Shown piece by piece: positions 1-64,000 of a stretch of 64,000 bases of DNA. The stretch comes from an uncultured Erysipelotrichaceae bacterium. Lineage in GTDB: Bacteria > Bacillota_I > Bacilli_A > RFN20 > CAG-826. The DNA is taken from positions 62,001 through 126,000 of the forward strand of contig CADAIJ010000004.1 in assembly GCA_902787955.1 (NCBI GenBank), written 5' to 3'. Both the position numbers and the translations under genes were made by a program. How positions within the stretch are numbered: position 1 is the first letter of the stretch; each line of letters starts with the position of its first letter. Below the pieces are notes generated by a model that saw only the letters and a program-made list of their open reading frames with translations, was not told the origin of the DNA and did no database searches.

Positions 1-566
1 TATTTCCTTCTTAGAATCATCTTAATTATTTTATCGTTTTCTACTAAAGAAACAATTTCAAATAATTCTAAAAAGGGTTTTACCTCTTCTTGAAGAGGTT
101 TTAATTGACGGGAAACACCCATCGCATGTTGCTTGTGATGGGTGTTCAATTCCTCTCTTGGACAATCGTGAATAATTGCTAAAATTCCATTTTTTCTTAT
201 AAGAAGTCCGCTCTTTGAGACAAATTGTCCCACATCTAAGAAATGAGGATAGGCATCAAAACAGACAATTGCATCGAATGGTTCAGCATCATATTCGTAA
301 TAATCTTTATTAATGAATTTAACTTTTGGATTATTTGTGTTTAATTTAGCGAACTCAATCATCTTCTCGGATAAGTCTAATGCAGTAACGTCTGCATCAA
401 ATAAAACTTGGAGCTTATTTGAGATGATTCCTCTTCCAGCTCCTAAATCTAAAATTCGTGAGTTTTTATTAATATTAAGTGACTTTAAAAGTTCATCAAT
501 TCTTTCATTATCTTCATGAACGTATTGAGGAGCAATTTGATCGAAATATTCTTTAATTTTATTCAC
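1..566 (-). CDS. class I SAM-dependent methyltransferase (3' end at window edge)
   Basis: The frame runs from a GTG at 566 to the window edge (188 codons, then 'TA', which may be the beginning of the stop). Motif I ILDLGAGRG at residues 38-46 and a following TALDLSEKMIE strand identify a Rossmann-fold class I methyltransferase; the substrate cannot be told. The GTG overlaps the stop of the upstream substrate-binding protein by 8 nt (GTGAATAA), with AAGGA about 10 nt before it, so the gene is translationally coupled as the last gene of the siderophore-type ABC operon. Small methyltransferases are sometimes found next to such importers, but a link to the ligand is only inferred. Confidence 0.8.
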   Translation of the reverse strand, partial: MNKIKEYFDQIAPQYVHEDNERIDELLKSLNINKNSRILDLGAGRGIISNKLQVLFDADVTALDLSEKMIEFAKLNTNNPKVKFINKDYYEYDAEPFDAIVCFDAYPHFLDVGQFVSKSGLLIRKNGILAIIHDCPREELNTHHKQHAMGVSRQLKPLQEEVKPFLELFEIVSLVENDKIIKMILRRK

Positions 567-1701
567 TGATTAAATCCTTAATATTAACTTTTCGATAGCC
601 GCCATAAGCAGTGCTATATTCTTTCATCTCATCATAGATTTCTTTACCTAAGAATTTCTTAGTAACTTCGTTAGCTTTAGTTTTAATATCAAAATCAACA
701 AAGTTAGTTGGATGAGTGACACTTGCAACATAATAAGTGGAAATGATTTGAATTTCAAGGTTTGTATAATACGCGTTATATGGAAGAAGGATATATGTTT
801 CTCCGTTTTTAATTGCATTCATCGCGTCATATGTTTCAGAATCATTTTTATAATCTGCTAAGAAGCCACTTAAACCAGCGCCATCTAAAAAGATTCGATC
901 AGGTTGAGCTGCTACTAGTTTTTCTTTTTCTAAAGTAACTTGTGCTTTAGCGTGAATAAATTCAGCCATGTCATCAACAATGTTTTTAGTTTTAGCAAAA
1001 TCTAAAACAGGGTAGTGGACACTAGATCCTAATAAATTAGTTGATCCCCAGTTTCCAATACAACCAACGTAGTTTTTATCGTTATTCATTTCTAATTTAG
1101 CTAATTCATCTTTTTGAGCTTTAACATAGTTATTTAATTCAGTTGCTCTTTCTTCTTTGTTAAATATTTTTCCTAATAAGGTAATAGATTTAGCAAATTC
1201 TTCTCCAAAAACAGCATTATCTGAATGAGCAACAGCGACAACTGGAATATTCAAGTCTTTTTGTAATTGGGCGTTAACTTCTGGGTTACTATAAATGGAA
1301 ATAATAATATTTGGACGAGCACTTATAATCTTTTCTTTTTCAGGAGCTTGATTCTTTGGCCCACCAACTCCAATTGATGGAAGATTTTTAAAGATATCTT
1401 TATTGACGTGATAATAAGGTCTTAAGGCAGTACCAACACCAAAAGGAGCTTTATCGATATCTTCAACACCAACGAGTTTATTTACATCTCCTACATAAGA
1501 ATAAAGTCTTAAAGCACCTGCTCCTAAACAAATAGGACGATCTACTTTTGTTTTATCAATAGTGATTTCCCTATTTTGTAAGTCTGTTACTGTAATGATA
1601 TTGCCTTCATCTCCACTTTGGCTTGGAGTAGGAGTAGAAGTACAACTCATTAAAAGTCCTACTTGAGAAAAAATTAAGAAATATTTCAGTGTCTTATTCA
1701 T
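559..1701 (-). CDS. iron-siderophore/haem/cobalamin-type ABC substrate-binding lipoprotein
   Basis: A 380-residue lipoprotein with a signal peptide and lipobox LLMSC, predicted lipid anchor on Cys20. The rest has the FecB/FepB/BtuF two-lobe layout (for example VDRPICLGAGALRL near the start and KEKIISARPNIIIS for the first lobe). In this family the protein captures ferric siderophore, haem or corrinoid outside the membrane and delivers it to a FecCD permease. It overlaps the ATPase gene by 8 nt (ATGAATAA). The family is clear from sequence and context; the ligand is not determined. Confidence 0.85.
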   Translation of the reverse strand: MNKTLKYFLIFSQVGLLMSCTSTPTPSQSGDEGNIITVTDLQNREITIDKTKVDRPICLGAGALRLYSYVGDVNKLVGVEDIDKAPFGVGTALRPYYHVNKDIFKNLPSIGVGGPKNQAPEKEKIISARPNIIISIYSNPEVNAQLQKDLNIPVVAVAHSDNAVFGEEFAKSITLLGKIFNKEERATELNNYVKAQKDELAKLEMNNDKNYVGCIGNWGSTNLLGSSVHYPVLDFAKTKNIVDDMAEFIHAKAQVTLEKEKLVAAQPDRIFLDGAGLSGFLADYKNDSETYDAMNAIKNGETYILLPYNAYYTNLEIQIISTYYVASVTHPTNFVDFDIKTKANEVTKKFLGKEIYDEMKEYSTAYGGYRKVNIKDLISE

Positions 1702-2446
1702 AAATAACTACCTTCCTTCCATCTATTTCTTTTATTGTTGTTTTGATTCCATATATTGTTTCTAAATCTTCGCTTGTTATCTCCTTAGGAGTGGTGATTT
1801 TATATATTTGTTCGTCTTTTAAAAGAATGAGTTTATCCGCTAAAGATAAAGCGAGGTTAATATCGTGCATTGAAATAAGAGTGCTTCTTTTATTCTCCTT
1901 CGTAATCTTTTTAATTAAAGAAGCAATCATTACTTGAGCCTTGATATCTAAGTTTGATGTTGGCTCATCAAAAATAATCGTGGAGGTGTTTTGAATATAG
2001 GCTCTTGCAATAGCAACCTTTTGTTTTTCTCCACCCGAGATTTCGAATGTATTTTTATCTTTGATTTCATTTAAAGAAAATTCATTTAAAACATCATTTA
2101 AGGCTATATAGTCCTCTCTTTTTGGGAAAAGATCAAATGATGGAAGTCTACCTAAAAGAATTGTTTCACTCACTGTTAAATCAGTTCCATTAATGTTTTG
2201 AGGAACAAATGATATAGCTTTAGAGAGGTCTTTGTTTTTAAGTCCTTTATTATCTTTATTATTAATTAATACTGTTCCACTTGTAGGTTTAAGTTCTCCT
2301 AAAATGCATCTAAGGATTGTTGTTTTTCCAACACCATTAGGGCCAAGCAAAATAGCGCATTCTCCATCATTTAAAGTGAATGTTACATCTTTAATAACAT
2401 TTTTCTTTTTATCATAGGAAAAAGTAACATTTTTAAACTCAATCAT
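1694..2446 (-). CDS. ABC transporter ATP-binding protein, FecE/FepC type
   Basis: A 250-residue cytoplasmic ATPase. Walker A is GPNGVGKTT, the signature is ISGGEKQKVAIARA, Walker B is TIIFDEPTS and the switch His is in SMHDINLALSLAD. Length and motifs match the FecE/BtuD class that powers siderophore, haem or B12 import. The start overlaps the permease stop by 8 nt (ATGATTGA) and the stop overlaps the binding protein, so permease, ATPase and binding protein form a tightly coupled operon. Confidence 0.93.
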   Translation of the reverse strand: MIEFKNVTFSYDKKKNVIKDVTFTLNDGECAILLGPNGVGKTTILRCILGELKPTSGTVLINNKDNKGLKNKDLSKAISFVPQNINGTDLTVSETILLGRLPSFDLFPKREDYIALNDVLNEFSLNEIKDKNTFEISGGEKQKVAIARAYIQNTSTIIFDEPTSNLDIKAQVMIASLIKKITKENKRSTLISMHDINLALSLADKLILLKDEQIYKITTPKEITSEDLETIYGIKTTIKEIDGRKVVIYE

Positions 2447-3494
2447 GTTTCTTCCCCCTAGTTAATAAGATAACGATAAAGATTGGCGCGCCAATAATAG
2501 ATGTAATTGCCCCAACCGGAAGCGATAATCCACCCAAGATTGTTTTAGCTAAAATATCACAAAGTAGTAAAACAACCGCTCCAAATAAAGCAGAAGTAAT
2601 TATTAAAATCTTATGATCATTACCCACTAATCTTTTCATGATTTGAGGAGCAAGAAGTCCAATAAAACCAATGATTCCAAATAAGGAAACGGTTAAACCA
2701 CATAGCATTGACGCGAGTAATAAAGAAATAAATCTAAATAGTTTAAGGTTAATCCCTAATGTTTTGGCGCTATCATCTCCTAAAAGTAAAGCGTTATAAC
2801 GATAGGAAAAGATGACAAAGAAGATTAAGGATAAAGCAGTAGGGATTAATAAAATTAATAACGTATCATAACTCGCTCGACCTAAATCACCAAATGACCA
2901 ATATATAGCGCTTGATAAAGTAGTATCGTTTGCAAAATATTGAATAATAGTAGTTAAACCAGTAAAGAAAGTTCCCATAGCCACACCAATTAAAATAGTG
3001 GTGCTAGGTCTAAACTTTTTAAAATGAGCTAATCCTAAAACAAGCAAAGTAGCAAGTAAAGCAAATCCAAACGCAAATATTGCTACAACATATGGATTAG
3101 AAATATCAACAATTCCTCCATGAGAAGAAATAATTCCTCCCCCTAAAATAATAATCGCGATATTTGCGCCTAATACTGCAGCGTTACTAACCCCTAATGT
3201 AGAAGGGGAAGCCATATCGTTATTTGAAACAGTCTGCATGATTGTTCCACTAATTGCTAGAGCAATACCAGCAATAATCGCTGCTAAAATACGAGGAAGA
3301 CGAATGTTATAAATAATAATGATGTTTGTTTCATCACCAATTCTAAATAACGCTTTTAAACCATCTAAAAAAGACATACCGCTTGTACCAATAAATATTG
3401 AAGCGATAAATAAAATAATAAGTGCAGCCATTAAAGAAAAAAGGACAATAAGTCGCTTATTTTTTAAACTTAGTTCCTTCTTATTTTGGCTCAT
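2439..3494 (-). CDS. FecCD-family ABC permease
   Basis: A 351-residue polytopic membrane protein with about nine to ten hydrophobic helices. FecCD-family segments include NIRLPRILAAIIAGIALA, GTIMQTVSNNDMASPSTLGV and the C-terminal GFIGLLAPQIMKRLVG. It forms the homodimeric channel of the importer. It is the first gene of the operon. There is no Shine-Dalgarno sequence before its ATG; instead a perfect 16-bp palindrome ends 6 bp upstream, so the mRNA leader is probably very short and the promoter is covered by an operator. It ends in TGA, used as a genuine stop. Confidence 0.93.
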   Translation of the reverse strand: MSQNKKELSLKNKRLIVLFSLMAALIILFIASIFIGTSGMSFLDGLKALFRIGDETNIIIIYNIRLPRILAAIIAGIALAISGTIMQTVSNNDMASPSTLGVSNAAVLGANIAIIILGGGIISSHGGIVDISNPYVVAIFAFGFALLATLLVLGLAHFKKFRPSTTILIGVAMGTFFTGLTTIIQYFANDTTLSSAIYWSFGDLGRASYDTLLILLIPTALSLIFFVIFSYRYNALLLGDDSAKTLGINLKLFRFISLLLASMLCGLTVSLFGIIGFIGLLAPQIMKRLVGNDHKILIITSALFGAVVLLLCDILAKTILGGLSLPVGAITSIIGAPIFIVILLTRGKKHD

Positions 3495-3500
3495 TATGTG

Positions 3501-3516
3501 GTTATGTTAACATAAC
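3501..3516. promoter_or_regulatory. perfect 16-bp palindrome, probable operator of the divergent TetR regulator
   Basis: GTTATGTTAACATAAC is identical to its own reverse complement. It lies between the divergent importer operon and tetR, directly upstream of the permease ATG and over its likely -10 (TATGTT on the minus strand). A palindrome at a divergent TetR promoter is the standard place for that regulator to bind. Binding by this particular protein is inferred. Confidence 0.6.
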
Positions 3517-3554
3517 GGAATTAGATAATTAACAAATAATCAAACAATAATAGG

Positions 3555-3580
3555 ACAAATTGTTCGATTTGTGATATATT
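3555..3580 (+). promoter_or_regulatory. tetR promoter region with inverted repeat and -10 box
   Basis: ACAAAT and ATTTGT (3555-3560 and 3567-3572) form an inverted repeat with a 6-bp spacer. It is followed by the -10-like TATATT at 3575-3580. Only 6 bp separate the -10 from the tetR ATG at 3587 and no Shine-Dalgarno sequence is present, so the transcript should start at or very near the start codon. The inverted repeat may be a second operator for autoregulation. Confidence 0.5.
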
Positions 3581-3586
3581 ATTCCT

Positions 3587-4147
3587 ATGAGATATAGAGC
3601 AAATGAAACATCAGCCTTAGATAAAATCTATAGTGCTACTCTTTCTTTAATGAAGAAAACTTCCTACGATAATATTTCGATCAGTGATATTATTCGTGAA
3701 TCAAATATTTCTCGTTCAACCTTCTATGTTTATTTTAAGAAGAAAGACGATATTTTAATGAATATTTGTGATGATGTTTTTAATCATATTTTTGATAAAC
3801 ATCTTTCCATAGAAAAACATCACGATTATTCCTCTAATAGTTCAGAAGATTATATTCATAAAATTGAACATTCTTTCTGTCACTTCTTAGAAGACAAGGA
3901 TGATATTATTCCAATCTTAAATAGTTCTGGATCAAAGATATTCTTAAACCAACTACGTAAAAGACTGACTCCATTAATTGAAAGTTTAATCAAAATGAAA
4001 GAGATGGGGGATAATGATATTCCTCTTGAACTTAAACTCCATCAATATATCAATGGTTATGTTTCTTTACTTCAATATTATTTAAGACACACTAACGGGA
4101 TATCACCAAAAACAATCACTCAATATTACTTTGATTTATATAAATAA
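3587..4147 (+). CDS. TetR/AcrR-family transcriptional regulator
   Basis: A 186-residue protein with an N-terminal TetR helix-turn-helix (about residues 8-55: NISISDIIRESNISRSTFY followed by VYFKKKDDIL) and a helical C-terminal ligand domain without an obvious ligand signature. It is divergent from the iron/cofactor importer, with two inverted repeats between them, so control of that importer and of itself is the simplest inference. The thioesterase gene follows after 12 bp. The ATG appears leaderless. Confidence 0.88.
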   Translation: MRYRANETSALDKIYSATLSLMKKTSYDNISISDIIRESNISRSTFYVYFKKKDDILMNICDDVFNHIFDKHLSIEKHHDYSSNSSEDYIHKIEHSFCHFLEDKDDIIPILNSSGSKIFLNQLRKRLTPLIESLIKMKEMGDNDIPLELKLHQYINGYVSLLQYYLRHTNGISPKTITQYYFDLYK

Positions 4148-4159
4148 GGAGCTAAAGAT

Positions 4160-4540
4160 ATGATTAAAAAAGGATTGAAAATTAGCAAAGAATTTACAGT
4201 TGATGAAGAAGATACTGCTCGCTCAATTGGAAGTGGTACTTTAGAAGTTCTTGCAACCCCTCGAATTGTCCAATTAGTGGAGAACCTATGTGTTATTTTA
4301 TTAAAAGATGAGATGGATAAGTTGACCACAACCGTTGGTTCTAAGTTCGATATTAATCACATTTCTCCAACATTCTTAAAACGTTCATTTAAAATTGAAG
4401 TAACATTAAGTAAAGTTGAAGATAAGAAACTAACTTTCACTTTTGAGGCCACTGATCAGGCTGGAGAAATTGCAAACGGTACACATATTCGTTATATCGT
4501 TGATACTGGAAGATTCTTAATGAATGCCTCCATGAAATAG
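4160..4540 (+). CDS. FlK-like hotdog thioesterase
   Basis: A 126-residue single hotdog domain. ATPRIVQLVE (Thr33, Glu41) and INHISPT (His67) match the Thr/Glu/His catalytic set known from fluoroacetyl-CoA thioesterase FlK and its many housekeeping relatives. The family hydrolyses small acyl-CoA thioesters; the physiological acyl group here is unknown. It has a good Shine-Dalgarno (AAGGAG) and lies 12 bp after tetR, so it is probably co-transcribed with it. A role in fluoroacetate resistance should not be assumed. Confidence 0.82.
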   Translation: MIKKGLKISKEFTVDEEDTARSIGSGTLEVLATPRIVQLVENLCVILLKDEMDKLTTTVGSKFDINHISPTFLKRSFKIEVTLSKVEDKKLTFTFEATDQAGEIANGTHIRYIVDTGRFLMNASMK

Positions 4541-4599
4541 TTAATATCTTTCTTAAATTGTTCTATCACTTATAAAATAAGGAATATAAAATAGTTATT

Positions 4600-6837
4600 A
4601 TGAAACAAATTGATGTCCAAATTATATTCGTCGATATAGACGGCACTCTTTTAAACCATCGTAAAGGTCACGTCTTCGACACCCTTTCTATTGAATCACT
4701 TAAGAAAGCTCAAAGAGATGGTATCAAGGTCTTTTTAAATACCGCTAGACCTTATCACACAATCGAACAAACCGGTTTATTAAAAATATTTAAACCTGAT
4801 GGTATTGTTTCCGAAAATGGTGGAGTAGTAATGATTGGAAATAAAGTTGTCTATCAAGACACAATTCCAGCTAGCTTACTTAATTCCTTATGTAAACACA
4901 CTATTGAATCAGGATTAACTATCGAATGTATTTCCACTAAAGATGCTTTTTTAGCGGCTCCAAAAACTAAAGAAGTTGATTATACTTTTGAAGTTTATGC
5001 TGAAGAAGTTCCGCCTGTTAAAGACTACCATAATAAGAAAGTTGTCTCTTGTATCCTTTTCTCAAGAAGAGATCAAGATTGGTGGCTATATCCTCTTCTT
5101 CCACGAGACTTAAAGTACAACCGTTACCACGATTGCGCGGTTAGTGTTACTTATCACGAACATAAAAAAGGTAATGGCGTTAATATCGTTTTAGAGAAAC
5201 TCGGAATTGATAAAAAGAACGCGATGGCGATTGGAGATTCCTGGGAAGATTTAGACATGTTCAATAATGTTGAATATAGTGTCGTAATGGAAAATTCCCC
5301 ACAAGAACTCCATCATTTGGCAAAATTTGTCACCAAAGATATCGAAGCTAGTGGTGTTGATTTTGTCCTTCGTTACTATGGCTTAGCAGAAGAAAAATAT
5401 CCAAAGAAAAACTGGGGTGTCTTACTTCCGGTTTCCTCTTTACCAAGTGAACACGGTATTGGCGATTTTGGTGAAGATGCTTTCCGTTTTATCGATTGGC
5501 TTAAGAAAGAGAATTATTCATATTGGCAAATTCTTCCACTTAATCCAATTGGTCCAGGTAATTCACCATATATGTCAACCTGTTCCCAAGCTATTGATAA
5601 ACGTTATATATCTTTAACTAAATTAGAAGAAATGGGATTAATTAAAAACGTCCCAGAACATTATAGCCATACAACCCGTGTGGACTTTATTGACATTGAT
5701 AAATTTAAATCCTATTGGTTAAAACTCGCTTTTGAAAAATATCGTAAGACCTCAATGAGTGAGATGAAAGAATTCGTTAAGAAGAATGAATGGGTTAAAG
5801 TTTTCGCTACATTTGTCACCTTCCAAAATATGTTTAAAGGTGAAGATGAAGATGTGACTATTCACTGGAACGAATGGCCACACGAATATCGTGATTACTT
5901 TGTAAACCACAAACTTCCTCCACGTAATAAGAAAGATGAAATTGAATTAATTGAATTTGAACAATGGATTGCTTCTAAACAATGGGAAGAATTATTAGAA
6001 TACGCCCGCTCTAAGAAAGTTAAAATCATTGCAGATATGCCATTCTATGTTGGCTTTGATTCAATTGACGTATGGCTCCATAGAGATGAATTTATGCTTG
6101 ATAGTAACTGCAAGCAAACTTCTCAAGCTGGCTGTCCACCAGATCAATTTGCCGCGGACGGACAAATGTGGGGCTCTCCAATCTATAACTTTGATAAGAT
6201 GAGAGAGAATGATTATTCATTACTCGTCAATCGTACCGGTTATTTAACTGAACACTGTGATATTTTACGTTTAGATCACTTTAGAGCGTTTGATACATAT
6301 TATGTTATTCCAGAAGGCGCAACTAACGGTCGTACTGGAGAATGGAAGATTGGTCCACGCGATAAATTCTTTGAAGAACTTTATAAAAACTATCCAAACG
6401 CTGAATTAATTGCGGAAGACTTAGGCGATTTATTCCCAAGTGTTATTGAATTAAGAGATAGACAAAATCTCCCAGGCATGCATATTGTTGAATTCACTAT
6501 CTTTGATAACTATATGCCATCTGGCGATAATATGATTGTTTATAGTGGCACTCATGATAACCAAACTTTAGTGGGCTGGATTAATTCATTATCGAATGAT
6601 AAGAAAGCTCATATCGCTTGGAGACTTCACTGCGATAACTGGGATCATCTATTGGATGCAGTTATTGATTATATTAAGAAACTTCCAAGTAAAGTTACTA
6701 TCTTCCCACTTCAAGACTTACTCCTTTATGATGACACTGCAAGGATGAACACTCCTGGAACCCTTGGTCCTCATAATTTCTCTTGGAGACTTGATGGTTG
6801 GGGTTGGACAAAAGAGATTAAAATCCATAACAAATAA
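4600..6837 (+). CDS. HAD (Cof-type) phosphatase / 4-alpha-glucanotransferase fusion
   Basis: A 745-residue cytoplasmic protein with two complete enzymes. Residues 1-265 are a Cof-type HAD hydrolase: motif I DIDGT with Asp12 and Asp14, and motif IV GDSWEDLDM. From about residue 270 (WGVLLPVSSLPSEHGIGDFG) the protein is a GH77 MalQ: nucleophile in LRLDHFRAFD (Asp559), acid/base in IAEDLGD (Glu606) and THDNQTLVGW (Asp653). MalQ disproportionates maltodextrins; HAD domains of this type dephosphorylate sugar phosphates or similar. The stand-alone MalQ in this window at 58251 is 468 residues, close to the C-terminal part here, so this is a clean N-terminal fusion. The ATG lacks a close Shine-Dalgarno; TATAAA lies 9 bp upstream. 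Confidence 0.92.
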   Translation: MKQIDVQIIFVDIDGTLLNHRKGHVFDTLSIESLKKAQRDGIKVFLNTARPYHTIEQTGLLKIFKPDGIVSENGGVVMIGNKVVYQDTIPASLLNSLCKHTIESGLTIECISTKDAFLAAPKTKEVDYTFEVYAEEVPPVKDYHNKKVVSCILFSRRDQDWWLYPLLPRDLKYNRYHDCAVSVTYHEHKKGNGVNIVLEKLGIDKKNAMAIGDSWEDLDMFNNVEYSVVMENSPQELHHLAKFVTKDIEASGVDFVLRYYGLAEEKYPKKNWGVLLPVSSLPSEHGIGDFGEDAFRFIDWLKKENYSYWQILPLNPIGPGNSPYMSTCSQAIDKRYISLTKLEEMGLIKNVPEHYSHTTRVDFIDIDKFKSYWLKLAFEKYRKTSMSEMKEFVKKNEWVKVFATFVTFQNMFKGEDEDVTIHWNEWPHEYRDYFVNHKLPPRNKKDEIELIEFEQWIASKQWEELLEYARSKKVKIIADMPFYVGFDSIDVWLHRDEFMLDSNCKQTSQAGCPPDQFAADGQMWGSPIYNFDKMRENDYSLLVNRTGYLTEHCDILRLDHFRAFDTYYVIPEGATNGRTGEWKIGPRDKFFEELYKNYPNAELIAEDLGDLFPSVIELRDRQNLPGMHIVEFTIFDNYMPSGDNMIVYSGTHDNQTLVGWINSLSNDKKAHIAWRLHCDNWDHLLDAVIDYIKKLPSKVTIFPLQDLLLYDDTARMNTPGTLGPHNFSWRLDGWGWTKEIKIHNK

Positions 6838-6849
6838 TCAATATTAAGG

Positions 6850-6894
6850 AAAGAGCTGATTTTTCTAAAAAACATATAGGAAGTCGGCTCTTTT
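6850..6894 (+). terminator. probable intrinsic terminator after the HAD-MalQ gene
   Basis: AAAGAGCTGA (6850-6859) pairs with TCGGCTCTTT (6884-6893) with one G-U pair across a 24-nt loop, and the 3' arm runs into TTTT. It lies 12 bp after the stop codon. Confidence 0.55.
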
Positions 6895-6918
6895 CAATTA
6901 TTTTATAATCTCTTATGC

Positions 6919-6944
6919 ATATTTGCGCTTATGTGTGTTATACT
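6919..6944 (+). promoter_or_regulatory. pullulanase promoter (extended -10) with weak operator-like sequence
   Basis: TG-T-TATACT (6936-6944) is an extended -10 box. CATATTTGCGCTTATG at 6919-6934 just upstream is an imperfect palindrome whose reverse strand begins CATAAGCG, the same half as the element upstream of ldh. It is a poor match to the cre consensus, so CcpA/LacI-type control of this gene is only suggested. Confidence 0.4.
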
Positions 6945-6975
6945 AACTCTAATCTAATTAAGGGCGGTATTTTAT

Positions 6976-9900
6976 ATGAAAAATAAAAAATTGTTTTTCT
7001 TACCTGTTGCTCTTTTTGCTCTAGCTATTCCTCTTTTAGGCGTTCACTTTTATAGCGCCAAAGAAGTAATTGAGCCAGACAATATTGAGTATAAAAATGA
7101 CGGCTTAGTTCGTGATTTTGATGATCCTGATGTCGTTTATGAATCAAAACATAATAAAGTGGCAGATGTTACTGCTACATCAATTAAGATTCATTATCAC
7201 AACGATGATGCTGAAAACGATAAGAGAGAATTCTGGGTTTGGTGTCCAGGTCGTAACGGCTCTGCATTTGCACCAACATCAATCTCAGCAGACAAAAAAG
7301 ACATGGTTCTTTCCATCGATTTCACTGGAGATAATAAAGATTTCGCTAAGAAAAAATCTATCTCATTCATCGTGAAGAGAATTGGATCTTGGGTCGGTCA
7401 ATCCGATAACGTTTTAGTCGAATATAGTGAATATCAACCTGATGCCAGTGGTTTAACTGAAATTTGGGCACTTCCAGGTGAAGGTAACGCTATTGAACTT
7501 TATAAAAGTGAAGCTGAAACCAAGATGGACCGCTTCCTTTATGCTAGCTTTAATGATTGGAAGAAGATTTCAATTATCGCTACTGATATTCCACAATCAT
7601 TTAAACTTTATGCTTTGACCTCTAACTATATGTCAATTGCATCTTCCGCCTCAAAAGAAGATTTAGAAAGATATTTAATTCTCTCTGGTGCTAATCCAAC
7701 ATGCACTGATGTCACTTATAACTCAATGCCATGTAAGGAATTTTCCGTCGATTTAAATTTCACTGCTAAAATTAACGTTCAATATTATCTTGAAGGTGTC
7801 TTCCCAAAGAATCCTAACTTTGTTAAAACCAAATATGTTAGCTCTGCTTCCTTATATGATACCGCTAGATTTAAACAATATTATGAATATAAAGGTAACG
7901 ATTTAGGTGCTACTTATAGTCCAACTGGAACAACCTTTAAAGTTTGGGCACCAACCGCCGCTCGTTTAAGAGTTAACCTTTATTATTCTGGCACACCTGA
8001 AGACTTAACTGATTACGCTAGAGGAATCGTTGGAGATGACTCTTACCGTGGTTTTACAATGGTCTTCCAACCTGGTGGTATTTGGGCTGTTACAATTAAA
8101 GAAAATATCGGAAGTTATTATTATAAATACGCTGTTACAAATTCCTTAGGTGTGAATGAAGTTATCGATCCATACGCTAAAGGATGCGGTGTTAACGGCG
8201 ATAGAGCGATGATTGTTGATCCTTCTAATACTTCTCCAGAAGGTTGGGACAAAGTTCCATCCAAATGGGATGGCGAAGAAGGGTACGACATTAAATATCC
8301 AAACGAACTATCAATTTATGAAACACATATCCGTGATTTAACAATGGATGAATCTTGGAATGGTAAATCCATGCGCGGTACTTATAGTGCTTTCGTTGAA
8401 TCAGGAACCACATATAAATCTGGTGATACAACAGTTACAACTGGATTTGATCACTTAACTGAACTTGGCGTTAAAGCCGTTCAACTTGAACCAGTATTTG
8501 ATTCTGATAACTTAGAAACTCTTGGTGATAGAACTTATAACTGGGGCTATAACCCACTTAACTATAACTGTGTTGATGGAAGCTATGCTACTGATCCATA
8601 TGAAGGCGTTAGTAGAATGGTTGAATTCAAGAAGATGGTCATGGCTTTCGCAAATAATGAAAACCATACAAGAGTCATTATGGACGTTGTTTATAATCAC
8701 GTTAGCAGCGCTCCAGCATCATGCTTTAATAAATTAATGCCAAAATACTACTTCCGTTATGCATCTGATGGAACATATTATGATGGTTCTGGCTGTGGTA
8801 ACGAAGTTAAAACTGAAGCTCCAATGATGAGAAAATACATTGTTGATTCTCTCGTTTGGTGGGCTAGTGAATATAAAATTAAAGGTTTCCGTTTCGACTT
8901 AATGGGCTTAATTGATGTTGGTACCTTAAACGAAGCGAGAAAAGCTTTATATGCTGTTGATCCAGATATCATCCTTTATGGTGAAGGCTGGACCGGCGAT
9001 GGCAGTGGTTACGATTATAGCACTGGCGATATTTATCAAGTCCATGGTCATGAAGATAAACACTCCACAGCAGATACTACTCCTCAACAAGCGTACAACA
9101 TGAATTTAGGAGCAGTTACTAGCGCTGTTTATCGTTTCCTTTATCCAAATCAAAATGCTTGTTACGTTGGTGCCTTTAATGACGCTGGCCGTAACGCGAT
9201 GAGAGGCGATAATAACCTCGATAATGGCTGGGGCTTTATTGATCAAGGAAGTAAAGATGTTGGTGATAAATCATCTGCTGTTGCTGATATGATGATTGGT
9301 TATCATAAAGGTATGGGTGGAAATCCAAATCAATGTATTAACTATGCATCATGTCACGATAACTACACTTTATTTGACCAACTTTGTTATGGTATTTCTG
9401 ATTCCAAAACAAGTATTGGTTTAGCTTGTGCAGCAGTTAGTGCGGTTGAATGTGCCATTATGTTCTCTAACGGTATTGCCTTTATCCATGGTGGTGAAGA
9501 AGTCTTTAGATGTAAAGAAGTCCGTTCCCCAGAAGATTTAGCCCTTGTTAAAGAAAGTGACACTCACATGATTAATGGCAAGAAGATTTGCCATAACTCA
9601 TATAACTTATCCGATGATGTCAACGCTTATCGTTGGGACAGAAAAGTTAAGATTGGTGATGTTTCTACTATTGGTTATGTTGAAGAACTTACTAAAGCTA
9701 TTCATGCTCGTAACAATTTGAAGAAATATAGTTATGATGATTTAGTAGCACATAATCCATATAGTGATAGTTCTCCATTCAATGTCTGGGGCTTTGGTAG
9801 TGGCAAGACTTCAATTGGTATTAAAAACGAAAGTTACTTCTGCTTCATTAGTGGCGTTAATAGTGAAACTATTCCATTTGATGCATATTATACTTACCCT

Positions 9901-10017
9901 CATGATTTAGTCTTCACCTCTAATAAGACACCAACATATAACGGTTATGAAGAAGACCCAGCTAATAATGGTATCAAACTTGGCTGGTACACAACTGTGT
10001 GCTTCTTACTTCACTAG
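6976..10017 (+). CDS. secreted type I pullulanase (GH13, CBM41-like N-terminus)
   Basis: A 1013-residue protein with a plain Sec signal peptide (no lipobox), so it is secreted or N-terminally anchored. Residues about 55-160 resemble the pullulanase-associated CBM41 module (IKIHYHNDDAENDKREFWVW), followed by a linker, a CBM48-like domain near residue 310 (TFKVWAPTAARLRVNLY) and the GH13 barrel. The type I pullulanase hallmark YNWGYNPLNYN is present. Catalytic residues: Asp641 (GFRFDLMG), Glu670 (YGEGW) and Asp795 (SCHDN). It hydrolyses alpha-1,6 branches of pullulan, starch or glycogen. The Shine-Dalgarno is AAGGGCGG. The next gene follows after 12 bp. Confidence 0.93.
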   Translation: MKNKKLFFLPVALFALAIPLLGVHFYSAKEVIEPDNIEYKNDGLVRDFDDPDVVYESKHNKVADVTATSIKIHYHNDDAENDKREFWVWCPGRNGSAFAPTSISADKKDMVLSIDFTGDNKDFAKKKSISFIVKRIGSWVGQSDNVLVEYSEYQPDASGLTEIWALPGEGNAIELYKSEAETKMDRFLYASFNDWKKISIIATDIPQSFKLYALTSNYMSIASSASKEDLERYLILSGANPTCTDVTYNSMPCKEFSVDLNFTAKINVQYYLEGVFPKNPNFVKTKYVSSASLYDTARFKQYYEYKGNDLGATYSPTGTTFKVWAPTAARLRVNLYYSGTPEDLTDYARGIVGDDSYRGFTMVFQPGGIWAVTIKENIGSYYYKYAVTNSLGVNEVIDPYAKGCGVNGDRAMIVDPSNTSPEGWDKVPSKWDGEEGYDIKYPNELSIYETHIRDLTMDESWNGKSMRGTYSAFVESGTTYKSGDTTVTTGFDHLTELGVKAVQLEPVFDSDNLETLGDRTYNWGYNPLNYNCVDGSYATDPYEGVSRMVEFKKMVMAFANNENHTRVIMDVVYNHVSSAPASCFNKLMPKYYFRYASDGTYYDGSGCGNEVKTEAPMMRKYIVDSLVWWASEYKIKGFRFDLMGLIDVGTLNEARKALYAVDPDIILYGEGWTGDGSGYDYSTGDIYQVHGHEDKHSTADTTPQQAYNMNLGAVTSAVYRFLYPNQNACYVGAFNDAGRNAMRGDNNLDNGWGFIDQGSKDVGDKSSAVADMMIGYHKGMGGNPNQCINYASCHDNYTLFDQLCYGISDSKTSIGLACAAVSAVECAIMFSNGIAFIHGGEEVFRCKEVRSPEDLALVKESDTHMINGKKICHNSYNLSDDVNAYRWDRKVKIGDVSTIGYVEELTKAIHARNNLKKYSYDDLVAHNPYSDSSPFNVWGFGSGKTSIGIKNESYFCFISGVNSETIPFDAYYTYPHDLVFTSNKTPTYNGYEEDPANNGIKLGWYTTVCFLLH

Positions 10018-10029
10018 GAGGGAAAAACA

Positions 10030-10419
10030 ATGAAAAAATTACGTTTTATCTTATTACCTTTATTAGCTTTCTCCCTCATTTCTTGTGGTGGAGCAAGTGA
10101 TCCAGGAACATCCACGTCAAGTGGTGCTTCTGATACCTCAATCGATTACGATACTGATATCACAGTTAATTTCTATGCTGACTACAATATGGCGGTTGAT
10201 GGAACAACATTTAAAGTTGTAACTGTGAAAAACGGCCAAAAGTTAGAAAATCCTGGAACACCTCAAGTTGTTTTACCAGAATTCCCTGTTTTTAAAGGCT
10301 GGTCAACTCATGAAATTATTGATGATTTAAAATACTTATGGGATTTCGATAAAGATGTTGTTATGACATCAAAACCAACATTAAATTTATACGGAATTTG
10401 GGTTGCTGAAGGTGAATAA
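10030..10419 (+). CDS. small lipoprotein with Listeria-Bacteroides (InlB B-type) repeat domain
   Basis: A 129-residue lipoprotein with lipobox LISC and anchor Cys19, a short Ser/Thr-rich linker, then one beta-grasp repeat like the Listeria-Bacteroides/InlB B repeat (hallmarks VNFYADYN, FPVFKGWSTH, LYGIW). It has a strong Shine-Dalgarno (AGGAGG) and lies 12 bp after the pullulanase stop, so it is co-transcribed. Such repeats occur on cell-surface proteins and mediate contacts rather than catalysis. A role in holding pullulanase or glucan at the surface is inferred from position only. Confidence 0.75.
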   Translation: MKKLRFILLPLLAFSLISCGGASDPGTSTSSGASDTSIDYDTDITVNFYADYNMAVDGTTFKVVTVKNGQKLENPGTPQVVLPEFPVFKGWSTHEIIDDLKYLWDFDKDVVMTSKPTLNLYGIWVAEGE

Positions 10420-10455
10420 TATCACAAATTTCAACTAATATATTATATATATAAT

Positions 10456-10497
10456 AAAGGCTCTTATTGATAAATAATTACTAAGAGTCTTTTCTTT
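10456..10497 (+). terminator. intrinsic terminator after the pullulanase operon
   Basis: AAAGGCTCTTA (10456-10466) pairs with TAAGAGTCTTT (10482-10492) with one G-U pair, followed by TTTCTTT. Confidence 0.75.
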
Positions 10498-10531
10498 AAA
10501 AAATTTTCGATAAAATCTATATTCAAAAATA

Positions 10532-10560
10532 TTGACAGCGCTTTCATAAGAACATAAGAT
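10532..10560 (+). promoter_or_regulatory. promoter with overlapping cre-type operator
   Basis: TTGACA (10532-10537), a 17-bp spacer and TAAGAT (10555-10560) form a sigma-A-type promoter. TGACAGCGCTTTCA (10533-10546) matches the cre consensus TGWAANCGNTNWCA at all but one position and overlaps the -35 box. A CcpA or MalR-like LacI-family repressor bound there would block RNA polymerase. Confidence 0.7.
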
Positions 10561-10595
10561 AATTAATGTCAATTAATTTTAGGAGGATATATTTA

Positions 10596-11645
10596 ATGAA
10601 AAATAAAATTTTGACAGGCTTATTTGCTTTAGGTCTTTCATTAACCCTCGCTGCTTGTGGTGGCGGTGGTGAACCTGCAACAGACGAAGGCAAAGTTTTA
10701 GCAGACGCCGATCATGCCGCATGGTGTTTACATGGCCAATTCATGCTCAAAGATGGTGAAACAGTTAATGGTTGGAACGGAAAATCCGATGAACTTTATG
10801 AAGCTTCTAAGATGACTGCTACCAGCATTAAAGATGTTAAAGCAATCAATGCTGAAGTTGGTAAAAAATTAGCTTCTAAGAACGTCAAATACCTTTATAA
10901 ATATGAAGGTGCTGTCTTTGGCGTTAATGATGCTGGCTGGACAGCTCCATTTGCACCAGCAAGTGGTGAAGGTCAATATCTTGCCAATGGTTCTTATGTC
11001 TTCAAAGCTGCTCAATTAACTTATGATGAAGATGATAAGGTTTATTCTGAAGATTTATGGATTCCAGATCCAAAGAAAGCTCACGCTGAAGCTTTAGATG
11101 AAAACTTATTCATTCCACCATGGAGAGAAGAAGTTGATGAAGAAGGTTTCTCCTGGGCATCTAACCAAGTCGTCCGTGGTGGCGCTGGTAAATATACAAT
11201 CATCGTTGCTCAATATAAAGAAACTTCAGCCGCTACTGTTCCAGGTTTCGGTATTGCTGTTGTTAAGACAGGTAGTGTCGAAGGTGGTCGTGATTATGTT
11301 AAACAAACAGACTTCACAACATATACTTCTTGGGGTGTTGTTGGTACAATCACCGATTGGTCAAAAGAAGGCACAATTCCTGATATCGCTATGACTCCAA
11401 ATGCTGCTAAGACAGCTTATACTGCTACAGTTGATTTAACAGAAACTGATGCTTTCAAAGTTAGACCAGAAAACAAATGGGAAAACGATCAAGGTTTCGC
11501 TGCTGTTGATACCAAGACTTCAGATGAAGGCGTTAAGAATTCTGATGGTAACATTGCTGTCACCGAAGCAGGTAAATACGTTGTTACATTAACAGTTAAG
11601 AAATATTCTGTTTCTATCACTGTTGTTAAAGCTCTCGCTGCTTAA
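10596..11645 (+). CDS. surface lipoprotein with X25/SusE-like starch-binding-type C-terminal domain
   Basis: The start is the ATG at 10596, preceded by AGGAGG; an earlier ATG at 10566 has no ribosome site and would spoil the signal peptide. The 349-residue product has lipobox LAAC (Cys21). The middle (about residues 30-215) is not recognised. The end (about residues 240-349) begins SWGVVGTITDWSKEG and continues with FKVRPENKWEND and GKYVVTLTVKK, the pattern of the X25/SusE-SusF type beta-sandwich that binds starch in amylopullulanases and Bacteroides surface proteins. It has its own promoter with a cre-type site and its own terminator, among pullulanases and amylase. A role as glucan-binding lipoprotein is a reasoned inference. 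Confidence 0.65.
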   Translation: MKNKILTGLFALGLSLTLAACGGGGEPATDEGKVLADADHAAWCLHGQFMLKDGETVNGWNGKSDELYEASKMTATSIKDVKAINAEVGKKLASKNVKYLYKYEGAVFGVNDAGWTAPFAPASGEGQYLANGSYVFKAAQLTYDEDDKVYSEDLWIPDPKKAHAEALDENLFIPPWREEVDEEGFSWASNQVVRGGAGKYTIIVAQYKETSAATVPGFGIAVVKTGSVEGGRDYVKQTDFTTYTSWGVVGTITDWSKEGTIPDIAMTPNAAKTAYTATVDLTETDAFKVRPENKWENDQGFAAVDTKTSDEGVKNSDGNIAVTEAGKYVVTLTVKKYSVSITVVKALAA

Positions 11646-11662
11646 TTTAAATTAGCACAATT

Positions 11663-11690
11663 AAAGGAAAGCATTTGCTTTCCTTTTTTT
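11663..11690 (+). terminator. intrinsic terminator
   Basis: AAAGGAAAGC (11663-11672) and GCTTTCCTTT (11677-11686) form a perfect 10-bp stem with loop ATTT, followed by a T tract. Confidence 0.9.
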
Positions 11691-11732
11691 GTTGTTTTAT
11701 ATTTAAAGTATAGATACAATGAGGATTTTAGT

Positions 11733-13691
11733 ATGAAAATAAGAATAATCCCGATTTTATTATCATCATTATTCATTCTTTCAGCGTGTGGAGGCAATGA
11801 ACCTGAACCAGAAGCCGAAGGCGATGGTTATGTTGACGTGCTTCCAGATAAGATTGAAGAAGGAATGATATTTCATGCTTTTAACTGGACATATAAACAA
11901 ATTTTAGAAAATATTGATTCAATTCGTGATGCTGGTTTTAGATCAATTCAAACTAACCCAGTTCAACAACCTAAATCAAATGGAACTAAATGGGAATTCT
12001 TTTATCAACCAGTTTCGTTTTCTATTGCAAAAACTTCTCCATTAGGAACTAAGGATGATTTAATTGCTTTAACAAGAGCTGCTAAAGAAAGAGGAATGTC
12101 TATTATTGCGGATATTGTCTTCAATCATATGGCCACTCCTGGAATGAACGAAAGTAGTAAAGTCCCTCCAATTGATCCAGAAATCGAACAATATGAGCCA
12201 TATATTTACCAACATGAAAACGAATGTTTCCATCGTGTTGATACTTCATATGGAAGTGGCAATGTTACTCAACTTTATCCAGGACTTCCAGATTTAAATA
12301 CTGCGAATGAACATGTTCAAGAAAGAGCGTTATCTCTTTTAAAAGAATGTATCGACGCCGGTATTGATGGCTTTAGATTCGACGCTGCTAAACATATTGA
12401 AACCCCAGAAGATCCAAACTTTGCTTCTTCTTTCTGGGATAACACATTAGAAAAAGCTAAAGAATACTATAAAACTCAAAATAATGGCAAAGAATTATTT
12501 GCCTATGGTGAAATCTTAAATGATCCAGATGGTGGTAGAGATATTTCTTTATACACCAAATATATGAAAGTTACCGATAACACATATATTTCTGGTGTTA
12601 ATAACTATTTCAACACTAAGAAAGTTGATCGTGCATTAGACGCAACTTATGGTAAGAATACCGATGCTTCTAACTTAATTACCTGGGTTGAATCTCATGA
12701 TACTTACACTGGTGGCGGTTCTCATATTGGCGATAAAAAGACAATTAGAGAATGGTCTTTAATTGCATCTAGAAAAGATACGATTTCTCTCTATTTTGCA
12801 AGAATTGATGATAACGAAACCGTTGCAAAAGTCGCTTCTTATGGCTTTGAAGATCCACATGTTGCTTATGCAAACCGTTTCCATAACCGTTATATTCATA
12901 TTCCAGAATATCAATCTTCTGTCACCACTCAAATATATTTAAATGAAAGAGTTAGCGATAATCTTTCGGGTGCGTTCCTAGTTAATCCTAATAGCACTCC
13001 TGAAACTGTTGAAGTTAACTTCCCACATTTACCAGATGGATTTTATTTTGATCAAGTACAAGCTAAACAAGTTCATGTTAAAAACCATAAAGCTAAAATC
13101 GAATTCGATGATTTCGGTATTGTTTATTTAACTCCAAGTAAGAATGGACTTCTTCCAGTTTACACTCCATCTCATAGAACTAGTGGATATATTGAACCAT
13201 TTACCTTAATCGTTGAACTTAAAAATGTAACTGATTCTTATTATCAACTTAATAATGGCGAAAAGATTCCATTTACTGATAAATTCTCTCAAAAAATTGG
13301 GGAAACCGCGAAAGACGGCGAATTAACTTCAGTCACAATCGGATTTAAAAATAATGGTAAAGAATCCACTCGAAGCCTCAACTTTACTAAAGTAGATTTA
13401 CTTTCCGGTGGATTTAATATCATTCACTTTAATCCAGAATATGTTTCAACTTATGAAATCTATATTTGGACATGGACATCTTCTTCATCCGTTTGGACTA
13501 AAGATTATGAATTTAATTCTGAAAAGAATGTTTTATTAATTAAAAATTACGAAAATCTCACTGGCTTTATCGTTGCCTTATTTGCTAAAGGATATGTAAT
13601 TTCTGATTTAACAAAATGGGATAGCAGATGTGTAAAACAAACTGCAGATATCCATCCAAGTGATATATATTTCGATGCATCATTATTCTAA
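11733..13691 (+). CDS. lipid-anchored GH13 alpha-amylase
   Basis: A 652-residue lipoprotein (lipobox LSAC, Cys19). The GH13 barrel follows directly: region I IIADIVFNHM, nucleophile Asp217 in GFRFDAAKH, acid/base Glu260 in YGEILND and Asp323 in WVESHDTY. After the barrel (about residue 470 on) is a region of about 180 residues that may be a further beta-rich, carbohydrate-binding part but is not recognised. The enzyme should cut internal alpha-1,4 bonds of starch at the cell surface. It has a weak Shine-Dalgarno (TGAGGAT) and follows a terminator. The lipid-anchored pullulanase follows 16 bp later in the same transcript. Confidence 0.9.
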   Translation: MKIRIIPILLSSLFILSACGGNEPEPEAEGDGYVDVLPDKIEEGMIFHAFNWTYKQILENIDSIRDAGFRSIQTNPVQQPKSNGTKWEFFYQPVSFSIAKTSPLGTKDDLIALTRAAKERGMSIIADIVFNHMATPGMNESSKVPPIDPEIEQYEPYIYQHENECFHRVDTSYGSGNVTQLYPGLPDLNTANEHVQERALSLLKECIDAGIDGFRFDAAKHIETPEDPNFASSFWDNTLEKAKEYYKTQNNGKELFAYGEILNDPDGGRDISLYTKYMKVTDNTYISGVNNYFNTKKVDRALDATYGKNTDASNLITWVESHDTYTGGGSHIGDKKTIREWSLIASRKDTISLYFARIDDNETVAKVASYGFEDPHVAYANRFHNRYIHIPEYQSSVTTQIYLNERVSDNLSGAFLVNPNSTPETVEVNFPHLPDGFYFDQVQAKQVHVKNHKAKIEFDDFGIVYLTPSKNGLLPVYTPSHRTSGYIEPFTLIVELKNVTDSYYQLNNGEKIPFTDKFSQKIGETAKDGELTSVTIGFKNNGKESTRSLNFTKVDLLSGGFNIIHFNPEYVSTYEIYIWTWTSSSSVWTKDYEFNSEKNVLLIKNYENLTGFIVALFAKGYVISDLTKWDSRCVKQTADIHPSDIYFDASLF

Positions 13692-13707
13692 TTTTAGGAG
13701 GTAATTT

Positions 13708-16524
13708 ATGTCTAAAAAGATTATTTCAATTGTATCAGCCTTATTCTTCGCTTTAACCTTAACCGCTTGTGGCGGAGGAGGAAACACTGATCAAGGTGGC
13801 TTAGTTCCACCTACAAGTGTCGTAAGTGACTATGTCTACGATAACACTGATATTTCAGGTGAACCAGCTAAAACTACTGACACAGTAAGAATCCACTATC
13901 ACCGTAATGATGACTCTAATAATGACCGTAGTGCTTATCCAGGTTGGGGTATTTGGGCCTGGGATAAAACTAATGGCGGTGGTGGAGATTATTATGAATT
14001 TGATCACGCTGACATCTATGGTGTTTATGTTGATATCCCACTTAAAGTCCTTAATCCTTCTTCTATCGTTAAAGAAGTAGGCTTTATCGTTGCTAATATT
14101 TCTAAACAAGGTAGTAACTATACTTGGTATGGAAAAGATCCAGACACCGATAGAAGTGTTGAAGTAACTAGTGAATCTCCAAAAGGAATTAAACAAGTTT
14201 ACACCATTACAAAGAATCCAAAGATTTACACAAATGCTGTTGATCCTTTAAAACCATATATTAGCTATGCTCGTGTCGCAGATGATTCTACAAAGAATCT
14301 TATTATCTATGTCGCTTACCCTGTTGATAAGATTGATATTGATCAAGCTAAACTAAAAATCAAAGTTAATGGTTCAGAAGTTAACTACAAAGTAGATAGT
14401 ATTACAAATAATGCAAATTCAAACACTATTAGCATTAAGTTAACTTTAAATGAATATCTTAAATTAACTGATGATATTGATGTCAGTTATGTCTTTGATA
14501 GTTCTTGGACCGATAGTGTTAAGTTATTAATCACTTCTTATTTCGATTCCGAAGAATTCAAGAGAAATTATGCCTATAACGGTAGTGATTTAGGCGTTAC
14601 TTTTGATAATGAAGACGCTCCAAGTAAAACTACATTCAAAGTTTGGGCACCAACTTCTCAAAAAGTTAAACTCAATTTATATACTTCTTCAGATTATATG
14701 ACTGCACCAAATCCAGATGAAACTGTCGATATGGTTTTAGGTGAAAAAGGCGTTTGGTCTTACACTAAAAACGCTGATTTAGATGGTAAATACTATACAT
14801 ATACTGTCACTAACAGTGCAGGTACAAATGAAGTTACTGACCCATATGCCAAGTCTGCTGGTCTTAACGGTAAACGTGGCATGATCGTTAACTTCACTAA
14901 ACTTAATAAAGAAATCGAAGGTTGGGCTAGTGATGTTCGTCCAGAATATGGAAACCCAACAGACGCTATTATTTATGAAGCTCATGTTAGAGATATGACA
15001 ATTAATCCTAATTCTAATGTCACTGCTTCTAAACGTGGTACTTTTGCTGGTTTAGCCGAAAAGAATACAAGCTACACTAACGGAGCTGGTCTTAAAGTTT
15101 CTACTGGTTTAGCTCACTTAAAAGAACTTGGTATTACCCACGTTCAACTTCAACCATTCTATGATTACAATTCTGTTGACGAATCTTTAGATAATAGAGA
15201 AATGTCAAAAACAAATTATAACTGGGGTTATGATCCACAAAACTATAATGTCCTTGAAGGTAGTTATTCGACAAATCCAAGAGACGGTAAAGTAAGAATT
15301 AAAGAATTTAAAGAAATGGTTATGGCCATGCATAGTGAAGGTCTTAACATCAATATGGACGTTGTCTATAACCACACTGGTTCTACTGAAGGAAGTAATT
15401 TCCAACTCTTAGTTCCAAACTATTATTATCGTACTAAAGCAAGTGGTTCATTCTATAATGGCTCTGGCTGTGGTAACGAAGTTGCTTCTGACCGTATTAT
15501 GGGTCGTAAATTCATCGTTGATTCTATTAAATTCTGGACCAACGAATATCATATGTCCGGCTATCGTTTCGACTTAATGGGTCTTGAAGATAACCAAACC
15601 ATGATTGATGTCTTTGACGCTGTTAGAGCATCTTATAATAAAGGTTTAGTTTATGGTGAACCTTGGACTGGTGGTACATCTAAACTCGGTAGTGGAACTG
15701 ATGCAAATAAACTTAGTTCACAACAAACAGTTCAATATTCCTTATGCCAAGCTTACTTTGCTGGTAGTCAAAAATACGTTGGTGCTTTCAATGATGTTAT
15801 TAGAAACGCTGTCCGTGGTGATAACGGTCCAGGTAAAGGATTTGTTCAAGGTATTAACACTAATCCAACTGGCTTCTTAGCAGGTCTTGAAGGTAAATTC
15901 TCTCGTTCAAATACTGCAACTGATGTTGTTAATAAAATTGAACCAGAGCAAGTTATTAACTATGTTTCTTGTCATGATAACTACACCTTATATGATCAAC
16001 TTGTTCAATCTATGAATGGTGATTTAACTTACGCATATTTACAAGCTGAACTCGCTGTTTTAACTGCTCAAGGTATCGCCTTTATGCAAGAAGGTGAAGA
16101 CTTTATGAGAAGTAAAGCCTACATCAATGAAGAAGGTAGAACTAGATACGAAGGTAACTCCTATAATGTTGGTGACTTCATTAACAATATGGATTATGAC
16201 CTTAAAGCTAAAAACGTTGAAATGTTTAATAAATTTAAGGAAATGATTAATCTTCGTAAATCTATTCCAGAATTAACACTTGATACTAGAGCTGAAATTA
16301 ACGCTTTAATCAGTGAACCAACCGCTGAAAACAATGTTGTTTCTTATAAGATTAATAATGCTATTAATGGTGGTAACGATTTATATATCGTCCACGGTTT
16401 AAATGGCTTACTTGATATTGGTGGATATGATATCTTATTCTCAACCAAGACTCCATCATATACTACTGGAACAACCATCTTCTTAAGTGGCAACCAATCA
16501 TTAGTATTAAAGAAAAGCGCATAA
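13708..16524 (+). CDS. lipid-anchored type I pullulanase (GH13)
   Basis: A 938-residue lipoprotein (lipobox LTAC, Cys21), paralogous to the secreted pullulanase at 6976. It has a CBM41-like module (VRIHYHRNDDSNNDRS), a CBM48-like region (TTFKVWAPTSQKVKLNLYTS) and a GH13 barrel with the type I motif YNWGYDPQNYN. Catalytic residues: Asp622 (GYRFDLMG), Glu651 (VYGEPW) and Asp757 (SCHDN). It debranches glucans on the membrane surface next to the co-transcribed amylase. The Shine-Dalgarno is AGGAGG. Its stop overlaps the next ATG (TAATG). Confidence 0.94.
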   Translation: MSKKIISIVSALFFALTLTACGGGGNTDQGGLVPPTSVVSDYVYDNTDISGEPAKTTDTVRIHYHRNDDSNNDRSAYPGWGIWAWDKTNGGGGDYYEFDHADIYGVYVDIPLKVLNPSSIVKEVGFIVANISKQGSNYTWYGKDPDTDRSVEVTSESPKGIKQVYTITKNPKIYTNAVDPLKPYISYARVADDSTKNLIIYVAYPVDKIDIDQAKLKIKVNGSEVNYKVDSITNNANSNTISIKLTLNEYLKLTDDIDVSYVFDSSWTDSVKLLITSYFDSEEFKRNYAYNGSDLGVTFDNEDAPSKTTFKVWAPTSQKVKLNLYTSSDYMTAPNPDETVDMVLGEKGVWSYTKNADLDGKYYTYTVTNSAGTNEVTDPYAKSAGLNGKRGMIVNFTKLNKEIEGWASDVRPEYGNPTDAIIYEAHVRDMTINPNSNVTASKRGTFAGLAEKNTSYTNGAGLKVSTGLAHLKELGITHVQLQPFYDYNSVDESLDNREMSKTNYNWGYDPQNYNVLEGSYSTNPRDGKVRIKEFKEMVMAMHSEGLNINMDVVYNHTGSTEGSNFQLLVPNYYYRTKASGSFYNGSGCGNEVASDRIMGRKFIVDSIKFWTNEYHMSGYRFDLMGLEDNQTMIDVFDAVRASYNKGLVYGEPWTGGTSKLGSGTDANKLSSQQTVQYSLCQAYFAGSQKYVGAFNDVIRNAVRGDNGPGKGFVQGINTNPTGFLAGLEGKFSRSNTATDVVNKIEPEQVINYVSCHDNYTLYDQLVQSMNGDLTYAYLQAELAVLTAQGIAFMQEGEDFMRSKAYINEEGRTRYEGNSYNVGDFINNMDYDLKAKNVEMFNKFKEMINLRKSIPELTLDTRAEINALISEPTAENNVVSYKINNAINGGNDLYIVHGLNGLLDIGGYDILFSTKTPSYTTGTTIFLSGNQSLVLKKSA

Positions 16525-16964
16525 TGGACTATCGATCTAATAAACTTAAATCGTCTAAATCAAAAGGGGTGATCATCTTCACAGGGGTCACCCTTGCCCT
16601 TTCAATTGGTGGAATAGTTGGCTTTATTTTTTTAAATGAAAATCCAGTTTTAAAAGGGTTTATGATTGTCATGTTTGCCGTCTTTGCAGTGGTGGCTTTC
16701 ATTATTCTTTACGATCAATTATTTGACTATGTAATGATTAAAGATGATTACATTGTTTATCGCCTCTTCCTTGTTAAAAAGGCTACAAAAATAAAGAATA
16801 TATCGAAGATAATCCTTGAAAAAGGAAGTTACGATTTATACGTAAAAGATAAAAAGTTCTGCACGATATCGAAATATGATAAAGTCACTCCCGCGATGAT
16901 GAATCAGATTGAAAAACACGGATTTGATTTATCAAAAATCATTTCTAAAGATTACTCCGAATAG
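16524..16964 (+). CDS. small membrane protein with PH-like cytoplasmic domain, function unknown
   Basis: A 146-residue protein with two hydrophobic helices (about residues 18-36 and 46-64) and a C-terminal beta-rich domain (DDYIVYRLFLVKKATKIK, then YDLYVKDKKFCTIS) of bacterial PH-domain style. Its ATG shares one base with the pullulanase stop (TAATG), so translation is coupled. The function is not known. Position at the end of the amylase-pullulanase transcript suggests a membrane role connected with surface enzymes, but this is guesswork. Confidence 0.6.
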   Translation: MDYRSNKLKSSKSKGVIIFTGVTLALSIGGIVGFIFLNENPVLKGFMIVMFAVFAVVAFIILYDQLFDYVMIKDDYIVYRLFLVKKATKIKNISKIILEKGSYDLYVKDKKFCTISKYDKVTPAMMNQIEKHGFDLSKIISKDYSE

Positions 16965-16977
16965 GGGTATTCTTTTT
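16959..16977 (+). terminator. weak terminator-like hairpin
   Basis: GAATA and TATTC flank a GGGG loop and are followed by TTTTT. The stem is only 5 bp and the hairpin overlaps the stop codon of the preceding gene, so efficiency is doubtful. Confidence 0.4.
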
Positions 16978-16994
16978 ATAAAAAGAAGAAAATA

Positions 16995-17028
16995 TGTAAG
17001 CGTTCACAATTTTTATTGCATATATAAT
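16995..17028 (+). promoter_or_regulatory. malE promoter with perfect cre-type operator
   Basis: TGTAAGCGTTCACA (16995-17008) matches the cre consensus TGWAANCGNTNWCA at every position. The -10 box TATAAT is at 17023-17028, so the operator covers the -35 region. In the leader a short hairpin (GGCTC-TTTT-GAGCT, 17057-17070) precedes the Shine-Dalgarno. Catabolite or maltose-responsive repression by a LacI-family protein is expected; none is encoded in this window. Confidence 0.8.
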
Positions 17029-17090
17029 ATTGAAATATTAAAATAAATTTATCTAGGGCTCTTTTGAGCTAAAATTTTAAGGAGAATTTT

Positions 17091-18497
17091 ATGAAAAAAA
17101 CAAGATTACTAGGTAGCTTTGTTCTTTTTGGTGCAACAGTTCTCGGACTCGCTTCTTGTGGTGGTTCCGAAAACAAAATTGTTCTCTGGGTTGGTGAAGA
17201 ATCTTATGAATTCTATACCCAAGCCTGTAAAGAATATTTAGAAGCTAACACTGATTTCGGCTTCACAGTAGAAGTCAAATCACAAGATACTGGTACTGCT
17301 GCCGCTCAAGTTATTGCTGACGCGACCGCTGCTGCTGATGTCTTCACCGTTGCTCATGATAACATCGGTAAACTCGTTCAAGGTAAATACGTTAAGCCTA
17401 TTACCAACGAAGAATTAACTAATCAAATTAACGCTGATAATCCACAACCATTTATCGACGTTGCTTATTCCTCATTAGCAGGTGAGAAACAACTTTATGC
17501 TTCCCCATACATTTCTCAAGCTTTATTCTTAATGTATGACAAGAGATCTGTTAGTGACACTCAAGCTGCTTCATTTGAAGGTTTAGCAGAAGCTGCTAAA
17601 GCTAAAGGCGCAAAAGTTAAAGGCTGGACCGTCACTGGTACTGATGGCTTTAACTTCTCATTCACTGTCTTAGCACGTAATAATGAAACAAAAGCCACAT
17701 CTTTAAAATTATTTGAAGGTGGCGTTAAGACTAAAGGTTCCTGTTGGTTCCAAGGCGATGACGAAGTCGCTTCTATGAAATGGGTTCAAAAAGCTCTTAA
17801 AGATCCTAATGGAATGATGTGGGCCTCCGATGCTGGTTGGTACCAAGACATTCAAAATGGTGCCACTGTCTCCGTTATTGGTGGTGCATGGCACTTCAAG
17901 ACCTTCTCTAACTCTGTCGGTTCTGAAAACGTTGGTATCGCTAAGATTCCTACCTACACATTAACTTCTGAAACCGCATTTGGTACTGCTGCTGCCGGTA
18001 CAGTTATGAGAGGCGGAACATTCGCTGACTGCAAATGCTTCATGATTAATGCTCGTTCTGCTGGTAGTAAATATGTTGCAGAACAAAAATTAATTCAATA
18101 TTTATCTTCTAAAGCTATTCAAGACAAATCATTTATCGCTTGTAACAATATGCCTGCTTATAAAGGCTTTGCCGATAAATTAGATATGATTAAGAAAGAA
18201 CATCCAGAACTTTCTGATAATTCTATTAAGCTTGCAAGAGCTCAATCTGATATGGGCGAATATGGTTTAGCTCAACCTTTCATTAATGGTACATTAAATA
18301 CTTACTATTATTCTAAAGGTGGTCCAGAACTTTATAAGGTTATGGCAGACCAATACGATACTTCTACTAAGAAAGAAGTCTTCTTAACTGATGCCGATAT
18401 CCAAAAAGGTTTATATCGTATTCAATACATCTGGCAACATGGTAAAGAAATTGATGAAAAACTCATTCCAGCCACATTACCAGCTGAAATTGATTAA
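17091..18497 (+). CDS. maltodextrin ABC transporter substrate-binding lipoprotein, MalE-like
   Basis: A 468-residue lipoprotein (lipobox LASC, Cys23) with the family-1 sugar-binding protein fold: an early IVLWVGEESYEFY strand and a late RIQYIWQHGKEIDEKL helix. It is followed by two MalF/MalG permeases and an MsmK ATPase, so it is the capture protein for maltose or maltodextrin released by the surface glucanases. Codon use here is strongly biased to GCT, GGT, AAA and TTA, as expected for high expression. The Shine-Dalgarno is AAGGAG. Specificity for maltodextrin is inferred from the locus. Confidence 0.9.
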   Translation: MKKTRLLGSFVLFGATVLGLASCGGSENKIVLWVGEESYEFYTQACKEYLEANTDFGFTVEVKSQDTGTAAAQVIADATAAADVFTVAHDNIGKLVQGKYVKPITNEELTNQINADNPQPFIDVAYSSLAGEKQLYASPYISQALFLMYDKRSVSDTQAASFEGLAEAAKAKGAKVKGWTVTGTDGFNFSFTVLARNNETKATSLKLFEGGVKTKGSCWFQGDDEVASMKWVQKALKDPNGMMWASDAGWYQDIQNGATVSVIGGAWHFKTFSNSVGSENVGIAKIPTYTLTSETAFGTAAAGTVMRGGTFADCKCFMINARSAGSKYVAEQKLIQYLSSKAIQDKSFIACNNMPAYKGFADKLDMIKKEHPELSDNSIKLARAQSDMGEYGLAQPFINGTLNTYYYSKGGPELYKVMADQYDTSTKKEVFLTDADIQKGLYRIQYIWQHGKEIDEKLIPATLPAEID

Positions 18498-18564
18498 TTT
18501 ATAATTAATTTATAAACATCCCTTAGACAATTTCACTCACTAAATTAAGAAAGGAGGAAGTAAA

Positions 18565-20025
18565 ATGGCAAAAGCTAAACAAATTGGTGCCAATAAGAAA
18601 CGTAATTGGTTCTTAAGAACTTGGGACAATTTTGTCTTCAAATTAGAAGAATTTGGAAAACGCTTTGTCGATGGTTCAATTGGTACTAAATTATCCCATT
18701 TTGTATTTGGTGCAGGTAACTTCTACCACAAACAATACATTAAGGGTGCGCTATTTTTACTTTTACAAGTTGGCATCATCTTATTCATGGTGCTATGTCC
18801 ATCAGTCAATGGTGAATATTATGGTTATAAAGCATTAGTTAATTTAGCTCTTGGCGGTAGTAAAGGTGGCGAATTCGATAAAGAAACCGGCGAACAACTT
18901 CCACCAAGTGATGATAAACTAAGACTCTTATTTGGTCTTGTTACTATTGCTGTTATAGTTATTTTCTTCATTATATGGCTTGCTAATATCAAGTCTTCTT
19001 ATAAAGCTGATTTAGATGTTAAACAAGGTAAAAAACCTACTACATTTATCGAAGACTTAAAAGAATTACTTGATACTCGTTTCCATCTCTTAATGTTAAC
19101 CCCAACCTTAGTTGCGGCGTTAGTATTCACGCTATTACCAACCATCTTTATGATTTGTATGGCGTTTACAACCTATAACGACTTTGATATGACCGCTGAA
19201 AACACCACTCTCTTCTATTGGAACGGTGTTAATAACTTCGTTTATATGTTCACTGGTCAATCTCAATTAGGTAAAGAAATTTCCGCAAGATTCTTCCCAG
19301 TCTTAGGCTGGACCTTCCTCTGGGCCATCTTTGCAACATTTACTTGTTATTTCGGTGGTATTATTCTTGCCATCTTAATTAACAAGAAAGGATTGATGGG
19401 TAAGAAGATTTTCAGAACTGCTTTCGTTCTTACAATCGCTATCCCACAATTCATCTCCTTATTAGCTGTTAGAAACTTATTCTCATCATATGGACCAGTT
19501 AATACCTTATTACAAAATATGGGTCTTATCTCTGAACCAATCGGTTTCTTTGGTCTAAATGATAACGATAATGAAATCCTAGCTAAAGTAATGGTCATTG
19601 TTATCAATATGTGGCTAGGTATTCCTTACACAATGCTTATGACATCTGGTATCTTAATGAACATTCCTACTGATTTATATGAAGCCGGTCAAATCGATGG
19701 TGCTTCTAAAACCAAAATGTTCTGGAAGATTACTCTCCCATATGTCATCTTCGTTACCACTCCATACTTAATTGGATCATTCATTGGCAACATCAACTCA
19801 TTTAACACCATCTTCTTACTTACTGGTGGTGGACCAACCTATTCTGGTTATAAAGCAGGTGGTACCGATTTACTCGTTACTTGGTTATATAAGCTCACCA
19901 TTGAAAACGGTGAATATAACACCGGTGCTGTTATCGGTATTATGACCTTTATTATCACAGCGACAATCACGCTTATTACTTACACCCGTAGTAAAGCGTA
20001 CAACGAGGAGGATACTTTCCAATGA
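18565..20025 (+). CDS. maltodextrin ABC permease, MalF/MalC-like with N-terminal extension
   Basis: A 486-residue membrane protein. The C-terminal half has the MalF core and the ATPase-coupling loop EAGQIDGASKTKMFWKITLP. About 170 N-terminal residues contain a basic cytoplasmic segment and two extra hydrophobic helices (GALFLLLQVGIILFMVL and LLFGLVTIAVIVIFFIIW), longer than the minimal MalF of other families but seen in Gram-positive MalC-type proteins. The Shine-Dalgarno is AAGGAGG. It ends in TGA inside an ATGA overlap with malG, showing TGA is read as stop. Confidence 0.92.
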   Translation: MAKAKQIGANKKRNWFLRTWDNFVFKLEEFGKRFVDGSIGTKLSHFVFGAGNFYHKQYIKGALFLLLQVGIILFMVLCPSVNGEYYGYKALVNLALGGSKGGEFDKETGEQLPPSDDKLRLLFGLVTIAVIVIFFIIWLANIKSSYKADLDVKQGKKPTTFIEDLKELLDTRFHLLMLTPTLVAALVFTLLPTIFMICMAFTTYNDFDMTAENTTLFYWNGVNNFVYMFTGQSQLGKEISARFFPVLGWTFLWAIFATFTCYFGGIILAILINKKGLMGKKIFRTAFVLTIAIPQFISLLAVRNLFSSYGPVNTLLQNMGLISEPIGFFGLNDNDNEILAKVMVIVINMWLGIPYTMLMTSGILMNIPTDLYEAGQIDGASKTKMFWKITLPYVIFVTTPYLIGSFIGNINSFNTIFLLTGGGPTYSGYKAGGTDLLVTWLYKLTIENGEYNTGAVIGIMTFIITATITLITYTRSKAYNEEDTFQ

Positions 20026-20957
20026 GTACTACTGCTCCTAAGAAGAAATATAGATCACAAAAAGCCGCGAAGAGAGCTTCTCTTGCCGCTAGCTATGTCG
20101 TCTTAACTATCCTTTCCTTAATTTGGATTATTCCAATCCTTTGGATTGTCCTTACCGCGTTTAGAAATGACCTTAACGAATCGGGTGAAATTATCGGTAC
20201 CGTCACTTCTAACTTCTTCCCAAATAGACCTGGCTTCCAAAACTTTGCTGATCTATTTACCTTCAAGATGAATGGTGTTGAGTTCGTCTTCTTAAGATGG
20301 ATGGGTAACACATTACTTGTTTCCGTCGTCTGCTGTATCTTATCAACATTCCTCATTCTCTCTGTTGCTTATTGTATTTCTAAGCTCAGATTCAAAATGA
20401 GAAAAGGCTTCATGAAGTTCTCCATGATTCTTGGTTTATTCCCAGGATTCATGTCCATGATTGCTATTTACTACTTATTAAAATCAATCGGCTTAAGTGG
20501 TAACCCAGATAATCCAGCTTTATCCTTAGTCGGTCTTATGATTGCTTATTCCGCTGGCGCTGGCATGGGCTTCCAAGTTGCAAAAGGTTTCTTCGATGTT
20601 ATTCCTAACTCACTTGTTGAATCCGCAAAACTTGATGGCTGTACCAATTTCAAGATTTTCTGGAAGATTATTCTTCCATTATCCAAGCCAATTATTATCT
20701 ATACTGCATTAATGGCCTTTACTGGACCATGGATGGACTTCATCTTTGCGAAAGTTATTATTGGTAGCACTAACACTGCTTATTGGACCGTTTCTGTTGG
20801 TCTATATTCAATGCTTTATAGTGATAAAGGAAACCCAGATTACTTTACAAAATTCGCCGCCGGCTGCGTTATGGTCGGAATTCCAATCACTGCCCTCTTC
20901 ATGTTCTTACAACGTTACTACGTTGAAGGCGTTACCGCTGGTGCAGTTAAAGGATAA
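20022..20957 (+). CDS. maltodextrin ABC permease, MalG/MalD-like
   Basis: A 311-residue permease with about six helices and the coupling loop [20 protein letters not shown] (EAA motif). The C-terminal [11 protein letters not shown] is typical of MalG, whose tail reaches the ATPase. It starts within the malF stop (ATGA), so the two permeases are made in a fixed ratio. It pairs with MalF to form the channel for maltodextrin import. Confidence 0.94.
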
Positions 20958-20977
20958 TTAGAAAGAAGGAGAAAAAT

Positions 20978-22870
20978 ATGGCAGGATTAACTCTTAAACA
21001 TATTTATAAAGTTTACGAAAACGGTCACAAAGCTGTTAATGACTTCAATATTAATATTGAAGACAAAGAATTCATCGTCTTCGTCGGTCCATCTGGTTGT
21101 GGTAAATCTACAACCTTAAGAATGATTGCCGGTCTTGAAGAAATCACTGCTGGTGACTTATTTATCGGTGACACACTTGTCAACGATATGGAACCAAAAG
21201 ATAGAGATATCGCAATGGTCTTCCAAAACTATGCTCTTTATCCACATATGTCAGTTTATGAAAACATGGCATTTGGCTTAAGAAATAGAAAAGTTCCTGA
21301 AGAAGTTATTAAGGAAAAAGTCCTTAATGCTGCTAAGATTCTCGATATCGAAGATTATTTAGATCGAAAACCAAAAGCAATGTCTGGTGGTCAAAGACAA
21401 CGTGTTGCGTTAGGTAGAGCTATTGTTCGTGATCCAAAAGTCTTCTTACTCGATGAACCATTATCTAACTTAGACGCTAAGCTCCGTGCTCAAATGAGAA
21501 CAGAGATTACTAAGTTGCATAAATCTTTAGGTACAACATTCATCTACGTTACCCATGACCAAGTCGAAGCTATGACAATGGGCACTAGAATTGTTGTTAT
21601 GAAACTCGGTTATGTCCAACAAATCGATACTCCAATGAACTTATACAATAAACCATATAATAAGTTCGTCGCTGGATTTATTGGCACTCCACAAATGAAC
21701 TTCTTTAACGTTAGACTTAACCGCGTTAAAGATAAAGTTGAAGTTATCTTCGCTAATGGTAACGTTATCACCGTTCCATACGAAGTAGTCGCTAAAGCAC
21801 CTGATAAATATTTACATAGTGGTGTTGAAGTTATTCTTGGTGTTCGTCCAGACCACGTCCAAGTTTCTGAAAAGAAGACTGGCTTATGTGGTGTTGTTAA
21901 TGTCGTCGAACATTTAGGTAACGAATGCATTATCTATGCTGATTTAGAAGGCAACGTTGAAAACGCTGAAGAAAAAGCTGAAGAAGGTATGTCTAAAGCT
22001 AACTCCATTACCATCAAGACCATTGAAGGTATTGAAGTTAATCAAGGTGACAAGATTTATCTTGCTCTTGACCCACATAGAATTCACTTATTCGATAAAG
22101 AAACTGAAATCACAATTATCGAAGAAGTACCACATGCCTCTAGCTTTATGGGTAAGGTTAGCGCTGGTAAATTATCAATGTTTGGTAAATCAGTCGCTCT
22201 TCCAGCCGCAGTTAAAGACGCTTTAGATGGTAAAGGCGAAGTTATGGTTGATATCCCACCATACGCTGTCGTTCCTGGAAAAGACTTCGCTCTTGAAGTT
22301 CATGATGTCGAAGAATTAGGTGATGTTAGACTTGCTTCCTTAATCAATGGTGATCGTTATTTATACGCTATTGTTGATAAGAAAGTTAAAAAAGGCGACA
22401 CCTATGAATTTGCTTTACATTTAGATAAAGTAACATTCCATGCTGGTGATGAAGTTGCTCTTGCTCCAATCGGTGAAGAAGAAGCCTTAATCGGTACATT
22501 CTCCAAAGCTGATAGAAGAGAAAATAGAGAAAGAGTTATCGACTTCTTCTATAACATCAATGGTGTTCCAGTACTTGCTCCAAGAGAAAATGGTTACAAG
22601 ATGAACCAAGTCGAAGGCAACAAGTGCTATAAGAATAACTACAAATTTGTCATCAACCGTAAAGCTATTAAGCTCGCTGAAGAAGGTATCGAAGGTGATG
22701 TTAAGGAAATCTTAGATTACGGTTACATCTCTTATGCTAAACTCGATGTTAACGGCCAAGAAATCTTAGTCGAAGCTCCTGTTGGCTTAGCAGATAGCAA
22801 AGTTTATATCAGCTTTGCTGGTGAAGATGTCGCAGTCCACTCACTCGATATCGATATGAGAATTTGCTAA
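20978..22870 (+). CDS. MsmK/UgpC-type sugar ABC ATPase with about 250-residue C-terminal extension
   Basis: A 630-residue protein. Residues 1-240 are the ATPase: Walker [10 protein letters not shown], signature [14 protein letters not shown], Walker [13 protein letters not shown], switch His in VTHDQ. A TOBE/OB region follows to about residue 377 (ILGVRPDHV and [14 protein letters not shown]), where ordinary MsmK proteins of about 370 residues end. Another 250 residues of beta-rich sequence (for example [20 protein letters not shown] and [19 protein letters not shown]) continue without membrane helices. They may be further TOBE/OB-like regulatory domains. Located 20 bp after malG with Shine-Dalgarno AAGGAG, it is the energy unit of this importer and might serve other sugar permeases. 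Confidence 0.92.
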
Positions 22871-22892
22871 TAGCAAACTAAACTCGATAATT

Positions 22893-22918
22893 AGGCAAGA
22901 CTTGTTCTTGCCTTTTTA
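22893..22918 (+). terminator. intrinsic terminator of the mal transport operon
   Basis: AGGCAAGA (22893-22900) pairs with TCTTGCCT (22906-22913) across a 5-nt loop, followed by TTTTA. Confidence 0.9.
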
Positions 22919-22943
22919 TTTTATTTTATAAATAATAGTTGTT

Positions 22944-23831
22944 ATGAACGAAAAAGAAGAAGCCATCAATCTTGATAATGAAAATAAGCCTACGACAGTG
23001 ATGAAACGCTTTTTAGCGGGCTTACTAGATATCATTATTCTTTTCTTTGTTCATTTCGGACTTTATTCTTTAACCGTTATTTCTCCTCTTGGCAATTTTG
23101 TGAATAATTACACCGATGCACAGAAGATGATTCAAGATCAATGCAAATTAGATACTGGTTATGGGGAAATTGTTCAAATTAATGAAGGCGAACAAGGAAA
23201 CCATCATCTTTACACTAAATATAAAGACGATGGAACCGTTGAATATTATTACATTGTTAAGAATGTTTCTTTTACAACTAGAGAAGAACAACAAGCTAAA
23301 TATAATGAATACGTTAATGAAATTAAAAAAGATAAAACATACACAATCACAACTTATTTAGGTGAAACTTATACAATCAATCATAGTGATGCTTCTACTT
23401 ATAGACACATCCATAACTATGTTTTAACTATATCGGTTGGATTTGTTTTAGAGATTATATATTTCTTTGTTATTCCAATGATTAAGAATAACGGCATGAC
23501 TCCTGGTATGTTTATCACAAATATTCGTATGATTTCATCTCGAGATTATATGAAGCCAAAATGGAGTCAGTATTTCGGCCGTTTCCTCTTTATATTCTTT
23601 ATTGAATCGTCCCTTCCATATTTCGGTTTAGCGGAGTATACAATGCTTGCTGTGCCAGCAATACTTGCGATATTTGTAATTATCTTTAGAAAGAAAAACC
23701 AAACCTTACACGATTTGGTTTCTGGAATTATGGTTATTGAAAGAAGTACTTTCGTTAATCACGCTTTAGATAAAGATATCATTGATTTAAACGCTACAGA
23801 TAATGATGTAGTGGAAAATAACGATAAATAA
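22944..23831 (+). CDS. RDD-family membrane protein
   Basis: A 295-residue membrane protein with RDD features: KRFLAGLLDIIILFF near residue 20, NGMTPGMFITNIRMIS after the second helix and QTLHDLVSGIMVIER at the end. Between the first two helices lies an unusual charged extracellular segment of about 100 residues (roughly 53-150) rich in Lys, Glu, Thr and Tyr. RDD proteins are integral membrane proteins of poorly known role, some proposed in ion exchange. The ATG has no Shine-Dalgarno and sits a few bases after an AT-rich -10-like box (22927-22936), just past the mal terminator. Confidence 0.8.
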   Translation: MNEKEEAINLDNENKPTTVMKRFLAGLLDIIILFFVHFGLYSLTVISPLGNFVNNYTDAQKMIQDQCKLDTGYGEIVQINEGEQGNHHLYTKYKDDGTVEYYYIVKNVSFTTREEQQAKYNEYVNEIKKDKTYTITTYLGETYTINHSDASTYRHIHNYVLTISVGFVLEIIYFFVIPMIKNNGMTPGMFITNIRMISSRDYMKPKWSQYFGRFLFIFFIESSLPYFGLAEYTMLAVPAILAIFVIIFRKKNQTLHDLVSGIMVIERSTFVNHALDKDIIDLNATDNDVVENNDK

Positions 23832-23838
23832 TCTTTTC

Positions 23839-24771
23839 TTATTCAACTACAGTATTATGTATTTTTGAGAAGCTAAATTTGGTGTGCATACCAACATAGC
23901 CTGCAGTTTCAATTGCTTCAGTAATAGTAAATTCAGCTGTTTCAACATAGCTTGAATCGCTTGATAATTTAAATGTATAATTTATCTTCATTTCGTCAGA
24001 TGCAGGCTCATGAACATAATATGAAGTAATTGGACCATGTGTTACTTTAATTCCAGTAGCAGAATAAACGCTCTTTGTTCCATCATATGAGAACTTATCT
24101 AGATTACCAGCAATAATCCCAGTTAAATATCCATAATTATCATCATACATTAAGAAGTTATCATAGATAATGGTTTCTACTGTTGCGTGTGGAACCGTGC
24201 AATAAACATTGTCGTTATCGACTAAATCGTAGGAACCACTTTCGTTTTTACTATACAATTTACCTTCTTCATCAATTTTATAGTATTCTGGTACATCGTC
24301 TTTTGGATCAACACTCCAATGTGGAGTTAAACAAATATTTTGTTTCGCAAAGGCTGCTGTATATCCCCAAACATAATCTGAGCCATCTTGTGTGCACTCA
24401 ACATCAACTGTTCCGTTAGTGGTATAGAAAGATGTGGCTAAAGCGTTTATTAAGACATTTCTATCATTATTCTCATCAGCGGCTTTTTTAGCATTTCCAT
24501 TTGGTACGCTATATAACGCACTAGAAGCTTTAGTGAATTTGTTATACCAAACTCCATCATTCTTTTCCCAAACAAGACGTGTATCTTCATCGTAATAATG
24601 GGAATAGTTTTCACCGAGTGAATTTGATGGTGCACCTTTTCCGTGAAGAATAGCTTCACCTGATTCAGGTTCTTTACCAGTATTTCCGCTACTTCCGCTG
24701 CTTCCACCGTTATTGCAGCCAGCTAATGCCATTGTTGCAGACAAAATTAGTATTAAATTGTTAATTTTCAT
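23839..24771 (-). CDS. lipoprotein of unknown function
   Basis: A 310-residue lipoprotein (lipobox LAGC, Cys19) with a Gly/Ser-rich linker and then a mature domain rich in Tyr, Asp and Thr. No family is recognised. Repeated aromatic-acidic patches (ENYSHYYDEDTRLVWEKNDG, DEEGKLYSKNESGSYDL) suggest an extracellular beta-rich fold. The Shine-Dalgarno AAGGAG precedes the ATG. Its 3' end faces the RDD gene with only 7 bp between the stop codons and no evident terminator. It is probably monocistronic. Confidence 0.65.
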   Translation of the reverse strand: MKINNLILILSATMALAGCNNGGSSGSSGNTGKEPESGEAILHGKGAPSNSLGENYSHYYDEDTRLVWEKNDGVWYNKFTKASSALYSVPNGNAKKAADENNDRNVLINALATSFYTTNGTVDVECTQDGSDYVWGYTAAFAKQNICLTPHWSVDPKDDVPEYYKIDEEGKLYSKNESGSYDLVDNDNVYCTVPHATVETIIYDNFLMYDDNYGYLTGIIAGNLDKFSYDGTKSVYSATGIKVTHGPITSYYVHEPASDEMKINYTFKLSSDSSYVETAEFTITEAIETAGYVGMHTKFSFSKIHNTVVE

Positions 24772-24827
24772 ATTAATCTCCTTATATTACATTTTAATAT
24801 AAATCTCCAATTTGTTAATTCAATTAA

Positions 24828-24888
24828 AAATCATAGGTTCTAGTCTCTTTGGGACTATTATTCCCAAACAGTTTAGTTCCTATGATTT
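24828..24888 (-). terminator. long stem-loop terminator of the GT2-acyltransferase operon
   Basis: On the minus strand AAATCATAGG (24888-24879) pairs perfectly with CCTATGATTT (24837-24828), followed by TTAATT. The outer stem encloses a second stem (TTTGGG at 24848-24853 with CCCAAA at 24863-24868), making an unusually long composite hairpin. It overlaps the acyltransferase stop codon. Confidence 0.65.
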
Positions 24889-25675
24889 ATTGATCTTCTT
24901 TTATGTATTTTATATATTCAACACTTGGATGTTCTAAGTGCGTTTTCACAAAGAATTCATATACATAATCATGATAAGCATCGATGTTTGCTTTTTGATC
25001 GAGTGATTCATCATAATATTTTGGTTGAGAAACATAAATTGTCATTTTAGGTTTTTTAGAATACCAAACTTTTCTCCAAATTGTGCACATAGCAACAATA
25101 GGGCATTTACTAACAGTAGGGTAGAAGAATGAACCAATCTTGAATTGTCTAATCCCATTATAATAAGGCCAAACATGTGCTTCTGGGAAAATTGAGATGC
25201 ACTCTTTTTTATTTATATAATGTGTAATTGCGTTTGTTAATTTAGTTAAAGATTCTCGATTATTTTCAACTGGTAGTAAGCCAATCCCTTTAACTAACCC
25301 TTTAGCAACTGGAATACTTAGTGCATCAGAATAGCCAAGGATATTAGTTCTTTTTGGTCTAGCAACAAATACTTGTGCTGTCCAAGCATCAACCCAATGA
25401 GTGTGATTTCCGTAGATAATATAGCCTTTATGTTTAAGTTCTTTTAAAACTTTACGATTCTTTACTTTTACACTAACAGTGCATTTTCCAACAAGCCAAA
25501 GTATTGGTAAGGCGAGTCCATAGTAGAAAATCGTGGCAAAGAAGCGTTTTACAGCGCCTTTTCGTTCAAAGACATAATCTTCCTTGAGCTTAGGTCTTTC
25601 AAGGCCTATTTCGCCGAAATCGTCATTGAATTCGTCTTTATAATAAACAATTCGATTCTTCTTATCGTATCGCAT
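24887..25675 (-). CDS. PlsC-family acyltransferase
   Basis: A 262-residue protein with the lysophosphatidic-acid acyltransferase motifs: GNHTHWVDAWT (NHx4D, catalytic His/Asp) and IFPEAHVWPYYNG (the FPEG-like motif). A hydrophobic segment (FATIFYYGLALPILWLVGKC) near residue 50 would hold it at the membrane. The family acylates glycerol phosphate lipids or other hydroxyl acceptors. It is coupled by TAATG overlap to the glycosyltransferase, so the substrate may be a glycolipid rather than lysophosphatidate. The role in membrane lipid synthesis is secure only at the family level. Confidence 0.85.
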   Translation of the reverse strand: MRYDKKNRIVYYKDEFNDDFGEIGLERPKLKEDYVFERKGAVKRFFATIFYYGLALPILWLVGKCTVSVKVKNRKVLKELKHKGYIIYGNHTHWVDAWTAQVFVARPKRTNILGYSDALSIPVAKGLVKGIGLLPVENNRESLTKLTNAITHYINKKECISIFPEAHVWPYYNGIRQFKIGSFFYPTVSKCPIVAMCTIWRKVWYSKKPKMTIYVSQPKYYDESLDQKANIDAYHDYVYEFFVKTHLEHPSVEYIKYIKEDQ

Positions 25676-27003
25676 TATTTCTTATCCTTTTTGTTAATCT
25701 GCTTCTTCGCGCCCTTTGATGTAACTTTTCCAGAATGCTTAATAACATCCCAATCGCGATTATTTTTATTAAGTAAACGGAAGAAGGCTAAAACGAAATC
25801 GAGGAAGAAGAACATAAACATAAGTGATACTTTAAATCCAAACTTAAACTTAAATTCAAGTCCTCTTCGATCTGCAACGATATCGAACACAGACACAAAT
25901 ACAAATAATGAATATATAAATATAAGTGAAAGTATCGCTGCAATTAAATAGAAATACCAGAGTTCATAATTATTTACATACGCTAAGCCCATTAAAACAA
26001 AACACGCAATCGCATACACAAGAGGAGTAACTACGATAAAAGCAAGTGGAAATACACCCATCATTTTGGTGTAATTCTTTAAGAAATGTTCGCTTTTAGT
26101 TTCGCCAACATGTCTTTTTTCTCTTTTATATTTGCCTGATGCTTGTAAGAAACCAAGAACCCAACGGTTGTGTTGCTTTCTCATTTGTTTTAAAGTAGCA
26201 GGCTGTTCATCATATAAAATAGCGTTTTCGTTATATCCACAGGTGATATTTTTCGCTAAAGAGTATTTAGTTAATTCAGCATCTTCGGTCAAGGTTGTCC
26301 AAATCCAGCCACCTTCTTTATCAATAACGCTTGTATCGATGTAGTAACCAGTTCCACAGACCGTAACGTTTCTAATATAATGAGCTTTTCCTTTTGAATC
26401 TAAGGCATACATGATGGAGAAAAGAAGAGTAGAGGTACCAGTAACCCAGTTTTGTTGACTATTTGTGGATTTACGGTAACCCATCCCAATTTCATATCTT
26501 CCAGTAGCTTTAACTCTATTAAGTTGTTCAATAAAGTTCTTATCAATAATATTGTCGGCGTCAAAAATCATCAATGAATCATATTTAATTCCGGTGGCTT
26601 TGATTTGTTCATACGCTTCTTGTAAGGCATACCCTTTTCTTTTTCTATTCTCTAAATTTGTTCTAAATAAAATCTTATAGCCAAGTTTCTCAGTTATTTC
26701 GATTGTTGGATCGTCTTTTCTTTCTACAATTACATAGACATCAAAATAATCTTTATCATATGTCTGCGCCTTTAAAGATTCTAAGGAATGAGATATAACT
26801 TCTGATTCATCTCGAGCTGGAATAATAACAGCGTAGCGGAACTTTTTATCTGTTTCAGGGAATTTAGGGCGATGAGTAGCGGCATAACAAATAAACATGA
26901 ACTCATTAAATGAGAGCACAACAAATATTGAAATACAGCCAGTAGCTGCTAGTGTTGTAATCCAAAATATCCACCAAAAGTCCATACTGTTAAATTCTAG
27001 CAT
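25675..27003 (-). CDS. membrane-bound family 2 glycosyltransferase
   Basis: A 442-residue protein with one N-terminal helix, a GT-A catalytic domain and about three to four C-terminal helices. Motifs are AVIIPARDESEVISHSLES, SLMIFDADNI (metal/sugar nucleotide), TLTEDAELTKYSL (ED) and QMRKQHNRWVLG (QxxRW), the set found in processive GT2 enzymes such as glycolipid and exopolysaccharide synthases. It shares TAATG with the acyltransferase, so a glycolipid or a lipid-linked surface sugar is the likely product. AAAAGG precedes the ATG. It is transcribed divergently from ldh. Confidence 0.88.
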   Translation of the reverse strand: MLEFNSMDFWWIFWITTLAATGCISIFVVLSFNEFMFICYAATHRPKFPETDKKFRYAVIIPARDESEVISHSLESLKAQTYDKDYFDVYVIVERKDDPTIEITEKLGYKILFRTNLENRKRKGYALQEAYEQIKATGIKYDSLMIFDADNIIDKNFIEQLNRVKATGRYEIGMGYRKSTNSQQNWVTGTSTLLFSIMYALDSKGKAHYIRNVTVCGTGYYIDTSVIDKEGGWIWTTLTEDAELTKYSLAKNITCGYNENAILYDEQPATLKQMRKQHNRWVLGFLQASGKYKREKRHVGETKSEHFLKNYTKMMGVFPLAFIVVTPLVYAIACFVLMGLAYVNNYELWYFYLIAAILSLIFIYSLFVFVSVFDIVADRRGLEFKFKFGFKVSLMFMFFFLDFVLAFFRLLNKNNRDWDVIKHSGKVTSKGAKKQINKKDKK

Positions 27004-27058
27004 AGCCTTTTCTTAAAGAAAAATCTATTTTTAGATGTAATCGATACAATCGTAATTT

Positions 27059-27072
27059 CATAAGCGTTTATC
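27059..27072 (+). promoter_or_regulatory. LacI/cre-like palindrome upstream of ldh
   Basis: ATAAGCGTTTAT (27060-27071) is a nearly symmetric element with a CG centre, resembling the core of the malE cre site (AAGCGTT identical). The outer bases depart from the cre consensus. It lies in the 117-bp divergent region between the glycosyltransferase and ldh. Confidence 0.45.
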
Positions 27073-27120
27073 TTGTTAATATTTCTTTAAACTAATATTC
27101 TATTAGAGGAGGTCCTATAT

Positions 27121-28065
27121 ATGGTCAATGTTAAAAAAGCGGCAATTATTGGTATTGGTGCAGTAGGTGCATCAATCGCATTTGCCTTAATGGAAAAAGG
27201 GATTTTTAATGAATTAATTTTAATTGATTACAATAAAGATAAAGCTGAAGGCGAAGCTATGGATTTATCCCATGGTATCTTATACGCTAATTCGCCAACT
27301 AATATTCATTCTGGTGATTATAGTGATTTAAAAGATTGCTTAGTCACTATTATTACCGCAGGAGCAGCGCAAAAACCTGGTGAAACAAGATTAGATTTAG
27401 TTAATAAAAATGCAGCGATTATGAAATCAATTATCGCTAATATCAAACCAGTGAATATTGAAGGTATGCTACTTATAGTAGCAAATCCAGTTGACATCTT
27501 AACTCATATTGCCTATAAAGAATCTGGATTACCTGCAAATCGTGTTTTAGGTAGTGGAACTGTTTTGGATACTGCTCGACTTAAATACGCTTTAGGAAGT
27601 TGCTTAAATGTTGATACAAGAAACGTTCACGCTGTTATGATTGGTGAACATGGTGATAGCGAACTTGCTGTGTGGTCTGGCGCTAATATATGTGGTCTTC
27701 CTTTAAAAGAATTCTGCGAAGTTCGTGGAGTAAAGAATTACGAAAAAGAATTAGAAGAAGTATATTATCAAGTTCGTAATGCTGCCTATGAAATCATTAA
27801 AAGAAAAGGTTCAACCTATTATGGTATCGCGATGGCAGTATCTAAAATTTGCCAATGTATCTCAAATGATGAACACACTATGCTTCCAGTTTCAGTAGAA
27901 TTATTTGGAACATATGGACTAAATGATATAGCTTTATCAATTCCATCAATTGTGGGTCGTGAAGGTATTGAAACAGTGCTTGAACTTCAATTAAGTGATC
28001 TTGAAAAAGAACAACTTAAAAAATCTGCTGATAGTTTGAAAGCTATTATTGAAAAAGTTAATTAA
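27121..28065 (+). CDS. ldh: L-lactate dehydrogenase
   Basis: A 314-residue NAD-dependent L-lactate dehydrogenase. It shows the Rossmann start AAIIGIGAVGASIAFALM, the acidic residue after strand 2 (LILIDYNKDKAEGEA), IVANPVDILTHIAYKESG and the catalytic-His loop MIGEHGDSELAVWSG. It reduces pyruvate to L-lactate and regenerates NAD in fermentation. It has a very strong Shine-Dalgarno (GAGGAGG) and a cre/LacI-like palindrome upstream, which fits control by sugar supply. Its 3' end overlaps the convergent lipoprotein gene by 8 bp. Confidence 0.94.
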   Translation: MVNVKKAAIIGIGAVGASIAFALMEKGIFNELILIDYNKDKAEGEAMDLSHGILYANSPTNIHSGDYSDLKDCLVTIITAGAAQKPGETRLDLVNKNAAIMKSIIANIKPVNIEGMLLIVANPVDILTHIAYKESGLPANRVLGSGTVLDTARLKYALGSCLNVDTRNVHAVMIGEHGDSELAVWSGANICGLPLKEFCEVRGVKNYEKELEEVYYQVRNAAYEIIKRKGSTYYGIAMAVSKICQCISNDEHTMLPVSVELFGTYGLNDIALSIPSIVGREGIETVLELQLSDLEKEQLKKSADSLKAIIEKVN

Positions 28066-30568
28066 TTAAATTGTTAACATCACTTAAGATGCTACGAATA
28101 GTGGAAAGATTCGCTCTTTGTAAAGTATCAAGTAAATCATTTTGAATAGACTCGATATTAGAAAGATTAAGTTCAATCGTATCGAGTTTTTCTTTGGCAA
28201 CTTCTTTAGTAATTAAGTTTGATTCAAAATCGATTAGAACTTGATAAATCTCTTCTTTTAAGGAATCTGCTTTTTCTCTTAAAGCAGTTGCTAAAGTGGT
28301 GGACTCTTGAACGCTTAATAAGCTATTTAAGGCGACTTGTTGAGGGATAATTGATCTAGAGAAGTCTTTTTTAGCCATGCTTGCAAAGTTAGCTAATTTA
28401 GTATCGTTACCTTCATTATCCTTATACGAAATAGCGTTATATAAATCTTCTCCACTATTAGAAGAAATAATAAGTTCAATGGCTTTTTTGAACGCTTCTT
28501 TGGTGTAATAGGTAACCGCGTATAAGTTATTTTCTAAGTTACCATCTTCATCTTTAATCTCTTCAGTGGAAATTACTTCATCACGAAGAGATATTAATTC
28601 ATCAGTGAGCATTACATCATCACCATAAGTTGGATCAATTCGAATACCTAAAACATATCGTGGAATTAAATTGAAGACATCACCATTTGTATCAAATATA
28701 GATTCATACGCTAAGGCCGCATCAATAACTTCAGTTGCGTTTTCTTTATTTGAAGCGTCTTTTAAACCTAACGCTCCTTCAGAAATTTCTCCTTTTACTT
28801 TAAGGAGATAGTTTTTAACAATGTTAACCATGATTTCGAATTTCTCTTTATTTGCTTCTTCAATAGCTAACTTAAAGTCCTTATATGGCCTAACACTTTG
28901 AATCGCTAAATTAACTCCATTAATGGTGCTGTTTTCACTTATTAAAGCCATCGCAGCTTTCGTAAGTGCTAAGGCAAGCTCACCTTTAGCGTATAAATTT
29001 TCAATATCTTTCGCGTTAAATCTTTCTTCGACAAGCATGAATTTAGCTTTTGTGGATAAATTTGAGAAGTTATTCAATGCTTCTCTAGCTTGAGCTAATT
29101 TATCTTTTAATAATGAGAAATCTTTAGAATCATTATCTTTATCGTTATAAGAGATAACATCCCCAATTAAAGCAATATAATCATCCGCTTCTTTTTGGAT
29201 AGCTTTATTCATATTGTGCTTATCATATAAAGAAGATATATAGGATGCTTTTTCATAGATTGTGTCCACTCCAAAATCTAAAGTGGTATCAAATTTTAAA
29301 GTGTTATTATCTGGTAAATTTAAATCTAATAATAAAGATACTGATGAACAGTGATTATAGTTTTTATAAGTTGGATCACTATAAAGAGTTAGATCTAAAG
29401 CGAAATCATTAATCGCAAATTCATCTAAAACTTTCTTAACTTCTTCATTATCTTGGCCTAATACAGAAAGAATAGAGGATAAAGAAGATAAGTTTTGTTT
29501 ACCTAAATCATTTAAATAGAAATGAAGATTAATCCCATCATACCCTTTAACGTTAACAGGCTTATAGTCGATATTTGTGTAGCCAGATAAAGCAAATAGA
29601 ATGACCGCTAAAACACGAGAAATAGTCTGAATACTCGTGTTAGTGTTTTCATCTAAAATTGTCGCTGGCTCTGGATACATATTCTTTAGAATAGTAACTA
29701 AATCGATTTGAGATAATGATAATTTAGATAAATCTAACATCCTTATTGTTTGCATTAAACTAGTGATAAGTTCAATCATCTCATTATCTTCATAAACGAT
29801 TTCTTTAGCGGCTCTAGGGTAGATGTTTTCGTCAATAACAGCATAGCTATCCGCGTATAATCTATCGTTAAGCATTGCGACAGTGAAATGGTCTTCACCA
29901 TAGTTTTTAGTTTCTTCTTTACGATTAAAAGCATACGCCATCGCTCGTTCTTCCCATGATTTTTTAGAAGAGAATAAAGAAGTTAATGAATTGTTATCGT
30001 AATTAAATAAATAATTAATAAATTCAACATTTCGCGCGGATTGTTCAACCGCAGTATAAGAAGTAGAAGCAATACCTTTAGTCCATTCAACATCGAAATG
30101 CATCTTAGAATTTTCATCATCAAATGCACCGCCTCTTGATTGATAAGTATAAGTAAGTGGGGCATAAAATACTTGACCAGTCTTTTCAAAGAAAGATGAA
30201 TCAATCTTCATCGAGATAGTGCCTTTTTTAATCGCACTTTTAATCTCGTTTTCGTTATTTTCAACCTTAACTAAGCATGTTGCGATTTTATCGTTTGCTA
30301 TTGCATAGACACTTGTTTCGCCACTAGCAATAGCAGTAACTAATCCGGTAGCATCAATTGATGCAATTGAGGAATCACTTGAGAAAAATGTTACTTCTTT
30401 TTCTCCTCCAATAGTCGTGGCTTCAAGAAGGAAAGTTTCGTTTGGGGCTAAAGAAATATAGGAACGATTAAGCTTAACAGCAGTGATATTAGAAGCGGTG
30501 CTTCCTCCGCACGAAGTTAAAACTAATCCCCCTGATAAGAACAATGTAAGTAGTAATCTTTTCTTCAT
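28058..30568 (-). CDS. large lipoprotein with N-terminal Big2 domain, function unknown
   Basis: An 836-residue lipoprotein (lipobox LTSC, Cys20). Residues about 28-103 form a Big_2 immunoglobulin-like domain (hallmarks AVKLNRSYISLAPNETFLL, SIASIDATGLVTAIASGETS). The remaining 730 residues are unrecognised, largely helical and acidic, with no membrane helix. It lies 33 bp after the FtsX-type permease with Shine-Dalgarno AAGGAGG, so it belongs to the same operon and may be an extracellular partner of that ABC complex. The 3' end overlaps ldh convergently by 8 bp. Confidence 0.75.
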   Translation of the reverse strand: MKKRLLLTLFLSGGLVLTSCGGSTASNITAVKLNRSYISLAPNETFLLEATTIGGEKEVTFFSSDSSIASIDATGLVTAIASGETSVYAIANDKIATCLVKVENNENEIKSAIKKGTISMKIDSSFFEKTGQVFYAPLTYTYQSRGGAFDDENSKMHFDVEWTKGIASTSYTAVEQSARNVEFINYLFNYDNNSLTSLFSSKKSWEERAMAYAFNRKEETKNYGEDHFTVAMLNDRLYADSYAVIDENIYPRAAKEIVYEDNEMIELITSLMQTIRMLDLSKLSLSQIDLVTILKNMYPEPATILDENTNTSIQTISRVLAVILFALSGYTNIDYKPVNVKGYDGINLHFYLNDLGKQNLSSLSSILSVLGQDNEEVKKVLDEFAINDFALDLTLYSDPTYKNYNHCSSVSLLLDLNLPDNNTLKFDTTLDFGVDTIYEKASYISSLYDKHNMNKAIQKEADDYIALIGDVISYNDKDNDSKDFSLLKDKLAQAREALNNFSNLSTKAKFMLVEERFNAKDIENLYAKGELALALTKAAMALISENSTINGVNLAIQSVRPYKDFKLAIEEANKEKFEIMVNIVKNYLLKVKGEISEGALGLKDASNKENATEVIDAALAYESIFDTNGDVFNLIPRYVLGIRIDPTYGDDVMLTDELISLRDEVISTEEIKDEDGNLENNLYAVTYYTKEAFKKAIELIISSNSGEDLYNAISYKDNEGNDTKLANFASMAKKDFSRSIIPQQVALNSLLSVQESTTLATALREKADSLKEEIYQVLIDFESNLITKEVAKEKLDTIELNLSNIESIQNDLLDTLQRANLSTIRSILSDVNNLIN

Positions 30569-30601
30569 ATTTCTATTTCCTCCTTAATATTAAATATATT
30601 A

Positions 30602-33181
30602 TTATTCCACTGATTTTAAAGATTCAATCATTTTGATTCCTCTAATTTTAAGCATCAGTAATCCATTAATTAAAACACCCACCAAAAAGGTGAATAAGAA
30701 CGAGAAGACATAAGTTAAAGTAGTAACGGTATAAATATAATCAACCATTCCAACTTCATTAATTGTTAATACTGTTACCATAAAAGGCATACCTAAAGTT
30801 AAGCCAATCGCTGCTCCAACAAAAGTTAAAGTAAGGGTTTCAATTAATAATGAAGCAGATACCTCTTTCTTTTTAAAACCTAAAACTTTCATCGTCGCGA
30901 TTTCTCTAATTCTTTCATTAAAGTTCATTAACCCGAGATTATATAAAGCGATCGTAGCAAGTAATAAGGCAAACACCTTAACCGCGTTAGTAATTATGGA
31001 AATTGAAGAGACGGCATCATTAACAATTTTAGCCCATCCTTCTGGAGTTTCCGCGCTTCCAACATAGCTTAAATCTGTCAATTTCTCCCGCACAAGTTCA
31101 TTATTTTTGTTCGTTAGGTTTAACCAAGCACCTTCATATTTTGTGATAGGTTCACTAAATAAAGTGCTTTCTCCTAATATCATTATTCCGTTAGCGTAGA
31201 AGGCATCATATATCTTACTAACTTTAGCTTCGATTCTTTGTCCGCTATATTCAAATGAGATTGTATCGTTAACTTTAACTGATAGTTTTCGAGCGACTTT
31301 CGAAGATAGATAAACGCTATCTTTAGGAAGATTGCTCATTGAATAATGAATATTACTATCACCTTGGAAAGCGCGATATTCGCCCATAACTTGGATATAG
31401 GATGAATAAGATATGGAGTTATGGTTTATTTCTAAAGCCACTCTTGAGTACGGCTGATAACCATTGATTAACAATTCTCCTTCATCATCTTCAACTTTAA
31501 AATCGATATCAGTTTTTGAATTATCTTGTTCATAAACATAGGCTAAAGTCATATTTGCGCCTGAATGAACGAATGGATCATCGTTAATTCCTTTATTAAT
31601 CGTATCTTCTATTCCAAATCCACAGCAAAGTAAAGCGGTGCAGCCTATCATTCCAAGTAAAACCATTAAAGATTTAACAGGATCACTAATCATATTTCTA
31701 AATGCTAAATGAGTCGCTAGTTTAAATGTATTAGCCTTATCGGTTTTCTTCTTTTTAATTCGTTTAGCTTTAAAGATGACATTTATTTCTTTTGGTCTCA
31801 TTGATTCAACTGGTTTTAGTTTGATTTCTTTTCGAGATACATACCAAGTAATTAAGATTGAAATAGCAATGAACGCTAACCAAGTTAAGAAAGCATAAAA
31901 CCATGGGAAAACAATTGTAATTCCTGGAAGAGTGTAAAGAATTTTGTACTTCATTTCGAGTAAGAAAGGAATCAAAAACGGCCCAGAAATCGCCCCAATG
32001 AGAAAACTAACAGTCGTAATAGTGCCTACTAAAAGGAAGTAATAAAGATAAATTTCTTTATTCTTAAATCCTAATCCTTTAAGTGTTCCAATTTGGTTTC
32101 TATCTTTTAAAATCAGTTGCCTAAAGGTCGTTAAAATAATAAGGATTGCCACTAAGAAAAAGATGAGAGGAAAAGCAAAAGCTAATTGATAAGATTGCTT
32201 TATATCTTGATTAACTTCCATTCCTCCAGAAGTATCATCAATTGCTTGAAGCATTAAATGGTTATCAACAGCTTTACTTGAAAAATATGTCTCAAGTTCG
32301 TTCATTAATTTGTCTTTATTCTTCTTATCATAAAGTTTCATTAAGAACTGATTACCAGTAGGGAACGATATTGTAGAGCCATAAGGATCACCATCTCCCC
32401 AATTTAATATTCCTTCAAAACCTTCTCTCCAGATAGTTCTTAAGCCTAATTCGGTGAATGACTCTGCTAATTTATCACGTAAAGAATTTCTAAAAACAGA
32501 ATTAGAACACATAAATAAGCATGGAGAATAGGCTGCTCTCGATATGTTTTCTGGATGTTTCATTATTCCCGTGATTTCAAAATTAAGAATAAATTTATCT
32601 TGTCTAAACGGATTTTTGGCACCTGTTTTTAGTAGCACATCGATTTGATTTAAATCTTCTTCCGATAAACTAAAATAACTTGTATCAATAGTTACATCGC
32701 ATATTTTTCCAACATCAAAATCAATTGTTTGAGTCGATATAGCGTTAGATTCACATAAAACTTCATCAATTATAAAGAAGTTATGATCGGTTTGTTTAGG
32801 GCTTGCTTTTATTATCTCAGATGGAGCGGATATAGAAGGCATTGAATAAGATATCGCACAGAGTGCGTTTTTCGAACTTAGTCCAGTTAAGGTGTAAAAT
32901 CTTTCCTCACTATAGCCATATTTCGCAGCGATATCTTGAATCTTATCTAAATCATTTGGGTCAGGATTTCTTGGATCTAAAGTTAAAAATACATCAGCTA
33001 CATTACCATCTTTATGCATAGAATGGACACGATATTCAAATGAAGATGCGTTAGTTAATAAACCAACGAAAAGATTAATAGCAAGTCCACCGATACCAAC
33101 TATTGCTAAAAATTGCTTCCAGTTTTGTTTAATCGTGGAAAGTCCAAGTTTTAGTAATAGTTTCCTTGCTTCTTTTTTCAT
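30602..33181 (-). CDS. FtsX/MacB-type ABC transporter permease
   Basis: An 859-residue protein. It has an N-terminal helix (QFLAIVGIGGLAINLFVGLL), a large extracellular domain (about residues 45-335), then helices and the first FtsX core (LTTFRQLILKDRNQIGTLKG), another helix near 505 and a second extracellular domain. The last FtsX core follows (NERIREIATMKVLGFKKKEV) with three more helices. This two-core design is seen in exporters or mechanotransmitters for lipoproteins, peptides or antibiotics rather than importers. The ATPase is encoded immediately upstream (TAATG overlap) and the Big2 lipoprotein downstream. Confidence 0.87.
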   Translation of the reverse strand: MKKEARKLLLKLGLSTIKQNWKQFLAIVGIGGLAINLFVGLLTNASSFEYRVHSMHKDGNVADVFLTLDPRNPDPNDLDKIQDIAAKYGYSEERFYTLTGLSSKNALCAISYSMPSISAPSEIIKASPKQTDHNFFIIDEVLCESNAISTQTIDFDVGKICDVTIDTSYFSLSEEDLNQIDVLLKTGAKNPFRQDKFILNFEITGIMKHPENISRAAYSPCLFMCSNSVFRNSLRDKLAESFTELGLRTIWREGFEGILNWGDGDPYGSTISFPTGNQFLMKLYDKKNKDKLMNELETYFSSKAVDNHLMLQAIDDTSGGMEVNQDIKQSYQLAFAFPLIFFLVAILIILTTFRQLILKDRNQIGTLKGLGFKNKEIYLYYFLLVGTITTVSFLIGAISGPFLIPFLLEMKYKILYTLPGITIVFPWFYAFLTWLAFIAISILITWYVSRKEIKLKPVESMRPKEINVIFKAKRIKKKKTDKANTFKLATHLAFRNMISDPVKSLMVLLGMIGCTALLCCGFGIEDTINKGINDDPFVHSGANMTLAYVYEQDNSKTDIDFKVEDDEGELLINGYQPYSRVALEINHNSISYSSYIQVMGEYRAFQGDSNIHYSMSNLPKDSVYLSSKVARKLSVKVNDTISFEYSGQRIEAKVSKIYDAFYANGIMILGESTLFSEPITKYEGAWLNLTNKNNELVREKLTDLSYVGSAETPEGWAKIVNDAVSSISIITNAVKVFALLLATIALYNLGLMNFNERIREIATMKVLGFKKKEVSASLLIETLTLTFVGAAIGLTLGMPFMVTVLTINEVGMVDYIYTVTTLTYVFSFLFTFLVGVLINGLLMLKIRGIKMIESLKSVE

Positions 33182-33897
33182 TACCAGTTAATTTCTTCAG
33201 GTTTCTTTGGATTTTTATTTGTTGTGTCTGTATCAATTCGACCATCTCTAACAATGATTAATCTTTCAGCACATTCGGCTATCTTAGCGTTATGAGTAAC
33301 CATAACGACTGAAATATTGAATTCTTTAGAGATGTCTTTAAGTAACGCAATAATAGTGGAACCAGTTTTAGAATCTAAAGCACCAGTTGGTTCATCACAT
33401 AAAAGAAGTTGTGGTTTTTTAACAAGTGCTCTTGCAATTGCGACACGTTGTTGTTCGCCACCAGAAAGTTGTGGTGGGAAGTTATTTACTCTTTTAGCAA
33501 GTCCAACTTTTTCTAAAATATCATACGAATCAAATGGATCATCTGCTAAGGCGGATGCTAATTGAACGTTTTCGACTGCAGATAGATTTGCAATTAGATT
33601 ATAAAATTGGAAAACAAAGCCGATCTTTTTACGACGGAACATTGTTAATTCTTCAGGATTATATTTGGATACATTAGCGTCTTCAAAAATAAAATCACCA
33701 TATGAAGGAGTGTCCATTCCACCAAGAATATTTAGAAGAGTGGATTTACCTGCACCAGAAGGACCAAGAATAACGGTGAATTCGCCTTTATTTAGGTTAA
33801 AACTAACTGAGTTTAAAGCTCTTACTTCGTTTTCTTTTCCTTCATTATATATCTTGGATAAATTATTGATTTTGATGATGACTTCTTCTTGCTCCAT
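33181..33897 (-). CDS. ABC transporter ATP-binding protein, LolD/MacB type
   Basis: A 238-residue ATPase: Walker [12 protein letters not shown]-loop [19 protein letters not shown], signature [15 protein letters not shown], Walker [17 protein letters not shown], switch His in [10 protein letters not shown]. The phrases [11 protein letters not shown] and FQFYNLI are typical of the LolD/FtsE/MacB class that works with FtsX-type permeases. First gene of a three-gene operon (ATPase, permease, Big2 lipoprotein). Confidence 0.93.
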
Positions 33898-33951
33898 AAT
33901 AAAAATTCCTATCTTCTAATACTCAAATTATATTAAAAATATAGGAAATTA

Positions 33952-35076
33952 TTAATTATTTTCTTTTACATCAGAATAATCATTATCGATATTGATGTAA
34001 TAATTGTAGTCAGGATATTCTTCTTTAAGAGTTCTTGAGATTGAATTAATCAAATCATAAGGTTTCTTTTCATCATAAGAAAGAACTAAATCGAATTTAA
34101 CTAACTTAGTTCCATAATCGATATAGAAACCATGAAGCTCGAAAATATTTTTATTATCTTTGATTAATTCTTTAACCCTTCCTTTAATAGCCATAGCAAT
34201 AGGATCATTTTCATTTAAAACATAAATCCCAATCGTTAAAGCAATCTTGTATTTAGCGTAAATAAGTGCCGCAGCATTTGTGGTCATTTCTTGAATTTTC
34301 GCCGCAGAAGTCGACTCATTTACTTCAATATGAACACTTCCAATCATCTTTTCAGGACCATATTCATTAATGATTAAATCATATGCTCCTAAGACTCCAG
34401 GAATTGAACAAATATCTTCTTTAATCTTATGAGTTAACTCACTATCAATTCTTTCACCTAGTAATGACGAGAAGGCTTCTCTAATAACATCAATACCGGA
34501 TTTGATAATGAATAAACCGATACCAATACCGATATAACCATCGATATAGACATCAGCGAATCTTGCAACTAACGCTGCTACTAAAGTACCTGTTGATAAA
34601 ATAGAATCAAGTAAGGCATCGGTTCCACTTGCTTTTAAGGCTTGTGAATTAAGTTTTTTGCCGCGAATCTTGAAATAAATGCCTAAACCAATCTTAACAG
34701 CGATAGCCACACCAATAACGATAAAGGCATAAACATCGTAAGTAGGTTTTTCATTATTGATTAAACTATTTATGGATTCAGTAATAGCAGTGCCACCTGC
34801 AAAGAAGATAAGCGCTGCAATAATAATTGCAGTTAAGTATTCTGCTCTTCCATGACCATATGGATGCTTTTTATCAGGATCTTTACTAGCTATCTTTGTG
34901 CCAATAATCGTAGTGATACTTCCTAAGGCATCAGTTAAGTTATTAATCGCATCGGTAATCATTGATACAGAATGAGCGAGTAGACCAATGAATGCTTTAA
35001 AGGCAACTAAAATTACGTTAGCAATAATACCAACGATACTTGTTCTAACAATCTTAGCTTCTCGAGAATTATTCAA
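33952..35076 (-). CDS. cation diffusion facilitator, Mn2+-exporter (MntE)-like
   Basis: A 374-residue membrane protein with six predicted helices and a long C-terminal cytoplasmic domain. The metal-site residues are NNLTD in TM2 (Asn45, Asp49) and DALLD in TM5. This NxxxD/DxxxD set is that of the Mn-exporting CDF branch (MntE), not the HxxxD of Zn exporters. It starts with TTG at 35076, overlapping the CopA stop by 8 nt (TTGAATAA). Its place in a copper operon suggests joint export of transition metals; Mn specificity is inferred from the motif. Confidence 0.87.
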   Translation of the reverse strand: MNNSREAKIVRTSIVGIIANVILVAFKAFIGLLAHSVSMITDAINNLTDALGSITTIIGTKIASKDPDKKHPYGHGRAEYLTAIIIAALIFFAGGTAITESINSLINNEKPTYDVYAFIVIGVAIAVKIGLGIYFKIRGKKLNSQALKASGTDALLDSILSTGTLVAALVARFADVYIDGYIGIGIGLFIIKSGIDVIREAFSSLLGERIDSELTHKIKEDICSIPGVLGAYDLIINEYGPEKMIGSVHIEVNESTSAAKIQEMTTNAAALIYAKYKIALTIGIYVLNENDPIAMAIKGRVKELIKDNKNIFELHGFYIDYGTKLVKFDLVLSYDEKKPYDLINSISRTLKEEYPDYNYYINIDNDYSDVKENN

Positions 35077-35278
35077 TGCTTGTTACCTCATATCCTGCAT
35101 CAATAACAGCTTTAGTTAATACTTCATTATCTAATTCTTCTTTAGATTTAATAACTGCATTTGCTTTCTTTAAATTAACTTTGACATCGTTAACACCATC
35201 AACACTTCTTAAAGCTTTATCAACTCTAGCGACACAGTGTTCACACATCATTCCTTTAATATTCATAGTTTTCTTCAT
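35069..35278 (-). CDS. possible internal CDS: stand-alone CopZ-like copper chaperone
   Basis: Inside copA and in the same frame there is an ATG at 35278 preceded by GAGGAAAACTAT, so AGGA lies 7 nt upstream as a usable Shine-Dalgarno. Initiation there would give a 69-residue protein starting MKKTMNIKGMMCEHCVARVD, which is the start and size of a normal CopZ. It may be either simply the C-terminal domain of CopA or also a separate chaperone made from the same mRNA. The internal ribosome site is seen; its use is inferred. Confidence 0.4.
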   Translation of the reverse strand: MKKTMNIKGMMCEHCVARVDKALRSVDGVNDVKVNLKKANAVIKSKEELDNEVLTKAVIDAGYEVTSIE

Positions 35279-37615
35279 ATAGTTTTCCTCATCACGATCA
35301 ATCGTTAAATCCACTAAAGACATATCGAAATCAGTGGTTTTTCTAAATTTAGTTATACTATAAAGCTTAAAAATGTTTAAGCGTAATGCATTTAAAACAA
35401 CGCATAATGATGATAACGACATTGCAAGTGAGCCCATATAAGGCTTAAGTTGATAAACATTTGCAAAGCTTAAAGCGCCTGCTGCAATTGGAATCATTAT
35501 GATGTTATAGAAGAAAGCCCAGAAGAGGTTTTCTTTAATATTTAATGTGGTGGCTCTTGAAACACAAATAGCCGCAGCCACATCAATTAAAGTTGATTTC
35601 ATTAAAATGACATCAGCTGAATCTATTGCAATATCTGAACCTCTTTTAATTGATACACCAATATCAGCTTGAGTTAATGCTGGAGCGTCATTAATTCCAT
35701 CTCCAACCATAATAACTAAGCCAAATTCTTGTAATCTTTTTACTATTGTAAGTTTGTCTTCTGGAAGTACTTTATAAACAAAATGTTCAATACCAACTTC
35801 ACGAGCAATTTCTTTTGCACTTTCTTCATTATCGCCAGTAAGCATAATAGGAATTAAGCCCAATGTTTTTAACTCGCTAATTGCTTGTTTTGAATCTTCT
35901 TTAATTTCGTCTTTTATAGCGAAAAACCCATATAAAGTCCCTTCTTTTATGATAAAGACTAAAGTATTTGCTTTCTTTTTATATGATTCAGTTTCATTCT
36001 CAAACGGATTAGTAATATTATTTTCTTTAATATATGATTCATTAACTATTTGGTAAGGGATTGAGTCGATCTTTCCCTTTAATCCTAATCCGCTTATATT
36101 TTCAAAATCTTTAACTTCTAATTGTTTAACATCAAAATCGACCGCTTTTTGTACAATGGCTTTAGCTAATGGATGTTCACTTAGTAACTCTAAAGAATAA
36201 GCAATTTGGATAAATTCTTTTTCATCACCAGTAGTAGAGAAGCCAGTTACTTCAGGAGAACCTTTTGTAATTGTTCCGGTTTTATCTAAGACAACAAATT
36301 TTGCTTTTCCTAGATTTTCAATAGCAGGGGAGTTTTTAAAAAGAATTCCGTTTTTCGCTGCTTTTCCATTTCCGACCATAATTGCAACTGGGGTAGCTAA
36401 ACCAAGAGCACATGGACAAGAGATAACTAATACTGAAATTCCTCTATCTAATGAATAAGAAAGTAAAGTATTATGGACACTTAAATGAGTGTTAACAAAA
36501 TCTTGTCCAAAGATCATCCAAAAGGTGAAGACAATTATAGAAATTCCTATAACAACTGGCACGAATACTAGAGAAACTTTATCTACAATTTGAGATATTT
36601 TACTTTTGGTTAAGCTGGCATCTTCCACTAATTTGATGATTTTAGAGAGAGTTGTTTCTTTACCTATTTTCGTCGCTTTAACATAAAGTACGGAATTGAT
36701 GTTAATAGTGCCTGCTTTTACTTCATCGTTTATTGCTTTATCAATAGGTAGAGATTCGCCTGTAATCATTGCTTCATTAACAGATGATTCACCTTTAATT
36801 ATAATTCCATCAACCGGAAAACTTTCTCCTGGTTTTACTAAAAGCAAATCATTCAATTTGATATCTTCAATTTTAACATCTTTAATTAGTTCTCCATTAA
36901 CTAGATGCGCTTCTTTAGGCATTAAGTTAATAAGAGCCTTAATTGCAGTAGTGGTCTTTCCTTTTGAATAAGCTTCTAAAGTCTTCCCTATTGTAATAAA
37001 AGTTGGAACCATACCTGCAGTTTCAAAAGCAAAATTCATTGAGTAGTGCATCATTAATTCCTGATTATCGTAATTAACAAAAAGAAGAATTAATAAGACA
37101 AATGAATAAACAAAGGATATGCCTGAACCTAACGCGACTAAGGTGTCCATATTTGGCCCACCATGGAATAATGCTTTAAAGCCACTAGTGAAAAATTTGT
37201 GGTTTATTATCATTAAAGTTAGGGCAAGGATAGCTTCAATTATTCCTAATATAGTTAAATGCTTTTCTAACTCAAAAATATACCATCCCACCATGTATCC
37301 CATTGCGATATAAAAAAGTGGAATAAGTATTAAAAAAGATATAAGAAGTCGCCTCAATAGGACTTTTGTCTCATTATCAAGCTTCTTATTATTAACTTCT
37401 TTTTCAACAAAATGAGATGCGCCATAACCAGCATTTTTTACTGCAGAGATGATATCGTTATCACTTAACTTTTCATCGTATTCAACTTGCATTGAGTTTG
37501 TTAAAAGATTTACCGCACAAGTTGAAACACCATCTAAATTAGATACGGCTTTTTCAACTCTAGCTTGGCAAGCTGCACAAGACATTCCTGAGATACTATA
37601 TTTTTCTTTTTTCAT
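35069..37615 (-). CDS. copA: copper-exporting P1B ATPase with N- and C-terminal metal-binding domains
   Basis: An 848-residue ATPase. An N-terminal HMA domain (GMSCAACQARVEKAV) is followed by the membrane/actuator part (TGESLP), CPC in ISCPCALGLATP (about residues 399-401), DKTGT (about 442), SEHPLAKA and GDGINDAP. After the last helix there is a second HMA domain (IKGMMCEHCVARVDKAL, from about residue 780), an unusual place for one; the family normally has them only at the N-terminus. The enzyme pumps Cu+ out of the cell. It follows csoR with no gap. Confidence 0.94.
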   Translation of the reverse strand: MKKEKYSISGMSCAACQARVEKAVSNLDGVSTCAVNLLTNSMQVEYDEKLSDNDIISAVKNAGYGASHFVEKEVNNKKLDNETKVLLRRLLISFLILIPLFYIAMGYMVGWYIFELEKHLTILGIIEAILALTLMIINHKFFTSGFKALFHGGPNMDTLVALGSGISFVYSFVLLILLFVNYDNQELMMHYSMNFAFETAGMVPTFITIGKTLEAYSKGKTTTAIKALINLMPKEAHLVNGELIKDVKIEDIKLNDLLLVKPGESFPVDGIIIKGESSVNEAMITGESLPIDKAINDEVKAGTININSVLYVKATKIGKETTLSKIIKLVEDASLTKSKISQIVDKVSLVFVPVVIGISIIVFTFWMIFGQDFVNTHLSVHNTLLSYSLDRGISVLVISCPCALGLATPVAIMVGNGKAAKNGILFKNSPAIENLGKAKFVVLDKTGTITKGSPEVTGFSTTGDEKEFIQIAYSLELLSEHPLAKAIVQKAVDFDVKQLEVKDFENISGLGLKGKIDSIPYQIVNESYIKENNITNPFENETESYKKKANTLVFIIKEGTLYGFFAIKDEIKEDSKQAISELKTLGLIPIMLTGDNEESAKEIAREVGIEHFVYKVLPEDKLTIVKRLQEFGLVIMVGDGINDAPALTQADIGVSIKRGSDIAIDSADVILMKSTLIDVAAAICVSRATTLNIKENLFWAFFYNIIMIPIAAGALSFANVYQLKPYMGSLAMSLSSLCVVLNALRLNIFKLYSITKFRKTTDFDMSLVDLTIDRDEENYMKKTMNIKGMMCEHCVARVDKALRSVDGVNDVKVNLKKANAVIKSKEELDNEVLTKAVIDAGYEVTSIE

Positions 37616-37921
37616 TTATTTAAGCTTTCTAACTAACTCGATTACTTCTTCTAAAGATTCATTTTTGTTATTTAAAACATCGTCTTTAACATAGGTATTA
37701 AGGTGATCGTTCAAAATAATATATCCAATTTCTTTTAATGCGGATTCGACCGCGGAAATCTGGATTAAAATATCTCCACAATAACGATTATCATCAATCA
37801 TTGCTTTGATTCCGTTAATTTGGCCACTAACACGATTAAGTCTTGTGGTAAGATTAGATTTGAATTCGTTATCTCTTTCCTTATTTTTATAATGATTTTC
37901 ACAACATTTGCATTCGCTCAT
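37616..37921 (-). CDS. csoR: CsoR-family metal-sensing repressor with altered ligand set
   Basis: A 101-residue DUF156 all-helical repressor: TTRLNRVSGQINGIKAMIDD, then RYCGDILIQISAVESAL and ILNDHLNTYV. CsoR binds Cu(I) through Cys-His-Cys. The first Cys (RYCGD) and the His (NDH) are present, but the third ligand, normally Cys four residues after the His, is Tyr. Extra cysteines occur at the N-terminus (ECKCCENH) and might compensate. It is the first gene of the csoR-copA-CDF operon with an operator directly upstream. Copper sensing is inferred from context. Confidence 0.88.
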   Translation of the reverse strand: MSECKCCENHYKNKERDNEFKSNLTTRLNRVSGQINGIKAMIDDNRYCGDILIQISAVESALKEIGYIILNDHLNTYVKDDVLNNKNESLEEVIELVRKLK

Positions 37922-37926
37922 AATAT

Positions 37927-37980
37927 ATACCCCCTTAAGGTATCCTGATAAAATTATAGACCTTCTTTTTAACTAATCAA
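37927..37980 (-). promoter_or_regulatory. csoR-copA promoter and CsoR-type operator
   Basis: On the minus strand TTGATT (37980-37975), a 16-bp spacer and TATAAT (37958-37953) form the promoter. An inverted repeat ATACC-CCCTTAA-GGTAT (37927-37943), similar to known CsoR operators with a GC-rich centre, follows at about the transcription start and includes the Shine-Dalgarno of csoR (AAGGGGG). Repressor binding would block transcript initiation. Confidence 0.7.
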
Positions 37981-38059
37981 GTAATGTGCTCTTTATTAAT
38001 TAATAATGACGATTGCTACCCCTTTTGAATATTTATGAACAAAATTAATAATTTTCGTT

Positions 38060-38077
38060 TATAATATCCTTCGTATG
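38060..38077 (+). promoter_or_regulatory. leaderless promoter of the sugar acetyltransferase gene
   Basis: A consensus -10 box TATAAT (38060-38065) is followed by only 9 nt before the ATG at 38075 and there is no Shine-Dalgarno. The transcript would begin within about 3 nt of the start codon. Confidence 0.55.
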
Positions 38078-38707
38078 ACTGAAAAAGAGAAAATGATAGC
38101 AGGCAAGCTCTATGATTCTGATGACAAAGAGCTTCAAGGATTAAGAGAAAAGGCCTCTAAAATTTGTTGCTCTTTTAATGCTTTAAGTATTGATAGCGAA
38201 GAAAGATTACCATTATTGAATAATTTGCTTGGTTCATTAGGAAAGAATTCTTTTCTTAGAGGACCAATTTATTTTGACTATGGTTTCAATACTTATTTTG
38301 GTGATGGTAGCTATGCTAACTTCAACTTTGTCTGTTTAGATGTTTGCCCAGTTCGTATTGGAAATAATGTTTTTATTGCAAACAATGTTTCTATTGTAAC
38401 GGCAACCCATCCTTTAATCGCTGAAGAAAGAATGTATAAATTTGATGAAGCAAAAGGCTATTCCCATGCTTTGGAATATGGCAAACCAGTTACTATTGAA
38501 GATAACGTATGGATTGGTGCTAACGTTTCAATTGGTCCAGGTGTTACAATTGGCAAAGGTTCAGTCATTGGTATGGGATCAAACGTTGTTAAAGATATTC
38601 CAGAAGGTGTTGTTGCTTATGGAAATCCTTGCCGTCCTATTAGAAAAATCACTGAAAAAGATAGTGTGAAGTATAAAAAAGAACTTTTTGTAGAAGGAGA
38701 CAAATAA
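38075..38707 (+). CDS. maltose/galactoside O-acetyltransferase family
   Basis: A 210-residue protein with an N-terminal Mac domain (EKEKMIAGKLYDSDDKEL) followed by a left-handed beta-helix of hexapeptide repeats (for example IEDNVWIGANVSIGPGVTIG). The catalytic His is in TATHPL. The family acetylates maltose, glucose or galactosides from acetyl-CoA, possibly to detoxify surplus sugar, which would suit a maltodextrin-feeding cell. The stop codon directly abuts the ATG of the Ca2+ ATPase, which has its Shine-Dalgarno (GAAGGAG) inside this gene, so the two are co-translated. Confidence 0.9.
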   Translation: MTEKEKMIAGKLYDSDDKELQGLREKASKICCSFNALSIDSEERLPLLNNLLGSLGKNSFLRGPIYFDYGFNTYFGDGSYANFNFVCLDVCPVRIGNNVFIANNVSIVTATHPLIAEERMYKFDEAKGYSHALEYGKPVTIEDNVWIGANVSIGPGVTIGKGSVIGMGSNVVKDIPEGVVAYGNPCRPIRKITEKDSVKYKKELFVEGDK

Positions 38708-41464
38708 ATGGAAGAAATGAAACAAAAGGTTAGCTTTGAAACTATTAGTAATGAAAAAGTAGTAGAAGCACTTGAAACCGATTTAGAAAAAGGACTTAGT
38801 AACGAAGAAGCTAAGGCTAGATTAGAAAAATTTGGTCCTAATAAACTTCAAGAAAAGCCAAAGAAATCATGGGTTCGCATTTTCTTTGAACAAATGAATA
38901 ACCCAATGATCTTTGTTCTTTTCGCTGCGGTTGCAATTACTTTAGGTATTTCGGTCTATGAAACAGTAAAAGCAGGTTACTTTGATTTCTTAAATATTGG
39001 TGACTGGCCAGATATCGTAATTATTCTTGCTGTTGTTGTCATGAATAGTGTGATTGGCACAGTTCAAGAAATTAAAGCTCAAACATCGTTAGAGGCTTTA
39101 AAGAAATTATCATCGCCAGAAACAAACGTTATTCGTGATGGAAAACGTATCAAGATTAAATCTGAAGAGTTAGTTATTGGCGATGTTATTCTTCTTGAAG
39201 AAGGTGACACAATCGGAGCTGATATCCGTTTAGTGGAATCCGCTAACTTAAAAACTAATGAATCATCTTTAACTGGTGAATCCTTACCTGTTGAAAAAGA
39301 TTCCAGTTTAGTATTTAGTGAACCAATCGGTATTGGTGATCGTAAAAATATGGCCTATATGTCCACTCCAGTTACATATGGACGTGGTAAAGGTGTTGTT
39401 ACCGCAACTGGTATGGCCACTGAAATTGGTAAGATTGCTAAATCTCTTGATGATGAAGTTGATGAAGATACTCCATTACAAAAGGTTCTTGCTAAGTTGT
39501 CTAAGATTCTTGGTATTTTAACTCTTGGTATTGTTGTTTTAGTTCTTTTAATTGATATTGTTTGGATTTTTGTTAACGGCACACAAAGTGTTGTAGCAGA
39601 ATGGATTGAAGCTGTTCTTGGTTCAATTGCATTAGCGGTTGCTGCTATCCCTGAAGGTTTACCAGCCGTTGTTACCATCGTTTTATCTATTGGTGTTCAA
39701 CGTATGGTTAAGGTTAATACTATCGTTAAGAAACTCCCATCTGTTGAAACTCTTGGTGCAGTATCCGTTGTTTGTTCTGATAAAACTGGTACATTAACTC
39801 AAAACAAGATGACAGTTGTCGAAGCTTATAGCGACAATAAGTTCTATAAAGCGGAAGATTTTAAAGAAGAGAATAATGAAGCGGATTTACGTTTACTTGC
39901 ATCCGGTATGTCACTATGTAGTAACGCTACTGTTGATGAAGGCGTCTTTGGTGATCCAACTGAAGTCGCATTAGTTGCGTTTGCAAACCAATTTAACTTA
40001 CATAAATCTTCACTTGAAAAATTAACTCCACGTATTGATGAATTACCATTTGATTCAGTTCGTAAGATGATGTCTACCAAACACAAATTAAATGATAAGG
40101 AATCAATTATTTATACAAAAGGTGCGTTAGATTCTATTCTTTCTCGTACCACTCACATCTTAGATAATGGAAAAGAAAGAAAAATCACTGAAGAAGATAT
40201 TAAAAATATCACTGAAGCTAATAAATACTTCTCTTCCAAAGCTTTACGTGTTTTAGCATTAAGCTACTCAAAGAAAGAAGAGATTGATGAAAAGAACCTA
40301 GTCTTTGTAGGTTTAACCGCGATGATTGACCCACCAAGACCAGAAGCTAAAGGTGCAGTTGCTACATTTAAGACTGCTGGTATTACCACAGTTATGATTA
40401 CTGGTGACCACAAAGATACCGCTTTTGCTATTGCTAATGAACTTGGTATTGCTTCAGATATTTCTCAATGTTTATCTGGCGCAGAAATTGATGAACTTAG
40501 TGAAGAAGAATTAAGAGAAAAATGTAAGACAGTTCGTGTCTTTGCTCGTGTCTCTCCAGAAAACAAAGTTCAAATTGTTAAAGCTTTTAAGGCTAATGGA
40601 AATATTTGTGCGATGACTGGCGATGGTGTTAACGATGCTCCATCCCTTAAAGCCGCAGACATTGGTATTGCTATGGGTATTACTGGTACTGATGTTGCTA
40701 AAGGCGCTGCCGATATGGTTCTTACTGACGATAACTTTGCTTCAATTGAAAAAGCAGTTGAAGAAGGACGTGGCATTTATGCCAACATCAAGAAAACTGT
40801 TATCTTCTTGCTCTCATCTAACATTGCAGAAGTCTTTGTTATGATGCTTATTATTATTGTTGGATTTAAGACCCCATTCTTAGCTATCCACTTACTCTGG
40901 ATTAACTTGGTTACCGACTCCTTGCCAGCTATTGCTCTTGGTATGGATCCAAAAGCTGATGATATTATGAGACAAAAACCTCGTAATCCTAATGATGGTA
41001 TCTTCGCTCATGGCGGCATGAGAGATACTATTATGCATGGTTTATTTATCACCATTGCAGTTATCATCGCTTACTTATCAGCCTTCTGGCTTAACGGTAT
41101 TTATAGCTGGGATGCGATTAAAGGTGTTACTGATGAAGGTGTTATTCATTTAGCACAAACTATGGCATTTACTTCTCTTGCCTTTGCTGAACTAATTCAC
41201 ATGGTTTGTATGTCTAATACTGAAAGATCATTTGTCATGGTCTTTAAGAATAAGAACTGGATGATGGCTTTAGCCTTCGCAGCAGGTGTAGCCTTACAAT
41301 TCTTTGTTATCTTAGTTCCAGGTGTCAGAGATGTCTTTAAGACCGCTAGACTTGGCTGGGAAGCTTGGATAATTACTGCATCATTATCACTCGTACCACT
41401 AATTGCACACGAAATTATCGTTTTAATTAAGTGGATCATCCGTAAAAACAAAAAGGATAATTAA
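38708..41464 (+). CDS. P2-type Ca2+-transporting ATPase
   Basis: A 918-residue P-type ATPase with SERCA/PMCA-like features: cation-transporter N-terminal domain, LTGESLPV, the TM4 calcium-site motif AIPEGLPAVVT, phosphorylation site SDKTGTLT (Asp near residue 358), TGDGVNDAPSLKAADIG, and TM6 LWINLVTDSLPA (the second Ca2+ site). The C-terminus has four further helices. It exports Ca2+ (or Mn2+) from the cytoplasm. It begins at the base after the acetyltransferase stop. Confidence 0.93.
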   Translation: MEEMKQKVSFETISNEKVVEALETDLEKGLSNEEAKARLEKFGPNKLQEKPKKSWVRIFFEQMNNPMIFVLFAAVAITLGISVYETVKAGYFDFLNIGDWPDIVIILAVVVMNSVIGTVQEIKAQTSLEALKKLSSPETNVIRDGKRIKIKSEELVIGDVILLEEGDTIGADIRLVESANLKTNESSLTGESLPVEKDSSLVFSEPIGIGDRKNMAYMSTPVTYGRGKGVVTATGMATEIGKIAKSLDDEVDEDTPLQKVLAKLSKILGILTLGIVVLVLLIDIVWIFVNGTQSVVAEWIEAVLGSIALAVAAIPEGLPAVVTIVLSIGVQRMVKVNTIVKKLPSVETLGAVSVVCSDKTGTLTQNKMTVVEAYSDNKFYKAEDFKEENNEADLRLLASGMSLCSNATVDEGVFGDPTEVALVAFANQFNLHKSSLEKLTPRIDELPFDSVRKMMSTKHKLNDKESIIYTKGALDSILSRTTHILDNGKERKITEEDIKNITEANKYFSSKALRVLALSYSKKEEIDEKNLVFVGLTAMIDPPRPEAKGAVATFKTAGITTVMITGDHKDTAFAIANELGIASDISQCLSGAEIDELSEEELREKCKTVRVFARVSPENKVQIVKAFKANGNICAMTGDGVNDAPSLKAADIGIAMGITGTDVAKGAADMVLTDDNFASIEKAVEEGRGIYANIKKTVIFLLSSNIAEVFVMMLIIIVGFKTPFLAIHLLWINLVTDSLPAIALGMDPKADDIMRQKPRNPNDGIFAHGGMRDTIMHGLFITIAVIIAYLSAFWLNGIYSWDAIKGVTDEGVIHLAQTMAFTSLAFAELIHMVCMSNTERSFVMVFKNKNWMMALAFAAGVALQFFVILVPGVRDVFKTARLGWEAWIITASLSLVPLIAHEIIVLIKWIIRKNKKDN

Positions 41465-41465
41465 C

Positions 41466-42569
41466 ATGGAAAACAAAAAGGGTTCATTGTTTTTAATAGT
41501 AATTAAGAATTTAGTGAGCCCTTTTTCTATGCTTGTTTTATTCTCAGGAATTGTTAATTTGATTGCCTCATACTTTATGGGAAAGGGGTATTCAGATGGA
41601 TTAATTCTATTCGTTATTTATTTAGTCCTTGTTATTTTACATATTATTGTCGAAGTAAAAGATCCTCAAATCAGAGATAAATCATTTTATAAGAGCTATG
41701 TTGATTTATTCAAAATAGTTATTTCGTTAGCATTTTTTGCAATTGCTATTGTGGTTATTTCTTCTTTGCTTCATCAATTTGATGTTCCTTCGATTATAAA
41801 AGGCGCTTCATATCCATTTTTAATTGGACTACCAATAGGTCTCTTACCTTTATATTTATTTATTAAAGAAAAAGATGAAGCCGCTATCGATAACGCATTT
41901 AAAAAATGCGCTAGCGAACTTCTCCCTATTTTAGTTGTTGAATTATTGCTTACAATTGTATTCCCAATTATGGGTTTAGGATTTGCATTTAATTCCAATG
42001 AACTGATTATTATCAATTTGGTATTTGTGTTTTTAATATATCTTTTTGATTTCTTAAAAATTAGAAAAGATCTTAAAGCGCCAGAAAGCCAATCTTTGGG
42101 ACGAAATGTCTTATTTAGGGGAGTTCTTATTGGTTTTTTATTTACAGTGGTTGTATTAATGATTTTCCTAATTGCTCCTATGAGTGAATTATTAAATTCA
42201 AATCAATCAATAAATCTAAATAATATTCAACATGTTTTAAGAAATGAAAATGACGTTTTAAGTAGTGGCCAATGCCACATGTTTGCTTGCCTTTCATTTG
42301 GGCTTATTATTTATTCTTATTTCTTCTTTAACAAACCATCTGAAATCCTTAATTCAAAAAGATTTATCAGATCACTTTGTCATATAGCTTGTATCGCAAT
42401 TCTTTTAGGAGTCATCTTGATTCCATGGATTAATACTTTTGTATATTCAACTTATATGGCATTAGTTAATTTGCTATACGCTCTATTAAGTGGCTTATCT
42501 TTAAGTATTTTTGCTCTTATTTATAAACTTATCGAACGAAAAGTTGATAATAATAAAAAAAGTGATTGA
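41466..42569 (+). CDS. polytopic membrane protein of unknown function
   Basis: A 367-residue protein with about nine hydrophobic helices and no recognised domain. The first helices (LVLFSGIVNLIASYFMGKGY, LILFVIYLVLVILHIIVEV) and charged intracellular loops suggest a channel or accessory membrane protein. The ATG is 1 nt after the stop of the Ca2+ ATPase (TAA-C-ATG), so the three genes form one operon and a role around Ca2+ transport is possible. It ends in TGA. Confidence 0.7.
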   Translation: MENKKGSLFLIVIKNLVSPFSMLVLFSGIVNLIASYFMGKGYSDGLILFVIYLVLVILHIIVEVKDPQIRDKSFYKSYVDLFKIVISLAFFAIAIVVISSLLHQFDVPSIIKGASYPFLIGLPIGLLPLYLFIKEKDEAAIDNAFKKCASELLPILVVELLLTIVFPIMGLGFAFNSNELIIINLVFVFLIYLFDFLKIRKDLKAPESQSLGRNVLFRGVLIGFLFTVVVLMIFLIAPMSELLNSNQSINLNNIQHVLRNENDVLSSGQCHMFACLSFGLIIYSYFFFNKPSEILNSKRFIRSLCHIACIAILLGVILIPWINTFVYSTYMALVNLLYALLSGLSLSIFALIYKLIERKVDNNKKSD

Positions 42570-42609
42570 AATTAATTTCCTATCATATTATTATTTTTAT
42601 CAGTCTCTT

Positions 42610-42686
42610 GCCGTTGTAGCTCAATCTGGCAGAGCAACTGAATCGTAATCAGTAGGTTGGGAGTTCAATTCTCTTCAACGGCACCA
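42610..42686 (+). tRNA. tRNA-Thr (anticodon CGT)
   Basis: A complete cloverleaf: acceptor GCCGTTG with CAACGGC, D-arm GCTC...GAGC, anticodon stem ACTGA/TCAGT with loop ATCGTAA, T-arm with GTTCAATTC. The discriminator A and CCA are encoded. Confidence 0.93.
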
Positions 42687-42705
42687 TTACAAAATTACCA
42701 GCTTT

Positions 42706-42781
42706 GGATGTTTAGCTCAGCTGGGAGAGCATCTGTTTGACGTACAGAAGGTCACAGGTTCGAGCCCTGTAGCATCCACCA
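42706..42781 (+). tRNA. tRNA-Val (anticodon GAC)
   Basis: Acceptor GGATGTT pairs with AGCATCC (one G-U). The anticodon stem TCTGT/ACAGA encloses TTGACGT, and the T-loop is GTTCGAGCC. CCA is encoded. It lies 19 nt after tRNA-Thr, so they are likely co-transcribed. Confidence 0.95.
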
Positions 42782-42793
42782 TTTGAATAAAAT

Positions 42794-42817
42794 ACTCGGA
42801 ATTGTCCGAGTTTTTTT
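42794..42817 (+). terminator. intrinsic terminator after the tRNA pair
   Basis: ACTCGGA (42794-42800) and TCCGAGT (42805-42811) form a perfect stem with loop ATTG, followed by seven T. Confidence 0.92.
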
Positions 42818-42882
42818 GTGTTTGCAAAAAGAAAAATGATGTGTAATATATAATCTTATAAATTTCGAAAGGAATATTTTTT

Positions 42883-44091
42883 ATGGAAAATAATGAGAAA
42901 AAGGCTCGTCCAAGAAAAAAGACTACTGCCCTCACTGCTTTAGCAATCATTACTTTAGTCCTTGCTCTTGGATCAATTGGCTATATGGTTTATCACCATT
43001 TAGTTATTGGAAGCTTCTTCTTATTCTTTGAAGAAGGAAAATTCGATTTCACTAATATGGGCTTCCTTATTGGGTTCATTACATTCTTAGTATGTATTGT
43101 TCTCGGTATCGTCTTTGGACTTGCCTATATCATTCGTGGTGGTGATAACAAAGTTAAAACTGCTGGATTAGCCGCTCCTGCATCATTATTAGCTGGTATC
43201 TTTGGCGGTGGTGCTTTAGGCGCTGGTTTAGTTTGGTTACTTGGTGGCGAAGCTTATGCTTGGCAAGTTCCAGAATATAAAGATCAAATTTGGACTCTCA
43301 TCTTAGTTATCGCTGGTGGAGTCACTATGCTCTTCAACCTTTTAACCTTCATCGTCGGTATGGTTAACATCTCCAACGTTAAGAAAGTTGATGAACAAAA
43401 CGAACAAGCTGATGCTGATGAAGCTCAAAGAGCGGAAGAAGAAGAGCAAGCTCGTAAAATGGAAGAAGAAGAAAAAGCTAAAGCCGAAGCTGAAAAAGCT
43501 CGCTTAGAAGCTGTTCAAAAACAAAGAGAAGAAGAGGAAGCAGCTCGTCAAAAACAACTTCAAGAAGAAGCTGAAGCAAAACGTAAAGCCCAAGAAAAGG
43601 CTGAAATGGAAGCTAAGATTCGTGAAGAAGTTCAAAAAGAAGTTGCTCGTAAAGAAGCTGAAGAAGCTGCTGAAAAAGAAAGAATTCAACGTGAAGAAGA
43701 AGAAAGAGCAGCCGTTCAAGCTCGTTTAGCAGAACAAGCTAAAAAAGAAGAAGAAGCCAAAAAAGCTGAAGAAGCCAAAAAAGCTGAGGAAGCTAAGAAG
43801 GCAGAAGAAGCTAAAAAGTCAACAGCGAAGAAACCTGCTGAAAAGCCAGCTGAAAAACCTGCAGCGAAAAAACCTGCTCCAGCTAAGAAAGAGGAATCTT
43901 CATCAGGTGCTAAGATTTACCACATTTCTCAACACGATAATGGCTGGCAAGTTAAAGCTCAAGGTGGAGAAAGAGCAGTTAAGACCTTTGCTACTCAAGC
44001 TGAAGCCATTGAATATGCTAAAGAATTAGCAAAAAGACAAAACGCCTCAGTTAGACTTCATTCTAAGAAGGGTTCATTCCGTTCTATTTAA
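42883..44091 (+). CDS. membrane protein with long charged coiled coil and C-terminal DUF2188 domain
   Basis: A 402-residue protein with three parts. Four hydrophobic helices lie in residues about 14-170. A highly charged Glu/Lys/Ala helix follows, about residues 175-330, with AKKAEE repeated four times and a Pro/Lys/Ala tract (KPAEKPAEKPAAKK). A compact C-terminal DUF2188 domain ends the protein (KIYHISQHDNGWQVKAQGGE, basic tail). The layout is that of a membrane anchor holding a long cytoplasmic rod with a small basic, possibly nucleic-acid-binding, tip. The function is unknown. Shine-Dalgarno AAAGGAA; monocistronic between two terminators. Confidence 0.8.
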   Translation: MENNEKKARPRKKTTALTALAIITLVLALGSIGYMVYHHLVIGSFFLFFEEGKFDFTNMGFLIGFITFLVCIVLGIVFGLAYIIRGGDNKVKTAGLAAPASLLAGIFGGGALGAGLVWLLGGEAYAWQVPEYKDQIWTLILVIAGGVTMLFNLLTFIVGMVNISNVKKVDEQNEQADADEAQRAEEEEQARKMEEEEKAKAEAEKARLEAVQKQREEEEAARQKQLQEEAEAKRKAQEKAEMEAKIREEVQKEVARKEAEEAAEKERIQREEEERAAVQARLAEQAKKEEEAKKAEEAKKAEEAKKAEEAKKSTAKKPAEKPAEKPAAKKPAPAKKEESSSGAKIYHISQHDNGWQVKAQGGERAVKTFATQAEAIEYAKELAKRQNASVRLHSKKGSFRSI

Positions 44092-44121
44092 AAATAGTGC
44101 GATAAAATCAAAACATAATTT

Positions 44122-44150
44122 AAGGGAAAGAAATTTCCCTTTTATTATTT
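44122..44150 (+). terminator. intrinsic terminator
   Basis: AAGGGAAA (44122-44129) and TTTCCCTT (44134-44141) form a perfect stem with loop GAAA, followed by TTATTATTT. Confidence 0.85.
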
Positions 44151-44221
44151 TTAGAAAAGTTTAATATAATATATTATTCCTTATAGGAGATAGCGTAATA
44201 TATAGTAAAGGAGGCCATCAT

Positions 44222-45820
44222 ATGAAAAGATTATTTAAAATCATTCCTTTAATGATTACCCCTTTAGTATTGACTAGTTGCTTTGTTCCAATTATTTTTG
44301 GTAGTTCTTCAGAAGAACCATACACTCCTTCTTATGAACCAGCATCTTATTCTTATGATGAAAACGCTGACTATAACGTTCTTCCTTCCTTATATAAATA
44401 TAGAGATTATATGGAAGGCAACTATTTCTATTTAGGTTCCGCTCCATCAACTGGAGAGGCTAGTCTTTTGGTGGTTCCTATTTGGTTTACTGATTCTTCA
44501 ACATATATTTCTAATAAGAATAATGTAAGAAGCGATATTCAAAAAGCTTATTTTGGCACATCAAGTGAAACTGGCTGGCATAGTGTTAAATCATATTATG
44601 AAACTGAATCTAGAGGTCGCTTAATAATAGACGGCACAGTCACTGATTGGTATGAATGCGGTAAAGCCTCATCTAAATTCTATACAGAAGACACAGGTGC
44701 GGACGCCACAATTAGTCTTATTGATGATGTTACCGCTTGGTATAAAAAGAAATATAACGTTAAAGACTTAACTAACTTTGATAAAGATAAAGATGGCTAT
44801 GTTGATAGCTTAATGCTTATATACGCCGCTCCTGATTATCAAGCTATGGATTCTAGCGCTGCTAATTTGTGGGCGTATTGTTATTGGAAACAAGAACCAA
44901 GCGATAGAAAAGTTTCTGATCCTGGTGTTAACCAATTCTTTTGGGCATCATATGATTTCATGTATGGCTCAAATCGCGCCTTACTTAGAACTGGCAAATC
45001 CTCCTATTATAATGGCGATACTAGATATTGTTCAGTAGACGCTCATACATATATTCATGAAATGGGTCATATTTTTGGTCTAGAAGATTATTACGATTAC
45101 TATACTAAAACAGAGTATAAACCTGCCGCTGGCTTTTCAATGCAAGATTATAACGTGGGTGCGCATGACCCATACTCTAAATTTGCGTTAGGTTGGGCGG
45201 ATGCGATTGTGCCACAAAGATCCTGCTCTTTGACTCTTAAACCAATCGAATCAAGTGGCCAATTTGTCTTATTAACTCCAAGTAGTGATACATCTAAAGT
45301 ATCTGCTTTTGATGAATATATTATTTTAGAGTTATACACAGCAACTGGCTTAAATGAATTTGATTCTAAATACAAATATTCTGGTGGTTATCCTCAAGGA
45401 CCTAAAGCTAGTGGCGTAAGAGTGTGGCATGTTGATTCTAGATTACTCGCTATTAAAAGTTCTTCTGACTCTAAATTCTATGGAACTTTAACTAATAACC
45501 CATATGATAAATCTGCTTACCAAGGTGTAACACATGCTACATCAAATTCCGGTGGTGGTGATTATGGTTCAAATTACGCTGGTTCTTATGACTATAATAT
45601 CCTTCAATTAATCCGTAATTCCGTAACTGAAACATATAAATCTAAAAATGAGTTATCCTCTAATGATCTCTTTAGAGAAGGTGATTCATTTAGGATGTCT
45701 ACTTATAGTTCCCAATTTGTAAACGGAAGTAAACTAAACTCTAATAAACAATTAGGTTGGGAAGTAAATTTTGGTGCAATTTCTAATGAAGGGATTTCTC
45801 TTACAATCGTAAAAGGATAG
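44222..45820 (+). CDS. M6-family (immune-inhibitor-A-like) surface metalloprotease 1
   Basis: A 532-residue lipoprotein (lipobox LTSC, Cys20). The zinc site is HEMGHIFGLEDYYD (His279, Glu280, His283, then Gly and Asp as third ligand), the extended HExxHxxGxxD metzincin-like motif of M6 peptidases. A calcium-loop DKDKDGYVDS precedes it. The partner domains LLVVPIWFTDSSTY and FDEYIILELYT are shared with the next two proteases. It should degrade host or dietary proteins at the cell surface. Very strong Shine-Dalgarno (AAAGGAGG), TATAAT at 44165-44170. Confidence 0.9.
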   Translation: MKRLFKIIPLMITPLVLTSCFVPIIFGSSSEEPYTPSYEPASYSYDENADYNVLPSLYKYRDYMEGNYFYLGSAPSTGEASLLVVPIWFTDSSTYISNKNNVRSDIQKAYFGTSSETGWHSVKSYYETESRGRLIIDGTVTDWYECGKASSKFYTEDTGADATISLIDDVTAWYKKKYNVKDLTNFDKDKDGYVDSLMLIYAAPDYQAMDSSAANLWAYCYWKQEPSDRKVSDPGVNQFFWASYDFMYGSNRALLRTGKSSYYNGDTRYCSVDAHTYIHEMGHIFGLEDYYDYYTKTEYKPAAGFSMQDYNVGAHDPYSKFALGWADAIVPQRSCSLTLKPIESSGQFVLLTPSSDTSKVSAFDEYIILELYTATGLNEFDSKYKYSGGYPQGPKASGVRVWHVDSRLLAIKSSSDSKFYGTLTNNPYDKSAYQGVTHATSNSGGGDYGSNYAGSYDYNILQLIRNSVTETYKSKNELSSNDLFREGDSFRMSTYSSQFVNGSKLNSNKQLGWEVNFGAISNEGISLTIVKG

Positions 45821-45829
45821 GGTATATAT

Positions 45830-47695
45830 ATGAAAAAATTTGTTTTAGGTTCATCAGTTCTTTTATCTTTATGCCTCTCTAGCTGTGGCTTTTTAGATCT
45901 TCTTCCACATTCTTCTGGTAGTGAAGGAACATCTACTACTAGTGAAACCACAAGCACAACATCTGAAGATACATCCACAACTAGTACAACTTCAGAGGGC
46001 ACATCAACTACAAGTACAACTTCGGAAGGTACATCAACTACAAGTACAACTACGGAAGATACATCTACAACAAGCGAAACTTCTACTACTTCAGAAGAAT
46101 CAACTACTTCAGAAACTTCTATTTCTAGTGAAGAAAGTACGAGTAGTGAATCATCATCTTCAGAATCATCTAGCGAAGAATCTACATCAGAAAGTAGTAG
46201 TGAAGAAAGTACAAGTGAATCCACAAGTGAAGAATACTCTCCAAGTAAACTAACACCATCGGTTACATATAAGGACTACACTGAGAAAAACGCCTATTAT
46301 TCGACTTATTGTCCACAAACAGGTAATCCTAAACTCCTTGTTATTCCAGTTTGGTTTACCGATTCTGATACTTATATAACTTCTTCAAATATGAAGAATA
46401 ATGTTAAAAATGATATAGAAACTGCCTATTTTGGGACAACTAGTTCCACTGGCTGGCATAGTGTTAAGACTTATTATGAAACTGATTCATTTAATAAAGT
46501 ATCTTTAACAGGCACAGTTTCTGATTGGTATGAATGTGAACAAGCATCAACTTATTATTACACTGATGGAAATAAAACAACCGCTCTTCTTACTGATGCA
46601 GTTACTTGGTATAAAGAAAGCCAAGGCTTATCAAATTTAAAGAGTTTTGATAGCAATTCTGATGGATATATTGATGGAGTTATGCTTATTTATGGCTCCC
46701 CAGATAGTCAAGCATTAGGAACTGATGCCGCTTCAAATATGTGGGCGTATTGCACATCAAATAGTAGCAAGAATGGGACCAAACAAAACCCTCAACCAAA
46801 TATCTATTTCTGGGCGTCCTATGACTTTATGTATTCAAGTGGCACAAAAGCTTATAACCGCGCTGGTTCAAATTACGGAAGTGGTGATACTTCACATTGT
46901 ACAGTAGACGCTCACACATATATTCATGAAATGGGCCATGTCTTTGGTTTACAAGATTATTATGATTATGGTAAGGCAACTAAACCTGCTGGCGCATTTT
47001 CAATGCAAGATTATAATATTGGTGCTCATGATCCATATTCTCGTTATTCTTTAGGCTGGACTACTCCTTATGTCCCAACTCAAACATGCACATTTACGGT
47101 TAAACCGATTGAATCCAGTGGAGAATTTGTCCTATTAAGTCCATCCTATACCGGTTCAGCATTTGATGAATACATCTTGTTAGAACTCTACACTCCAACT
47201 GGCTTAAATGTATTAGATTGCACTTATTCTTATGCAGGTTATCCAAAAGGACCAAATAGTTATGGCGTACGTATCTGGCATATCGATGCTAGATTATATG
47301 ATGTTACTTCATTAAATTCGCAAGGTCATATAACTGGTGGAAATGTTACAATCACCCCAACATATAGAGGAGGATACAACCAAGGCGTGTATCATTACGG
47401 AGTTGTTCACGCGACTGGAAATAGTTCTACAGGTGAAAGAGTAATTGATTACGCAGGTAGCACTTTATATCGTGAGAACTATTTAGTTCGTAACAACACT
47501 TCCACAACTTATAGCGTTAACACAAATTTAAGTTCAAGCGATTTATTTAAAACTGGTGATACTTTTAGTATTTCTTCATACAAAAAGCAATTCCCAGGAA
47601 GCACCAAATTTAATAATGGAAATTCCTTCAATTGGAGTGTATCATTTGATTCAGTCACTTCAAGTGGAATGACTATTACTTGCACTCTTAACTAA
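45830..47695 (+). CDS. M6-family surface metalloprotease 2 with Ser/Thr/Glu-rich stalk
   Basis: A 621-residue lipoprotein (lipobox LSSC, Cys19). Residues about 28-140 are a low-complexity stalk of Ser, Thr and Glu built from repeats such as TSTTSE, probably to raise the enzyme above the surface. The protease domain is close to the preceding gene: HEMGHVFGLQDYYD with His366, the Ca2+ loop DSNSDGYIDG, and FDEYILLELYTPTG. It lies 9 bp after protease 1, so the pair is a tandem duplication in one operon. tRNA-Gly follows 11 bp after the stop. Confidence 0.9.
   Translation: MKKFVLGSSVLLSLCLSSCGFLDLLPHSSGSEGTSTTSETTSTTSEDTSTTSTTSEGTSTTSTTSEGTSTTSTTTEDTSTTSETSTTSEESTTSETSISSEESTSSESSSSESSSEESTSESSSEESTSESTSEEYSPSKLTPSVTYKDYTEKNAYYSTYCPQTGNPKLLVIPVWFTDSDTYITSSNMKNNVKNDIETAYFGTTSSTGWHSVKTYYETDSFNKVSLTGTVSDWYECEQASTYYYTDGNKTTALLTDAVTWYKESQGLSNLKSFDSNSDGYIDGVMLIYGSPDSQALGTDAASNMWAYCTSNSSKNGTKQNPQPNIYFWASYDFMYSSGTKAYNRAGSNYGSGDTSHCTVDAHTYIHEMGHVFGLQDYYDYGKATKPAGAFSMQDYNIGAHDPYSRYSLGWTTPYVPTQTCTFTVKPIESSGEFVLLSPSYTGSAFDEYILLELYTPTGLNVLDCTYSYAGYPKGPNSYGVRIWHIDARLYDVTSLNSQGHITGGNVTITPTYRGGYNQGVYHYGVVHATGNSSTGERVIDYAGSTLYRENYLVRNNTSTTYSVNTNLSSSDLFKTGDTFSISSYKKQFPGSTKFNNGNSFNWSVSFDSVTSSGMTITCTLN
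45925..46225 (+). repeat. in-gene Ser/Thr/Glu microrepeat tract
   Basis: A degenerate tandem array of units such as ACATCTACAACTAGTACA and GAAGAAAGTACA encodes the stalk of M6 protease 2. The unit length varies (mostly 12-33 nt) and the repeat is in frame, so it can expand or contract without frameshift. Confidence 0.75.
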
Positions 47696-47706
47696 GGAGT
47701 GCACAT

Positions 47707-47780
47707 GCATCCGTAGTTTAGTGGTAGAACTTTAGCTTCCCAAGCTAACTGTAGGGGTTCGATTCCCCCCGGATGCTCCA
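47707..47780 (+). tRNA. tRNA-Gly (anticodon CCC)
   Basis: Acceptor GCATCCG pairs with CGGATGC. The anticodon stem TTAGC/GCTAA holds loop TTCCCAA, and the T-arm is GGGGTTCGATTCCCC. Discriminator T and CCA are encoded. It begins 11 nt after the metalloprotease stop codon. Confidence 0.94.
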
Positions 47781-47793
47781 ATGACATAAGATT

Positions 47794-47821
47794 GGCAGTT
47801 TACTAATACTGCCTTTTTATT
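47794..47821 (+). terminator. intrinsic terminator after tRNA-Gly
   Basis: GGCAGT (47794-47799) pairs with ACTGCC (47808-47813), followed by TTTTTATTTTTT. It would end the shared protease-tRNA transcript. Confidence 0.85.
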
Positions 47822-47922
47822 TTTTAAAAATATGTCGTATAATGTTTTCGTTATTATAGAATAATAAGTAGAAACCTATATTTATTAAAAAATTAAATGA
47901 ATAGCGCTAGGAGACAATTAAT

Positions 47923-50900
47923 ATGAAGAATAGTAGAAAGATTAGTTTATTACTTGGAACTATTTTCCCATTACTTTTATCTGGGTGTTCTTTATTCCCT
48001 GGAGGAGGCGGCGGTAGCTCTAAAGATACTTCCACAACCGAAACCGAACAAATAACCTCATTTGAAATTCTTACTGATGATATTCTTTCTTATCAAACTT
48101 CGGGTGATGTCTCTTATTATTCAATGACTCTTTACCCAAGCGATACATATCAAATTCGTACCAATATCGATGATAAATTAGGCGATACTTATTACTTAGA
48201 TTATCATCTTACTGAAGAAGATATTCCTTTCACTGTTAGCGATAAAGGGTTAGTTACTGTTAATGATTCAGTTGATAAAACTTATATTACTACCTTCCCT
48301 GTTCAACTATTTAAAAAAGGACAATCTAGAAGAATATATCTCCAATATTTAAGTGTTACTGTTAAAGCAAGCGAATACGCTACTATAACTCTCACAAACT
48401 CTGATCTTACTTTTGATAGCAGCACTAAAACATATACCTTAACTCTTAAATCTGGAAGCAATTATCAAATCACAACGAGTATTACTTCTAATACAAGATA
48501 CACGACTTCCTATTCTTTATTAAATAGTGGAGATAGTTCATTTATAAACGTCAGCTCTAGTGGATTAGTTTCTACTACTGCGCTTAATAAAGAAAAATCG
48601 AGCACAATTGTTATTAAAACAATCTCTTCTTCTGCTAGTAGAACTTTAGACGAAGTTAAGTTAAATATTAACCTTACTAAAGGCGATGTTACTCCAACTG
48701 ATGAACTATTAGTCTATGACGCTATAAGCGGTAACCAAATTAATGATGGTGATAAATATGATCTTCATAAACTTGAATCTTATTCTTTCACCGTTAAATA
48801 TAACAAAGTTAGTAAAACCGGTGTCATGTCAGTCTCCAATTCTGATGTTTTAACTCTTGATAATGACGCTAATAAAATTACCGGAAAAGCAGTTGGAACT
48901 TCAACAGTTACTTTTGCTTATGAAGAATCAAGTATAACAATCACCATTGATGTTGTTAAAAACGATTTAGTTGATATCTCTATCTTAGGAGAAGGCGATG
49001 GCTTATTAGTAATTAATAATAACGTCCTTGTTTTAGGTGAAGTAAAAGTTAGATATGAAAGTGGTTTTGAAAAAGAGATCACTAATCATTCTTTATTAAC
49101 ATTTAAGATTACTGATAAAGATGAATTCTATAAAAATGTCACAGTTTCTTATCAAGAAGATAATGTCGAAGTCTCTAACACTTATAGTGTTAAATGGCAT
49201 CAAGTAGATGACTATAAAGGCGCTACAGCAAAGTCCTATTTCGATGATTTAGCTAAAAACTATTACGCTGGTAAAGGAACACAATTACCTCATAGTGGTA
49301 ATATTAATCTCCTTGTTATCCCAGTCTGGTTTAATGATAGTGCTGATTTCTTTAACGCTTCTCAAAAAGAAGAAATGATAGAAGATATCGGCTATATCTT
49401 AAACGCATCTAGAGGTGAAAAAGAATATAGCTCTTTAAAGACTTATTATGAAATCGAATCTCGTAATACACTACATCTTAACTCTATTGTAAGTGACTAC
49501 TATTCATCTGATACATCTTATAAAAACTATTCTGACTTATCGAATGATAATCGAACTGAAAACTCTCACATCTTAGCAAGCGCAGCAGTTGAATGGTATT
49601 TTAGCACTCATACAACTGATTCCATTTCTAATTATGATAATGATAATGATGGAAGAGTGGATGGTGTAATTATTTATTACACCGCTAACTATTATGGTTA
49701 CAAAACTGACAAGATGAGATCGACTGCTTTTGAATCCACTAACCACACTAAGCCAGCCTATAAATATAACAATATGGCGTTTATTCCAACTGGTAGTTTG
49801 TATGGTCTTAATAATAGAAATGTTGATGTAAGTAAACAAAAAGCATCCACCGACTTATCCAAATCATTTGAATATGCCTTTAGAGTGAATTCTCGTGTTT
49901 TAATCCATGAAGTAGGACACATGTTTGGTAATAAAGACCTTTATGAAACTACCTTAGCGAGTGAAAGATATTCTCCAGCAGGCTCATTCTCCATGCAAGA
50001 TAATGACGTTGGAAGTCACGATCCATATCACCTTAATTTAATCGGTTGGAATAAACCAGAAGTATATGATGCTTCTAAATATGAAGTAGGGGATGAAATC
50101 CAAGTTAAATTATCTGATTTACAATCAAGTGGACAAAATATCATTCTTTCTCGTGAATGGAATGATTCTTTATTTGATGAATATTTAATTCTCGAATTAT
50201 TCACTCCAACTGGCTTAAATGCTTATGAAAAAGATCATAGCACAATGAAGTATCTCACCAGTGGTATTAGATTATGGCATATTAACTCTATTCTTGATGA
50301 CCATAGTCAAATTGTTGATGAAGAATTCGTTAAAACAAATACAATCACCGAAGGTGGTAAATATAGTCTAGCCTATTCTAACTATGATGTTGAAAGTGAA
50401 TACGATTTAGTTCACTGGATTAGAAATAATGAAGAAGAAAACATTAATACTTCCTCAAAACTTTATAACGGCGATCTTTTATTCCAACCAGGGGATGAAT
50501 TCTCCATGGCTAAATATAAATCACAATTTGTTAACGGTGAAAAACTTGATAATGAAGAGAAATTGGGTTGGGAATTCAAAGTTAATGAAATCTATCAAAA
50601 TAGCGATGGTAGTTATGATTCAATCTTAACGCTAAAACGCATCGATAATACTAGAACTGAATTTAAAGAAAAAGTCGCCTTAAATGTTAATGTTAGTGAA
50701 CAACCAACTCAAGAAATAACTGATTACACTAAAGAAGTCTTTGACGAAAACGAACGCTTCTCCTTACTTTATCGTTACGTTACCGCGCCAAGTTATTACG
50801 ATCAAGGTACTCCAGTTTCTACTAAAGGAATGTGCTTATTCGCTTCTAGCGATGGTAATGGTGGTTATATTGAACTCAATATCTTTGATTCATTAGATCA

Positions 50901-51153
50901 TGAATACATCATTAAGTCTGTTTCAATAACTTATGATGCTTTAACTAAAGCAAAATTAACTGCATCATCTTCTGGCGATGTAATTACAGGCACCAAATTT
51001 GAAGGAGAAATGATTGGTGAATATGCAGGAATAGGATATAAATACGAAGTAAACGCTAAATCTATCATCTTACAAAATACTTATGATGGTACCTTAGATT
51101 ACTGGTCAATTATCTCCTTGCATACTTTAGTAATTGAATACGAAATGAAATAA
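47923..51153 (+). CDS. large M6-family metalloprotease 3 with Ig-like N-terminal domains
   Basis: A 1076-residue lipoprotein (lipobox LSGC, Cys22). The N-terminal 420 residues look like several Ig/Big2-like beta domains (for example DKGLVTVNDSVDKTYI; ITGKAVGTSTVTFAYEESSI). The protease domain follows, with zinc motif HEVGHMFGNKDLY (His662), the Ca2+ loop DNDNDGRVDG and FDEYLILELFTPTG. A C-terminal beta domain of about 200 residues is not recognised. It is a diverged paralogue of the two upstream enzymes, in its own transcript (TATAAT at 47838-47843, Shine-Dalgarno AGGAG). Confidence 0.87.
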   Translation: MKNSRKISLLLGTIFPLLLSGCSLFPGGGGGSSKDTSTTETEQITSFEILTDDILSYQTSGDVSYYSMTLYPSDTYQIRTNIDDKLGDTYYLDYHLTEEDIPFTVSDKGLVTVNDSVDKTYITTFPVQLFKKGQSRRIYLQYLSVTVKASEYATITLTNSDLTFDSSTKTYTLTLKSGSNYQITTSITSNTRYTTSYSLLNSGDSSFINVSSSGLVSTTALNKEKSSTIVIKTISSSASRTLDEVKLNINLTKGDVTPTDELLVYDAISGNQINDGDKYDLHKLESYSFTVKYNKVSKTGVMSVSNSDVLTLDNDANKITGKAVGTSTVTFAYEESSITITIDVVKNDLVDISILGEGDGLLVINNNVLVLGEVKVRYESGFEKEITNHSLLTFKITDKDEFYKNVTVSYQEDNVEVSNTYSVKWHQVDDYKGATAKSYFDDLAKNYYAGKGTQLPHSGNINLLVIPVWFNDSADFFNASQKEEMIEDIGYILNASRGEKEYSSLKTYYEIESRNTLHLNSIVSDYYSSDTSYKNYSDLSNDNRTENSHILASAAVEWYFSTHTTDSISNYDNDNDGRVDGVIIYYTANYYGYKTDKMRSTAFESTNHTKPAYKYNNMAFIPTGSLYGLNNRNVDVSKQKASTDLSKSFEYAFRVNSRVLIHEVGHMFGNKDLYETTLASERYSPAGSFSMQDNDVGSHDPYHLNLIGWNKPEVYDASKYEVGDEIQVKLSDLQSSGQNIILSREWNDSLFDEYLILELFTPTGLNAYEKDHSTMKYLTSGIRLWHINSILDDHSQIVDEEFVKTNTITEGGKYSLAYSNYDVESEYDLVHWIRNNEEENINTSSKLYNGDLLFQPGDEFSMAKYKSQFVNGEKLDNEEKLGWEFKVNEIYQNSDGSYDSILTLKRIDNTRTEFKEKVALNVNVSEQPTQEITDYTKEVFDENERFSLLYRYVTAPSYYDQGTPVSTKGMCLFASSDGNGGYIELNIFDSLDHEYIIKSVSITYDALTKAKLTASSSGDVITGTKFEGEMIGEYAGIGYKYEVNAKSIILQNTYDGTLDYWSIISLHTLVIEYEMK

Positions 51154-51170
51154 GGTTTTATATTAATATA

Positions 51171-51199
51171 AAAAGTAATGGTTTCGGCCATTACTTTTT
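51171..51199. terminator. bidirectional terminator between convergent genes
   Basis: AAAAGTAATGG (51171-51181) and CCATTACTTTT (51188-51198) form a perfect 11-bp stem with loop TTTCGG. T tracts follow on both strands, so it can stop transcripts of the protease and of the permease. Confidence 0.92.
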
Positions 51200-51209
51200 A
51201 GTTTAGTTA

Positions 51210-52712
51210 TTATTTCTCTTCGCTCTTTTTATTCTTTTTATGGAATAAATCGATATGCATATCATCAGGTAATGCCCAAGAAAGAATAATTGAAATAACA
51301 AACATATTTAAGACGTTATTGGATAATAAATCTCCTAACCATCCTAAGCCCAATTCTTTAAATAAGCCAACTGACATAGCAGTGGAACCGTTTGATAAGG
51401 TAACAGTTGCGATTGTTAAACCAAATCCTAAACAAATCGAAATAGCGACAATTAAGATATTTTTATCGCTCCAGCCAAGTTCAGAGATTGATTTCATACC
51501 GACAACCGCGATTGAACCAAATAAAATAACCATGGTACCACCGATAACTACATCAGGAATGGAATAGATGAAGTTAGCGACTGGCGGGAAGAAGCTAGCG
51601 ATAACTAAGAATGACGCACCAATAAAGATAGTGAATCTATTAACAACTTTAGTTTGAGCTACAATACCAACGTTTTGAGAGAAGGTAGTAAGTGGAAGTG
51701 CACCAAATAAGGAACCGATAGTGGAGTTAAATCCATCAAAGGCTAACGCTCCACCAAGTTCTCTACTTGTTGGTTCTCTTTCTAAACCAGAGTTACATAA
51801 AGCAGTGGTGTCACCAATTGCTTCTACAATAGCGACAATAAAGCAAACAGAAGTTAAGACACAAGGAACGACTTCAAATCTTAGTTTAGTGACATCAATA
51901 ATATGTGGAAAATCGATAATTCCATGTGATCCTACTAAAGCGTTTGAATCGATAACAAGTCCACTGAAATTAACCATACCAGGGATACAGCAGGAAACGA
52001 TATAACCTACGATAATACCAACGATAATGTTGATGTTTTTCCAAACACCTTTAACAAAGATTGACCATAAAATCGCGCTTATAATTGTGACTAATGCAAC
52101 GATGATATAGCAAAAATAAGGGACTCCTGACGCTGTTTTTCCAGTTTCGATGACTTCCGCAATAACAGAAGTTCCACCAAAGAATTGGTTTGCGCCACTA
52201 GCAAGTAAAGATAAACCAATGCCTAAAACAACGATAGCAGGAACAATAGGTTTAATAAGTTTTCCCCACCATTTATAAAATAAGGAGAAAATAGTAGCAA
52301 AAGCTCCTCCAACAATAATAGAACCTAAAATTGTATAGTAAGCAGCTTCTCCGCCACCAACACTTAAACCAATAGTGATGAAGATAGGAACAAAGGTAAA
52401 AGATGTACCAATAACAATTGGAAGTCTTGCACCAATTAATAATTGGATAATAGTACCGATACCTGCCATAAATAAGGCACCAAGCATTGAATAGACTGCA
52501 AAGTCAGTTCCTAATAATCCAACTACAGAGAAAACAATGATAATAGGGGTGATGTTAGCGGCGAACATGGCTAAAACATGTTGAATGCCAAAAGGAATCG
52601 CGTTTTTTAATGGGGTTCTACCGGTAAGACTAAATAAGTTATCTTTTTCAGCAGGACCTTTAAAAACTTCTTTAATTCCTTCGCCGAGGTTCTTAAAGAT
52701 TTTCTTAAACAT
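51210..52712 (-). CDS. NCS2 nucleobase:cation symporter (xanthine/uracil permease family)
   Basis: A 500-residue protein with about 12-14 helices of the UraA/PbuX fold. Family marks are GIQHVLAMFAANITPI near the start, the substrate-site region VCFIVAIVEAIGDTTALCN and LPLTTFSQNVGIVAQTKVV, and GGTMVILFGSIAVVGMKSI. It imports a purine or pyrimidine base with H+ or Na+. It starts 2 nt after the guanine deaminase stop, so guanine or another purine is the likely substrate. Confidence 0.9.
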   Translation of the reverse strand: MFKKIFKNLGEGIKEVFKGPAEKDNLFSLTGRTPLKNAIPFGIQHVLAMFAANITPIIIVFSVVGLLGTDFAVYSMLGALFMAGIGTIIQLLIGARLPIVIGTSFTFVPIFITIGLSVGGGEAAYYTILGSIIVGGAFATIFSLFYKWWGKLIKPIVPAIVVLGIGLSLLASGANQFFGGTSVIAEVIETGKTASGVPYFCYIIVALVTIISAILWSIFVKGVWKNINIIVGIIVGYIVSCCIPGMVNFSGLVIDSNALVGSHGIIDFPHIIDVTKLRFEVVPCVLTSVCFIVAIVEAIGDTTALCNSGLEREPTSRELGGALAFDGFNSTIGSLFGALPLTTFSQNVGIVAQTKVVNRFTIFIGASFLVIASFFPPVANFIYSIPDVVIGGTMVILFGSIAVVGMKSISELGWSDKNILIVAISICLGFGLTIATVTLSNGSTAMSVGLFKELGLGWLGDLLSNNVLNMFVISIILSWALPDDMHIDLFHKKNKKSEEK

Positions 52713-52714
52713 TA

Positions 52715-53173
52715 TTAATAATTCACCTTATCTGTGATTTCTTTATATTCTTTATAAAGTTTTAAACAAGCTTTGCGATCTAATTCGTGAACGAGTTTTT
52801 CTCTAGCACCTGGTTGTTGCATTTCATAGAACTTCTTATCTCTAAAGCCAATGTCTTCAGTATCTAAGATGTTACAGCCATAATAAACCATATCAATGTT
52901 TGCCCATAAAATAGCAGACATACACATTGGGCATGGTTCTCCAGTGGTGTATAATTCACAACCTGATAAATCAAATGTTCCTAAATTTTTACAAGCTTTA
53001 TGGATTGCCATAATTTCTCCATGGCATGTTGGATCGTTGTTTTTAACAACTTGATTATGTCCTTTTCCGACGACAACGCCATCTTTAACAATAACGGCAC
53101 CGAATGGACCGCCGTGACCATTTCTAATACCCTTGCGAGCTTCGTTAATGGCCATTCTCATATATTTGTTCAT
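52715..53173 (-). CDS. guaD: guanine deaminase (small CDA-fold type)
   Basis: A 152-residue cytidine-deaminase-fold enzyme. The zinc site is CHGEIMAI (His, Glu) with EPCPMCMSAI (two Cys). NNDPTCHGE and GFRDKKFYEM at the C-terminus follow the pattern of the domain-swapped Bacillus-type GuaD rather than tRNA adenosine deaminase. It turns guanine into xanthine and ammonia. With the NCS2 permease downstream (2-nt gap) it forms a purine salvage unit. The purine might come from nucleic acid cut by the surface endonucleases at 56.5-58.2 kb. Shine-Dalgarno AAAGTAGG. Confidence 0.83.
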   Translation of the reverse strand: MNKYMRMAINEARKGIRNGHGGPFGAVIVKDGVVVGKGHNQVVKNNDPTCHGEIMAIHKACKNLGTFDLSGCELYTTGEPCPMCMSAILWANIDMVYYGCNILDTEDIGFRDKKFYEMQQPGAREKLVHELDRKACLKLYKEYKEITDKVNY

Positions 53174-53340
53174 AGTAAAACCTACTTTCTAATTAAATTT
53201 TATTTAACCTCGTCTTTATTGTCTATAGCAAAAACCTATAAGAAATAGAACGGATGGGAAAAAATTCCCAAAGAGCCGAACCTTTGTATGAAATTTGTAT
53301 GAATTATTTTTTTGATGAGTTGTTCATCAATATAAAGTGT
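53174..53340 (-). promoter_or_regulatory. structured leader/divergent regulatory region upstream of guaD
   Basis: Read on the minus strand this region holds three successive hairpins: CAAAG-GTTCGGCT-CTTTG (53287-53270), GGGAA-TTTT-TTCCC (53269-53256) and TATAG-GTTTTTG-CTATA (53240-53224). On the plus strand there are two TTTGTATGAA copies 11 bp apart (53283-53292, 53294-53303) and a perfect 7-bp inverted repeat TTGATGA/TCATCAA (53312-53330). The structures do not match the purine riboswitch consensus as I know it. They may be an unknown regulatory leader and a DNA operator. Confidence 0.35.
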
Positions 53341-53378
53341 TTGTTACTATATATTTAATAATATATACTATTATAGAT
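53341..53378 (+). promoter_or_regulatory. leaderless promoter of cardiolipin synthase
   Basis: TTGTTA (53341-53346), a 17-bp spacer and TATACT (53364-53369) form a good promoter whose start point would be within about 3 nt of the ATG at 53379. No Shine-Dalgarno is present. Confidence 0.65.
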
Positions 53379-54950
53379 ATGAAAAAGTTTTTTAGACTAT
53401 TCTTTGGAAGATTATTCTGGATTGGTTTAATCATCTTTGTTGAATTAGCAGCAATTATTTTGCTCTCAATCTTTTTCAATGAAATCCTTGAAATATTGTC
53501 TATTTATTTCTACTTTGCAGGATCTATTCTCCTTGTTCTTTTAGATGTGATTGTAATGATTTATATCATCAATTCAAAGGCCAATAGTTCCTATAAAATT
53601 ACTTGGTTATTTATCGTTGGTCTTTTCTCATTTATTGGTGTGGTTATTTATTTAATGTTTGGTAATAAAAACACCACTAAACGAATGAAAAAGAAAATTG
53701 GTCCTATTGTTAACGCAACTAGACAAATTCCAACTAGTCCTAGAATCAATGAAGAATTAAGTAAAGATAGCGACTCATTAGATGCTCTTAAGATTGCTAA
53801 CTACATTCAAAATTCATCAGGTTCTCCAATATATGACCATACCGAAACAACTTTCTTTAAGATCGGCGAAGAATTCTGGCCAGTTGTTTTAGAAGAACTA
53901 AAGAAAGCCAAACACTATATCTTTATTGAATATTTCATTATTGAAAAAGGCGAATTCTTTGATTCAATTCTGAATATTTTAAAAGAGAAGGCTAAAGAAG
54001 GGGTAGATGTTAGATTAATGTATGATGATGTTGGATCTATTTCTACTCTTCCAACCTCCTTCCCTAAGAAAATGGAAAAATACGGAATTAAATGTGTTTC
54101 CTATAACCGTTTTAAACCATTTATCAATGTTAAGATTAACAACCGTGATCATAGAAAGATTTTAGTTATCGATGGTTATATTGGTTTCACTGGTGGTCTA
54201 AATTTAGCGGATGAATATGTAAATAAAATCGTTCGCTTCGGTTATTGGAAAGATAACGCCATCATGCTTAAGGGTAGAGGTGTTTATGGTTTAACTATGT
54301 TATTCCTTCAAACCTGGGTTGCTAATAAAGGTGGATATCAAGAACTTTCTGATGAAAAATATAATTTCTCATATTTTTACCATACATCCACGATTGAAAA
54401 TGATGGCTATATTCAACCTTATGGCGATATTCCTTATGATGATGAAGCAGTTGCTGAATCCTTATATTTAAGATTAATTAGTATTGCTAGGAAATATATT
54501 TATATAACCACCCCATATTTAATCCCAACTGAAGCGATGGAGATGGCGCTATGTAATGCCGCTAAAGGTGGCGTGGAAGTTCATATTGTTACTCCAGGTA
54601 TTCCTGATAAGAAAGCTGTCTTTAACATTACAAGAAGCTATTATGATAAACTTATTAAAGCAGGGGTTCATGTACATGAATACACTCCTGGTTTCATCCA
54701 TGAAAAGATGTTTATCGTTGATGATAAATACGCCACGATTGGCACCATTAATGTCGATTATCGTAGTTTATATTTAAATTTAGAAAATGCAGTTTTCCTT
54801 TATAAAGCTAAAACAATCCTTGATATGAAAGAGGATTATGAGGAAACGATGAGAGTCTCAGAAGAAATTACTTTAGAAAAATATACTAAGCTTAGCAGAC
54901 ATAGAAAAATCATATGGGGTATCTTAAGAATATTTGCACCAATGATGTAA
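53379..54950 (+). CDS. cls: cardiolipin synthase-type phospholipase D
   Basis: The ATG at 53379 is chosen over an in-frame GTG at 53337, because the GTG falls inside the -35 to -10 region. The 523-residue product has N-terminal helices and two HKD motifs: HRKILVIDGYIGFTGG and HEKMFIVDDKYATIGT. It joins two phosphatidylglycerols to make cardiolipin. galT follows after 9 bp. Confidence 0.92.
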   Translation: MKKFFRLFFGRLFWIGLIIFVELAAIILLSIFFNEILEILSIYFYFAGSILLVLLDVIVMIYIINSKANSSYKITWLFIVGLFSFIGVVIYLMFGNKNTTKRMKKKIGPIVNATRQIPTSPRINEELSKDSDSLDALKIANYIQNSSGSPIYDHTETTFFKIGEEFWPVVLEELKKAKHYIFIEYFIIEKGEFFDSILNILKEKAKEGVDVRLMYDDVGSISTLPTSFPKKMEKYGIKCVSYNRFKPFINVKINNRDHRKILVIDGYIGFTGGLNLADEYVNKIVRFGYWKDNAIMLKGRGVYGLTMLFLQTWVANKGGYQELSDEKYNFSYFYHTSTIENDGYIQPYGDIPYDDEAVAESLYLRLISIARKYIYITTPYLIPTEAMEMALCNAAKGGVEVHIVTPGIPDKKAVFNITRSYYDKLIKAGVHVHEYTPGFIHEKMFIVDDKYATIGTINVDYRSLYLNLENAVFLYKAKTILDMKEDYEETMRVSEEITLEKYTKLSRHRKIIWGILRIFAPMM

Positions 54951-54959
54951 GGAGGAATT

Positions 54960-56444
54960 ATGTTAAATAAAGTTATTGAAGAATTAGTCTATTACGCTAA
55001 AACACATCTTGAATTAGATGATTTTGATGCCATCTATATTCGTAACAAATTACTTGCGAAGTTTAATCAAGTTGAACCTTATGAAGGCCAAATTGAAAAA
55101 CAAGGTATTAAGAAACTCGATGTTCCAGATATTTTAATTCAAGCCTTATTAAGCGAATATGGAAAAGAATTAGATGCTCACGAAGAAGATTCTTTAGTAA
55201 GTGAAGTGATGTCTTTACTTTCTCCAATGCCATCACAAGTTAGAGAAAGATTTAACGAGAAATATAACTCCTCTCCAGAAAAAGCAACCGAGTACCTATA
55301 TGAAATTTCTAAAAATAACTACTATGTCCAAAAGACAAAAGTATTAAAGAATAAAGTATTTACTTCTCGTGATGGGCTTGAAATCTCCATTAACTTATCT
55401 AAACCAGAAAAGAACAATAAAGATATTGCTAAACTTGTCGGCGCAGTCTCTACTTCTTACCCAAAGTGTGTCTTATGTTTAGAAAACTTAGGTTTTGAAG
55501 GAAACGCAAAAAAAGCAGCACGTCAAAACATTAGATTTGTCCCACTTAATTTAGGTGGAGAAACTTGGTATCTCCAATATTCTCCATATGGTTACTTTAA
55601 TAGACACTGCATCGTATTTAGTGAGAAACACACCCCAATGATTATCAATCGTTCTAATCTTTCTAAATTATTCGATTTCGTTGATATGTTCCCTCACTTC
55701 ATTATTGGCTCTAATAGTGATCTTCCAATTACTGGAGGTTCAATCTTAGACCACGAACACTTCCAAGGTGGAGACCATATCTTCCCAATGATGAAGCGTG
55801 AAGTCAAAGAAACATTTGAATCTAAAAAATATCCAGAAGTTAAAATTGGTTTATTAGATTGGTATAACTCTACAATCGTTTTAAGAAGTAAAAATCGTGA
55901 AGATATCATCAATCTCACTATGAATATCATTGATAAATGGTATAAATACGATAATCCTGATTTAGATATTATTTCTTATGAAGGTGAAGTTAGACATAAC
56001 TCAATTACTCCTATCTTAAGAAAAGTTGGTAAAGAATATCTTTTCTACGTCATGCTTAGAAATAACCGTCAAAACGATGAATATCCTGATGGCATCTTCC
56101 ATGCTCACCCAGAATATCATCACATCAAAAAAGAAGGTATTGGTTTAATCGAAGCAATGGGTTTATTTATTCTCCCAGCGAGACTTGAAAGACAACTTCC
56201 ACTAGTGGAAGGAATTCTTGAAAACCATATTGAACCTGGAAACTATTTAATGATGAATCCAGATTTAGAACCTTTCGTTCCAATGATTGAAAAGCTCCGT
56301 CGCCTAGAGGGAAATCCTCATGATTTAGTTCAAAAAGAACTTGAAGATACTTGCCGTGGCATCTTAGATAACACAGCAGTCTTTAAAAATGATGAAGCTG
56401 GCCGTTCCGCTTTTATCAAGTTTGTTGAAAAGGCGATTAAATAA
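54960..56444 (+). CDS. galT: UDP-glucose-hexose-1-phosphate uridylyltransferase, class II GalT
   Basis: A 494-residue protein of the Gram-positive class II GalT family, by length and motifs: RNKLLAKFNQVEP near the start, YSPYGYFNRHCIVFSEKHTP, and GGSILDHEHFQGGDH around residue 264. It exchanges UMP between UDP-glucose and galactose-1-phosphate in the Leloir pathway. No galK or galE is in this window. Strong Shine-Dalgarno (AAGGAGG), co-transcribed with cls. Confidence 0.92.
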   Translation: MLNKVIEELVYYAKTHLELDDFDAIYIRNKLLAKFNQVEPYEGQIEKQGIKKLDVPDILIQALLSEYGKELDAHEEDSLVSEVMSLLSPMPSQVRERFNEKYNSSPEKATEYLYEISKNNYYVQKTKVLKNKVFTSRDGLEISINLSKPEKNNKDIAKLVGAVSTSYPKCVLCLENLGFEGNAKKAARQNIRFVPLNLGGETWYLQYSPYGYFNRHCIVFSEKHTPMIINRSNLSKLFDFVDMFPHFIIGSNSDLPITGGSILDHEHFQGGDHIFPMMKREVKETFESKKYPEVKIGLLDWYNSTIVLRSKNREDIINLTMNIIDKWYKYDNPDLDIISYEGEVRHNSITPILRKVGKEYLFYVMLRNNRQNDEYPDGIFHAHPEYHHIKKEGIGLIEAMGLFILPARLERQLPLVEGILENHIEPGNYLMMNPDLEPFVPMIEKLRRLEGNPHDLVQKELEDTCRGILDNTAVFKNDEAGRSAFIKFVEKAIK

Positions 56445-56451
56445 AGATTTA

Positions 56452-56488
56452 TTGAAAATAAGAAGGGTCAACAATATACTTAAAATAT
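56452..56488 (+). promoter_or_regulatory. leaderless promoter of endonuclease lipoprotein 1
   Basis: TTGAAA (56452-56457), a 17-bp spacer and TATACT (56475-56480) lie 8 nt before the ATG at 56489. No Shine-Dalgarno is seen, so the mRNA should start at or next to the start codon. Confidence 0.65.
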
Positions 56489-57331
56489 ATGAAAAAAGTT
56501 AGTCACGTTATTACATCTATTTCCTCGCTTTTACTTACTGCAATTTCCTTAGCAGTTTTATCTTCTTGCGGTGGTAAAGAACCTGATATGTTTGAAAAAG
56601 TCGTCACTGATGATATGGAACCTCATGAAGTTTTAAACGCTTTAAACGGTGTTATTATGCATGATAAATTTATCCCTTATAAAAACGCTTCATATTATTT
56701 TGAAAAAACTGATGCAGATCCGAATGTTAAAGGTAATATTTTCCTTTATTATACTGGTGAAAGCTATGAAGTTACTCTTTCTTCCTATGGAACAGCGGAT
56801 AACCAATTAAACGTTGAACACGTCTGGTGTCAATCAAGATTTAGATGCTATTCCAATAATCCAAATGTAAATGATTATGAAACCATTAGAGTTCCTACAC
56901 CATATAGTGATTTATATAATATCCGTCCATGCATGGGTAAAGTTAACACTGATAGAAGTAACTATATGTACGCTGAAAATACTGAAGAAGGTTCCTTAAA
57001 TCCATTTGATCCTAAAAATTATCCAGGCTGTAAAGAAGAATATAGGGGAGATATTGCTCGTATTTTATTCTATGACGCGACTAGATATTTAAAACTAAAA
57101 CTAATTGATAGCATCTCCGCTTCAACTAGTAACTCATTCGAAATGGGTCAATTAAGCGATCTTCTTGAATGGAATTTAAAATACGCACCATCCGAAATGG
57201 AAAAAAGACGTAGTGATGAAATTGAAAAGGTTCAAGGTAACCGTAATCCATTCGTTGATCATCCAGAATATGCTTGCCGTATTTGGGGTTTAACTAACGA
57301 TAAAACAAAACAAATTTGTGGAATAAAATAA
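56489..57331 (+). CDS. endonuclease I-family lipoprotein 1
   Basis: A 280-residue lipoprotein (lipobox LSSC, Cys27). The Endonuclease_1 (EndA/Vvn/NucM) pattern is present: VEHVWCQSRF with the catalytic His, DLYNIRPCMGKVNTDRSNYM (the DLxxxxP...VNxxRSN block) and YRGDIARILFYDATRY. The family cleaves DNA and RNA non-specifically with Mg2+ or Ca2+, outside the cytoplasm. Tethered at the surface it would supply nucleotides. A paralogue follows 10 bp later. Confidence 0.88.
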   Translation: MKKVSHVITSISSLLLTAISLAVLSSCGGKEPDMFEKVVTDDMEPHEVLNALNGVIMHDKFIPYKNASYYFEKTDADPNVKGNIFLYYTGESYEVTLSSYGTADNQLNVEHVWCQSRFRCYSNNPNVNDYETIRVPTPYSDLYNIRPCMGKVNTDRSNYMYAENTEEGSLNPFDPKNYPGCKEEYRGDIARILFYDATRYLKLKLIDSISASTSNSFEMGQLSDLLEWNLKYAPSEMEKRRSDEIEKVQGNRNPFVDHPEYACRIWGLTNDKTKQICGIK

Positions 57332-57341
57332 GGAGAAAAAT

Positions 57342-58250
57342 ATGAAAAGCTATAAGAAAATTATTCTATTACCATTTATCGCTTTAATGCTTACAGGTTG
57401 TAATGGTGGAAATAATCCAACAGATCCATCTAAAACAACTGATCCTACATCAGGCGATTCAGGGGACTCTATCGATCCAACTGCTTGGAATGGTTATTAT
57501 GCCTCCATTAATACCGATATGGGTGCGACCAAACTTCAATTAGAGTTACACCGTTTAATGATTAATACTCACACTAAATACTATAAGTATTCAGAAACTA
57601 GAACATACGCTAATCAAGCTGATATGGATCCATCCGATACTTCAAAATTAGTCAACTACTATACTTCTAAAAAAGTTACATCTTATCAATCTCGTGAACA
57701 CGTTTGGCCATGCGCTAACTCCAATGGTTTATGGGGTAGAGAAGGTGGACAAGATATCGGTGAAGATTATGTTGGCGGTGGTAGTGATTTCTACCATGTT
57801 AGAAACTGTGATGGTAAAGTTAACTCTAACCGTCAAAACTATCGTTTCTATGAATTTAAAGAAAACGAAGATTTTAAGCTTGCCACTGATGGTGGTACAT
57901 ATGCCTTAAAATATAATGTTGAAATGAAAAAAGCTGAGCCTGCTGATGAATGGAAAGGTGATATTGCCCGTACCGTTGTTTATCTTTATGTCCATTATGG
58001 AATGTATAAATCTGATGATGATAAAGATAGATACACCGGTTCACTTGATTTAGCAGATGTTATTTTTAAAGATTCAAGCGAATCATACACTGATTTATAT
58101 ACTAGAATTTGTAAATGGAATAGACTTGATCCAGTTAATGAACAAGAAAAATTAAGAAATACAAATGTCTATGCTCTTCAAGGTAACCGTAATCCATTTG
58201 TTGATTATCCATTTTTAATGGATCAAATGTTCGGTATTGAAAGTAACTAA
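57342..58250 (+). CDS. endonuclease I-family lipoprotein 2
   Basis: A 302-residue lipoprotein (lipobox LTGC, Cys20) with a Thr/Ser/Asp linker, then SREHVWPCANSNGLWG (catalytic His region), DFYHVRNCDGKVNSNRQNYR and WKGDIARTVVYLYVHYG. It is clearly a paralogue of the preceding gene but diverged, with more insertions, suggesting different specificity or regulation. Shine-Dalgarno AAGGAG. The next ATG begins at the base after its stop. Confidence 0.87.
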   Translation: MKSYKKIILLPFIALMLTGCNGGNNPTDPSKTTDPTSGDSGDSIDPTAWNGYYASINTDMGATKLQLELHRLMINTHTKYYKYSETRTYANQADMDPSDTSKLVNYYTSKKVTSYQSREHVWPCANSNGLWGREGGQDIGEDYVGGGSDFYHVRNCDGKVNSNRQNYRFYEFKENEDFKLATDGGTYALKYNVEMKKAEPADEWKGDIARTVVYLYVHYGMYKSDDDKDRYTGSLDLADVIFKDSSESYTDLYTRICKWNRLDPVNEQEKLRNTNVYALQGNRNPFVDYPFLMDQMFGIESN

Positions 58251-59657
58251 ATGAAATTTAAAGGCTTCCTTTGTCCAATATTTTCCTTACCAAATGAATA
58301 TGGTAATGGTGACTTCGGGAAAGAAGCCTTTTTCTTTGTTGATATTTTAAAAAAGTATCATTTTACAGCGTGGCAGCTTCTTCCATTAAATCCTATTTCT
58401 TATGGGAATTCACCATATCAGCCATTCTCTTCCTATGCTTTTGAAGAAATATATATAGATATTGAAGATTTCCAAAAGAGGGGACTTCTTATAGGTTTTT
58501 CGTTAGAAGAATACAAATTCAATGAAGAAAGAATTAACTATAATAAATCTAAAGAAGTAAGACACACAATCTATAAATACGCTTTTAAAACTTATGTTGA
58601 ACAAAATGGTTTTGATGAGCTTGATAAATTCTTAAAAAAGAATAAGCACATTAAAGAATTCGCTATCTTTATGGCTTTTAAAGATAAGAATAATCAATTA
58701 CCTTTTAATAAATGGGAAGATACTAATTACGATGATGAATTCTCTTATTTTTATTATTATCACGCCTTCTTACAAATGTTTTTATTAAAGCAATATTTAA
58801 AACTTAAAAAATATGCAAATCAAAACGGTATTAAATTAATCGGAGATATTCCATTTTATGTTGGACTAGATAGCAGTGATGTTTATTTTAATAAAAAGTA
58901 TTTCTTACTTAATAAAGATAACACTGCTAAATATATAGCTGGAGTAGCGCCAGATTATTTCTCTAAAACCGGACAAAGGTGGGGGAATCCAATCTATAAC
59001 TTTAGAGCTTTAAAAGAAGATAATTATTCTTTCTTAATCGACCGCATTTTATATTCTTCTAAGATGTATGACATCATTCGTCTCGACCACTTTAGAGCAT
59101 TCGATTCTTATTATAAAATTAAAGGAAAAGAAGAAACTGCAGAACACGGAAAATGGGTAAAAGGCCCAGGAAGTGCCTTCTTTTATGAACTTTATAAACA
59201 AAAACCAAATCTTAAACTTATCGCTGAAGACTTAGGTGATGTCACCCCAAGTGTCTTTAAATTAAGAGATAAATTCAATCTTCCTGGAATGAATATTTTA
59301 GAGTTTAACCTTATTGCAATCATAAATAATTGGGTTAGCTATAAACCTAACACCATCACATATATTGGTACCCATGATAATGACACTTTGGTGGGCTACT
59401 TTAATTCTTTAAATGAAAATGATCAAAACCTCATTCTTTCTTATCTAAAAACTGATAAAGATAATGTTTATAAAGCAATTATTAAGTATTTATTCAATAA
59501 TTATCGTTATCCAATTGTCTCAATTACCGATGTTTTATACTTGCCTAGTGAAAATAGAATTAACTACCCATCAACTTTAAATGAAGCAAATTGGTCGCTA
59601 AAACTAAAAGATTTTAATATACTTATTAAGAACTTAGAGGAACTAAACGATGATTAA
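58251..59657 (+). CDS. malQ: 4-alpha-glucanotransferase
   Basis: A 468-residue GH77 enzyme without extra domains: FLCPIFSLPNEYGNGDFG at the start, IIRLDHFRAFD (nucleophile), KLIAEDLGD (acid/base) and YIGTHDNDTLVGY. It transfers maltodextrin chains and releases glucose in the cytoplasm, so it is the second MalQ in the window after the HAD fusion at 4600. It follows an endonuclease gene with zero spacing and overlaps rimO by 8 nt (ATGATTAA). It lies outside the main glucan locus. Confidence 0.93.
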   Translation: MKFKGFLCPIFSLPNEYGNGDFGKEAFFFVDILKKYHFTAWQLLPLNPISYGNSPYQPFSSYAFEEIYIDIEDFQKRGLLIGFSLEEYKFNEERINYNKSKEVRHTIYKYAFKTYVEQNGFDELDKFLKKNKHIKEFAIFMAFKDKNNQLPFNKWEDTNYDDEFSYFYYYHAFLQMFLLKQYLKLKKYANQNGIKLIGDIPFYVGLDSSDVYFNKKYFLLNKDNTAKYIAGVAPDYFSKTGQRWGNPIYNFRALKEDNYSFLIDRILYSSKMYDIIRLDHFRAFDSYYKIKGKEETAEHGKWVKGPGSAFFYELYKQKPNLKLIAEDLGDVTPSVFKLRDKFNLPGMNILEFNLIAIINNWVSYKPNTITYIGTHDNDTLVGYFNSLNENDQNLILSYLKTDKDNVYKAIIKYLFNNYRYPIVSITDVLYLPSENRINYPSTLNEANWSLKLKDFNILIKNLEELNDD

Positions 59658-60915
59658 AGTAGGAATGATATCGATGGTTTTAGGTATGCTTAAAAGAAGC
59701 GATAATATTGAACTTGTTAACACTATTGAAGAAAGTGATGTAGTTATCATTAATACATGTGGCTTTATCGAAGCTAGTAAACAAGAATCAATTGAAAATA
59801 TTTTAGATGTTGTTTCGCAAAATAAAAAAGTTATCGCTATTGGTTGTTTACTCGAAAGATATTTAGATGAACTTAAATCCTCCATTCCGGAAGTTGCCTT
59901 ATGGGTAAAGATTAAAGATTACTCTACCTTAAACGAAAAGATTGAAGAATTATTTAATAAAGAAGTTAAGATTGAAAAAATTAATCCATTTGTTAGATTA
60001 CTAGCCACCCCTCCATATATGGCGTATCTTCGTATCTCAGAAGGTTGTAATAACTGCTGCACTTACTGTGCTATTCCATTAATTAGAGGTAAGTTCCGTT
60101 CGAGAAGTAAAGAAGATATCTTAAAAGAAGCCCATCTTTTAGCGGCCTCTAACATAAAAGAGTTAGTAATTATTTCCCAAGACACAACTAGATATGGAAG
60201 TGATTTATCTAATGGTGAGAATATCGTTGATTTACTCTCCACATTATTAGAAATTAAAGAATTTACTTCGATTAGATTACTCTATCTTTATCCAGATGAA
60301 ATCACTGATGATTTAATTGATTTAATCGCTAAGAACCCGGTTATTTCACCTTATTTTGATATTCCTTTTCAGCATTCTTCTAACCCAATTTTAAAAGCAA
60401 TGAATCGACGTGGAACTAGAGAAGAATATGAAGCGTTAATTGATAAAATTAGAACAAAGATTCCTCATGCTATATTAAGAACTACTTATATTGTTGGTTT
60501 CCCAGGCGAAACCGATGATGACTTTGTTAACTTAGTAGATTTCACCCGCAAAATGAAATTCGATCATATGGGTGCATTTAAATATAGTAGGGAAGATGGT
60601 ACTAAAGCATACGATATGCCAAACCAAATTCCTGAACCTTTAAAAGCGGGTCGCTTAAATAAAATTATGGATGTTCAAAAGAAGATATCTTATGAAAAGA
60701 ATAAGGAACATATTGGAGAAGTCATGGAAGGTATTGTTATTGGCTATAACGATAAAGCTCTTCAATATAGCTTAAGAAGTTACTGGAACGCTCCTGATGA
60801 TATCGATGGCAATATTTTCTTTAAGAGTGACCATGAATTAAAAATTGGTGAAGATGTTAAAGTAAAAATTACATCCGCTTTTATTTATGACCTATATGGT
60901 GAATTAGTTGAATAA
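59650..60915 (+). CDS. rimO: RimO-type radical SAM methylthiotransferase lacking the first Fe-S cysteine loop
   Basis: A 421-residue MiaB/RimO-family protein. The radical SAM cluster is EGCNNCCTYCAIP, followed by IRGKFRSRS. TRAM-like C-terminus and RSYWNAPDDIDG are RimO-like (target: Asp of ribosomal protein S12). The N-terminal auxiliary cluster normally needs three Cys: one in LGCxKNxxDxE, one in NTCGF and one in GCL. Here NTCGF and GCL are present, but the protein runs MIKVGMIS-MVLGML, skipping the 10-11 residues holding the first Cys. The start ATG overlaps the malQ stop by 8 nt. Activity is therefore uncertain. Confidence 0.85.
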   Translation: MIKVGMISMVLGMLKRSDNIELVNTIEESDVVIINTCGFIEASKQESIENILDVVSQNKKVIAIGCLLERYLDELKSSIPEVALWVKIKDYSTLNEKIEELFNKEVKIEKINPFVRLLATPPYMAYLRISEGCNNCCTYCAIPLIRGKFRSRSKEDILKEAHLLAASNIKELVIISQDTTRYGSDLSNGENIVDLLSTLLEIKEFTSIRLLYLYPDEITDDLIDLIAKNPVISPYFDIPFQHSSNPILKAMNRRGTREEYEALIDKIRTKIPHAILRTTYIVGFPGETDDDFVNLVDFTRKMKFDHMGAFKYSREDGTKAYDMPNQIPEPLKAGRLNKIMDVQKKISYEKNKEHIGEVMEGIVIGYNDKALQYSLRSYWNAPDDIDGNIFFKSDHELKIGEDVKVKITSAFIYDLYGELVE

Positions 60916-60920
60916 TTTTG

Positions 60921-60949
60921 TTGTAATAGAGTTTTTATAAATATATAAT
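60921..60949 (+). promoter_or_regulatory. promoter of tRNA-Thr
   Basis: TTGTAA (60921-60926), a 17-bp spacer and TATAAT (60944-60949) precede the tRNA by 13 nt. Confidence 0.65.
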
Positions 60950-60962
60950 ATCACTCGTTATC

Positions 60963-61036
60963 GCCTCCATAGTTAAGTGGTATAACGGATCCATGGTAAG
61001 GATTAATTCGTAGTTCGATTCTGCGTGGAGGCACCA
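60963..61036 (+). tRNA. tRNA-Thr (anticodon GGT)
   Basis: Acceptor GCCTCCA pairs with TGGAGGC. The anticodon stem GATCC/GGATT (one G-U) encloses ATGGTAA, and the T-arm has GTTCGATTC. Discriminator A and CCA are encoded. It marks the boundary between the core gene block and the accessory segment. Confidence 0.92.
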
Positions 61037-61074
61037 TAGGATTTAAATGAAATATCAAATGTATCTTCACAATA

Positions 61075-61101
61075 TACCATTCAACTTAATTAAGCATGGT
61101 A
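61075..61101. repeat. inverted repeat just downstream of tRNA-Thr
   Basis: TACCAT (61075-61080) and ATGGTA (61096-61101) flank the perfect palindrome CTTAATTAAG (61085-61094). It lies between the tRNA and the GNAT-kinase gene. It could be a regulatory site or a recombination-associated structure; no matching copy is seen further downstream in this window. Confidence 0.4.
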
Positions 61102-61133
61102 GTTCAATATATTATTGAGGATGAATAGGAATT

Positions 61134-62078
61134 ATGATTAGAGTAGCCATTAAAGATGATTTAGCTGCAGTAAATGATTTATTTAAAGAAATGCTTTTTT
61201 CTATTACCGCAAATCCTAATCAATGTGGCTATACTGATAATTATTTAGAAAAATTTGTATCTAATAGTGGAGATATTATTTTTTTAGATGTAGAAGATAA
61301 TGAAATTGTAGGCTTTATATCGGTTGAACTATATAGAAATCCTGAGGAATATATTTACATTGATGATTTTTGTGTTTCAAAAAAATATAGAAATAAAGGT
61401 ATTGGAAAGTCTTTATTTTTTGAATCTCTAAATTACGCAATAAAAAACAATATTGAAACTATATATTTGCATGTAGAAAAAAATAATACCCCAGCTTTAT
61501 CTTTTTATAAAAGTTTTTGTTTTGATATTATTGAAGAAGCTGATAATAGACTTAAACTTTGTTTAAAATTACCTAAATTAACAAAATATATAGTTAAAAA
61601 CAATAATTATATTTGCCTTAAATTATTAGGAAAAGGAAAAGGTGGATATACATATAAAGCTATTGGTAATAACAATAATTTTGTAGCCTTAAAACTGATT
61701 CATCATGAGCCTTGTGATTATTATACTTTTGGAAATAAATTTGCATCGGAAATTAATGATTATAAGACATTAACTCAAATCGGAATTCCAATGCCAAGGT
61801 TAATTGATTCAGATGAAAAACAAGAGATAATTATTAAAGAATTAATTGATGGACCTACTATTTCTGAAATGCTAAGCCAAAATATAGATATTACAATATT
61901 TCTTAAACAGGTTAAAGATATAGCGTCATTACTTAAAAGTAATGACTTGAACATAGATTACTATCCAACTAACTTTATGATTAAAAATAATCAATTGTTA
62001 TATGTAGATTATGAATGCAATAACTATATGGATGAATGGAGTTTTGACTCTTGGGGCATAAACTACTGGATAAAATAG
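61134..62078 (+). CDS. GNAT acetyltransferase / kinase-like fusion protein
   Basis: A 314-residue protein. Residues 1-148 are a GNAT domain (FCVSKKYRNKGIGKSL is motif A, the acetyl-CoA loop). From about 155 there is a small kinase fold: KLLGKGKGGYTYKA (Gly-rich loop), FVALKLIHHE (Lys), and INIDYYPTNF-like catalytic loop DYYPTN with Asp and Asn, then LYVDYECN as DFG-like Asp. Order and pairing recall AAC(6')-APH(2'') bifunctional aminoglycoside enzymes, but the kinase part is much shorter and the N-lobe is reduced. A resistance or self-protection role is speculative. Shine-Dalgarno AGGAA; unusually AT-rich. Confidence 0.7.
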   Translation: MIRVAIKDDLAAVNDLFKEMLFSITANPNQCGYTDNYLEKFVSNSGDIIFLDVEDNEIVGFISVELYRNPEEYIYIDDFCVSKKYRNKGIGKSLFFESLNYAIKNNIETIYLHVEKNNTPALSFYKSFCFDIIEEADNRLKLCLKLPKLTKYIVKNNNYICLKLLGKGKGGYTYKAIGNNNNFVALKLIHHEPCDYYTFGNKFASEINDYKTLTQIGIPMPRLIDSDEKQEIIIKELIDGPTISEMLSQNIDITIFLKQVKDIASLLKSNDLNIDYYPTNFMIKNNQLLYVDYECNNYMDEWSFDSWGINYWIK

Positions 62079-62106
62079 ATCAAAATTTAGGAATCGAGTG
62101 GAAATC

Positions 62107-62127
62107 CTCGGTAATTTAATTGCCGAG
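62107..62127 (+). other. hairpin in the leader of the AAC(3)-like gene
   Basis: CTCGGTAA (62107-62114) pairs with TTGCCGAG (62120-62127) with one G-U pair. It is not followed by a T tract, so it is more likely a leader structure than a terminator. Confidence 0.4.
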
Positions 62128-62174
62128 TAGTTCACTAAGATAAAAAATATATTGTTTGAAAGGAAAGGATAGAT

Positions 62175-62957
62175 ATGCGGGCATTAAGTAAGAAAGAATT
62201 ATCAGATGATTTGAGAAGACTCGGACTGGAAAAAGGCGATGTTGTAATGGTCCATACATCTTTAAAAAAGATTGGATATGTATGTGGAGGCGCTCAAACA
62301 GTAATTGAAGCCTTGATAGAGGTAGTTGGCCCTGAGGGTACAATTATGATGCCAACGCAGTCTTGGAAAAATCTAGATCCTGAGACAGGTGTGCATTGGG
62401 ATGCAGATGAATCTGAATGGAATAAAATAAGAGAGAATTGGCCTGCATATGATAGAAATTTGACACCAACAAATACAATGGGCGCAGTTGCTGAGATGTT
62501 TCGAAAGTGGCCAGGAAGCATTAGAACAAATCATCCGGCGAGATCCGTTTGTGCATGGGGAAAACACGCAGAGTATCTTACGGAAGAACATACATTATCA
62601 AATATCTTTGGCGAGGGGTCACCAATAGCGAAACTATATGAGTTGGATGCGAAAGTGCTACTACTTGGAGTTGGATATGATAAAAATACCTCAATTCATC
62701 TAGCTGATGTTCGTGCGAACTATCCAGGGAAACATGAATGCATAGAACATAGCGCGATACTAGAAAATGGTGTTAGAGTATGGAAGGAATACAGTACGTT
62801 ATTTGTTGATGGAGAGGATTTCGAGAAAATAGGCGAAGCATTTGAAAAAGCCTATAAACCAGCTATTGGAAAAATTGGCGAGGCTGATGCGAGATTGATG
62901 AAGCAGAAAGACATCGTTGATTTTTCTGTATTATGGATTGAAAAGAATCGACGGTAA
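62175..62957 (+). CDS. AAC(3)-family aminoglycoside N-acetyltransferase
   Basis: A 260-residue protein of the antibiotic N-acetyltransferase family (AAC(3), YokD, FrbF). Matches are VVMVHTSLKKIGYVCGG, GPEGTIMMPTQS, TPTNTMGAVAEMFRKWPGSI and RTNHPARSVCAWGKHAEYL, covering the acetyl-CoA site and the His/Glu region. Family members acetylate the 3-amino group of 2-deoxystreptamine antibiotics, though some act on other amines. Base and codon use (GCG, GGG, CGA, TTG common) differs from the preceding 60 kb, so transfer is likely. Shine-Dalgarno AAAGGAAAGG. No resistance phenotype can be concluded from sequence. Confidence 0.87.
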   Translation: MRALSKKELSDDLRRLGLEKGDVVMVHTSLKKIGYVCGGAQTVIEALIEVVGPEGTIMMPTQSWKNLDPETGVHWDADESEWNKIRENWPAYDRNLTPTNTMGAVAEMFRKWPGSIRTNHPARSVCAWGKHAEYLTEEHTLSNIFGEGSPIAKLYELDAKVLLLGVGYDKNTSIHLADVRANYPGKHECIEHSAILENGVRVWKEYSTLFVDGEDFEKIGEAFEKAYKPAIGKIGEADARLMKQKDIVDFSVLWIEKNRR

Positions 62958-62963
62958 AATTGA

Positions 62964-63083
62964 AAATTTCATGAATCTAGAGAGTTCAAAAAACTTCTTT
63001 ATACTGCACTAACAAATGATATTGATAATAGAGAATTATTCATGAAAGGCATTGACACTTCTTATTATTATGAGGAAGTTTAA
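62964..63083 (+). pseudogene. possible C-terminal remnant of a broken gene
   Basis: Between the AAC(3)-like gene and the lysine riboswitch a frame stays open for 39 codons and ends in TAA. It has no start codon with a ribosome site and is closed upstream by TGA. Its translation (for example FKKLLYTALTNDIDNREL) is protein-like in composition, suggesting the tail of a lost gene. The family is not recognised. Confidence 0.3.
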
Positions 63084-63187
63084 TTAACATTCTGAAAAGT
63101 AGTGTATTCACTTATGAAAAATCTATTTATAGTCTGCTAAGGCGTATACATTTGTATTATTTCTATGGTTCTTTTACAGATGATAGA

Positions 63188-63211
63188 AATTCCCACTTTT
63201 GTGGGATTTTT
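63188..63211 (+). terminator. intrinsic terminator
   Basis: TCCCAC (63191-63196) and GTGGGA (63201-63206) form a stem with loop TTTT, extended by AAA/TTT pairs and followed by T. It ends any transcript coming from the AAC(3)-like gene. Confidence 0.8.
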
Positions 63212-63239
63212 GTTTGCGTTTCATCTTTGTACAAATTAT

Positions 63240-63267
63240 TTGCATCATTATTCAAATGTAATATAAT
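63240..63267 (+). promoter_or_regulatory. promoter of the lysine riboswitch transcript
   Basis: TTGCAT (63240-63245), a 16-bp spacer and TATAAT (63262-63267) precede the riboswitch by 13 nt. Confidence 0.75.
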
Positions 63268-63280
63268 AGTGCCCATAAAG

Positions 63281-63441
63281 ATTGATAGAGGCGCAATTGC
63301 GATCAGTAATCAGTGGAGGGGACACCCAGAGAAACTGATGAAAGGCAAAATTGCCGAAACATTATAAGGGCACTTGTAATGGTTGGGCTATGAGAGAATA
63401 TCTCAATAGACTCCTACAACTTGTAGAGGCGCTATCGATGA
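63281..63441 (+). ncRNA. lysine riboswitch (L-box)
   Basis: The conserved lysine-riboswitch blocks appear in order: AGAGGCGC, GATCAGTAATCAGTGGAGGG, GAAACTGATGAAAGGC, TTGCCGAAAC, GGTTGGGCTATGAGAGAA and GTAGAGGCGCTATC. P1 is ATTGATAG (63281-63288) with CTATCGAT (63432-63439), one G-U pair. The downstream gene is an amino-acid-binding lipoprotein, which fits lysine uptake under lysine feedback. Confidence 0.92.
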
Positions 63442-63453
63442 CATTCCGAAATT

Positions 63454-63481
63454 AGGTTGCATCGATACATGCAATCTTTTT
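63454..63481 (+). terminator. riboswitch-controlled terminator
   Basis: AGGTTGCAT (63454-63462) pairs with ATGCAATCT (63469-63477), followed by TTTT. CATCGATA (63460-63467), in its 5' arm and loop, is exactly complementary to TATCGATG (63433-63440) in the 3' strand of P1. Without lysine these can pair and destroy the terminator; lysine-stabilised P1 frees it to form, stopping transcription. Confidence 0.85.
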
Positions 63482-63504
63482 GTTAATATAGGAGGAATGT
63501 CGAA

Positions 63505-64000
63505 ATGAAATTAACAAAAAAATCCCCAATGCTTTTCGTGGTTCTAGCAGTATTAGGATTAAGCGGATGCGGTACGTCACGCGTGGATAACACAAAACTC
63601 GTCATCGGTATGGAATGCGGCTATCAGCCCTTCAACTGGACGGTGAATAAAGCGAACGATTATACACTTCCAATCCATGGCACAAATCAATTCGCGGATG
63701 GTTATGATATCGCAGTCGCGCGTTATCTCAGCCAAGACCTCGGTAAAGAAGTGGTGATCAAGAAGATTGAATGGGATTCATTAATCCCCTCTTTACTCAA
63801 TGATGAAATCAATATGGTTCTCGCGGGGATGAGCGTCACCCCCAAAAGATTAGAGACGATCGATTTCAGTGACCCATATCTCGCCAGCGATTTAGCATTC
63901 TTGATCAAAACGGAAAATTTACCTGAAGGTAATTCTAAAGAAAATCCCGCGAGTTATGCGGATTTAAAAGCCTTATTCAATAACCAGAACTTAGTCTGTC
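63505..64000 (+). CDS. polar amino-acid (probably lysine) ABC transporter substrate-binding lipoprotein, 3' truncated by window
   Basis: The first 165 codons of a family-3 amino-acid-binding protein: lipobox LSGC (Cys22), LVIGMECGYQPFNW (start of the ligand domain), DGYDIAVARYLSQDLGK and EINMVLAGMSVTPKRLETID followed by FSDPYL. Genes of this type bring lysine, arginine, histidine or glutamine into the cell. The lysine riboswitch in the leader makes lysine the likely ligand. Strong Shine-Dalgarno (AGGAGG). GCG- and CTC-rich codon use differs from the rest of the window. Confidence 0.88.
   Translation, partial: MKLTKKSPMLFVVLAVLGLSGCGTSRVDNTKLVIGMECGYQPFNWTVNKANDYTLPIHGTNQFADGYDIAVARYLSQDLGKEVVIKKIEWDSLIPSLLNDEINMVLAGMSVTPKRLETIDFSDPYLASDLAFLIKTENLPEGNSKENPASYADLKALFNNQNLVC

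Follow-up and report, generated by a model that had tools for sequence, protein, structure and literature searches.

Introduction

RimO, the methylthiotransferase of ribosomal protein S12, belongs to the same superfamily as the tRNA methylthiotransferases MiaB and MtaB and has the same domain layout, and it differs from them by its substrate. To judge from the title of a 2007 paper by Hernandez, both clusters of MiaB are reportedly essential. All known methylthiotransferases bind their UPF cluster through a CysX35-36CysX32-33Cys arrangement, and this auxiliary cluster carries the sulfur or the methylthio group (review PMC5352715). The initial annotation of the locus described here, which stated that these enzymes use three N-terminal cysteines for their second cluster, agrees with this review. 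RimO activity can be lost without apparent cost in the laboratory, i.e., an E. coli rimO mutant has a wild-type generation time with 0% of S12 thiomethylation (PMC10002905).

Here, we analysed a stretch of 64,000 nucleotides from an uncultured Erysipelotrichaceae bacterium (hereafter the window, in which all positions are counted unless stated otherwise). It contains a rimO homologue without the segment that bears the first of these three cysteines (Table 1).

A RimO Homologue Lacking Eleven Residues

The ORF beginning at 59650 had been assigned to the RimO family. Indeed, the RimO model TIGR01125 (NCBIfam) scores 436 bits on it, above its curated equivalog cut-off of 356.95, while the MiaB and MtaB models stay at about 249 bits and do not reach their own cut-offs of 355-357. 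By phmmer, the best solved relative of the product is the T. maritima RimO (4jc0, E=2e-80), with which it shares the Pfam domain order (UPF0004, radical SAM, TRAM_2) and the cysteines of the NTCGF, GCL, and CxxxCxxC motifs. These motifs, correctly noted as remaining, correspond to Cys 37, 66, and 133/137/140. The translation is a single open frame of 421 residues (MIKVGMISMVLGMLKRSDNIELVNTIEESDVVIINTCGFIE). Its ATG directly follows a ribosome-binding-like stretch (AGAGGA), and relatives begin with MIKVGLIS or MYKVGLIS; since it matches the MIKVG start of these relatives, we consider this ATG as the true start. A missing segment that has moved or is read from an upstream start was ruled out, because a single codon (T) and then a stop lie upstream of the ATG.

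The protein reads MIKVGMIS joined straight to MVLGML, a junction where about 10-11 residues had been described as missing. The number is exactly 11, in frame, since in the alignment to relatives, residues 1-8 match and are followed by exactly 11 empty columns. The codons of the window run ATA TCG then ATG GTT TTA GGT, and the gene of the nearest RimO (genome G012, 76% identity to the window protein) has ATA TCG, CTT GGA TGC GCT AAA AAT CTC GTC GAT AGC GAG, then ATT GTT TTA GGC. We thus confirmed a clean in-frame loss of 33 bp, i.e., 11 codons, which specify LGCAKNLVDSE in the nearest relatives. The first auxiliary-cluster cysteine, which relatives carry in LGCxKN and whose loss was rightly pointed out at first, disappears with this segment, as do the KN..DSE motif and more than half of helix 1. 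Hence, the CysX35-36CysX32-33Cys set is incomplete, its second and third members being present as C37 and C66. The missing segment ranks among the most conserved parts of the family, so that the gap is not due to chance. As for the rest of the N-terminal domain, the alignment "residue for residue" holds overall and fails at one place, where an extra residue is found in the variable loop after helix 1 (MLKRSDNIEL vs. MLDAS-NFKI).

The flanks of the junction share at most 1 bp (G) of possible microhomology, too little for a long direct repeat to account for the loss. A repeat-mediated deletion was considered and set aside: beyond this single common base pair, a weak GATATCG / GATAGCG resemblance lies nearby, and no firm mechanism emerges. 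By homology, the ORF is clearly a bona fide RimO, which cannot be called a complete methylthiotransferase.

Table 1. Coordinates of the rimO homologue, its retained elements, the deletion junction, and the upstream gene
Feature	Position in the window	Strand	Evidence
malQ-like gene, 468 aa, upstream of rimO	58251..59657	+	ORF list; 8-bp overlap with the rimO start (59650-59657)
rimO, 30S ribosomal protein S12 methylthiotransferase homologue, 421 aa	59650..60915	+	ORF, TIGR01125, phmmer
Deletion junction, codon 8 (TCG, 59671-59673) / codon 9 (ATG, 59674-59676)	59673..59674	+	Codon comparison; 33 bp absent
Cys37 codon (NTCGF), second auxiliary-cluster ligand, retained	59758..59760	+	Invariant alignment column
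Cys66 codon (GCL), third auxiliary-cluster ligand, retained	59845..59847	+	Invariant alignment column
Radical SAM motif C133xxxC137xxC140 (CNNCCTYC), retained	60046..60069	+	Invariant alignment columns; PF04055, 86 bits
C-terminal TRAM domain, retained	60712..60912	+	PF18693 TRAM_2, residues 355-420, 46 bits

Distribution of the Segment Among Relatives

Alignment with relatives had been proposed as a check, and it gave a uniform answer. The motif LGC(A/S/E/C/V)KN(L/R/T)VDSE is present in all 29 RimO loci from the genus, the family, and the order, and the partial rimO genes of G008 and G018 also keep the segment. On a broader scale, the first cysteine is kept in 79 of 79 relatives from genome_contigs, ranging from Bacilli to Acidobacteria; 75 of them were scored by a strict motif and four (L114, L128, L134, and L148) by reading, and this set overlaps in part with the genus loci. 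A lineage-wide variant was therefore rejected, since relatives at all levels checked carry the cysteine.

The same picture emerged when 279 genomes of the order were scanned. Among the matches listed, the window RimO is the only one that aligns from residue 1, and every other RimO aligns from query residue 8 at the earliest, as expected where an inserted segment interrupts the alignment. The junction pattern occurs in one of 395 genomes of the class, which is the window's own, and had no match in viral_contigs. In everything searched, the variant is private to this genome.

Constraint on the Remaining Protein

Outside the gap, the window RimO departs from the consensus at one of the 74 columns that are invariant in all others and at three of the 173 genus-invariant columns, in line with the other members of the genus (0-1 and 0-6 such changes, respectively). 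A relative-rate test against G012 revealed no acceleration (19-27 unique changes against 21-41). The pN/pS-type ratios are low, but they say little because synonymous sites are near saturation. Relaxed selection could thus not serve as proof of a pseudogene, the rest of the protein showing normal constraint, and a pseudogene with such constraint is compatible only with a recent event. Hence, either the deletion would be young compared with the genus, or the protein would still be in use, and the data fit both. The perfect remaining frame and the lack of further decay are also expected from a working enzyme or from an assembly error; moreover, a deletion length that is a multiple of three is expected by chance in one case out of three.

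Dispensability of RimO in the Order

Of 150 high-quality genomes from the order, 131 gave a RimO match at a threshold of E<=1e-80. A divergent RimO, or a gene interrupted by the end of a contig, could escape this threshold. The 19 genomes without a strong match include G002 and G114, with 96% and 100% completeness, respectively. Together with the normal growth of the E. coli mutant, this means that RimO is dispensable. On the substrate side, the S12 protein of this genome (G000, L157) has the target Asp motif KDLPGVRY (RGGRVKDLPGVRYH). However, the S12 proteins of two rimO-lacking relatives, G002 and G013 (L149 and L160), have the same Asp, so that its presence is uninformative on RimO activity.

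Interpretation of the Deletion

The best explanation, to which we give a probability of about 0.68, is that rimO is at an early stage of decay, following a recent deletion by which the enzyme lost sulfur insertion. According to this scenario, an in-frame deletion of 33 bp would have removed the loop and the first helix turns in which the first cysteine of the auxiliary cluster lies (SLGCxKNxxDSE). Folding of the radical SAM half should be preserved, along with its binding of SAM and of its own [4Fe-4S] cluster. With two of three ligands left, the N-terminal half would probably be unable to hold the sulfur-donating [4Fe-4S] cluster, in which case methylthiolation of S12 Asp88 should fail. Loss of the first ligand removes a catalytic element that is essential according to published work (PMC5352715), and failure of sulfur insertion is the expected consequence of losing a ligand along with its helix; we infer cluster loss, activity loss, and fixation of the deletion in the organism. 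Of the two readings initially proposed, the inactivating in-frame loss is the better supported one, because a single genome carries the variant, the protein has no substitute cysteine, and other genomes of the order lack rimO; the variant using another ligand gained no positive support.

Early loss of a dispensable modification enzyme would be in keeping with what has commonly happened to rimO in this order, and the locus would resemble the lineage-specific pseudogenisation or loss seen in the 19 genomes counted above. It differs from a completed loss in that the gene is still open, with one segment gone, which would place it at an early stage. If the loss is real, it would provide a natural separation-of-function allele of RimO, useful but modest in scope, and a further case of S12 methylthiolation being shed in this order.

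A rather unlikely explanation is an artefact of assembly or of strain mixture, where the organism has an intact rimO and the draft assembly dropped the 33 bp. The variant is known from one assembly only, a draft of 14 contigs with 94% estimated completeness, and the rimO gene bears no other damage. On the other hand, the junction is internal to a contig of 135 kb and contains no repeat liable to collapse. Moreover, comparison with the closest sister genome, G014, over 12 kb (92.9% identity) revealed 21 gaps, all of 1-5 bp; the longest being 5 bp, the assembly is not generally prone to coding losses of 33 bp in this region. The sister sequence (97% amino-acid identity in malQ) ends at position 59272, about 380 bp before rimO, and the search of G014 for the region downstream of this position, rimO included, gave no match.

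It is quite improbable that the protein is a functional RimO in which Ser8, the backbone or a water molecule, or a partner protein provides the third ligand. Conservation outside the gap, Cys37 and Cys66 included, proceeds at a normal rate, which a young deletion fully explains. The AlphaFold model matches the holo RimO 4jc0 over its whole length (TM 0.87), but this match says little on the cluster, since the model contains no metal and the alignment behind it consisted of intact relatives. The same approach, with models built on the same relatives, gives a first helix of 6 residues (10-15) in the window protein versus 14 (12-25) in the intact G012, and an N-terminal pLDDT of 70-75 versus 91-92. 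Furthermore, no spare cysteine is available: the protein contains six (37, 66, 133, 136, 137, and 140), and the sole one beyond the auxiliary and radical SAM ligands, Cys136, is also present in intact relatives. The KN and DSE residues are gone too, and no relative has this arrangement. A natural RimO that is maintained and active, with its auxiliary cluster held by two cysteines and a non-cysteine ligand, thus seems very improbable. An active protein of this kind would call into question the three-cysteine rule for the sulfur-inserting auxiliary clusters of methylthiotransferases.

Less credible still is a protein that no longer inserts sulfur but keeps its radical SAM chemistry in a new or partial role, such as binding to the ribosome or to S12 with no modification of either. 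Its radical SAM core and TRAM domain are indeed intact, but nothing elsewhere in the sequence points to a new selection, the case concerns one genome only, and the genomic context is unchanged, beside malQ as in G008 and G017. Finally, a segment supplied in trans or another gene copy replacing rimO is hardly conceivable: nothing was found in its favour, and the genome search, in a draft that may lack about 6% of the genome, gave no second or replacement rimO and no family members other than this RimO, one MiaB, and one MtaB, the latter two retaining their own GC motifs.

Neighbouring and Related Genes

The adjacency of malQ and rimO recurs in G008 and G017 and is not found in most of the genus. 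The malQ-like gene upstream of rimO is 42% identical to another one of the same genome (G000:C4:67413-68795, i.e., 5413-6795 in the window), which lies inside a longer open frame of 753 residues. Further upstream, two adjacent ORFs with lipoprotein signals (56489-57331 and 57342-58250) have in common an EHVW ... GNRNPFVD(H/Y)P motif and are probably tandem endonuclease-I-like secreted nucleases. An ORF related to this pair is located directly upstream of rimO in G018 (L062). On the other side of rimO, the ORF 61134-62078 combines an N-terminal GNAT-like acetyltransferase part with a C-terminal kinase-like part.

The MtaB gene of this genome (G000:C1:187053-188225; L003, L168) ends with a TAA followed by a tail-like KYSVDIFGTFS, common to G014. 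A premature stop was ruled out, since the seven other MtaB of the genus that were checked (7/7) end within a residue of this point, making it an ordinary stop. The KYSVDIFGTFS tail may be what is left of a TRAM end that was once longer.

Follow-up and report, generated by a model that had tools for sequence, protein, structure and literature searches.

In the aminoglycoside bifunctional enzyme AAC(6′)-Ie/APH(2″)-Ia, an N-terminal GNAT acetyltransferase and a C-terminal kinase share one chain. A GNAT also adjoins a phosphotransferase in the aadE-sat4-aphA-3 cluster, there as separate genes (PMC9032879 and PMC8614714, in the excerpts available). According to the accessible part of Kannan et al. 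2007 (PMC1821047), choline and aminoglycoside kinases bind their substrates with the help of an insert between subdomains VIa and VIb and have ∼100 residues after the DFG motif, and RIO and KdoK kinases have a segment between β3 and αC. For the Antibiotic_NAT family, to which the AAC(3) enzymes belong, the available text of PMC8956665 gives a motif that ends in Glu and lists three proteins (FrbF, YokD, and BA2930) as inactive on aminoglycosides.

The window (the whole stretch of 64,000 nucleotides analyzed here, from an uncultured Erysipelotrichaceae bacterium) contains a GNAT–kinase fusion gene next to an AAC(3)-like gene. A tRNA-Thr gene (anticodon GGT; positions 60963..61036, plus strand; ARAGORN and Rfam tRNA) lies 3′ of rimO and is followed, after 97 bases, by an ORF of 314 aa with an ATG start (61134..62078, plus strand). 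Residues ∼1–135 (61134..61540, plus strand) form a GNAT domain (PF00583) with the acetyl-CoA motif RNKGIG, and residues ∼148–314 (61575..62078, plus strand) a minimal RIO/Bud32-like kinase domain, recognized from alignments, a predicted model, and a fold search. A gap of 96 bases (62079..62174, plus strand), which contains an RNA hairpin stable by its folding energy (−21.1 kcal/mol, z −3.1; without a clear T-run), separates this ORF from one for an AAC(3)-like protein of the Antibiotic_NAT family (PF02522; 260 aa, ATG start; 62175..62957, plus strand). The preliminary description of this DNA had proposed a GNAT–kinase fusion encoded by a single ORF, and the coordinates, the PF00583 match, and the residues and fold of the kinase agree on this point. 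The minimal kinase is the chief finding of the locus. In the host genome, the GNAT–kinase architecture occurs in a single intact copy. A second copy, of the long type (L166, 5155–6526), is split between two frames at the glycine-rich loop, which reflects either gene inactivation or an error in the assembly.

The GNAT domain matched Acetyltransf_1 (PF00583) over residues 33–127 with 69.2 bits (cut-off 20.7), which, together with the R-x-x-G-x-G/A motif (RNKGIG), places it in the GNAT superfamily. Its best NCBIfam match was Sat4 (∼35% identity over 93 residues), with 49 bits well under the cut-off of 380, and its best PDB match was a putative streptothricin acetyltransferase (51 bits); the rimI model (48.6 bits; cut-off 86.4) was also among the best GNAT matches. 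Judging by its invariant catalytic residues and its predicted fold, the C-terminal part of the fusion is a kinase. It stayed below all curated cut-offs, with 16.6 bits for Pkinase (cut-off 31.7) and ∼25–26 bits for the Bud32 model TIGR03724 (cut-off 125). The catalytic set is complete: by analogy with known kinases, Lys187 would be the β3 lysine, Glu206 the αC glutamate, Asp275 the catalytic aspartate, followed by Asn280, and Asp292 the metal-binding aspartate. The sequence HHEPC occupies residues 190–194.

Modeled alone, the kinase domain reached a mean pLDDT of 92.3. The HHEPC segment was the least certain part of the model (block mean 67), as expected of a flexible loop. Known kinases matched the model with Z values of 13–15; the top PDB match was RIO1 of A. 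fulgidus (Z 14.9 over 158 residues, 2.8 Å), and human PRPK (Bud32) scored Z 13.6, with eukaryotic protein kinases ranking between the two, an order that carries no meaning in itself. Foldseek also returned a kinase fold, and the HipA and CAK families were absent from the 50 structural matches listed, an absence that carries no weight against either. The structure prediction that the preliminary description had called for therefore supports a kinase fold, of the RIO/Bud32-like kind. In the model, helix 107–122 (αE) runs straight into the catalytic loop (Asp128) without a VIa–VIb insert, and only 22 residues follow the metal-binding aspartate (Asp145 of 167), so the kinase is not of the APH build. 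The full-length model of 314 residues was weak in its GNAT half (pLDDT mostly 37–78), and the arrangement of the domains is not readable from it. The likeness to AAC(6′)-APH(2″) suggested earlier therefore holds for the order of the domains, but not for the domains themselves: the AAC(6′)-Ie model (cut-off 340) gave the GNAT a score of 16.7 bits, and the mini-kinase, in a protein of 314 residues in total, lacks the APH insert and C-terminal subdomain. An aminoglycoside bifunctional enzyme was ruled out on these grounds, i.e., by the domain models and the kinase anatomy. Bud32/PRPK (KEOPS; TIGR03724) and RIO are closer, with a like fold and a short C-lobe, and the window kinase shares the β3–αC segment that PMC1821047, in the part available, describes for RIO and KdoK. 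It differs from both in an invariant HHExC-YY-F motif, in the 22 residues past the metal-binding aspartate, and in its fusions to GNATs, and it falls below the Bud32 cut-off. Moreover, the kinase family described here is accessory and bacterial, and no domain of the Kae1 type (Kae1/TsaD being the KEOPS partner) was present among the fused or adjacent families listed.

That the second gene belongs to the AAC(3) family, as had been stated, was confirmed by PF02522 (287.5 bits; cut-off 25). Against NCBIfam AAC_3 (NF033082), however, the protein scored 227.2 bits, less than the cut-off of 270, and its catalytic motif reads TSIHLAD, with Asp in place of Glu. It consequently lies outside the functional AAC(3) enzymes as delimited by this cut-off and the motif T-x-x-H-x-A-E. 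The same Asp was found in gut relatives, namely, in L165, L104, L121, and 28 of the 29 loci L228–L256; the motif pattern found no match in L152 or L256. The closest PDB entries were 3e4f/3ijw (“aminoglycoside N3-acetyltransferase”; 254 bits), YokD of B. subtilis (213 bits), and FrbF (209 bits), with the remaining AAC(3) entries far lower (≤137 bits). We take 3e4f/3ijw to be BA2930 of Bacillus anthracis. BA2930, YokD, and FrbF, the closest solved relatives, have the catalytic Glu at the position of the Asp found in the window protein and in these relatives from the gut. A true aminoglycoside-resistance pair, consisting of a short AAC–APH fusion and an AAC(3), would explain the AAC(6′)-APH(2″) domain order and fit the AAC(3) family name as well as the adjacency of such genes in L104 and L121. 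It is nevertheless highly improbable: among the aminoglycoside-enzyme models shown, none exceeded its cut-off; BA2930, YokD, and FrbF had no aminoglycoside activity (PMC8956665, available text); the catalytic Glu is replaced; and the kinase is not of APH build. An antibiotic-modifying pair, as first proposed, is on the same grounds not supported for aminoglycosides, and kinase and AAC(3) recur together in one other lineage only (L104/L121). The alternative offered with it, a modifier of another amine-bearing molecule, is favored over the resistance pair. The substrate of the kinase is probably not a classical aminoglycoside.

Two genes of differing base composition directly after a tRNA gene had been reported, and this was fully corroborated. 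The fusion ORF (24.8% GC) and the AAC(3)-like ORF (40.2%) mark the lowest and the highest value, respectively, among the 38 window ORFs of at least 200 aa (mean 34.0%, SD 3.3%; whole window 33.7%). Within the genus, rimO was present in 16 of 24 genomes, and in 9 of 10 sister stretches, it was followed by tRNA-Thr; the tenth contig stops there. Past the tRNA, all eight readable sisters carry other genes, which differ from the window pair, and neither the fusion nor the AAC(3)-like gene was found behind tRNA-Thr in any of the eight, so that the proposed comparison with sister genomes showed the pair not to be conserved at this place. In the order, three of 279 genomes contained an AAC(3)-like gene, and none of these was another genome of the genus. 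A repeat of the tRNA end was absent within 15.6 kb (up to three mismatches allowed), and no integrase was noticed by eye among the listed ORFs of L153. What had been called an island is thus confirmed as a chromosomal site of fixed position and varying content, but not as an element with an integrase or a duplicated tRNA end. The fusion gene was most likely acquired horizontally.

Whether the two genes belong together is a separate matter. Somewhat probably, and compatible with any other reading, they are unrelated passengers at a tRNA-Thr hot spot, as suggested by their divergent GC content, by the 96-base gap with its hairpin, and by the other genes in every sister readable past tRNA-Thr. 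In the family of genome G611, 33 of 397 genomes contained the kinase, 61 PF02522, and 9 both; among these nine, the genes were adjacent only in G611 itself, the center of the survey and chosen for this adjacency, and lay on different contigs in the remaining eight. Speaking for a connection, the AAC(3)-like gene lies 1 base upstream of the kinase in L104 (Butyrivibrio) and in L121. The kinases of these two loci are close sisters and were counted as one lineage. That the AAC(3)-like gene shares the function of the fusion appears rather doubtful.

Two further observations concern the flanks. Downstream of both genes lies a lysine riboswitch (63278–63442; Rfam RF00168, 84 bits), followed by an amino-acid ABC transporter (SBP_bac_3 from 63505; ∼42% GC). 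Upstream, the window rimO (59650–60915) is missing 11 residues near its N-terminus, around GCAKNLVDSE of the sisters. The missing stretch includes a Cys conserved in all four aligned sisters, which is presumably an iron–sulfur ligand; the gap reflects a deletion, decay, or an assembly error.

A search of the order with the whole fusion protein gave matches at E 1e-20 in 47 of 279 genomes. All of these ran through the kinase part, either in stand-alone frames of ∼180 codons or in longer ones, many of them with GNATs, that reached 494 codons. With an alignment of 18 kinase members (A1) as query, at least 574 confirmed loci were obtained from GTDB genomes; the best-scoring 80 of these were retained. 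The hosts are gut and rumen bacteria, mostly Bacillota (Clostridia and Erysipelotrichia), and include, outside Bacillota, the cultured Treponema porcinum, Succinivibrio dextrinosolvens, and Bifidobacterium cuniculi. The distribution is patchy. In the kinase tree, most deep branches were weak and the window row was among the longest; the Bifidobacterium kinase paired with that of a Clostridia MAG (SH-aLRT 96). Constraint reaches across phyla: 35 columns were invariant in 81 kinase sequences, and the Gly-rich loop, β3 Lys, αC Glu, catalytic Asp, Asn, and metal-binding Asp were invariant or nearly so. An unusual invariant motif, HHExC-YY-F (H43 H44 E45 x C47 x Y49 Y50 x F52), lies between β3 and αC, and C148 and N149 behind the metal-binding Asp, as well as W160, G161, and Y164 near the C-terminus, are also invariant.

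No Pfam or NCBIfam match to the kinase members reached its cut-off, where a cut-off was printed. Pfam RIO1 was matched weakly by 13 of 18 members (best 3e-4), and no HipA family was listed for the 18-member alignment. By these comparisons, the kinase is a family without a Pfam or NCBIfam model of its own. In the one annotated record examined, it is labeled “hypothetical protein”, and the open-licence literature searched contained, in titles and the opening lines of abstracts, nothing on the kinase family or on a fusion of a GNAT with a mini-kinase.

Two other identities were considered for the family and rejected. Two IMG/VR scans gave one and two matches, and three unannotated fecal phage records carry the kinase, of 10 phage records matching; with so few matches, it is not typical of phages. 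PADLOC matches to an anti-phage kinase (PD-T4-6, best 8e-10) were generic kinase matches. Within the genus, a distant relative of ∼190–220 aa recurs (L003, L006–L011, L018, and L019), often between MazG-like and Prs-like genes (named by eye). In the copies read, Asn takes the place of the catalytic Asp, and several have another residue in place of the metal-binding Asp as well, so that this relative looks like a pseudokinase. A count of 30 of 392 genomes takes in weaker matches (E ∼1e-16) to this pseudokinase-like family.

The main rival to a small-molecule substrate is a protein target of the Bud32, RIO, or HipA kind. The kinase would then act on a fixed cellular target, for example, a translation component, and the GNAT would be a RimI-like protein modifier. 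This is possible, albeit rather unlikely. It would accommodate the weak match of all 18 scanned members to Bud32 models (best 9.5e-10), the presence of RIO1 and PRPK in the fold list, the rank of rimI among the best GNAT matches, and the HipA-like gene found directly upstream of the kinase in three loci (L048, L049, and L180); a single substrate conserved across phyla fits a universal protein, too. However, the Bud32 scores, from 26 bits to the 35.5 bits of the L113 kinase against TIGR03724, are far under the cut-off of 125; the kinase is missing from most relatives (present in 47/279 and 33/397 genomes), which argues against a core translation factor; and exporter, SnoaL, and AAC(3)-like partners are not protein modifiers. 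The kinases of L048 and L049 are 99% identical, as are the HipA-like proteins of L049 and L180, and the genome of L049 belongs to a different family of the order from those of L048 and L180. Such identity suggests that a two-gene unit was transferred recently, or that bins were contaminated.

The kinase was joined to GNATs repeatedly and on either side. Pfam-supported GNAT domains precede it in the window, in L068 and L034 (∼456 aa), and, with another type of GNAT, in L050, and follow it in L113 and L117. Fusions to an ArAE_1/FUSC exporter domain (L056), to TetR (L089), and to SnoaL (L122) were found once each. Among the best 80 GTDB loci, six had a Pfam-supported partner domain, which was a GNAT in three, and 74 had none. 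Long frames without such support (L060, L100, L106, L114–L116, L123, L124, and others) were excluded from the fusions; some resemble read-through of GC-rich sequence, and L123 resembles L117 by eye, without a Pfam match. Regulation of the fused enzyme or regulator by the kinase domain, through phosphorylation or as an ATP-driven switch, could account for such varied partners on both sides, but is unlikely given that most copies stand alone (the 74 of 80 loci) and that the active-site loop is invariant although the partner folds differ.

No conserved operon partner was found across the 80 loci. Adjacent genes vary widely, and many stand-alone copies lie beside housekeeping genes. In a first set, GNATs made up 10 of 81 adjacent ORFs compared with 6 of 148 distant ones (p 0.02), in a second, 2 of 64 (p = 0.10 for both sets pooled). 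These tallies rest on a longest-ORF caller, spurious ORFs included; the distant control was a random 148 of 460 ORFs, and the second set did not include the window locus (L175). The signal of the first set was not repeated in the second and was dropped, so only the fusions are taken as evidence. A MATE exporter is encoded 12 bases upstream of the kinase on plasmid pTS1 of Treponema saccharophilum. In L066 (by eye), and probably also in L168, L169, and L201, the kinase lies between shikimate dehydrogenase-like and chorismate synthase-like genes; the second neighbor set contained two more chorismate synthases and two shikimate dehydrogenases.

The explanation preferred here, put forward tentatively, is that the fusion is a horizontally acquired GNAT joined to a minimal RIO/Bud32-type kinase for the two-headed detoxification or modification of a small molecule. 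The GNAT would acetylate an amine of this molecule, and the kinase would phosphorylate a hydroxyl of that molecule, or of a related one, with the γ-phosphate of ATP; the AAC(3)-like neighbor would be a further acyltransferase, with or without the same substrate. That 35 columns, including the HHExC-YY-F loop, are invariant while the partners vary suggests that the kinase has one conserved substrate, and a small molecule would best unify the acetyltransferase, exporter, SnoaL, and TetR partners, which bind or move small molecules. This explanation is supported by the invariance of catalytic residues and motif across 81 sequences, the predicted fold, the fusions, the GC outliers, and the at least 574 relatives, as well as by AAC(3) upstream in L104/L121, MATE in pTS1, and the ∼99% identical two-gene unit. 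More doubtful is the wider proposal that the minimal kinase (∼165 residues) is a mobile catalytic module directed at one conserved small molecule, and hence a new class of small-molecule kinase, serving in defense against an as yet unrecognized gut or rumen compound without the substrate lobe of APH; evolution would then have joined it, on either side, to acetyltransferases, exporters, and sensors. Several observations weaken a small-molecule substrate in general. Known small-molecule kinases grip their substrates with an insert and a C-terminal subdomain, neither of which is present in this kinase, and the families nearest to it, RIO and Bud32, work with proteins. Furthermore, GNAT adjacency is not clearly enriched, with most copies alone and many by housekeeping genes, and the TetR, SnoaL, and exporter fusions are one instance each.

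For the annotation of such loci, the window illustrates that the labels “AAC(3)” and “AAC-APH-like” can wrongly imply aminoglycoside resistance. For the family, it brings to light a kinase that is present at a minimum of 574 loci of gut and rumen bacteria, cultured strains included, yet is matched by no Pfam or NCBIfam model over its printed cut-off. The combination of an invariant active-site loop with interchangeable partners makes the question of its substrate directly testable with a protein of 180 residues. If it is indeed a small-molecule kinase, a RIO/Bud32-type core alone would suffice for phosphorylation of this kind.
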